Shown one piece after another: positions 1 to 29,599 of a DNA stretch of 29,599 nt; position 1 is the stretch's first letter, and each line of letters opens with the position of its first letter. Source of the DNA: a virus. The position numbers and the translations under genes are program-made. Where the stretch lies: positions 2,618-32,216 of IMG/VR virus record IMGVR_UViG_3300029448_000147. One strand, written 5' to 3'. The notes beneath the pieces are model-generated. The model did not search any database. It was not told the DNA's origin and saw nothing but the letters and a program-made list of their open reading frames with translations.

Positions 1-2
1 CT

Positions 3-1298
3 CCACATAAAGGACATTTTCATTCGGTTATACAATACTCAAAAATGGCTGATGAAGTGGTTGTTATCATATCAAAGCCTGGTAAGTCAGTGAGAAAAAC
101 AAATACAGGCAAAACAATCTCGGACAGACAAGCTAAAAAAGTGTTTGAGATCATGATAAAGGCACAAGGTCTTAAAAATGTCAAAGTAATTACATCACCT
201 ACACCTTCACCAATTAAAGCTTCATATGACTATGTTGAGACGTTAAAAGACGTTGATGTTATATTTGGCTCTTCTAAAGACCCAGATGATCTCAAAAGGT
301 GGAAGACAGTTACGGCATATATGGATAAAAACAATCCTTCGATAACTGTATTAGACCCTAAAACAACAGCGGTAAATAGACTCTACTCAGCTACAGACAT
401 CAGAAATAAGATTGATGATATAGATGCATATGATGATGCATATCCTGGTAAATTATCCGACTCAGACAAGAAAAATATTTTTAACATATTAAATGAAAAC
501 ACATTTTCTGAATACTTCTATGAGTCTTTAAACTTAGGTGGACTTGAATATGAGAGAAGAGTTCACAACGCAATGGTGACAGCTAACATAGACGGACTTG
601 TACCAGGTGATAAACCGGGTGCAGGATTCAGTGCTGTGGGTAAAGGTGACATAGAAGCTACTTATAAAGGTAAAGAGTTTAATATTGAGATAAAAATGGA
701 TAAAAATGCCCAGATGGGTGGTACAAGTATTAGAATGGATGTGAATAATAATGAATATATACTTGTCAAACCGGATGCTGTCGATGAAGAGGTAGCACCT
801 TTATTTCTAGAAGCGGCCAAGAGAAAAGCCGATGATTTGAAAAAATGGGTCGATTTTATCAGAACGCAAGAACCACTCGAATTACATCAAAAAGTACCTT
901 ACACAGTTCCTTTCGGTGCTGTTACAAAAGAAGCATGGAGTTCGGCACAAAAACAAGGTCTATTAAAAGGACTTAACCAAGTAGAAAAATTTAAGAACGC
1001 AAATACAATAGCAAAAGCCTATAACAGAAAAGGTGTTTACTACATACAAATTGGCGGTCTTGGTTTATTTTATCTAGGAAAGAATCCACTTAAGTTACCT
1101 GTACCTAAATATGATGGTGAAGTTAACATTGAGTTTAGATTAGGTCCTAGTGGTAGTAAGAACAGAAAACTTTCTGATGGAACTTTAGTCAAAGTAGTTG
1201 GTGCTGGATATAGATGTCAAGGTAGATTAAAAACTACTAAGAAATCAAAATACTCATTAGACAATCCGGAATCTATCAAAGAATTATTTGGATCCTAA
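3..1298 (+). CDS. Nucleotidyltransferase fused to a PD-(D/E)XK nuclease-like domain (5' end missing)
   Basis: The gene runs in from outside the window. The open frame continues upstream of the first ATG (45) to base 3 and encodes PHKGHF, a match to the HxGH nucleotide-binding motif of the cytidylyltransferase/NMNAT superfamily, so 45 is not the true start. Numbering from that internal Met, SATDIR at 115-120 matches the ISSTxIR motif that closes such domains. The remaining ~260 residues look like a second domain: a Glu-bearing helix (about 166-178), Asp202 in GKGDIE, E215-I-K217 and Gln223, the spacing of a PD-(D/E)XK nuclease core. Related nucleotidyltransferase proteins are known in marine T4-like phages, sometimes annotated as structural. 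The nucleotidyltransferase part is clear from its two motifs; the nuclease part is inferred. The substrate is unknown. The 3' end overlaps the converging 70-residue gene by 15 bases. Confidence 0.7.
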   Translation, partial: PHKGHFHSVIQYSKMADEVVVIISKPGKSVRKTNTGKTISDRQAKKVFEIMIKAQGLKNVKVITSPTPSPIKASYDYVETLKDVDVIFGSSKDPDDLKRWKTVTAYMDKNNPSITVLDPKTTAVNRLYSATDIRNKIDDIDAYDDAYPGKLSDSDKKNIFNILNENTFSEYFYESLNLGGLEYERRVHNAMVTANIDGLVPGDKPGAGFSAVGKGDIEATYKGKEFNIEIKMDKNAQMGGTSIRMDVNNNEYILVKPDAVDEEVAPLFLEAAKRKADDLKKWVDFIRTQEPLELHQKVPYTVPFGAVTKEAWSSAQKQGLLKGLNQVEKFKNANTIAKAYNRKGVYYIQIGGLGLFYLGKNPLKLPVPKYDGEVNIEFRLGPSGSKNRKLSDGTLVKVVGAGYRCQGRLKTTKKSKYSLDNPESIKELFGS

Positions 1299-1496
1299 AT
1301 AAAAACTTTTAAAGCCTTCAATCTTTAACATATTTTTAAGTATACCTACAACAAGTGCATAATATCTATCGGATTCTTTTTCAACATTCTTATATCTATC
1401 CTTTACAATATCTTCAGCATCCTTGTATAATTCTTCGACTTCTTTTTCGGTTTTACCGCTTTTATCAGAAAATGACTTTATAATAGGTGAAGGCAT
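1284..1496 (-). CDS. Small conserved phage protein, 70 aa, unknown function
   Basis: A 70-residue charged, mostly helical protein beginning MPSPIIKSFSDKSGK, with no membrane segment or cysteine motif. The start is supported by a CGGAG ribosome site upstream on the minus strand. An exact T4 late promoter, TATAAATA, reads toward it about 28 bases before the start, so it is probably expressed late and may be a virion or assembly protein. The opening MPSPxxKSF looks like small uncharacterised proteins of marine T4-like phages, but that is recollection, not a search. It converges on the preceding gene and overlaps its last 15 bases. Confidence 0.7.
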   Translation of the reverse strand: MPSPIIKSFSDKSGKTEKEVEELYKDAEDIVKDRYKNVEKESDRYYALVVGILKNMLKIEGFKSFYLGSK

Positions 1497-1524
1497 GGTA
1501 TACTCCGTTGTTAACTATTATTCT

Positions 1525-1532
1525 TATTTATA
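1525..1532 (-). promoter_or_regulatory. T4-type late promoter for the 70-aa minus-strand gene
   Basis: The minus strand reads TATAAATA, identical to the T4 late promoter consensus recognised by gp55-RNA polymerase with the sliding clamp. It lies about 28 bases before the start at 1496, the same spacing as other such sites in this window. Confidence 0.6.
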
Positions 1533-1555
1533 ACTTAAACGAGAAAAAGATAATT

Positions 1556-2500
1556 ATGGAAAATATGGATTCTAAATGGGTCGATGCCTATATACCTCAA
1601 GTTGTTGACGATCTTGTACTAAATCCTACATCAAAGGATAAACTTAAAAGACTACTACAGTCTGGTAAAAGATTCAATGTATCACTTCATGGTAGAGCGG
1701 GTATTGGCAAAACAGCAACAAGTAATGTAATTTCAAAAACACTGGATGCTATTGAATACTTCGTTTCGTGTTCACTTGATGGTAACATTGATAACATAAG
1801 AACAAATGTACAAAGATTCTGTGAGTCTGTCTCTTTTGATGGAAGACCAAAACTTGTTATACTAGATGAGATTGATGGTATGAGTCTTGAAGCACAAAAG
1901 TCTCTTCGTAACATTATGGACAATCACAAAGATTGCATATTCATACTAACTTGTAACTATCTAAATCGTGTTATCGAACCTTTACAATCAAGGTGTCCAC
2001 CAGTATCATTACAGTTCTCTGTATCAGATATTAGACCTAGAGTTGAACACATTCTGAAAAGTGAGTCTATTGAGTATACCGAAGAAGACCTAAATAACTT
2101 TATGGAAAAGATACTTCCTAAGTTTCTTCCAGATATTAGAACATCAGTATCAGTACTTCAAGATTGTTGTTCTTCCGGTAAGTTAGACACAACTACAGAG
2201 ATTGCACTTATTGATGGTGTTGACGAAACATGTAAGTATATCCTAACTTCTACGAAAGAAGGTAAGACACCAATGGAGATAAGAGAATATCTAATAAAGA
2301 ACTCAGAAAAGTTTAGTGAAGACTATCTTAAACTATCATCAAGTATGTTTAATATTTTATGCAGAACAAAGATAGGTGCAGAGGATTTATCCAACATTGC
2401 AGACATAATTTATAGAGTAGATCAAGTAATCGATAAAGAAATACAATTCTTTGTTTTAGTATCATATCTACACAATCTAGTTAACAAAAATAATAAATAA
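1556..2500 (+). CDS. 44: Clamp loader large subunit, AAA+ ATPase (T4 gp44)
   Basis: ATPase subunit of the sliding-clamp loader, which opens the gp45 ring and places it on primed DNA for the polymerase. The 314-residue protein has Walker A GRAGIGKT (46-53), Walker B VILDEID (101-107, DEID in place of the more usual DEAD) and an SRC motif at 145-147 that supplies the arginine finger to the neighbouring subunit. Length fits T4 gp44 (319). I chose ATG 1556 (MENMDSKW) because the upstream extension from 1487 lies in the divergent promoter region and is not family-like. A gene for the partner small subunit (gp62) does not follow here, unlike in T4; it may lie elsewhere or be replaced. Confidence 0.93.
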   Translation: MENMDSKWVDAYIPQVVDDLVLNPTSKDKLKRLLQSGKRFNVSLHGRAGIGKTATSNVISKTLDAIEYFVSCSLDGNIDNIRTNVQRFCESVSFDGRPKLVILDEIDGMSLEAQKSLRNIMDNHKDCIFILTCNYLNRVIEPLQSRCPPVSLQFSVSDIRPRVEHILKSESIEYTEEDLNNFMEKILPKFLPDIRTSVSVLQDCCSSGKLDTTTEIALIDGVDETCKYILTSTKEGKTPMEIREYLIKNSEKFSEDYLKLSSSMFNILCRTKIGAEDLSNIADIIYRVDQVIDKEIQFFVLVSYLHNLVNKNNK

Positions 2501-2504
2501 GTAT

Positions 2505-2963
2505 ATGAGCATAGACAAGAAATACACAATCACAAAAACGTGTGATCTTTGTGGAAAACAAGAAGGTGATCACCTCAAATCAAAAGACTTTTACAAAGAA
2601 CCACCCTCATTGATTATGAAAAACCATGAGGGTAAACAAGTAAAACTCACACTTGAAGTTAAAATTGAAGAGTACGACAAAGATGGTGTAACAACTACAC
2701 TTGAAGACATACTAAATAATTTTCAGGATTTACATCAAGGATTGAATTATGATTCCATTGAAGATGAAAATACACAAAAAATAGATGACATAAATAACAT
2801 GATACCACCCAAAGTTGCAATGCTTTTACAGGATCTATATATCAGAGAGCTAAGCTATACAAACAGAAATGAAAATCAAGGTGTCTTGTGTAAAAAATGT
2901 CACACAGCTATGGTTAATATGGTATCTAAATTAGGTAAATTTGATAAAAAAGAGGTATTCTAG
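2505..2963 (+). CDS. Zinc-ribbon-like protein, 152 aa, unknown function
   Basis: Starts four bases after gp44 and so is probably co-transcribed. Two Cys pairs, C13-x2-C16 near the N terminus and C129-x2-C132 near the C terminus, could bind one zinc between them. The middle is acidic and helical. It occupies the position of gp62 in T4 but shows no resemblance that I recognise. The last base of its TAG stop is the first base of the next gene's GTG. Function unknown; a DNA-binding or polymerase-associated role is only a guess from context. Confidence 0.7.
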   Translation: MSIDKKYTITKTCDLCGKQEGDHLKSKDFYKEPPSLIMKNHEGKQVKLTLEVKIEEYDKDGVTTTLEDILNNFQDLHQGLNYDSIEDENTQKIDDINNMIPPKVAMLLQDLYIRELSYTNRNENQGVLCKKCHTAMVNMVSKLGKFDKKEVF

Positions 2964-3496
2964 TGTCCAAAAAAATAAATCCAATAGTTGAAGAGTTACT
3001 GGACTCTAATGAAATTCCTGAAGAGTTTGAAACACCCGAAGATTTGTTAGAAGGTATAGCTAACATGACCTCGGAAGTTGCCGAGATAAAACAAGAAGTT
3101 GAAGATGTAAAGGTATCTGGGGATCCCATCACAGATATAAAAATATTCAATGAAGTTTCAGACTTAATAAACAGAGCAGTTGCGGTTCTGGATACATGTA
3201 AGGAAGATATTGAAAGAAGTTCTTTACTTGACGCTGAACTTGTGTCAGCATATGCTAAGTTAATCTCATCAACTAGAGAAATAATTTCAGACAATATTGC
3301 TATATTTAGAGATCGCCAAAAACACATAGAAAAGATAGAGTTGGAGAATCTGAAACAAGAACATAAAAAAGAAATCTTGCGGATGAAAGATGATCTAGAT
3401 AAGTCAGTAAACGACAATTATGGTGAAACTAAAGCATTTGTACAAGAGGCTGTTATTGAACTCTTAAACGATGTTGAAAAAAATAAAAAAAACTAA
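2963..3496 (+). CDS. Coiled-coil protein, possible small terminase subunit (gp16-like)
   Basis: A 177-residue, highly charged, nearly all-helical protein. It starts at GTG within TAGTG, sharing one base with the previous stop, behind AGAGGT. Residues ~55-150 form long helices, including a stretch of the form ELVSAYAKLISSTREI, followed by a lysine-rich helix. This layout recalls T4 gp16 (164 residues), whose core also pairs a helix ending in a TNREIL-type stretch with an oligomerising coiled coil. The resemblance is one of pattern and size only, and gp17 is not adjacent. If it is gp16 it would recognise DNA for packaging. An assembly or coiled-coil adaptor protein remains possible. It is followed by a strong promoter, so it probably ends the gp44 operon. 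Confidence 0.6.
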   Translation: MSKKINPIVEELLDSNEIPEEFETPEDLLEGIANMTSEVAEIKQEVEDVKVSGDPITDIKIFNEVSDLINRAVAVLDTCKEDIERSSLLDAELVSAYAKLISSTREIISDNIAIFRDRQKHIEKIELENLKQEHKKEILRMKDDLDKSVNDNYGETKAFVQEAVIELLNDVEKNKKN

Positions 3497-3525
3497 TTGA
3501 CAACAATTAGATAGTTCTATATATT
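3497..3525 (+). promoter_or_regulatory. Near-consensus sigma-70 promoter upstream of the phage sigma gene
   Basis: TTGACA (3497-3502), a 17-base spacer and TATATT (3520-3525): 11 of 12 consensus bases at ideal spacing. It is the best host-type promoter in the window and reads into the sigma factor at 3575, implying early expression by the host holoenzyme. The ~45-base leader ends in AAGGAG. Confidence 0.75.
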
Positions 3526-3574
3526 AGTAAAAGTTTAGTAGAAAAAGTATCGTAAAGTATAGTTAAGGAGATAT

Positions 3575-4327
3575 ATGCCACATAATAGTAACTACGGTGA
3601 ACACATCAAAAAATACATGCAAGAAATAACAACCGAGGATTTTGATCCAGTAAGCAAGCAAGAAGAACAGGAAGTTTTAAATGACGACACATTATCAAAA
3701 CAAGAGAAGATAGACTTCTTAATGAAACGCAATATTCGATTGGTTTCAAAGATTGCAACGAAGTATACCAGCATTGCCGAATATGATGATATGATGCAAG
3801 AGGGTTGTATCGGACTAGCTAAGGCCGCTGAAAAGTTTGATATGACGAAAGACACCAAGTTCTGTACATATGCCTATTTCTGGGTATTCAAAGCTATTCA
3901 AGAATATCTGAAGAAAGAAAACAGAGACTTCTCCACAATTAGAAATCACAGTGGACTCTCACTAAACTATCAAGCATCTGAAGATGAACAGCACGATTCA
4001 AACAACTCATTAGAAAAAACAATTTCAGAATCCTCGTACACTACTCCTTCGGGTGGATATTCTGAGATAAACAAGAACGAAACTACAAATTTGTCAAACG
4101 AATTGAGCAAAATTGTATTAGAAAATAATGTACTGGATGACAGAGAAAAACACATAGTATTAAGTCGATTTTTCTCCGACAAAAAAAGAACATTAAAAGA
4201 CATCGGAAACGAAATAGGACTGTCTCATTCTATGGTTAAATTAGTGCAGGATAAAGCTTTACAGAAAATTAAAGAGTTTGTAGTTTCTGAAGGTATTTCA
4301 CGAGAAGATTTCGAGTTTACAGTGTAA
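3575..4327 (+). CDS. Sigma-70 family RNA polymerase sigma factor
   Basis: Directs RNA polymerase to phage promoters. The 250-residue protein has a region 1.2-like segment (HIKKYMQEIT..., about 10-36), a well-kept region 2 (about 50-120, with NIRLVSKIATKY, DDMMQEGCIGLAKAAEKFD and FCTYAYFWVFKAI), a short linker and a region 4 helix-turn-helix (about 186-236, with LKDIGNEIGLSHSMVKLVQDK at its core). It is closer in shape to bacterial RpoH/RpoS-type factors than to T4 gp55 (185 residues, no conventional region 4). Several T4-type late promoters occur in this window, so it may do the work of gp55. ATG 3575 follows AAGGAG. It sits directly upstream of the nucleotide reductase genes. Confidence 0.9.
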   Translation: MPHNSNYGEHIKKYMQEITTEDFDPVSKQEEQEVLNDDTLSKQEKIDFLMKRNIRLVSKIATKYTSIAEYDDMMQEGCIGLAKAAEKFDMTKDTKFCTYAYFWVFKAIQEYLKKENRDFSTIRNHSGLSLNYQASEDEQHDSNNSLEKTISESSYTTPSGGYSEINKNETTNLSNELSKIVLENNVLDDREKHIVLSRFFSDKKRTLKDIGNEIGLSHSMVKLVQDKALQKIKEFVVSEGISREDFEFTV

Positions 4328-4516
4328 ATAAAACTTGATGTCACGAGTTAAAAACCAGTTTAAACCCACTACGAATTACCCTGGCTAGAAGCATTTTTGA
4401 AATTTCAGCAGGATATTTGTATGTGGGTATTTTTAGTCTTTATGTGTTAAACCGTACATCATGCGTTCGTATAATATTTGTACGAATTTAACACTAAAGA
4501 ATTAAAGGAAAAGAAT
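4328..4516 (+). other. 189-base leader between the sigma gene and nrdB
   Basis: No convincing gene is present. TGTAAATA (4323-4330), a late-promoter variant, overlaps the sigma stop and could start a long nrd leader. AACTTG and CGAGTT (4332-4347) can form a 6-bp stem with one G-T pair. ACCCAC (4364-4369) can pair with GTGGGT (4423-4428) across a long loop. The promoter-operator region at 4466-4486 follows. No tRNA fold was found. Confidence 0.35.
4466..4486 (+). promoter_or_regulatory. Promoter -10 inside a palindrome upstream of nrdB
   Basis: A perfect TATAAT (4470-4475) has a weak -35 (TTAAAC, 4447-4452) at 17 bases. TTCGTA (4466-4471) and TACGAA (4481-4486) form perfect inverted arms centred on base 4476, just after the -10, and 8 of the 10 symmetric base pairs match. 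A repressor could bind here to control nrdBA. It does not match the NrdR box consensus well. Confidence 0.45.
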
Positions 4517-5497
4517 ATGCCAACAATCTTTGAAGAGCAAATATCTCGCAAACCAGACCGTTATCCATGGACCGAACAATTTATCGAATCCATGCACAAC
4601 GGATTTTGGACCGATAAAGAATTTAACTTTCAGTCTGATGTACAAGACTTCAAGGTAACACTTAACGAACGAGAAAAAGAAATGGTCGTTAGATGTCTTT
4701 CAGCCATCGGTCAAATTGAAGTAGCAGTTAAAACATTTTGGGCAAAATTAGGTGAAAATCTTCCACATCCAAGTTTAACCGATCTTGGTTATGTAATGGC
4801 TAATGTTGAAGTAATTCACAACAACGCATATGAGAGATTAATCGAAGTACTAGAAATGGAAGATGTATTCGAGAAGAATCTAGAATTGGATATAATTCAG
4901 AATCGTGTAAAATATTTAAGAAAATATAATCACAAATACTACAAAGACTCTAAAAAACAATATGTATATTCTTTGATTTTATTCACACTTTATGTGGAAA
5001 ATGTTTCCTTATTTTCTCAATTTTATACCATCAACTACTTCAACAGATTTAAAAATGTTCTAAAAGATACTGCACAACAAGTAGCTTACACTTCCAAGGA
5101 AGAACTCATTCATGCTATGGTCGGTATCAAACTAGTAAATGTAATCCGTGAAGAGCATCCAGAATTATTTGATGAAGAACTGGAATCACTAATACGAAAG
5201 CAATGTGTAAAGGCATATGAAGCTGAATCTAAAATTATTGACTGGTCGGTTAATGGATACAAATCAGAACATTTAAGTTCACCTATTATGAAAAACTTCA
5301 TAAAGAGTAGACTTAATGAAAGTCTAAAGCAAATAGGCTTTAAACCAGCCTTTGATGATATTGACAGTAAACTACTGGAGAAAACAACATGGTTTGAAGA
5401 AGATGTACTTGGTAATACAGCAACCGACTTTTTCTTCAAACGTCCTACAGAATATTCAAAAAATGATAAATCTTATGACGAAGATGATTTATTCTAG
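4517..5497 (+). CDS. nrdB: Class I ribonucleotide reductase, beta subunit
   Basis: Radical-generating subunit of class I ribonucleotide reductase, which with NrdA makes deoxyribonucleotides for phage replication. In the 326-residue protein the metal ligands can be placed at E68, E98 and H101 (EVIH), E161, E196 and H199 (ELIH), and the radical tyrosine at Y105, four residues after H101 as in E. coli. The first ligand is Glu where E. coli has Asp84. The acidic tail ending DEDDLF fits the NrdA-docking peptide. I chose ATG 4517 (MPTIFEEQ) because it has AAAGGAA in front; the in-frame TTG at 4478 lies inside the promoter palindrome. nrdA follows 12 bases after the stop. Confidence 0.95.
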   Translation: MPTIFEEQISRKPDRYPWTEQFIESMHNGFWTDKEFNFQSDVQDFKVTLNEREKEMVVRCLSAIGQIEVAVKTFWAKLGENLPHPSLTDLGYVMANVEVIHNNAYERLIEVLEMEDVFEKNLELDIIQNRVKYLRKYNHKYYKDSKKQYVYSLILFTLYVENVSLFSQFYTINYFNRFKNVLKDTAQQVAYTSKEELIHAMVGIKLVNVIREEHPELFDEELESLIRKQCVKAYEAESKIIDWSVNGYKSEHLSSPIMKNFIKSRLNESLKQIGFKPAFDDIDSKLLEKTTWFEEDVLGNTATDFFFKRPTEYSKNDKSYDEDDLF

Positions 5498-5503
5498 TAT
5501 AAT
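5498..5503 (+). promoter_or_regulatory. TATAAT directly before nrdA
   Basis: A perfect TATAAT begins immediately after the nrdB stop and ends 6 bases before the nrdA ATG, where there is no Shine-Dalgarno sequence. If it acts as a -10 element, transcription would start at or beside the ATG. No good -35 is visible. Confidence 0.3.
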
Positions 5504-5509
5504 ATAGTT

Positions 5510-7159
5510 ATGAATGAAAAATATTATTGGTTAAATAACGATAGTCGTTTATTTTTAGAGCGAGGCTATCTCGAAGAAGGTGAAACACCTGAGAAAAGAA
5601 TCAGGCAAATTTCCCTTCATGCGGAGAAGATTCTAAAAAAAGAAGGCTTTGCAAAGAAGTTCGAAGAGTACATGGCAAATGGCTGGTACTCACTAGCTTC
5701 ACCCATCTGGGCAAACTATGCTAAAAATAGAGGACTACCAATATCATGCTTTGGTTCATATATTGACGATACAATGGAAGAAATTTTATATACTGTATCA
5801 GAAGTTGGCATGATGTCTAAAATGGGTGGCGGTACATCAGCTTACTTCGGTCATCTACGCTCAAGAGGTTCCGAAATCAGATCAGGTGGTAACTCCTCAG
5901 GTCCTGTTCATTTCATGGAACTATTTGAGACAGTAACAAATGTTGTGTCTCAATCAAATGTAAGGCGTGGTTCTTTTGCCGGCTACCTAAATATTGAACA
6001 TGAAAACATAGATGAATTTTTATCCATCAGAAACGAAGGACACCCTATTCAGAATCTATCATTTGGTGTTACGGTGAGTGACAAGTGGATGAGGGAAATG
6101 ATTGATGGTGACAAAGACAAACGTAAGATATGGGGAAAGATTATTAAGAAAAGATTTGAGTCTGGTTATCCATATATTATGTTTAGCGATACGATGAATA
6201 AAAATAAACCAAAGGTTTATAAAGACAAAAATAAAACTATATGGGGATCAAATCTTTGTTCAGAGATTGCATTATCAACAGAAGTGGGTGAATCATTTGT
6301 GTGTTGTCTATCCTCTATGAATTTATTACATTATGATGAGTGGAAAGACACAGATGCAGTTGAGGTGTTAACATATTTCTTAGACTCCGTAATGACTGAT
6401 TTTATTGAAAAAGCGAAACAAATTCCTTTCATGAAAAGAACAGTCAACTTTGCTGAAAATCAAAGAGCGATTGGTATTGGTGTTTTAGGTTGGCATTCGT
6501 ATCTACAATCTAAGATGATAGCCTTTGAATCACTTGAAGCAAACGGATTGAATGTTCAAATACATAAACTAATACAAGAGAAGTCACATGAAGCTTCTAA
6601 AGAAATGGCCAAAGAGTATGGTGAACCTCCACTGTTAGAAGGTTATGGTATGAGAAACACAACTACAATGGCTATTGCACCTACAACATCAAGTTCATTT
6701 ATTCTTGGACAAGTATCACCAAGTGTTGAACCATTAAATAGTAACTACTTTGTTAAGGATCTAGCAAAAGGTAAGTTCACATATAAGAATCCTTATCTAA
6801 AAGCATTACTCAAGAAACATGGTAACGACAATAAAGACGTATGGAAATCTATTCTTGTAACCGGTGGTAGCGTTCAACACTTAATGTTCTTATCAGATGA
6901 AGAAAAAGCAGTATTTAAAACATTCGGTGAAATATCACAACATGATATTTTAATTCAAGCATCATCAAGACAAAAATATATTGACCAGTCACAAAGCTTA
7001 AATTTAATGATACATCCTGCCACACCCGCTAAAGATGTTAATAAATTATTAATTAGTGCTTGGGAAATGGGTATTAAAACACTATATTACCATCGTGGTA
7101 CAAATCCAGCACAAGAATTAAGCAGAGATTTGATGAGTTGTTCTAACTGTGAAGGGTAG
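5510..7159 (+). CDS. nrdA: Class I ribonucleotide reductase, alpha subunit
   Basis: Catalytic subunit that reduces ribonucleotides. At 549 residues it is shorter than E. coli NrdA (761) because it lacks the N-terminal ATP-cone, so overall activity control by dATP is probably absent. Visible active-site elements are C80 (PISCFG), N248-L-C250-x-E252 (the thiyl radical triad), the partner cysteine in VCCLSS (265/266), the tyrosine pair Y526-Y527 of the radical path and the C-terminal cysteines C544 and C547 that exchange electrons with thioredoxin or glutaredoxin. The substrate loop IAPTTSSS is present. No intron, split or frameshift is seen. The last 17 bases overlap the converging Ntn-hydrolase gene. 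Confidence 0.96.
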   Translation: MNEKYYWLNNDSRLFLERGYLEEGETPEKRIRQISLHAEKILKKEGFAKKFEEYMANGWYSLASPIWANYAKNRGLPISCFGSYIDDTMEEILYTVSEVGMMSKMGGGTSAYFGHLRSRGSEIRSGGNSSGPVHFMELFETVTNVVSQSNVRRGSFAGYLNIEHENIDEFLSIRNEGHPIQNLSFGVTVSDKWMREMIDGDKDKRKIWGKIIKKRFESGYPYIMFSDTMNKNKPKVYKDKNKTIWGSNLCSEIALSTEVGESFVCCLSSMNLLHYDEWKDTDAVEVLTYFLDSVMTDFIEKAKQIPFMKRTVNFAENQRAIGIGVLGWHSYLQSKMIAFESLEANGLNVQIHKLIQEKSHEASKEMAKEYGEPPLLEGYGMRNTTTMAIAPTTSSSFILGQVSPSVEPLNSNYFVKDLAKGKFTYKNPYLKALLKKHGNDNKDVWKSILVTGGSVQHLMFLSDEEKAVFKTFGEISQHDILIQASSRQKYIDQSQSLNLMIHPATPAKDVNKLLISAWEMGIKTLYYHRGTNPAQELSRDLMSCSNCEG

Positions 7160-8036
7160 AATAAAAATTCTTAAAATCAACAGATTCTTTCACACTCATG
7201 ATCTTTCTATTAGTCATTAGTTCAAAGAATGTTTTTGATTCTATGTTGTCAAGTTTATTAAAATCTGCTTTTATATCTCCCCAAACAGGTCTGTAGTAAA
7301 ATACTTTATTACCCGGTATTGATAATATTTGACCTGTAGTTACCATTATACTTTTACCATGAGTATCTGAAGTTCTAAAAGGATTCATTTGAGGGTTTTT
7401 ATTATCTGTATTACCTAATATTCTTAATAAATCTTCCGGCTCTTTAACAGTTTTCATTAGTTTGTATGTAACATCATATCTTGACTCAGATGATTTTCTA
7501 CTCAATATCATTCTTTCATCATCGGATACAATAGGATATCCAGCATTCTTAAAGTGTATACCATGATTAGTCCTCACATAATCTTTACTCTTTTTTAACT
7601 CAGTTAGATTATATTCATAATCTTTGTCAACATCAATGTAAGAAGGTGCCTCGATTAATACAGCCTTATCTTTTGAAAAAACTAAAGAAAATCCTTCCAT
7701 CTCACTATCAATTAATGATTTAACAGCTTTATCAACACTTTTTTCTAACAGTGCCTTTCTTATGTTTTTTCCACCAGGACTATAAAACACATCACCTGGC
7801 TCTCTTAATTTAGCTTCCTTTTCATCTTTTTTTACCTTGAGAGTCGTATTAAGAATAGCAATACCATATTCATTAACACCTTCAGTCCATTTAGTCTCTT
7901 CATCCCAGAACATACAACGCTCGGTTCCCATACGAAATGACTTCTTGATATGAATAGTTGGCTTGTAACTTCTGTCCCTATTTTTTGCGGCCACCCATCC
8001 TAAATCATTAAAGTATTTAACTGCTAATACACACAT
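7143..8036 (-). CDS. Ntn-hydrolase-like enzyme (choloylglycine hydrolase / acyltransferase type)
   Basis: A 297-residue protein with Met1-Cys2 at the N terminus; Met removal would expose Cys2 as the nucleophile, as in N-terminal-nucleophile hydrolases that cut linear amides (bile salt hydrolase, penicillin V acylase and acyl-CoA:penicillin acyltransferase relatives). Supporting motifs are KNRDRSY (18-24; family GRNxDxx), EGVNEYGIAILN (52-63; family DGxNExGLA) and VRTNH (154-158; family TNH). Length fits the family (~310-350). There is no signal peptide, so it should act in the cytoplasm. The substrate is unknown; N-acyl amides such as quorum signals, lipopeptides or acylated amino acids are possibilities. 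It is transcribed away from the acidic membrane protein, from a shared palindromic late promoter. Confidence 0.7.
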   Translation of the reverse strand: MCVLAVKYFNDLGWVAAKNRDRSYKPTIHIKKSFRMGTERCMFWDEETKWTEGVNEYGIAILNTTLKVKKDEKEAKLREPGDVFYSPGGKNIRKALLEKSVDKAVKSLIDSEMEGFSLVFSKDKAVLIEAPSYIDVDKDYEYNLTELKKSKDYVRTNHGIHFKNAGYPIVSDDERMILSRKSSESRYDVTYKLMKTVKEPEDLLRILGNTDNKNPQMNPFRTSDTHGKSIMVTTGQILSIPGNKVFYYRPVWGDIKADFNKLDNIESKTFFELMTNRKIMSVKESVDFKNFYSTLHS

Positions 8037-8051
8037 TTATTAGATTCCCCT

Positions 8052-8078
8052 TGTAAATAGTATCGAGGTGTATTTACA
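8052..8078. promoter_or_regulatory. Divergent palindromic late promoter pair
   Basis: TGTAAATA (8052-8059, plus) and its exact complement TATTTACA (8071-8078, reading TGTAAATA on minus) flank an 11-base spacer containing GAGGTG, the ribosome site of the plus gene. Each arm is one base from the T4 late consensus TATAAATA. The plus arm ends 19 bases before ATG 8079; the minus arm reads toward the Ntn-hydrolase start at 8036. Confidence 0.5.
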
Positions 8079-9194
8079 ATGGCAGACGACAAGAAAAAGC
8101 AAATCAATCTAGAAAAAGCAACTAGAATCATAGAAGAGACTTGTGATCCTGAAATCATCGAGGATGATGATTTACTCACCGAAGACGAAAAGTATATAAG
8201 AGAGTCTGCATGGCTATTATTACAAGAGCTAGAAGGTGGAGGAGATGACGAGGATGAGGATGAAGAAGAGGATGAAGATTCTGAAGAAAGTTCAGACGAT
8301 TCCTCCGATACGTCATCAACTACAACCGAATCAGGCTCAGAAACATCTACCATATCAGATATAGTTGCTGAACAGGGTGTATCAACTGTAGGCACAGTAC
8401 TAGGTGCGGCCGGAATCATAGCAATGTCATCTGCACTATATTTTCAAGGAACAGCAGTTGTAGACAATGCAGTACCACTTTATGATGATATAAACTTTCA
8501 AGTTGAAAATATAATGGAACAAGAAGCTATGAATATGGCTATGAATATGGCTGTTGATCAACAAATACAACAAATGTCAGAACAGCCTGTAGTCGCATCT
8601 GAAGTTGATGAGTCTGAAGAAGAAGAAAAACCTAAGAAGAAAAGTTTTTTGAAAAAACTCTTTGGTGATGATGACGAAGAGGAAGAAGACGAAGATGCTG
8701 AAGACGATGAGGAAGAAGATACAGAGGATGAATCTGAAGAGGGAGAAAAAGAAGAGAAGCCCAAAAAGAAAGGCTTTTTAAAGAAACTATTTAGTGGTGA
8801 AGAACAAGAAGAGGAAGAAGATACAGAGGAAGAATCTGAAGAATTTACCGAGACTAAAGAGATAAAAGAAGAAAAATCAGTCAAAAAGGAAGATTCCGAA
8901 ACAGACCGTTCACCTAGTACAGAACTTAAAGGTCAAGATTTAGATGAAGTATCCGAGTTGGTAACAGATGAGTCTTTAGAAGAGGCGGGTGTATCAAGAG
9001 ATGAGTTCAACAAGGCACTACTCAGTTTTATTAAACAAGGAAATGAAAATCCTTTTCAGGAACCAGAAATTATGCGAGAGACTACAACAATCAATGAACA
9101 AATAGAACAAATAGAACAAATTGATTTGAGAGATACATTTGGACCAGGTTCACCTGGACATATCTACGAAGAAAGCGAGGCGACACCGATATGA
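8079..9194 (+). CDS. Extremely acidic membrane-anchored protein with two KPKKKxFLKKLF repeats
   Basis: I do not recognise a family. The 371-residue protein has a helical N-terminal part (1-52), an Asp/Glu/Ser tract (55-90), a hydrophobic segment (about 100-123) that could cross a membrane, a Met/Gln-rich segment, then a block in which two copies of the basic amphipathic motif KPKKK[S/G]FLKKLF (184-195 and 227-238) are each followed by long Asp/Glu runs. The C-terminal part (280-371) is normal in composition and predicted helical, with LEE before Ala at 300-303, a potential gp21 cleavage site. Alternating strong positive and negative blocks suggest binding to membrane, to nucleic acid, or to itself. 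It is followed by a 63-residue membrane gene overlapping at ATGA. Late-type promoter upstream. GAGGTG serves as ribosome site. Confidence 0.75.
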   Translation: MADDKKKQINLEKATRIIEETCDPEIIEDDDLLTEDEKYIRESAWLLLQELEGGGDDEDEDEEEDEDSEESSDDSSDTSSTTTESGSETSTISDIVAEQGVSTVGTVLGAAGIIAMSSALYFQGTAVVDNAVPLYDDINFQVENIMEQEAMNMAMNMAVDQQIQQMSEQPVVASEVDESEEEEKPKKKSFLKKLFGDDDEEEEDEDAEDDEEEDTEDESEEGEKEEKPKKKGFLKKLFSGEEQEEEEDTEEESEEFTETKEIKEEKSVKKEDSETDRSPSTELKGQDLDEVSELVTDESLEEAGVSRDEFNKALLSFIKQGNENPFQEPEIMRETTTINEQIEQIEQIDLRDTFGPGSPGHIYEESEATPI

Positions 9195-9382
9195 TTAAAG
9201 CACTTTTGGAATTAGATTGGAGTTCACTTGACCAAGGCCAGCTAATAAACTTTGGAGTTGCTTTATTGGGTATTGGTGCAACTCTTACAATGCTTATACC
9301 ACCCGACTCTAGACTAGGTAAAATTATAGCGGCCATAAATGAATCTTTATCTTTTTGGAAAAAACTTAAAGGTAAAAAATAA
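9191..9382 (+). CDS. Small membrane protein, 63 aa
   Basis: One hydrophobic helix (about 19-37, rich in Gly, Leu and Ala) is followed by a short amphipathic helix and a basic tail ending SFWKKLKGKK. Start and previous stop overlap as ATGA, so translation is probably coupled to the acidic protein. The tail resembles the SFLKKLF motif repeated in that neighbour, suggesting that the two act together. The size and one membrane helix would also fit a holin or antiholin, but no lysozyme gene is adjacent. Function unknown. Confidence 0.7.
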   Translation: MIKALLELDWSSLDQGQLINFGVALLGIGATLTMLIPPDSRLGKIIAAINESLSFWKKLKGKK

Positions 9383-9402
9383 ATTAAAAACAGGAGAAAA
9401 AA

Positions 9403-10092
9403 ATGAAAAAATTACTTATTACTCTACTTATCACAGCAACTTCTGCTCATGGTGCCATTATACTTAATGATGCATCATTTAATTCACAATCGCAACAATG
9501 GGTTTATGACATAACTGCTTCTTTTGAAGATGATAAATTTGTTGAAGGTTGGCCAAACCCTGAGTATACTTCGTACTATGAAACATTTACTATTTCATCT
9601 ACAGAAGGCGGAGATTATATATTTGATAATTATGGCAGTAATCTTTCAAAAGATGGTAATCCAATTTATGATACTCAGCTTTTAATATATGAGACAATGC
9701 CAACAAATATATTATTTCACGCACCTTGGGCGTTTCTTAATAAGGAGGGTGATGGTTTTGGGCCAGGCACCGATAAAACTCTTGATGACTTAAATTCAAC
9801 ACGAGAATTGCTAGTAGATATTAACGGAAATCCTATTGAGCCAATTATTGATGTATCACCTACCGGATTCCAAACTGGTGCCTTTTACGGAACAATCACT
9901 CTTGAGGCAGATACAGAATATATAGTAGCTATTTCATCTTTTGAAGGTGGATATGGTTCGGTTGATTTTATGGCAATGGGTGATAGTCAACTAAATATTA
10001 ATAATACTATACCAGAGCCTGCTACGGTTGGTCTTCTTGGTGTTGGTGCTATGGCTCTTTCTATCGTCAGAAGAAGATCAAACCAGACCTAA
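9403..10092 (+). CDS. Secreted protein with PEP-CTERM sorting signal
   Basis: A 229-residue exported protein. Residues 1-17 form a signal peptide (MKKLLITLLITATSAHG), with likely cleavage near 17/18. The mature body (18-198) is acidic and rich in Tyr, Thr, Gly and Asn, looks like beta structure, and lacks cysteine. The C terminus has the full PEP-CTERM layout: IPEP (203-206), a hydrophobic helix with LLGVGAMALS (211-220) and a basic RRR end (223-225). In bacteria this tail is cut by exosortase (EpsH/XrtA family) and the protein goes to the cell surface, often with exopolysaccharide. AGGAG precedes the ATG by 7 bases. It ends a three-gene block with two membrane proteins. A role on the host surface during infection is inferred; no exosortase gene is in the window. 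Confidence 0.8.
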   Translation: MKKLLITLLITATSAHGAIILNDASFNSQSQQWVYDITASFEDDKFVEGWPNPEYTSYYETFTISSTEGGDYIFDNYGSNLSKDGNPIYDTQLLIYETMPTNILFHAPWAFLNKEGDGFGPGTDKTLDDLNSTRELLVDINGNPIEPIIDVSPTGFQTGAFYGTITLEADTEYIVAISSFEGGYGSVDFMAMGDSQLNINNTIPEPATVGLLGVGAMALSIVRRRSNQT

Positions 10093-10112
10093 ATATAAAA
10101 CGAATAATAATC

Positions 10113-10184
10113 AGTAACAAAGATAGTTATGGTTGATACAAAATCCTTCTAAGGAAAGTAAATACCATAACTATCTTACTTACT
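10113..10184 (+). other. Long stem-loop just before a ribosome binding site
   Basis: Bases 10120-10133 and 10164-10177 are perfect 14-base inverted arms (AAGATAGTTATGGT with its complement). Outside a 2x2 internal loop, AGTAA (10113-10117) pairs with TTACT (10180-10184), giving 19 pairs in all. The 30-base loop holds a small CCTT/AAGG hairpin. There is no T-tract, so it is not a typical terminator. The structure ends one base before the AGGAG of the gene at 10196. CCTAAATA (10088-10095), a possible late promoter, lies upstream, so the stem would be in the leader RNA. Confidence 0.7.
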
Positions 10185-10195
10185 AGGAGTTAATT

Positions 10196-11452
10196 ATGAG
10201 CGAATTTAAAAACGAGTTTAGAAAACTACAAGAAGCCTACTTCGTTGGAATGGAAGAACTAGATGTTGGACAAGCACTTAACCCAAAAACAATAAAACTT
10301 CCAGAGGGTTTCATTCAATTACCCAGTATAAGTTACGCAATAGATCCTGAATCTAACCCTATGTGTGTTTATAGAATGTCAAGAACAACAGAACCATACA
10401 TTGATCTAGGAAGCAAAACACCTATTGTTGACTTCTTCCTAAAAGAATATCCTTCAAACTCACTATACGCCTTAGCAAGCTCCGATGATTCTAAAAAGAT
10501 AGATGAATATTTAGATTTAGCAATGGCTACAGGTTCTGGTGAAGCAGAGGAAGTTTCAGAGGACTTACTTCAAAAACCAGAAGAAAACAATGTTTCAGAC
10601 GTAACAGTTGAGCCTGTTAAAACAGTTGCAGAAGAAGATGAAGAGTTAATTAATGACGAAACGGAACTTGATGAAAGTAAGATGAAAGAGCTTCATGGTT
10701 ATATTGATGACGGTCTTTCAGCAGATCAGATAGCAAAGAAAATGAAGCTAGATGTTAAAACAATCAAAGCACTTATGAAAGAAGCTAAACTTGAAGAAGC
10801 ATCTTTGAACAAAACGGAAAAACTGCCTTTGACACCCGCCGAGAAAAAAATTATCGGTAATACGGGAGTTTATAAAGAGAAATATAAACTCGACCGAACA
10901 CAGTCAATGTACAGAGCGTCAAAAACAGCATTCTCAATGCCTTTTACTGGAAAAGAAGACTTGACAAAACTCAAAAAACTCGTTAGAGGAATTAAAGAAT
11001 CAACTGAACTAGAAGAAGCTAATACTGATAAGTACATGTGGAAAGACATCAATAAAGCATTGATGGCCGCTGGTGTTAATCCTCGGACAATTATGAAAGT
11101 GACTGCCGCCTTAAGAGGTAAAGCAATCAAAGAAGTCAACGAAGCAAAAGGTGGTAAAAGAATTGCTAATAAGAAAATGAAAATTAAAAATGTTAGCGAT
11201 CTAAAACATTATATTGTTAGAAACTACTCAATCACAGGTAAAGACAAAAAAGATCCTGATGAGCTGAGAACCTCTGATGAGATAATGCAAGCACCATCTT
11301 GGAACGATGTAAAAGATATTCTTAAAAAGAATATGTTTGATAAGAAAGAAATGGACAATCTATATAATGATCTAATCAACTATCAGCTTGAAAATGCTAA
11401 ACAGTTTTTAGGTGTTGAAGAATACGAAATGAAAGACGAAGACAATGACTAA
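10196..11452 (+). CDS. Probable internal head protein with capsid-targeting leader, 418 aa
   Basis: I do not recognise the body. The N terminus reads MSEFKNEFRKLQE followed by Ala, which matches the T4 arrangement of a short capsid-targeting peptide ending in a gp21 cleavage site ([L/I]-x-E before A/G); cleavage would fall after E13. Two more potential sites, LEE before Ala, lie at 199-202 and 272-275. Residues ~163-201 (ELHGYIDDGLSADQIAKKMK and on) look like a helix-turn-helix of the kind found in phage structural proteins. The middle is acidic and the C-terminal ~200 residues are basic, as expected of a DNA-contacting core protein. The ATG is preceded by TAGGAG right after a long stem-loop. 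The next gene overlaps by 8 bases. Confidence 0.7.
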   Translation: MSEFKNEFRKLQEAYFVGMEELDVGQALNPKTIKLPEGFIQLPSISYAIDPESNPMCVYRMSRTTEPYIDLGSKTPIVDFFLKEYPSNSLYALASSDDSKKIDEYLDLAMATGSGEAEEVSEDLLQKPEENNVSDVTVEPVKTVAEEDEELINDETELDESKMKELHGYIDDGLSADQIAKKMKLDVKTIKALMKEAKLEEASLNKTEKLPLTPAEKKIIGNTGVYKEKYKLDRTQSMYRASKTAFSMPFTGKEDLTKLKKLVRGIKESTELEEANTDKYMWKDINKALMAAGVNPRTIMKVTAALRGKAIKEVNEAKGGKRIANKKMKIKNVSDLKHYIVRNYSITGKDKKDPDELRTSDEIMQAPSWNDVKDILKKNMFDKKEMDNLYNDLINYQLENAKQFLGVEEYEMKDEDND

Positions 11453-12023
11453 CAAATATAAATATTCTGTAAAATATTCATCGATTGAAGAAGCTGTAGG
11501 TGAAGTTTTAAATTTTAAAGAAGATGGTCATCAGGACATTGCCTCTGTTAAAACACAAATTGAAATAGCAATGTCAGCTTTAACAAAAATGGGTGTTGCT
11601 ATTGACGAACTTCCAGAAGAAGCAGATTTACCAACTTGGTGGACTAACAAAGTTGCAATCGCTGTAAGTAAGTTAGACGGAATGGCAGACTATATCGATG
11701 CTAAGAATCAAGTATCAGTTATGGATGATGAGAATGATGTAACAGACTTAGATGAAAATGCTTCTATGTCATCTATCAATGATTTAATTCAAGATATTAA
11801 AAGTAAAACTATTGTGTACGCAGATGTCTCACAAGGCTCAAATAAAGGACATAAGTTTTATTTAAAAGGTGTACCTGAAATAAGCAGAGGTGATATATTA
11901 ATCAGAATGGATTCAGATAAAAGTCAATTCATTCATATCAAGATAAACGAAATTCAAGATATTAGAACAACCAAAAGCATTGCAGGAAAAAACAAAGCAG
12001 TATCTATAACTTTAAAGAAATAA
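11445..12023 (+). CDS. Hypothetical phage protein with PTWWTNKV domain, 192 aa
   Basis: Begins 8 bases inside the preceding gene, so it is in the same operon. Residues ~32-90 are helical and include ELPEEADLPTWWTNKV and then ISKLDGMADYID-like sequence (AVSKLDGMADYID), a pattern I associate with short helical domains in structural proteins of marine T4-like phages (DLPxWxxxKxxxAxxxLDxxxxYL). The C-terminal part (about 120-192) is beta-rich (KTIVYADVSQGS, GHKFYLKGV, SQFIHIKINEI). No cleavage leader like that of its two neighbours is seen. Probably a late virion-associated protein; its role is unknown. Confidence 0.65.
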   Translation: MTNKYKYSVKYSSIEEAVGEVLNFKEDGHQDIASVKTQIEIAMSALTKMGVAIDELPEEADLPTWWTNKVAIAVSKLDGMADYIDAKNQVSVMDDENDVTDLDENASMSSINDLIQDIKSKTIVYADVSQGSNKGHKFYLKGVPEISRGDILIRMDSDKSQFIHIKINEIQDIRTTKSIAGKNKAVSITLKK

Positions 12024-12032
12024 GGAAAACAA

Positions 12033-12869
12033 ATGTCTGACTTTAGAAAAATTCAAGAAGCTTACAATTCCATTCAAGAAGAAGTCATCGATGAAATATT
12101 AGTAGGTGGTAAAAAATTAACCTCCAAAGAAATTGTTAAGAAGATCAAGAAAAACAGAAGCAAGCTACCCACACTAAAAGATTTTGAACCAATATTTGCA
12201 AAATTTTCACCCAGTGAATTACACAGTCGTGATGATTTAGAAGGTATGTTACCTGACTATGTAAATAGTGCAGAGATAGGTGCCTTATATACTGAAGGTG
12301 AAGAAATCACCGAAGTCGTCATAGGAAAAAAGTATAAATTAACTGACGAAACTATAAAACATAAGGGTAAAACTTTATACAGAATCGAAGCTGTTAGTAA
12401 TATTGGTAAGCTTGTAAAAGCCGGAACCAAAGGCGGTTTCATTGAATCAGAAAAGAACCTATCTCAAAGAGGTAATTGTTTTGTTCACGACAATGCAAAA
12501 GTTTATGGTAAAGCCCAAGTTGCTGACAATGCACAGGTTTTTGGCGAATCCGAAATTTATGATAATGCTAAAGTTTACGGCAATTCTTTAGTTGATAAAA
12601 ACGTAAAGATTTACGGCAACTCTCAGGTTTATGGCAAAGCAACAGTTGTTGATGATGCTGAGGTTTTCGATAAAGCTAAAATTTACGATAACAGTAGGGT
12701 TGGTGAATCTGCAAAGATTTATGGTAATGCGAAGATTTATGGTAACTCACATATTTACAACAGTGCAAGTATTTATGGTAATGCTGAGGTTTATGGGGCC
12801 GCAAAGGTTTCGGGCAGAATGAAAGTTTCTGGCAATACTAAATATTCTGGTGTACAAGATATTTTCTAA
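12033..12869 (+). CDS. Left-handed beta-helix (hexapeptide repeat) protein with capsid-targeting leader
   Basis: The 278-residue protein has three parts. Residues 1-9 (MSDFRKIQE, then Ala) repeat the leader and [L/I]QE cleavage site seen at the start of the gene at 10196. Residues ~10-95 are helical and charged. Residues 101-145 (YKLTDETIKHKGKTLYRIEA, then GGFIESEKNLS) form the cap that in many phage and bacterial proteins precedes a hexapeptide beta-helix, and 148-273 are the helix itself, with some twenty six-residue units of the type AKVYGN. Such folds serve as trimeric enzymes or as rigid structural and adhesin rods. No acyltransferase histidine is evident, so a structural role is likelier. 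AAGGAA ribosome site. It ends the operon. Confidence 0.75.
   Translation: MSDFRKIQEAYNSIQEEVIDEILVGGKKLTSKEIVKKIKKNRSKLPTLKDFEPIFAKFSPSELHSRDDLEGMLPDYVNSAEIGALYTEGEEITEVVIGKKYKLTDETIKHKGKTLYRIEAVSNIGKLVKAGTKGGFIESEKNLSQRGNCFVHDNAKVYGKAQVADNAQVFGESEIYDNAKVYGNSLVDKNVKIYGNSQVYGKATVVDDAEVFDKAKIYDNSRVGESAKIYGNAKIYGNSHIYNSASIYGNAEVYGAAKVSGRMKVSGNTKYSGVQDIF
12474..12851 (+). repeat. Coding repeat of 18 bases (hexapeptide beta-helix)
   Basis: About twenty degenerate 18-base units within the beta-helix gene, recurring as variants of aaagtttatggtaatgct. The period matches the six-residue coil strand, so this is protein structure, not a DNA-level element. Confidence 0.75.
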
Positions 12870-12941
12870 TTAGTAGGTAAAGAAATGTTGTTCGTAAAAA
12901 ACTAGGTATACAAACTCTACAGGAATAAGTATATTTTAATA

Positions 12942-12949
12942 TATAAATA
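12942..12949 (+). promoter_or_regulatory. T4-type late promoter before the 118-aa gene
   Basis: Exact TATAAATA, 56 bases before the ATG at 13005, in a 135-base non-coding gap. A TATAAT (12964-12969) follows. Near the ribosome site, AGTATAGTTAAAAGGAG resembles AGTATAGTTAAGGAG ahead of the sigma gene. Confidence 0.5.
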
Positions 12950-13004
12950 AACAAGTTGATAAGTATAATAGAACATAAGTTTAGTATAGTTAAAAGGAGT
13001 TTAC

Positions 13005-13361
13005 ATGTTCTTGGATAAAGAGTCGTTAAATAAACTATTAGTAAGTAAGTATTCAATCGTTGTCGTAGGTAAACTACAAGACACCGACAGAAAAGTAATC
13101 AAACACCTCCTAAATCTTTATAGTGATACAAAGAATTATGTAGGTGAATCTAATATCGATGGATATTTCTTCAAAGACATGTCAAAAGGACTCAGAAGCC
13201 TATATGATGTAGAAGATAATACATGTATTATGTTTTTTAAAAATGGGTTTCTTGAACACAAGAGACAAGGTAGTCAAGTATTATTTGGTAATCTAAAAAA
13301 CTTAAATAATATAATTAAAGGCTTTTTAGAAATTAGATTACCAAAGTATGAGAGAATTTAA
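13005..13361 (+). CDS. Small alpha/beta protein, 118 aa, possibly thioredoxin-like
   Basis: Alternating strands and helices: YSIVVVGKL (16-24), an helix with DTDRKVIKHLLNLY, DGYFFKD, then DNTCIMFFKNGFLEHKRQGS (about 71-90), which has the shape of the thioredoxin strand pair after cis-Pro (xxxxFxNGxxxxxxxG), followed by a final helix. No CxxC motif is present, so it would not be a redox enzyme. The fold suggestion is weak. AGGAG precedes the ATG. It is the first gene of an operon running into two glycosyltransferases. Confidence 0.6.
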   Translation: MFLDKESLNKLLVSKYSIVVVGKLQDTDRKVIKHLLNLYSDTKNYVGESNIDGYFFKDMSKGLRSLYDVEDNTCIMFFKNGFLEHKRQGSQVLFGNLKNLNNIIKGFLEIRLPKYERI

Positions 13362-13369
13362 GGAGAACT

Positions 13370-14575
13370 ATGTCTGAAAAACCTTTTGTAGCAGTAAACT
13401 TTCCAGCGGATAACTCCGGCTGTTATTTTTATAGAATGTTAGCACCCAAACTTACGGTACAATCGGTGATAAACAATGTAACTTTTACAGAAACCAGTAG
13501 ATTCATTGCCGATCCTGAATGGTTTCAAGATGTTAATCTATGTCACATGCAAAGACAGGTTAATGATCCTCAGTGTGATTATTATACAAGATTTATTGTT
13601 CCTTTAGGACAGAGAAACGGAATGTGGATTGTCTACAATGTAGACGATGCTGTTGGTATGGACGATATACCTAAATACAACTCTGCCTGGGAAGCTTATC
13701 AAGATCCTAAGTTGATGCAGAACATCTCAACCATGATGCAACAGTCTGACTTTGTACTTGTTACTACAGACTATCTTAAAGACTATTATGTTAGAAAGTT
13801 TGGTGTAAAAGAAGACAATGTACTTGTAATACCTAATTATCTTCCTAAATGGTGGATGGGTCAGTATTATGATCTTGGTAAAATATTAGTAAATTATGAT
13901 AAGAATAAAAAGAAACCTAGATTAGGAATTATTGCAAGTAGTACACACTACGATCTACATGGTAAAAATAATTTTGTTGACGACTTTACCGAGATGATTC
14001 CTTTTGTTAAGAAAACAGTTAACAAATATCAATGGGTATTTGTAGGTTGCATACCTAATGCACTACAAGATGAATTGAATGCAGGAAAGATAGAACTCGT
14101 AGGTGGTTCTAATATTATGAACTATCCAGATGTGATAGGTAACATAAATTGTCAAGCTATTATTCAACCTTTATTAAATAATGAATTTAACAGATGTAAA
14201 TCTAATATTAAATTCTTAGAAGCTTGTGCAATCGGTACACCACTTATTGCTCAGAGAATAAACATATACGAACCTTACACCGATCTATTGTTTGACGATA
14301 TGGATGAACTACAGCAAAAGCTAGATATGGTTTTAGGTAGTAAAGATAAATTTAAATCTATCGTCAAGAAACAGAAAAAAGAACTAGATAGTGGTAGAAA
14401 CGGTAGAGGTTGGTGGTTAGAAAACCCTGCAAATCTAGAAGACTGGGCACAGTTTTATCGATTAACTAAGAAATGTTTAAATGTAGATTTGAATATGATT
14501 CTTCAACACGAACAACAAGAAAATCAACAGGAAGAACAGGAAGATATTGCAAAAGATTTGGAGATAATTAGATGA
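13370..14575 (+). CDS. GT-B glycosyltransferase
   Basis: A 401-residue two-domain enzyme expected to transfer a sugar from a nucleotide donor. The C-terminal Rossmann half carries the donor-site signature: NRCKSNIKFLEACAIGTPLIA (about 274-294), matching the KxxxKxxExxAxGxP pattern of GT4-like families. The N-terminal half has VNFPADNSGCYFYR, typical of phage homologues with an SGxxxYR loop. The last ~35 residues are Gln/Glu-rich and look like an added tail. AAGGAG lies 6 bases before the ATG. The stop overlaps the next start (ATGA), so the two transferases probably act on the same glycan. The acceptor is unknown. Confidence 0.8.
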   Translation: MSEKPFVAVNFPADNSGCYFYRMLAPKLTVQSVINNVTFTETSRFIADPEWFQDVNLCHMQRQVNDPQCDYYTRFIVPLGQRNGMWIVYNVDDAVGMDDIPKYNSAWEAYQDPKLMQNISTMMQQSDFVLVTTDYLKDYYVRKFGVKEDNVLVIPNYLPKWWMGQYYDLGKILVNYDKNKKKPRLGIIASSTHYDLHGKNNFVDDFTEMIPFVKKTVNKYQWVFVGCIPNALQDELNAGKIELVGGSNIMNYPDVIGNINCQAIIQPLLNNEFNRCKSNIKFLEACAIGTPLIAQRINIYEPYTDLLFDDMDELQQKLDMVLGSKDKFKSIVKKQKKELDSGRNGRGWWLENPANLEDWAQFYRLTKKCLNVDLNMILQHEQQENQQEEQEDIAKDLEIIR

Positions 14576-15354
14576 TAACGGTTGCAGTTTTAAATTATAA
14601 AAGACCTATTGAATGGCTAGAAGGTATTATATCTTCATCGCTGAAACAATCCGTATGTCAGATAACTCCAAATGTTATTATTTGTTCGGATGAATCTGAA
14701 GAAACCTTAAAAAAGAGTGACGTATTAAAAGATTTAGATTTTACTTACATCGAAAATACGGGTGAATCTATTGCAAATTCTAAGAATAAAATTATCGAAA
14801 AATCAATAGAGTTAGACACAGAAAAATTAATACTTATAGAGGATGATACAGTCATATCTGATGAATTTGATGATACTTTTGAAAAATACATAGATTTAAT
14901 GAATGATATGAACCTAGGTGTTATATTTAATTGTTATACTAAACCAGCTAATTATGTACTAACAAAACCGTCACCTAGACTATTACTGGGATATAAAGGA
15001 CATGCAAAATCTGAAATGCTGACAACAAACAGGCATGAAATGTGTGACTTTATGATTATTGATGTTGTTAAGAATAAAGAACGATTCAACGAAGACTTGT
15101 GTATATTTGAATCAAGTGAATATATATTTAAATCACAAAAATCAGGACAGATACCTTTCTTAAATCAGTTCTTTGATATTCCAGACTCATGGGAGAAAAT
15201 TAGTGGAAGAGAGATTGACACTTCTAGAAATTGTGAAAATCATGTCGTTAATGAAGATAGACAGAAAATGGATAAAGTGGTAAATGGTGAGTGGAGTGTA
15301 AATAATGACCTAAATGACATTATTGAATATATACGAAAACAACTAGGAGTATAA
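14572..15354 (+). CDS. GT-A (GT2-like) glycosyltransferase
   Basis: A 260-residue enzyme opening with MITVAVLNYKRP, the first strand of GT2 families, then TGESIANSKNKIIE (63-76), which matches the nucleotide-binding NxGxxxARNxGI segment, and KLILIEDDT (85-93), whose EDD takes the place of the DxD metal site. It ends with a substrate-specific helical part. Its start overlaps the previous stop as ATGA, with GGAG upstream. Together with the neighbour it forms a two-gene glycosylation unit placed before the cochaperonin and DNA polymerase genes. Target may be a virion protein or host glycan; the sequence does not say. Confidence 0.75.
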   Translation: MITVAVLNYKRPIEWLEGIISSSLKQSVCQITPNVIICSDESEETLKKSDVLKDLDFTYIENTGESIANSKNKIIEKSIELDTEKLILIEDDTVISDEFDDTFEKYIDLMNDMNLGVIFNCYTKPANYVLTKPSPRLLLGYKGHAKSEMLTTNRHEMCDFMIIDVVKNKERFNEDLCIFESSEYIFKSQKSGQIPFLNQFFDIPDSWEKISGREIDTSRNCENHVVNEDRQKMDKVVNGEWSVNNDLNDIIEYIRKQLGV

Positions 15355-15355
15355 A

Positions 15356-15538
15356 ATGAGTTATATAGCAAAAGGTACAGAAGTTTCTTATGATGAAATC
15401 AAAATAGGTGAAACATTTATCAGAGATAATATAAGATGGGAAAAGACAAAAGATGGTGATGTTGAAATAGAACCAGTCTGTGTTGAAATCCCAGATAGTG
15501 GTAAAATTTTACTTGAAAATAAACTTCTAAATGGATAA
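15356..15538 (+). CDS. Small hypothetical protein, 60 aa
   Basis: Starts one base after the previous stop, with TAGGAG in front. The protein is acidic, begins MSYIAKGTEVSYDEIKIGE, and looks like one small beta-rich domain (FIRDNIRWEKTKDGDVEIEP). No motif, membrane helix or cysteine pair is present. It is co-transcribed with the cochaperonin gene 6 bases downstream. Function unknown. Confidence 0.6.
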   Translation: MSYIAKGTEVSYDEIKIGETFIRDNIRWEKTKDGDVEIEPVCVEIPDSGKILLENKLLNG

Positions 15539-15544
15539 AAAAAT

Positions 15545-16141
15545 ATGAGATTTGTAGAAGACGCACACAGAATAGGCTCAAGAGATGGTAAGTTTGATCC
15601 TGAGAAAATTGAAGTTTCTCGTGATATTGTTGCACTAAGAAAAGATGAGATTCAAGAAGAAGTTCAACATAATGGCATTGTGATACCAACAAAAACCATC
15701 GCAGGATTCAAAGGAGCAACAGGTACGATCATCGCACTAGGTGACGAAGCTAGAGAAGATTACGGACTTGAAATAGGTGATAGAGTAAAGTTCGATGATG
15801 TTGGTGTTTTTTATGATACATATCCTATAGTAATTCTAAAGGCAGAAAATTGCATTGTTAAATGTGACCCAGAAGATAGTGATAGACATATACCTCTTAA
15901 GAATATGGTATTCTCTAGATCAATAGATTCTGTTCATAACCTTGGTACTGATAGTACAATCATCGTATCAGATAAACACAATCAAGCCGAAGTGGCCGAA
16001 GTGTTTGCGGTAGATAATGAAGATGTTGTAAAAGTTGGCGACAAGATATTAGTTATGGCGGATGGTGACAGAATAAACTCTAAAGACGGTGAATACTTCA
16101 TCTATAAACAAGACGAGATACCAGCTATAATTGAAGACTAA
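15545..16141 (+). CDS. Cochaperonin with two tandem GroES-like domains (gp31-type role)
   Basis: A cap for the GroEL chamber; T4 gp31 does this so that gp23 can fold. The first GroES-like domain (about 24-108) has the mobile loop with GIVIP (44-48; GroES has GGIVL), ATGTIIALG, LEIGDRVKF (75-83) and a last strand ending ENCIVK. The second (about 118-198) repeats the order: MVFSRSID, STIIVSD (137-143) at the loop position, AEVAEVFAVD, VKVGDKILV (162-170), and EIPAIIED at the end where GroES has DILAIVEA. GroES and gp31 are ~97-111 residues; this is 198. Chloroplast Cpn20 is a known tandem cochaperonin. No ribosome site is evident. gp23 is encoded 7 kb downstream. Confidence 0.75.
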   Translation: MRFVEDAHRIGSRDGKFDPEKIEVSRDIVALRKDEIQEEVQHNGIVIPTKTIAGFKGATGTIIALGDEAREDYGLEIGDRVKFDDVGVFYDTYPIVILKAENCIVKCDPEDSDRHIPLKNMVFSRSIDSVHNLGTDSTIIVSDKHNQAEVAEVFAVDNEDVVKVGDKILVMADGDRINSKDGEYFIYKQDEIPAIIED

Positions 16142-16147
16142 TATCTG

Positions 16148-16153
16148 TATAAT
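16148..16153 (+). promoter_or_regulatory. TATAAT directly before the DNA polymerase start
   Basis: A perfect TATAAT ends 5 bases before the ATG at 16159, where no Shine-Dalgarno is present. The arrangement matches those before nrdA and the gene at 24685. Confidence 0.3.
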
Positions 16154-16158
16154 AAAGC

Positions 16159-18753
16159 ATGTACAGAAACATTTCATACGTCCAATCAAAAGACAAACGC
16201 TCGGCTTTTATTGATATTTGGACCTGGGACGAATCGGGTAATAGAATTCATAAAAGAGTTCCACATAAGTCATTCGTAACCTATGAAGTTGATTATAAAA
16301 CTGACTTGCAAAGTATTTATGGTACCTATCTGAAACGTAAGTTCTTTGAGACAACCTCTTCCAGGTATCAATGGATAAAAGATCATCCAGAGAAAAAGAT
16401 ATACGAGTCTTCAATTCCCGAATTTGAGTATCTAAATTCTCATTATTCAGATACATATCAAGAGCCAGACTTTGCTAAACATGATTTGAGAGTTCATTAC
16501 ATCGACATCGAGATTGCGATTGAAGATGAGTTTCCAGAAACAGATAAGGTGGACTATCCTATCAATCTTATTACTGTCTATGATAGTGACCATAGTAAAT
16601 ATTTCACATGGGCGTTAGGTGACTGTAAAGCACATAGAGATGACATTCAGTTATTCACATTTGATAGTGAAGTAAAACTACTTAATCACTATCTTAGTTG
16701 GCACGGAAGAAACTATCCTGATGTAATCACAACATGGAACGGAAAGTTGTTCGACATACCTTATATGTGTGGTCGAATCAAACGAGTTCTAGGCGAAGAT
16801 GCTATGAAGAGTATGTCACCTGTCAATCGTGTAAAGCAACATAAAGACCGAGTAACAGGTGAGCCTCTTTTCGTTATAGACGGTATCACAAACTGGGATT
16901 ATTATATTTTATATAAGAATAAGTTTCTTAAGAAGTCAAAAGGCTCTTATAGTTTAGGTAATGTAGGTGACTATGTTCTAGGTATCAGCAAGATCGAGTA
17001 TGAAGGTTCTATGAAAGACCTATACAAAAAAGACTTTCAGAAGTTTTTTGAGTATAACATACGAGATGTAGAGATACTTGTTCTATTGGAAGAAAAAGAG
17101 CAACTACTAAAATTATCTAGAAGTATCTGTAACATGTCACTTGCACCTTATGAAAAGATATATGCGTCTATACCTTATATCATCAACTGTCTGTCTTTAT
17201 ATACATACAATACTACAGGTAAGATTTTTCCAAAAGTAACCCAGTCTGTAAAAGATTCACATAGATTTGAAGGTGCCTTCGTGTTTCCCACAGTTCCTGG
17301 CTTCTTTAAGAATGGTGTTGCTGTTATTGACTTGAACTCTCTGTATCCTAATACACTGATTGCAGGCAATATGTCACCAGAAACAAAAGTAGGTACATAC
17401 GATAAGATTAGTGATAATGAGTATTCAGTACACACAACTAAAGGTGTTACAAAGCATTTAAACAAACAACAATTTGATGCATTACTTAAGACAAAATGTA
17501 TCAATACAGATAACAAGACTCTGTTTCTAAAGCATGAAGTTAGAGAGGGTATTGTTCCTACATTCTGTAAAAAGATGTATGCCGATAGAAAGAAGTTTCA
17601 AAAGAAGATGAATGATGTCATTCGTCAAATAAACAAAACTAAAGATGAGACTGATCCTAATCCCGACATAATCAAGGAGTTAGAGAATGAAAGAGATAGA
17701 TATAACTTCATTCAGTATACCTGGAAGATATTCTTAAACTCTATTTATGGTATGTTTGGTACAGAGTTTAGTCCCATCTATGACATTGACATTGCACAAT
17801 CTATTACACTCAATGGCCAGTTTGTTATCAAAGCTATACCTGAATTTGTTGTTGAACACATGAAAGACAAATATTCAGCAGAAGGTGACATTGTGCTGTT
17901 CGGTGATACAGACTCTATCGGTATCGACTATGAATCCGCTGTTACTAAGTATTGTAGTGAAAATCAGAAAGATATTAATGATCTTTCTAGACATGATATT
18001 AGAATGATAACAAAAGACCTTGATGAGTTTGTTAACAAAGACATCAACGAACATTGTGCTAAAATCGTAAACGAAAGATTCAATACAACACAAGGTGACA
18101 ACATTGCATTCTCACGAGAGAAGTTTTGTATGGAAGCCATGTTCTTTTCTAAGAAACACTATATATTACATATTGTAGATAAAGATGGTCACAAAACAGA
18201 TGAGTTTGATTATAAAGGTGTGGATATAGCTAAGAACGAGTTAGCACCCGTTGTAAAAACTTTTCTCAAATCTATCTTCGAGAAAATATGTCGTGAGAGA
18301 TGGAGTCAAGATAGATTCAATCAAGAACTTGAACAAGTATGGAATGAGTATAAGAATTTACCCTTTGAGGAGATTAAGAGAAACACCGGTTGGAACACTA
18401 ACAAAAAGTCAACTGGCTTCTTAAAGGTGGAAGCAAAAACAGGCACACATGTAAAGGCCGCACATTATTACAATCAGATGATTGAACACTTAGGTGTGAA
18501 AGGTAAATACGAAGAGTTAAAAGTAGGTGATGATGTTCAATGGTGCTACATCAATCAAGATAACCCTTTTAACATAGAAGTTATTGGTTACAAAGATATA
18601 TATCCAAAAGAGTTCAACGACATATTTCAAGTAGATTATAATCTAAAGTTTGAAAAAGATATTGTGAAACCTCTTCAACACTTATGTGATATTATGCATT
18701 GGATACCTTTTAATCCAAACGAACAGACTGCACAAAATATATTTGATTTGTAG
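16159..18753 (+). CDS. 43: DNA polymerase, family B (T4 gp43)
   Basis: Replicative polymerase with 3'-5' proofreading. The 864-residue protein (T4 gp43: 898) is complete. Exonuclease sites: Exo I D116-I-E118 (HYIDIEIA), Exo II N194-x3-F-D199 (WNGKLFD), Exo III Y299-x3-D303 (YNIRD). Polymerase sites: motif A DLNSLYP (391-397), motif B with K523 and NSIYG (527-531) and motif C GDTDS (582-586). All catalytic residues are present and there is no intron or split. It would work with the gp44-loaded clamp. The start has no ribosome site and sits just behind a TATAAT. The portal gene follows after 28 bases and has its own late promoter. Confidence 0.97.
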   Translation: MYRNISYVQSKDKRSAFIDIWTWDESGNRIHKRVPHKSFVTYEVDYKTDLQSIYGTYLKRKFFETTSSRYQWIKDHPEKKIYESSIPEFEYLNSHYSDTYQEPDFAKHDLRVHYIDIEIAIEDEFPETDKVDYPINLITVYDSDHSKYFTWALGDCKAHRDDIQLFTFDSEVKLLNHYLSWHGRNYPDVITTWNGKLFDIPYMCGRIKRVLGEDAMKSMSPVNRVKQHKDRVTGEPLFVIDGITNWDYYILYKNKFLKKSKGSYSLGNVGDYVLGISKIEYEGSMKDLYKKDFQKFFEYNIRDVEILVLLEEKEQLLKLSRSICNMSLAPYEKIYASIPYIINCLSLYTYNTTGKIFPKVTQSVKDSHRFEGAFVFPTVPGFFKNGVAVIDLNSLYPNTLIAGNMSPETKVGTYDKISDNEYSVHTTKGVTKHLNKQQFDALLKTKCINTDNKTLFLKHEVREGIVPTFCKKMYADRKKFQKKMNDVIRQINKTKDETDPNPDIIKELENERDRYNFIQYTWKIFLNSIYGMFGTEFSPIYDIDIAQSITLNGQFVIKAIPEFVVEHMKDKYSAEGDIVLFGDTDSIGIDYESAVTKYCSENQKDINDLSRHDIRMITKDLDEFVNKDINEHCAKIVNERFNTTQGDNIAFSREKFCMEAMFFSKKHYILHIVDKDGHKTDEFDYKGVDIAKNELAPVVKTFLKSIFEKICRERWSQDRFNQELEQVWNEYKNLPFEEIKRNTGWNTNKKSTGFLKVEAKTGTHVKAAHYYNQMIEHLGVKGKYEELKVGDDVQWCYINQDNPFNIEVIGYKDIYPKEFNDIFQVDYNLKFEKDIVKPLQHLCDIMHWIPFNPNEQTAQNIFDL

Positions 18754-18759
18754 TAAATA
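18752..18759 (+). promoter_or_regulatory. Late promoter variant before the portal gene
   Basis: AGTAAATA, sharing the TAAATA core of the T4 late consensus, overlaps the polymerase stop and lies 22 bases before the portal ATG. AGGAG follows at 18771-18775. Confidence 0.4.
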
Positions 18760-18781
18760 CAAGAGACTATAGGAGATTACA

Positions 18782-20455
18782 ATGGCCATATTTGATAGGT
18801 TTAGAAGAAACAAAGACATCAACCCATCTGCTGATGTTATGAACAATGTTCAAAATATTGACCCTGATGAGGGTTATGAAGTAACAAAGGTACGAGAAGA
18901 AGATCAAAGAATTAGCACAACATTGGCATATCCAAGTAATGATTCTATTCATCAATTCTTGGCCGCACCGGTGGCATCTGATAAGTTTAAGAGATTAAAT
19001 GAATACAGAGCGATGTCAAATCATGTGGAAGTTTCCGATGCTATTGATGAGGTTTGTGACTCCGTGTATTCAGTAGATGAATTAGGTAACTTCTTAAATC
19101 TTGATATAAAAAACGATAAGAAATTTACCGACAGACAAAGAAAAATTTTGGCCGATGAATTTAAAAAGTTTGTAGACCTCTATGATTTCGAAAAGAATAT
19201 CTTCAACTACGCTAGAACATTTGTTGTAGAAGGTGAACTAGCATTTGAAAATGTCATTGATCCTAAAAGTCCAGAAAAGGGTATCCTGTCAGTAAAACTT
19301 CTTGATAACTCAAAATACGAATTATTAAAAGACCTGACAACATATGAAATTATTGGTATATTCTTTGATATATCTCCTACAGAAGCCGAAACTGTACTAC
19401 ACACAAACTATGGAACTTCTTATAGCTATTTCAATGAAATAGACAGACACTCAAACTCTCTTTCGTATAGCAATGCATTTGCTGATGATAAGAAAGTACC
19501 TTTACTTTTCAGTCAAGTTACATACATTAATTCAGGTGTGTTTGATGTTAATAGAACATATCCAGTTCCACCCCTTGATAAAGCTAGACAAGCCTATAGA
19601 CAATTAATCTTAATAGAAGATGGTGTTTTAATTTATCGTGTAGCAAGATCACCTGAGAGATTAGTATTTAATATTGCATCTGGTAATACAAGTGGTCAGA
19701 AAGCACAACAGCAACTACTTCAAATGGTTAAAAGATTCAATCAAAGAAAGACAACTAAAACTTCATCAGGTGAGAGAGGTATCACAAACGAATATGACCC
19801 TCATCAAGTTGTAGAATCCTATTGGTTCTTAAAACCTGATGGAACAGAAGGTTCTAGTGTGGAAAGTATTGGTGGAAGTTCAGACTTTGGCGAACTAGAA
19901 GACTTAAAGTTCTTTACTAGAAAACTTTATAGATCACTAAAAGTTCCTTTCAGTCGCTTCGAACAACCAGAAAATACTATTAGTCAAGGTGAAGACATCA
20001 CATATGAAGAATATAAGTTTGCTAAATTTGTTAAGAGACTACAACAACAGATTGCTTCTGGTATCAATGAGTCATTTAGAACACACTTAAAACTTAAGAA
20101 GCTATGGGAGCAATACAAAATTTCAAATAGAGACTTGGATGTTATAGCAACTCCACCAGCTTTATATGAACTATATCAAACCGCAAAACTGAACGAACTA
20201 AAAATGGAAGCATATAGCAGTATAGCCGATAATGATAAGTTCTCATATACATTAGCAATGAAAAAGATACTTAATATGTCCGAAGATGAGATCGAAGAGA
20301 ACGACAGAATGCTTGATATAGAATCTGAAAAACAAGCAGTTCGTGAATACTGGGCAGAAAAAGTATCTGAATATGGCTCAAGAGAAAAGGCTGAGAAAGC
20401 CATTGCTCAAGAAGAACAAGAAGACTCTGAAGAAGACGACTCACCTTTCGGCTAA
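18782..20455 (+). CDS. 20: Portal vertex protein (T4 gp20)
   Basis: Forms the dodecameric ring at one head vertex that starts prohead assembly and passes DNA. The 557-residue protein (T4: 524) shows the gp20 hallmarks: RLNEYRAMSNHVEVSDAIDE (about 76-95; T4-like 'YR.M..HPEVd.AldEI'), the clip/stem-region sequence, and the conserved core near 400-440 with GEDITYEEYKFAKFVKRLQ and INESFRTHLKL. The C terminus is Glu-rich. ATG 18782 follows AGGAG with a late-type promoter in front. In T4, genes 67 and 68 come between 20 and 21; here a minus-strand three-gene island does. Confidence 0.95.
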   Translation: MAIFDRFRRNKDINPSADVMNNVQNIDPDEGYEVTKVREEDQRISTTLAYPSNDSIHQFLAAPVASDKFKRLNEYRAMSNHVEVSDAIDEVCDSVYSVDELGNFLNLDIKNDKKFTDRQRKILADEFKKFVDLYDFEKNIFNYARTFVVEGELAFENVIDPKSPEKGILSVKLLDNSKYELLKDLTTYEIIGIFFDISPTEAETVLHTNYGTSYSYFNEIDRHSNSLSYSNAFADDKKVPLLFSQVTYINSGVFDVNRTYPVPPLDKARQAYRQLILIEDGVLIYRVARSPERLVFNIASGNTSGQKAQQQLLQMVKRFNQRKTTKTSSGERGITNEYDPHQVVESYWFLKPDGTEGSSVESIGGSSDFGELEDLKFFTRKLYRSLKVPFSRFEQPENTISQGEDITYEEYKFAKFVKRLQQQIASGINESFRTHLKLKKLWEQYKISNRDLDVIATPPALYELYQTAKLNELKMEAYSSIADNDKFSYTLAMKKILNMSEDEIEENDRMLDIESEKQAVREYWAEKVSEYGSREKAEKAIAQEEQEDSEEDDSPFG

Positions 20456-20458
20456 TAT

Positions 20459-20495
20459 AAAAAAAAGAGCAGTTTAACGTCATGCTCAGGACTGC
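20459..20495 (-). terminator. Candidate terminator for the minus-strand island
   Basis: Read on the minus strand, GCAGT...ACTGC (20495-20469) or, alternatively, GAGCA...TGCTC (20487-20467) forms a 5-bp stem followed by a run of eight T (20466-20459). The two stems share bases and exclude each other. The stems are short, so the call is moderate. Confidence 0.4.
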
Positions 20496-20544
20496 AATTT
20501 AGTTTATACTCCAACGCAAATGCTAGAGTGATGATTGAGAAAAA

Positions 20545-20859
20545 TTAGTCGGCATAAAAAGGTGAATCAGATGCGGTAATATTCGCAAAGTATTCATACA
20601 CGATTTGTGAACTTATGTAACTATCAGTGTTAACAACAGGCATTTTATCGTCATGATAATGTCTACCATATTTAAATATGTCACTTGTTATTTTTCGACC
20701 AAAAGCTGATGTCAATTCATCATGTCTCAAAGTAGGTATACCATCTTGAAAAGGATATACATCTTTAATCTTTTCTATTTTACTTTCAACATAAGCCTTT
20801 GTCATTCTTACGGCATAAGACCAAGGTTTAAATTTAACATTCATTGATATTTCATTCAT
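20545..20859 (-). CDS. Hypothetical early protein, 104 aa
   Basis: Third gene of a leftward set. It begins MNEISMNVKFKPW; a second Met at residue 6 is an alternative start, but the first is closer to the purine-rich AAGAGAT site. The protein is mixed helical, basic in its first half, with RKITSDIFKYGRHYHDDKMP in the middle, and lacks cysteines or membrane helices. No family is recognised. It follows the 78-residue gene after 14 bases and must share its promoter. Small leftward early genes in T4-like phages often encode host-takeover proteins, but nothing here shows a specific function. Confidence 0.65.
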   Translation of the reverse strand: MNEISMNVKFKPWSYAVRMTKAYVESKIEKIKDVYPFQDGIPTLRHDELTSAFGRKITSDIFKYGRHYHDDKMPVVNTDSYISSQIVYEYFANITASDSPFYAD

Positions 20860-20873
20860 ATTTTTTTTATCTC

Positions 20874-21110
20874 TTATTTAATTTTGATTGTTTTTTGATA
20901 ACCTGTTAGCTGAACAATGGCATACACACCCTTTCCGCTACCATTTACCCAACCACCCTCAAAATTCGGATTATCTGTTTTCATTAGCTGGACACCTTCT
21001 GCCAGTGGAATTCTTTCATAAAAACCCATCTCTGAATTATATACAAAATCGGTATCCTTTAATTTTGCTCTTGCTAATTTTTTCAATTTGATTTTATCGT
21101 TTGTTGTCAT
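20874..21110 (-). CDS. Hypothetical early protein, 78 aa
   Basis: I chose ATG 21110 (MTTNDKIKLKKLARAKLK), preceded by AGAAAGGT, over an in-frame TTG 18 bases upstream. The N-terminal 20 residues are strongly basic, and the rest looks like a small beta domain with FVYNSEMGFYERIP and GGWVNGSGKGVYAIVQLTGY. There is no known motif. A sigma-70-type promoter lies upstream (21141-21168). A basic helix plus small beta fold could bind nucleic acid or a host protein, but this is speculation. Confidence 0.65.
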   Translation of the reverse strand: MTTNDKIKLKKLARAKLKDTDFVYNSEMGFYERIPLAEGVQLMKTDNPNFEGGWVNGSGKGVYAIVQLTGYQKTIKIK

Positions 21111-21140
21111 ATTTTTTACCTTTCTCAATCATCTAAAGGT

Positions 21141-21168
21141 AGTATATAAAATACCGAGGAAAAGTCAA
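21141..21168 (-). promoter_or_regulatory. Leftward early promoter with TTGACTTTTCCTC element
   Basis: Minus strand: TTGACT (21168-21163), a 16-base spacer, TATACT (21146-21141). The stretch 21156-21169 is identical at 13 of 14 bases to the same part of the promoter at 21323-21351. It serves the 78- and 104-residue genes. Confidence 0.6.
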
Positions 21169-21177
21169 GTGTAAAGA

Positions 21178-21300
21178 TTAATCACCTACATGTAATTTTT
21201 CAATAATTTCCTTAATTTCTTCCCAACTTTTATCTTTTAAAGGCTCTGCCTTCTTCTCAATCATTTTCATCGTCTCTTCTGATAAACCAATTACTTTCAT
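21178..21300 (-). CDS. Hypothetical early peptide, 40 aa
   Basis: A short leftward gene starting ATG 21300 behind GAGGT at good spacing, and ending TAA at 21178. The product, beginning MKVIGLSEETMKMIEKKAEP and ending KLHVGD, is helical and highly charged. Its own sigma-70-type promoter is upstream. The clear ribosome site, promoter and tight fit between neighbours support it despite its size. Function unknown. Confidence 0.6.
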   Translation of the reverse strand: MKVIGLSEETMKMIEKKAEPLKDKSWEEIKEIIEKLHVGD

Positions 21301-21322
21301 AGTAACCTCACTTTCTGTATAT

Positions 21323-21351
21323 AATATAAGCTATTATGGAGGAAAAATCAA
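21323..21351 (-). promoter_or_regulatory. Leftward early promoter with TTGATTTTTCCTC element
   Basis: Minus strand: TTGATT (21351-21346), a 17-base spacer, TATATT (21328-21323), reading into the 40-residue gene. It faces the rightward late promoter of gene 21 (21361-21368). Confidence 0.6.
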
Positions 21352-21360
21352 GCATTATTT

Positions 21361-21368
21361 TGTAAATA
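21361..21368 (+). promoter_or_regulatory. Late promoter variant before gene 21
   Basis: TGTAAATA, one base from the T4 late consensus and identical to both arms of the divergent site at 8052-8078. It ends 24 bases before the ATG of the prohead protease; AGGAG follows. Confidence 0.5.
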
Positions 21369-21392
21369 AGTACATAAATCAGGAGACAAAAT

Positions 21393-22073
21393 ATGCAAGC
21401 ACTTAAACTCATTACTGAAAACGATTTCTGGGGAGAGTACGAAGTAATTAAAGAGAATGTCGAAGGTAAGCCTCGTCAGATCAAACTTCGTGGTCCGTTC
21501 ATGCAAGCTGAAAAAGAAAACATGAACAAAAGGAAGTACCCCTACGAAGAGATGCTAAAAGAAGCTAATCGATTTAACAGAGAATTTATTGAGACAGGTA
21601 GAGCATTAGGTGAACTGGAACATCCTGATTATGCATACATCAATTCCGAGCGTGCCGCACAGCGAATTATATCACTAAGTGAAGGTGATAATAAGACTTG
21701 GATCGGTGAATCAATCATATTAGCAACAGACTCCGAACATAATATCAAAGGAACTCCTTTAGGAGACATCACTGCATCACTCATTCAGTATGGAACAAAA
21801 CTAGGACAATCAACAAGAGGTGTTGGTAGACTAGAAGATGGTGTTGTTAAAGGATACAAACTATCAACAGTTGATGTTGTTTCTGACCCTTCGATAGGTG
21901 AATATGTTGAAGGTATTCTTGAATCTAAAGATTTCATGATTGACACACATGGTGTAGTAACAGAAATGTGTTATGACAGACTAACAAAACAAATGAATCA
22001 GCTACCTAATCATGAAAAATCAGAATACATTGGTAATGCTATCAAAGAATTTATTAATAATATAACAGCTTAA
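21393..22073 (+). CDS. 21: Prohead core protease (T4 gp21)
   Basis: Serine protease that degrades the scaffold and trims head proteins at [L/I]-x-E before A/G. The 226-residue protein (T4: 212) contains GELEHP (73-78), with the likely catalytic His77, and LGQSTRGVG (137-145), with the likely catalytic Ser140, as in the S77 peptidase family. The segment VSDPS near residue 170 is also family-like. It begins MQALKLITENDFWGEYEV behind AGGAG. Likely substrates in this window are gp23 (VAE before Ala at 54/55) and the two leader-bearing proteins at 10196 and 12033. Downstream is an AT-rich hairpin, then a new late promoter. Confidence 0.93.
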   Translation: MQALKLITENDFWGEYEVIKENVEGKPRQIKLRGPFMQAEKENMNKRKYPYEEMLKEANRFNREFIETGRALGELEHPDYAYINSERAAQRIISLSEGDNKTWIGESIILATDSEHNIKGTPLGDITASLIQYGTKLGQSTRGVGRLEDGVVKGYKLSTVDVVSDPSIGEYVEGILESKDFMIDTHGVVTEMCYDRLTKQMNQLPNHEKSEYIGNAIKEFINNITA

Positions 22074-22099
22074 AATAGAAAATACAAATATGAATCGAA

Positions 22100-22133
22100 T
22101 TACAAAAATAAGCTATTTTTTTGTAACTTTTTT
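22100..22133 (+). terminator. AT-rich hairpin terminator after gene 21
   Basis: TTACAAAAATA (22100-22110) pairs with TATTTTTTTGTAA (22114-22126, two extra T) around AGC, followed by CTTTTTTG. The stem is long but almost without GC, so it may be weak. Confidence 0.4.
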
Positions 22134-22144
22134 GTGTCTATTTG

Positions 22145-22152
22145 TATAAATA
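22145..22152 (+). promoter_or_regulatory. T4-type late promoter for the core/scaffold/capsid genes
   Basis: Exact TATAAATA, 33 bases before the 46-residue gene, with TAGGAG between. It is the nearest promoter for that gene, gene 22 and gene 23. Confidence 0.65.
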
Positions 22153-22185
22153 GTCAATAGCGGTATCAGCTAGGAGATAAAAAAA

Positions 22186-22326
22186 ATGGCAGAAGCAACA
22201 GAGAGTCTTTACAAAGCAATCACTAAAGGTGATTTTTCCACAGCAAACACAATTCTAGCAAGCATATTACGAGACAAGACAGTAGACCGAATATCATCAA
22301 TTTTAAATACACAGGAGGCAAAATAA
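22186..22326 (+). CDS. Small prohead core protein, 46 aa (gp67/gp68-like position)
   Basis: A short gene starting MAEATESLYKAITKGDFSTA and ending in AK just before TAATG, which is shared with the gene 22 start (one-base overlap). TAGGAG is well placed upstream. The pattern 'L..AI..GDF..A..I....L..K..D.I' matches a helical motif recurrent in small core or scaffold proteins of marine T4-like phages. T4 has the core genes 67 and 68 in this cluster, though between 20 and 21. A role in the prohead core is likely; equivalence to one of them is not established. Confidence 0.7.
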   Translation: MAEATESLYKAITKGDFSTANTILASILRDKTVDRISSILNTQEAK

Positions 22327-23183
22327 TGAAAGAGATTATTGAACAGTTTGTAAGCAAACTGAACGAAGATGGAATCCTTTCCGAGGACCAAATAAAAGAG
22401 TTTGAAAGCTTTGGTTCTCAAATTCAAGCAACAATACAAGAAAAAGTAGAAGCTGAGAAGGAAAAAGCTCTTTCAGAAATCAAGAAAGAAGCGGAAGTTA
22501 AGATTTCTGAGTCAGAAGCACATCATGCCGAAGAACTTAAAAAAATCGAAGAAACTTTTGATTCAGTTGTTGAAAAGATGAATGAAGTTAAGGCTAAAGA
22601 GATTAAGCTTGCACTTTATAACTATCGAAACAATGAAACATTAACTTTCAAAGAAGAGAAGGTTGTGGAAGGAATCGACAAATACTTATCAACTGTCGTT
22701 GAAGAGCATCTTCCAGAACAACCAGTTGTTGATTATGCTAAACTCGATAGACTAGAAAAGACTTTTGAATCAATGCGTGATACCCTCCTTATCAGCAGTG
22801 ACGAAGTACAGTCCAAGGTCGATAGCATTCTTGAAGATGTTCAAGAAGAATTGGTACAGAAGTCTGATATGCTTAATGAAGCTATTAAGAGAAACATTGA
22901 GTATAAATCACAGATTGATCACATTGAAGCAAAAAATACATTATCTGAAAAAGTTTCTGATCTTCCAGAATTTGAAAGAAGAAAACTTGAGAAAGTATTC
23001 AAAGAATCTACTGTGGACGAGATTAATGAATCGTTTGAGGCGGAACTTGAAAAAATTCAATCAGAAGAATTTGAAGGAGAAGAAACCGAAACTGCTACGA
23101 TTGTAAAAGAGGAAGTAGTGCAAGAGCAGAGCGAACTTGATATGTACGCTGAACTTGCCGAAAGATTTCTTCCAAAGAAATAA
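22326..23183 (+). CDS. 22: Prohead core scaffold protein (T4 gp22)
   Basis: Main component of the internal scaffold on which gp23 assembles, later destroyed by gp21. The 285-residue protein (T4: 269) is almost entirely helical and charged, with a coiled coil at about 30-90 (Glu/Lys-rich) and another around 150-210. The C-terminal part has the gp22-type segment LPEFERRKLEKVF, followed by an acidic stretch (EEFEGEETE) and a helical end DMYAELAERFLPKK. Its ATG overlaps the stop of the 46-residue gene (TAATG), with AGGAGG upstream. Sequence identity in the family is low; the call rests on composition, motif and position between genes 21 and 23. Confidence 0.88.
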   Translation: MKEIIEQFVSKLNEDGILSEDQIKEFESFGSQIQATIQEKVEAEKEKALSEIKKEAEVKISESEAHHAEELKKIEETFDSVVEKMNEVKAKEIKLALYNYRNNETLTFKEEKVVEGIDKYLSTVVEEHLPEQPVVDYAKLDRLEKTFESMRDTLLISSDEVQSKVDSILEDVQEELVQKSDMLNEAIKRNIEYKSQIDHIEAKNTLSEKVSDLPEFERRKLEKVFKESTVDEINESFEAELEKIQSEEFEGEETETATIVKEEVVQEQSELDMYAELAERFLPKK

Positions 23184-23213
23184 TTTTAAAAAACAAACAA
23201 GGAGAAACTAACT

Positions 23214-24599
23214 ATGAAAACAGTATCATATCTATCCAAAGAAGAACTGTTGAAAAAGTGGGAGCCTGTTCTCGATGCTGGTGACGGTATCGCTAACGAA
23301 AGCGTCCGCTTGACAACTGCTCAAGTTTTGGAAAACACTCAGTCTGACTCTACACCTGGTTCGCTAGTTGCAGAAGCACAGACTACAACGAATGTTGCTG
23401 GGTTTACTCAAAACTCAACAGCTATCGGAGCTAACGATGTTCGTTGGCCAGGGATTGTTATCCCAACTGTTCGCAGAATCTTTCCTGAGTTGATGGCTCA
23501 TGAACTATTCGGTGTACAACCAATGAGTTCTTCGCTTGGTTATGCGTATGCAATCCGAGCCAAGTACGACACAGGCTCTAAGTTCTCAGCAGGTGCTTCG
23601 GCTGACAATACTGAGCTTGGATATAACACAATGAAGTCTGAGTTTACGGGTACTTCAGGTTCTGTTATTGGAACATCACTATCAGCAAACGCTAATATGC
23701 AAGCATATGCAGGCGTAAGTGTTGCTATTTCAGCATCTAACGCTGACTTTATCGATGGCTTGGGTGCTTTAGTACAGACTGCTGAAGGTGCCGAAGTAAA
23801 CGGAAGTATGCCAATGGCGAAAATTGACCTTGTAAAAGGTGCGGTTGAAGCCAAGTCTCGCAAGTTGGCGGCCAACTGGTCACCAGAACTTGCTGAAGAC
23901 CTTGCAAATCAGCATGGTGTTGATGTTGACGCTGAAATGACTAACATTTTGACTTATGAAGTTCAAGGTGCTATCGACAGACAGCTCGTAACAACAGCAG
24001 TTAAAAATGCAATCAATGACGGATATACATCTACTTTCACTCCTGCGAGTGCGGATGGACGTAACCAAGTTGAGCGTATCGGTGCATTACTTACACAAGT
24101 AATCATTAAATCTAACGAAATCGCTACCAACACAAGACGAGGAGCGGCGAACTTCGCTATTGCTTCACCTAGAGTTGCAGGCGTTATCGAAAGATTAAGC
24201 ACAGCTCCAACCGTAAATGGTTCTGACCTACCGGCAGTTCCACAGGCTGGAACAGGCGCACTAACTAAAGTTGGTCTTATCAATGGCGGAAAACAGTTGT
24301 TACTTCGTGACACATTCGCTACTGAGTCGGCTGGCGCAGGTTACATCCTACTAGGATATAAGGGTAACACATCACAAGACGCTGGTGTAATTTACTGTCC
24401 TTACATTCCTCTTCAGTTGATGAGAGCGGTTAAAGACTCTGATTTCTCACCTGAAATCGGTGTTCGTACTCGTTATGGTATCTTCGAAGGCTACGGCACA
24501 GATACTAACTGGGGTGCAGGTCGTTATTATCAGTTCATCAAAGTTGATGGATTGACTAGCAACATGCAGGTCAATGGTGGTAGAGTATTCACTTTCTAA
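23214..24599 (+). CDS. 23: Major capsid protein precursor (T4 gp23)
   Basis: Builds the head shell. The 461-residue precursor starts with a propeptide like T4 gp23 (KEELLKKWEPVLD; T4 KAELLNKWKPLLE). The likely gp21 cut is after E54 in SLVAE-A (T4: SFLTE-A at 65/66). Family blocks that can be read are IVIPTVRRIFPELMAHELFGVQPM, here given as IVIPTVRRIFPELMAHELFG, then VEAKSRKLAANWSPELAEDL, ANFAIASPRVAGVI and GYKGNTSQDAGVIYCPYIPL, and the end region GVRTRYGIFEGYG. Codons look more GC-rich than in neighbours, as expected for a very highly expressed gene. AAGGAG lies before the ATG; a strong terminator follows. The shorter length (T4: 521) is normal for marine relatives. Confidence 0.97.
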   Translation: MKTVSYLSKEELLKKWEPVLDAGDGIANESVRLTTAQVLENTQSDSTPGSLVAEAQTTTNVAGFTQNSTAIGANDVRWPGIVIPTVRRIFPELMAHELFGVQPMSSSLGYAYAIRAKYDTGSKFSAGASADNTELGYNTMKSEFTGTSGSVIGTSLSANANMQAYAGVSVAISASNADFIDGLGALVQTAEGAEVNGSMPMAKIDLVKGAVEAKSRKLAANWSPELAEDLANQHGVDVDAEMTNILTYEVQGAIDRQLVTTAVKNAINDGYTSTFTPASADGRNQVERIGALLTQVIIKSNEIATNTRRGAANFAIASPRVAGVIERLSTAPTVNGSDLPAVPQAGTGALTKVGLINGGKQLLLRDTFATESAGAGYILLGYKGNTSQDAGVIYCPYIPLQLMRAVKDSDFSPEIGVRTRYGIFEGYGTDTNWGAGRYYQFIKVDGLTSNMQVNGGRVFTF

Positions 24600-24618
24600 T
24601 CGAAGTTGAGTATACACT

Positions 24619-24652
24619 AAAAAAGAGCATCTTAATGATGCTCTTTTTTTTT
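24619..24652. terminator. Strong bidirectional rho-independent terminator after gene 23
   Basis: A6 then GAGCATC (24625-24631), loop TTAAT, GATGCTC (24637-24643), then nine T. Perfect 7-bp stem, extended by A-T pairs to 13, flanked by A and T tracts, so it can work on both strands. It ends the capsid operon. Confidence 0.93.
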
Positions 24653-24653
24653 A

Positions 24654-24679
24654 TCTAAATATAAAAAACATAGTATAAT
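24654..24679 (+). promoter_or_regulatory. Promoter region for the glycan gene cassette
   Basis: TCTAAATA (24654-24661), a late-promoter variant, ends 23 bases before the ATG at 24685. TATAAT (24674-24679) ends 5 bases before it. No Shine-Dalgarno sequence is present, so one of these may give a very short or absent leader. Confidence 0.45.
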
Positions 24680-24684
24680 ATAGT

Positions 24685-25347
24685 ATGGATAAAATTATAG
24701 TTTACACTTGTATAACAGGCGGAAAAAACGATCTTTTGGAATATGACAAAGAAGATGGTATCGAATATATCTGCTTTTCGGATACGAAAATTGAAACAAA
24801 AACAGATCAGTGGAAGGTATGTGATTTAGAGTGGGAGTTTGAAGACCCACGAAGAACCGCCAGATACCATAAATTGATGGCACATGAAGTTCTCCCTAAA
24901 CATGATTACAGTGTTTGGTTTGATGGCTCTATGTTACCAAAAGTTAGAATCAGAGATTTAGTGGAATGGGTAAAGAAAGACAGCGATTTTGCTGTTAGAC
25001 CTCATCCTGGTTGGAACTGTATATACACAGAGTCATTAAGAATAAGAGAACTAAATGGTCAATTCTTTCAACTCTCCGACCAAGAGATTGATACCATAGA
25101 TTCAGTACATACGAGATATTTACAAGAAGGATTTCCTGATAACTATGGTCTACATGAAACCGGTGTACTTGTGAGACAAAACAACGAAAGTGTTAGTGAG
25201 TATAACGAACAATGGTGGAAAGAAGTTAGATATAACTCAGTAAGAGATCAATTAAGTTTTGACTATGTTCGCTGGAAAACAGGTAAAAAAATCAAGAAAC
25301 TCGCAAGAGAATGGTTCCAACAAATTCAACACAAACACATGGTGTAA
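24685..25347 (+). CDS. Glycosyltransferase of the DUF616 (TOD1/MUCI70) type
   Basis: The 220-residue protein follows the DUF616 pattern throughout: IVYTCITGGKNDL (5-17), DPRRTARYHKL (54-64), DYSVWFDGS (74-82, with D80 as probable metal ligand), RPHPGWNCIYTE (105-116), YLQEGFP (145-151), GLHETGVLVR (155-164), and SVRDQLSF (185-192). The family includes plant wall-polysaccharide glycosyltransferases and bacterial genes in glycan clusters. It opens a six-gene cassette placed right after the capsid terminator. A glycan-building role is likely; donor and acceptor are unknown. No ribosome site is seen. Confidence 0.8.
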   Translation: MDKIIVYTCITGGKNDLLEYDKEDGIEYICFSDTKIETKTDQWKVCDLEWEFEDPRRTARYHKLMAHEVLPKHDYSVWFDGSMLPKVRIRDLVEWVKKDSDFAVRPHPGWNCIYTESLRIRELNGQFFQLSDQEIDTIDSVHTRYLQEGFPDNYGLHETGVLVRQNNESVSEYNEQWWKEVRYNSVRDQLSFDYVRWKTGKKIKKLAREWFQQIQHKHMV

Positions 25348-25349
25348 AA

Positions 25350-26156
25350 ATGAGTGAAAGAGTATTATTAGCAGGTCCTTTTTTGGGAGAGTTAGGTTGG
25401 GAATTATTTTGTTGGCAAGGTTATGTCCGTGCTAAATCCAAAGACTTTGATAGAACAATAGTTATAAGTAGACCTCTTAACAAGTATCTATATCAAGACT
25501 TTGCTGAAGTTGTTGAGTTTGATCCAGAAAGCAACCTAACGGAAGCATGGTGGTGTAATAACGCAAAATCACCTAATGAACTTATTAAGAAAATAAAAGA
25601 AGAAAAGGGTGTTACTGCAATACTATTTGGTGATTTTGATATAGGCTATAGATGTCAGACAGACGGTCTACACACCTTATCTGATAAGTTTAAAGAGCAA
25701 GTATTTCATAAATATGGTAATTTATCTTCTTCACCATTTTCTGTTGATGTTGTAATACATGCTAGAAACAAACAAACAGGTGACTTTAGAAACTGGAGCA
25801 AAGAGAAATGGCAACAGTTAATAGACAGGTTAAATGAAGAACATGATTTACACATAGCATGTATTGGTGGTCCTGATTCTTTCCATTTAGATAACACCGA
25901 AGATATGAGAATGATACAGATGGATAAATTAACAAGTGTTTTACACTCATCAAATATGATTGTCGGTCCTAGTTCAGGTCCTTTACATTTAGCAAGCTTA
26001 TGTGGTACAAAACAAATAGTTTGGAGTACAGAACATAATAGAAAAAGATATGAGAACGACTGGAATCCTTTTGATAGTGAGGTAAGATTTTATTCAGAAG
26101 AGGGGTGGGATCCTAATGTTGAATCTATTTTTAACATTATATCTAACGAGTTATGA
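25350..26156 (+). CDS. GT-B glycosyltransferase, GT9 (heptosyltransferase)-like
   Basis: I chose ATG 25350 (MSERVLLAGPFLGELGWELF), two bases after the previous stop; the longer frame from 25311 only runs through the end of the upstream gene. In the 268-residue protein the GxLGWEL loop (13-19) begins the acceptor domain, and the C-terminal half has VGPSSGPLHLASLCGT (205-220), very like the NDSGPxHLAxAxGxP donor site of ADP-heptose:LPS heptosyltransferases (GT9). It is shorter than cellular GT9 enzymes (~320-350). A role in adding sugars to LPS or a virion glycan is plausible. Confidence 0.75.
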   Translation: MSERVLLAGPFLGELGWELFCWQGYVRAKSKDFDRTIVISRPLNKYLYQDFAEVVEFDPESNLTEAWWCNNAKSPNELIKKIKEEKGVTAILFGDFDIGYRCQTDGLHTLSDKFKEQVFHKYGNLSSSPFSVDVVIHARNKQTGDFRNWSKEKWQQLIDRLNEEHDLHIACIGGPDSFHLDNTEDMRMIQMDKLTSVLHSSNMIVGPSSGPLHLASLCGTKQIVWSTEHNRKRYENDWNPFDSEVRFYSEEGWDPNVESIFNIISNEL

Positions 26157-26989
26157 AGATATTTTTCGTAGGTGTTTTTACAGAGGGTTCAACAAATGTT
26201 TCACAAAGAGACAGTCTACTAAAATTAGGTCATGAAGTTATAGAGTTTCCTTACAGGTCCTTTAACGATCCTAATGAAGAACTTATGAAAATCTTTGATA
26301 AGAGTATTGACATACTTTTGATAGCAAAAGGTAACTTTATAAGTTCAGATGTAATTAGCTTATTTAAATATAGAAATGAATGCAAGTTTCACTATTGGTT
26401 TATGGATCCAATGATGAGTTTTTCCCAAGAAATGCTAGAAAAGACATTAGTATCAGATAGAGCCTTTTTTGACAAAAAGAATGTATTAGAACTTGCACTT
26501 AAATATCACAAAAACTGTAGTTATTTATGTGAAGGATATGACGAGACTGTAGACAAAGTACAAGATATAGATTATAAATATGATATATCTTTTATAGGAA
26601 ATGTGTATAATAATAGAGAAGATATACTAAATAAAATAGATAATATTAAAGTTATAAACAATGCGTATGGTGAAGAACACTCAAAAGAAGTTGGTAAATC
26701 CAAGATAAACTTAAACATATGTACCAACAACGGTGCATCTGATAGAGTTTATAAGATTTTAGCGGCCGGTGGATTTTTACTCACGGATGATTGGGAAGGT
26801 AGAGAATTGACAGGTTTAAAAGATGGCATAGATTTAGTTGTTTATAAAAATATAAAAGACTTAAAATCTAAAATTAAGTTCTATCTTAAGTATAATTGGG
26901 AAAGAGAACAAATAGCCAGAAACGGACTAAGGTCTGTTAAAAGACTAACCAGAGAATCCTGGGCGAGAGGTGTAGTAATTGAAAAATAA
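26153..26989 (+). CDS. GT-B glycosyltransferase, CgeB-like
   Basis: The start overlaps the previous stop as ATGA. The 278-residue protein has a first Rossmann strand MKIFFVGVFTEGS, a conserved YWFMDP (81-86), DISFIGNVYNNRE (144-156), then SDRVYKILAAGGFLLTDD (196-213) and a helix with REQIARNGLRSV. The latter parts match the CgeB/Glyco_trans_1_2 family (R.yEilAcGgfllt...; ...IA.nG...v...), which places R198 and the GG loop at the donor site. It probably extends the same glycan as its neighbours. The next gene begins inside its last 11 bases. Confidence 0.78.
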   Translation: MKIFFVGVFTEGSTNVSQRDSLLKLGHEVIEFPYRSFNDPNEELMKIFDKSIDILLIAKGNFISSDVISLFKYRNECKFHYWFMDPMMSFSQEMLEKTLVSDRAFFDKKNVLELALKYHKNCSYLCEGYDETVDKVQDIDYKYDISFIGNVYNNREDILNKIDNIKVINNAYGEEHSKEVGKSKINLNICTNNGASDRVYKILAAGGFLLTDDWEGRELTGLKDGIDLVVYKNIKDLKSKIKFYLKYNWEREQIARNGLRSVKRLTRESWARGVVIEK

Positions 26990-27587
26990 TCCTTATAATG
27001 TAGTTAGAATGTTTGAAGAGGAGATAGCTAGATATACTGGTTCACCTTACGCTGTTTCTGTAGATAGTTGCACTAACGCAACTTTTTTGTGTTGTAAGTA
27101 TCTAAATGTAAAAGAAGTTATAATGCCTAAAAGAACATACTTATCTATTCCCATGTCTGTAATTCATGCAGGTGGTACTGTTAAGTTTAGGGATATAGAA
27201 TGGTCAGGTATCTATCGATTAGACCCTTACCCTATTTACGACTCTGCAAAGAGACTAACATCTAACATGTATATTGAAGGTTCGTATATGTGTTTATCAT
27301 TTCATATTAAGAAACTATTAGGTATAGGAAAAGGCGGTATGATCTTAACTGATAACGAAGATGCCGTAGAATGGTTTAAAAGAGCAAGATACGAAGGTAG
27401 AAGTGAAAAGTTCTATAAGAACGATGATATTGATATGCTAGGTTGGAATATGTATATGACACCTCAACAAGCATCACACGGACTCTCTTTACTTCAAAAC
27501 TATCCAGAGCATGTTGAAGACATGGGTGAAGAAAACGGATATAGAGACTTAACTGAGTTTTCCGTATTTAAAAATATGGGAGATTAG
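26979..27587 (+). CDS. DegT/DnrJ/EryC1-type aminotransferase, PLP domain only
   Basis: Family members make amino sugars from keto sugars with PLP. This protein is 202 residues, against ~370-390 usual. It contains FEEEIARYTGSPYAVSVDSC (12-31) with the phosphate-binding SCTNAT loop, D88 for the pyridine nitrogen (IYDSAKR), SFHIKKLLGIGKGGMILT (107-124) with the Schiff-base lysine at 111 or 112, and MTPQQASHGL (160-169). It then stops where the C-terminal small domain should begin. The frame is intact and tightly packed, so it is a compact form and not debris. I favour TTG 26979 because GAGAGG lies before it; ATG 27009 has no ribosome site. Confidence 0.75.
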   Translation: MKNNPYNVVRMFEEEIARYTGSPYAVSVDSCTNATFLCCKYLNVKEVIMPKRTYLSIPMSVIHAGGTVKFRDIEWSGIYRLDPYPIYDSAKRLTSNMYIEGSYMCLSFHIKKLLGIGKGGMILTDNEDAVEWFKRARYEGRSEKFYKNDDIDMLGWNMYMTPQQASHGLSLLQNYPEHVEDMGEENGYRDLTEFSVFKNMGD

Positions 27588-28280
27588 ATGCAAGTACTCG
27601 TACTAAGCTGTGGTAGAACAGGCACAAACATGCTACTTGAAATAATGAGAGGTAACTCAAGATTAGAGGCTACACCTTTTGCGGAAGACAAATACGTTTT
27701 TCAAGATTCTAGAGAACTACCTAATGGCTATCTAAGCAAGTGTGATACTGTCTATATAAATGACACAAAACAAATAGATGAATTATTTAATAAAAATCCT
27801 TTACTGAGAGTTTTATTTACAGTTAGAGATTGGCGTGACTGTGCAATGTCTAAATTTTACAGAGGTCAACCCGGTCAAGATAATCATATTATTGCGGATG
27901 ATGCCACTGTAGAAGGTTGTATAGAAGATTTAAAATGGATGGAAACAATTCATGATTATCTAACAGAAAAATACCCCAGAAACACAATTACTGTTAAAAT
28001 GGAAGATATAATACTTAATTTTGATAGAACCATAGAAAGCATTTGTGGATTCTGTGCTTTACCTTTTGAGAGAGATAAAATGATTTCGTTTACTAATCGA
28101 TATAGAAATAGTTTTAAATCTGATAGATACAAAGACATAGATAAGTCTCAAGTAGAATTATACAAGAGAATAGACACAGTTTATGAAGGATTCTTTACAG
28201 AAGATAAAAACAAAAAAGAAATAAATGAGGTCTTTGATCGAATACAACCCCTTCTATTAAAATACGGATATACGATATGA
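27588..28280 (+). CDS. Sulfotransferase-like protein
   Basis: Abuts the aminotransferase stop. The 230-residue protein has the two PAPS sites of sulfotransferases: a P-loop SCGRTGTNMLLEIM (7-20; usual SGRSGTNxL) for the 5'-phosphosulfate and LFTVRDWRDCAMSKF (76-90), where R80 and S88 correspond to the 3'-phosphate site. The C-terminal half is helical, with VKMEDIILNFDRTIESICGF, the expected E-D-L segment. It would transfer sulfate from host-made PAPS, probably to the glycan assembled by the neighbouring enzymes. Kinase or GTPase alternatives are unlikely, given the RxxxD...S motif. Confidence 0.75.
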   Translation: MQVLVLSCGRTGTNMLLEIMRGNSRLEATPFAEDKYVFQDSRELPNGYLSKCDTVYINDTKQIDELFNKNPLLRVLFTVRDWRDCAMSKFYRGQPGQDNHIIADDATVEGCIEDLKWMETIHDYLTEKYPRNTITVKMEDIILNFDRTIESICGFCALPFERDKMISFTNRYRNSFKSDRYKDIDKSQVELYKRIDTVYEGFFTEDKNKKEINEVFDRIQPLLLKYGYTI

Positions 28281-29008
28281 AATTATTAATAACAACAAGG
28301 TCTGACAAACATATAAGCGAAATGACCTCATTAACACACCCTTTCATAAAAGACTATGCCAAATGGTGTGGTGCTGACTTCTTAGAATTAGATCATATTT
28401 CAGAATGTAAACACGAAGAAGGTAAATGGCATTATAGAATCATGAAACATTACGACCTATTTAATGAATATGATAGAATATTATCACTAGATTCTGATAT
28501 TGTGATAACACCTAGATGTAAGAATATATTTGAAGAAGTTCCTTTTGAAGAGATAGGAACTGTTTATGAAGATAAAGGTAGTAGAACGCATCCTAGAAGA
28601 GCAACAATTCAAGAAGTACAAGGTCACTTTGGAGATATAGGTTGGTCGGAAGGATACATTAATACAGGTGTATTTCTTACATCAAATATACACAAAGACA
28701 TTTTCACAAAGATAGACGATAAGTTTTGGGAAGGCTGGGGATTTGACGATATTCATTTAGGATATAACATTAATAAAAACAAATTCAAAGTAAAAGAACT
28801 TGAACATAAATGGAATCACATGACAATGTTCTCAGAAGACTGGAGTGAAAATCCAAATAGATTTGATTCATATATTATACACTATGCGGGATATGGAATA
28901 TTCGACAATAGAATAGGAAATAGAATAGATCAAATAAAGTATGATTTATCCACCATAAGCCAAGCATTAACACGACAATATGAAGAAAGTCAAAAAGTAA
29001 CTAATTAG
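28277..29008 (+). CDS. GT-A glycosyltransferase (DxD type)
   Basis: The start overlaps the previous stop as ATGA. The 243-residue protein has MKLLITTRSDKH, then YDRILSLDSDIVI (65-77) whose D72-S-D74 is the metal-binding DxD, EGYINTGVFLTS for the acceptor side, FWEGWGFDDIHLGY and a final HYAGYG His that could complete the metal site. The arrangement is like GT8-type and related retaining or galactosyl enzymes. It is the last gene of the cassette. Its stop overlaps the converging membrane gene by 4 bases. Confidence 0.8.
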   Translation: MKLLITTRSDKHISEMTSLTHPFIKDYAKWCGADFLELDHISECKHEEGKWHYRIMKHYDLFNEYDRILSLDSDIVITPRCKNIFEEVPFEEIGTVYEDKGSRTHPRRATIQEVQGHFGDIGWSEGYINTGVFLTSNIHKDIFTKIDDKFWEGWGFDDIHLGYNINKNKFKVKELEHKWNHMTMFSEDWSENPNRFDSYIIHYAGYGIFDNRIGNRIDQIKYDLSTISQALTRQYEESQKVTN

Positions 29009-29292
29009 CTTTTAATATTAAACTTATCAATATGATCTTTATCGATCACTTGTCTTTCTTGAATCAGAATTTTTAGCTTTACAGAAAGTCTAATCATATC
29101 GTTATCAAGTGCTTGTACTTGTTTCTTAAGTTTACTTAAAGAACCACCACATTCACTCAAAGCCGGTTTAACTTCTCGTGTAACCCATTTCCAAATATAC
29201 CAAATAAAGTATCCTAGTCCTATCATTGCGATAACTGGAAATCCATATTGTGAAATTACATCTGCCCAGTGATTAAATTCGTATCCACTCAT
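29005..29292 (-). CDS. Small membrane protein, holin/YvrJ-like, 95 aa
   Basis: One N-terminal membrane helix (about 15-37, with QYGFPVIAMIGLGYFIWYIW) is followed by a helical charged tail that looks like a coiled coil (LKKQVQALDNDMIRLSVKLK). The Q-x-GxP-I start of the helix resembles the YvrJ family and small phage holin-like proteins. Its ATG overlaps the stop of the upstream minus-strand gene (TAATG), and the two share layout and spaced residues, so they are probably an old duplication. No endolysin is adjacent in the window. Confidence 0.7.
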   Translation of the reverse strand: MSGYEFNHWADVISQYGFPVIAMIGLGYFIWYIWKWVTREVKPALSECGGSLSKLKKQVQALDNDMIRLSVKLKILIQERQVIDKDHIDKFNIKS

Positions 29293-29576
29293 TAGTCGTC
29301 CCTCGCATCTTCTTTACCTTCGCTGGCCGCAATTCTCTCTAGATTAGGTTCTGTGTTAAACGCACTTGAGAATAAGGCATCTATTTTTACGATGTCATTG
29401 TTCATAACATCACATTTGTTTTCAAGACCTAGTAGCGATGATGATATTCCTGCCACTTGGCTAGTAACTTGTGCTAAAATAAATTTCAGAATAATAAATA
29501 GAAACCAACCTACACCTAAAGCAACTGTAATTGGTACTCCTACTTGATTAATAAAACTAAGTATGTCTCCTGTCAT
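29292..29576 (-). CDS. Small membrane protein, paralogue of the downstream gene, 94 aa
   Basis: Layout is the same as its neighbour: a membrane helix (about 11-35, INQVGVPITVALGVGWFLF and on), a Ser/Gly turn, then a coiled-coil-like helix (SSLLGLENKCDVMNNDIVKI) and an acidic tail. The shared pattern is F/VIxQxGxPxxxxxGxGxF ... SLxxL ... NDx. GAGAGGTG precedes its ATG on the minus strand. Possible holin pair or membrane anchors; the function is not established. Confidence 0.7.
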   Translation of the reverse strand: MTGDILSFINQVGVPITVALGVGWFLFIILKFILAQVTSQVAGISSSLLGLENKCDVMNNDIVKIDALFSSAFNTEPNLERIAASEGKEDARDD

Positions 29577-29599
29577 TGTTTACACCTCTCTTTTAAATA

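Follow-up and report, generated by a model that had tools for sequence, protein, structure and literature searches.

Marine phages, among them relatives of T4, carry a locus whose product ends in the PEP-CTERM sorting tail of bacterial exosortase substrates, and the ectodomain in front of this tail appears to be exchanged from phage to phage. The example analyzed here is a protein of 229 amino acids (positions 9403-10092, + strand) encoded in a 29,599-nucleotide stretch of DNA, called the window, that corresponds to positions 2618-32216 of a 36,600-base IMG/VR virus record. We consider it highly likely that phages maintain this locus for an exosortase-type substrate. On balance, we also favor a reading in which a host exosortase sorts the product as a surface protein whose ectodomain can be exchanged and which probably serves to exclude superinfecting phages or to mask receptors. 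A preliminary description of the window had recognized the tail; what emerges beyond it, as judged from alignments, is that the ectodomain is exchanged between phages and that the locus usually includes a predicted outer-membrane barrel, which is absent from the window.

Bacterial PEP-CTERM proteins are exported and tethered by their tails, and exosortase is believed to process them (PMC1569441, PMC12188702). They stabilize the association of exopolysaccharide (EPS) with the cell surface (PMC12188702, PMC9012009), and the step by which they cross the outer membrane is unsolved (PMC1569441, PMC12188702). The phage protein resembles the substrates of the bacterial exosortase (EpsH, XrtA) system described by Haft et al. 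in 2006 (PMC1569441) in its signal-type N-terminus, variable ectodomain, PEP motif with transmembrane (TM) helix and basic C-terminus, and matches to TIGR02595 and PF07589. It differs in being phage-encoded, in occurring in only one or two copies per record, in the lack of an exosortase in the phage records, and in the exchange of ectodomains between phages. Phage are not mentioned by Haft et al. (PMC1569441), and no report of phage use of the exosortase pathway was found in the open-access full-text literature.

The window protein starts with MKKLLITLLITATSAHG followed by Ala and ends, in the translation of ORF 9403-10092, with IPEPATVGLLGVGAMALSIVRRRSNQT. Residues 1-17 (9403-9453, + strand) resemble a signal peptide in sequence, in hydropathy and in a layout common to the homologues: a Lys-Lys n-region leads into a hydrophobic core and an A-H-G↓A site, with cleavage predicted before Ala18 (AHG↓AII) and no lipobox cysteine. 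In the homologues this N-terminal layout recurs, and their cleavage sites are of the canonical A-X-A form (SAFA↓S, STYA↓S). A secretory-type signal, as claimed in the preliminary description, is thus predicted from sequence features together with their conservation. The same description had claimed a complete IPEP-hydrophobic-RRR tail, and this claim held up well. The tail (10009-10089, + strand) consists of IPEP (10009-10020), a hydrophobic helix (about 10024-10068) and RRR (10069-10077), and the three elements lie at the very end of the ORF, as in PEP-CTERM architecture. When the PEP-CTERM models were run as had been proposed, PF07589 matched residues 202-224 with 25.2 bits against a curated cut-off of 20.7 (E 1.6e-5) and TIGR02595 matched residues 203-226 with 24.2 bits against a cut-off of 16 (E 3.9e-5). 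The protein is the sole PF07589 match in the whole 36.6-kb record (28.6 bits, E 9.2e-8), and there was no match to this model in any of 14 control genomes. Two related phage contigs contain 202 ORFs of at least 90 amino acids, of which the two PEP-CTERM genes alone encode a PEP motif, hydrophobic segment and basic C-terminus in this arrangement. It arose in none of 404,000 shuffled C-termini and, when the protein's own tail was shuffled, in 4 of 200,000 trials. The control genomes and shuffles exclude a chance origin of the tail.

The window lies in a genuine T4-like phage contig, and the PEP-CTERM gene is not a stray passenger in it. The window encodes a T4-type major head protein (E 4e-73), portal (2e-89) and DNA polymerase (3e-160). 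A 74,866-base record, G001 (IMGVR_UViG_3300020440_000012), is 99.85% identical to the window record and extends it; the T4-type major head protein is found in both. The nearest isolates are distant, namely marine cyanophages with about 34% identity in the major head protein and about 29% in DNA polymerase. The T4 late-promoter motif was no more frequent than expected by chance, and none occurs at the PEP-CTERM locus. A run of glycosyltransferase-like, DegT-type aminotransferase-like and sulfotransferase-like genes adjoins the head genes (26153-29008). On the minus strand, G001 carries sugar-kinase (RfaE-like; 17852-18751), NAD-dependent epimerase (23135-24109) and cytidylyltransferase-like (24111-24554) genes; these three may make activated heptose, their names being based on sequence appearance only.

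The homologue search proposed in the preliminary description uncovered the same locus in many related phages, about 30 contigs in all: in 26 the PEP-CTERM gene is complete or almost so, and five more end within it. Once evident re-assemblies are merged by visual inspection, about 24 populations remain. One diverged relative, L003, was found by direct scan, and more loci were found by scans with the adjacent NrdA and with the barrel that lies behind the L003, L124 and L130 PEP-CTERM genes. The five contigs that stop within the ectodomain are L117, L122, L126, L155 and L218; such breaks are expected if allele diversity disrupts assembly. The locus runs in the order of an acidic low-complexity protein, a one-TM protein of about 60 amino acids, one or two PEP-CTERM proteins, and a predicted outer-membrane barrel of about 385 amino acids. 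The two membrane proteins that had been noted in the same block, both encoded ahead of the window gene, proved to be conserved partners in the related phages. The first (8079-9194, + strand) is the acidic protein, with one hydrophobic segment, a conserved C-terminus, homologues in the related loci, and no Pfam, NCBIfam or PHROG family above cut-off. The window copy ends in ATPI, as do those of L003, L117, L124, L130 and L160 among other relatives, and the length of the protein varies even between near-identical records (371 versus 377 amino acids). The second (9191-9382, + strand) is a 63-amino-acid single-TM protein with a basic C-terminus, whose start overlaps the stop of the acidic-protein gene (ATGA) and whose homologues in related phages immediately precede PEP-CTERM genes.

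TIGR02595 scored above its cut-off in 25 of 27 locus records and in none of the 14 control genomes; L168 and L181 fell below it, and several other relatives barely exceeded it (16-17 bits). Most members retain the PEP motif despite diverged helix sequences, with PES replacing PEP in L178, L180 and the second copy of L172. Tandem PEP-CTERM genes with different ectodomain types occur within single phages in L183, L124 and L172, as if two alleles had been retained. Besides the T4-like contigs, the locus is present in a non-T4 record of 141,669 bases (G110). This phage encodes a primase and a tape-measure protein along with a DNA polymerase of another type and, apart from ribonucleotide reductase genes, has little in common with G001. 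The barrel, present in most relatives, is missing from G000 and G001 as well as from the window. In its place the window has a strong hairpin (10120-10178, + strand) in the interval that separates the PEP-CTERM gene from its downstream neighbor, with a fold z-score of -6.1 and no shuffle folding as well.

Comparison of these records shows what appears to be exchange of ectodomains between phages, with the start and the tail of the gene retained on either side. Phages with flanking DNA that is 87-93% identical can have ectodomains only 25-36% identical, with homology ending near the start of the gene and resuming at or near the PEP motif. L003 and L166, which from their sequences are members of one lineage, have 93% nucleotide identity upstream and through about the first 11 nucleotides of the gene, and 88% at the PEP motif and beyond; their ectodomains are 33% identical. 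In the comparison of the window with L003, on the other hand, the ectodomains are nearly the same (96.7% nucleotide identity over codons 1-201, 96% at the amino acid level) while the locus neighbors are only 28% and 47% identical. This identity sets in shortly before the start codon and declines beyond IPEPATVG, with 20 differences in the first 630 nucleotides and 31 in the last 57; the L003 tail beyond IPEPATVG differs from that of the window and has the same architecture of PEP, helix and basic cluster. L003 thus joins a window-type ectodomain to the tail and flanks of its own lineage, which is that of L166. Further pairs follow the same pattern: the TM protein and barrel of L181 and L187 are 100% and 96% identical with ectodomains at 25%, and L178 and L188 have barrels at 93% and ectodomains at 36%, with homology returning at the tail. 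Conversely, near-identical ectodomains (96-98% at the amino acid level) are found in differing phage backgrounds, as in L174 and L190 (ectodomain 98%, barrel 75%). In L182 and L130, the segment encoding the L003 signal peptide (about 90% nucleotide identity over 70 bp) is followed by an unrelated ectodomain.

The ectodomain of the window protein (residues 18-202; 9454-10008, + strand) is predicted to be a beta-sandwich by AlphaFold2 with 20 sequences (mean pLDDT 72.5, with a weak loop at about residues 113-157; with 2 sequences, pLDDT was 36). A Foldseek search of the PDB with this model gave no match below E 0.001, and the nearest, non-significant folds were gingipain cleaved-adhesin domains, flocculins and carbohydrate-binding jelly rolls. 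The fold also matches that of one unnamed viral protein at E 3e-8. Sequence searches of the PDB with ectodomain and barrel profiles found nothing. The protein of about 385 amino acids downstream in most relatives is probably an outer-membrane barrel, and it recalls TIGR03016, a PEP-CTERM system-associated outer-membrane protein. TIGR03016 was the sole NCBIfam match of the L003 barrel (E 3.4e-5), at 23 bits against a cut-off of 90.85, and it matched none of the other 11 barrel homologues tested. Because the score is far below the cut-off and 1 of 12 members matched, membership in this family was rejected and the link is treated as a lead only; the barrel is, moreover, absent from the window and from G000/G001.

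How would such a protein reach the surface of an infected cell? In the scheme that we favor, Sec would export the phage protein, signal peptidase would remove its N-terminus, and the C-terminal helix would hold it in the inner membrane. A host exosortase would then cleave at the PEP motif and pass the ectodomain to the outer surface or to exopolysaccharide, perhaps with help from the co-encoded barrel in most relatives. The result would be a beta-sandwich displayed on the surface of the infected cell during infection by means of a host pathway. None of the 30 phage records searched, many of them fragments, contains an exosortase; processing would therefore depend on an enzyme of the host. Scans of genome contigs for a host with an alignment of the PEP-CTERM protein and with the exact tail dialect gave no matches. 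The tails of the window family may resemble those of Verrucomicrobiota-like bacteria.

Superinfection exclusion, argued from the exchange of ectodomains and the logic of surface display, is a plausible purpose, though one to which we give somewhat less than even odds. A kept signal and tag, changing cargo, and alleles common to unrelated phages suggest a determinant of specificity in competition between phages and hence superinfection exclusion or receptor masking. The likeness to phage exclusion proteins (T4 Imm and Sp, and prophage surface-modifying proteins) lies in the proposed role in the envelope against competitors; it does not extend to PHROG profiles, where no match to known superinfection-exclusion families was found at E 0.1. 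We know of no superinfection-exclusion protein described with a PEP-CTERM tag, and none turned up in the open-access full-text literature searched. The main competing explanation, which we judge possible at about half the weight of host-sorted exclusion or masking, is that the exosortase-sorted protein alters adhesion between cells or between cells and EPS (aggregation, particle attachment) and so aids local spread rather than blocking other phages. Bacterial PEP-CTERM proteins do have roles in flocs and biofilms (PMC9012009, PMC9850573, PMC12188702), and the fold of the ectodomain weakly resembles those of flocculins and cleaved adhesin domains, but aggregation alone does not readily explain why ectodomains are so often replaced under the same flanks.

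A little less probable again is a tail that is simply a C-terminal inner-membrane anchor, acting without exosortase and leaving the ectodomain in the periplasm, for example against DNA injection by incoming phage. In T4, exclusion by imm and sp takes place at the inner membrane or in the periplasm, and the PES variants and near-cut-off tails of some relatives leave room for an anchor. It is difficult to see, however, why a mere anchor would keep PEP in most members while the helix diverges and would exceed a curated model cut-off in nearly all locus records. An envelope-disrupting lysis module is improbable, even though an exported protein with a C-terminal TM segment has the topology of a unimolecular spanin and is accompanied by an adjoining small TM protein and, in relatives, by the barrel. 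The lipobox cysteine is absent from the window protein and from the site in the listed homologues, so the unimolecular spanin assignment was rejected; neither the PEP-CTERM protein nor the 63-amino-acid protein has a PHROG lysis match, and lysis proteins would have no need of swapped ectodomains. Least probable of all, and very much so, is host contamination, an assembly chimera or a chance tail. All of the sequences are metagenome assemblies and most are fragments, but the locus recurs in about 30 contigs from many samples with phage genes on its flanks, and the shuffles dispose of chance. An exact-repeat misjoin at the L003 junction is also unlikely, because the two parental sequences differ there. 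Searches of phage isolates and plasmids yielded little: tblastn with the window protein gave three weak Achromobacter phage matches (E 0.5-0.7), none to the tail; the acidic protein, barrels and another PEP-CTERM protein of the locus family gave no isolate matches; a generic tail query gave none in a search weakened by low-complexity masking; and no locus homologue was found on plasmids.

The preliminary description knew of no established role for this tail in a T4-like phage. The idea that a viral PEP-CTERM protein is a one-off is tempered by 88 PEP-CTERM-type tails found with a single narrow pattern in IMG/VR contigs (L009-L103), some of which may be host flank or contamination. These 88 proteins resemble the window protein in the tail region only, not in the ectodomain; 39 of them group together by sequence, and in many of these the tail is VPEPATLALLGVGLLGLGLVRQRRA. 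Terminase_6N scored above cut-off in 16 of the 49 such records searched, which makes further phage PEP-CTERM families likely, with the same caution about host flank or contamination in some records.

Taken with the favored scheme, the locus suggests that phages remodel the surface of the infected cell through a host sorting pathway. Rather speculatively, unrelated marine phages of the same hosts may share a pool of surface-protein alleles, each set between a secretion signal and a host-exosortase tag that both stay constant, and each paired with a phage-encoded outer-membrane barrel, as a variable exclusion (receptor-masking) coat. A tag that stays constant while its cargo varies is a natural experiment that supports the tag as a separable module, and the tail predicts exosortase in uncultured hosts. 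The predicted barrel beside the tagged protein in most relatives is a concrete candidate for the unsolved outer-membrane crossing of PEP-CTERM proteins. If the exclusion reading is correct, allele exchange between unrelated phages would reveal competition among them, which could be tested with defined alleles.
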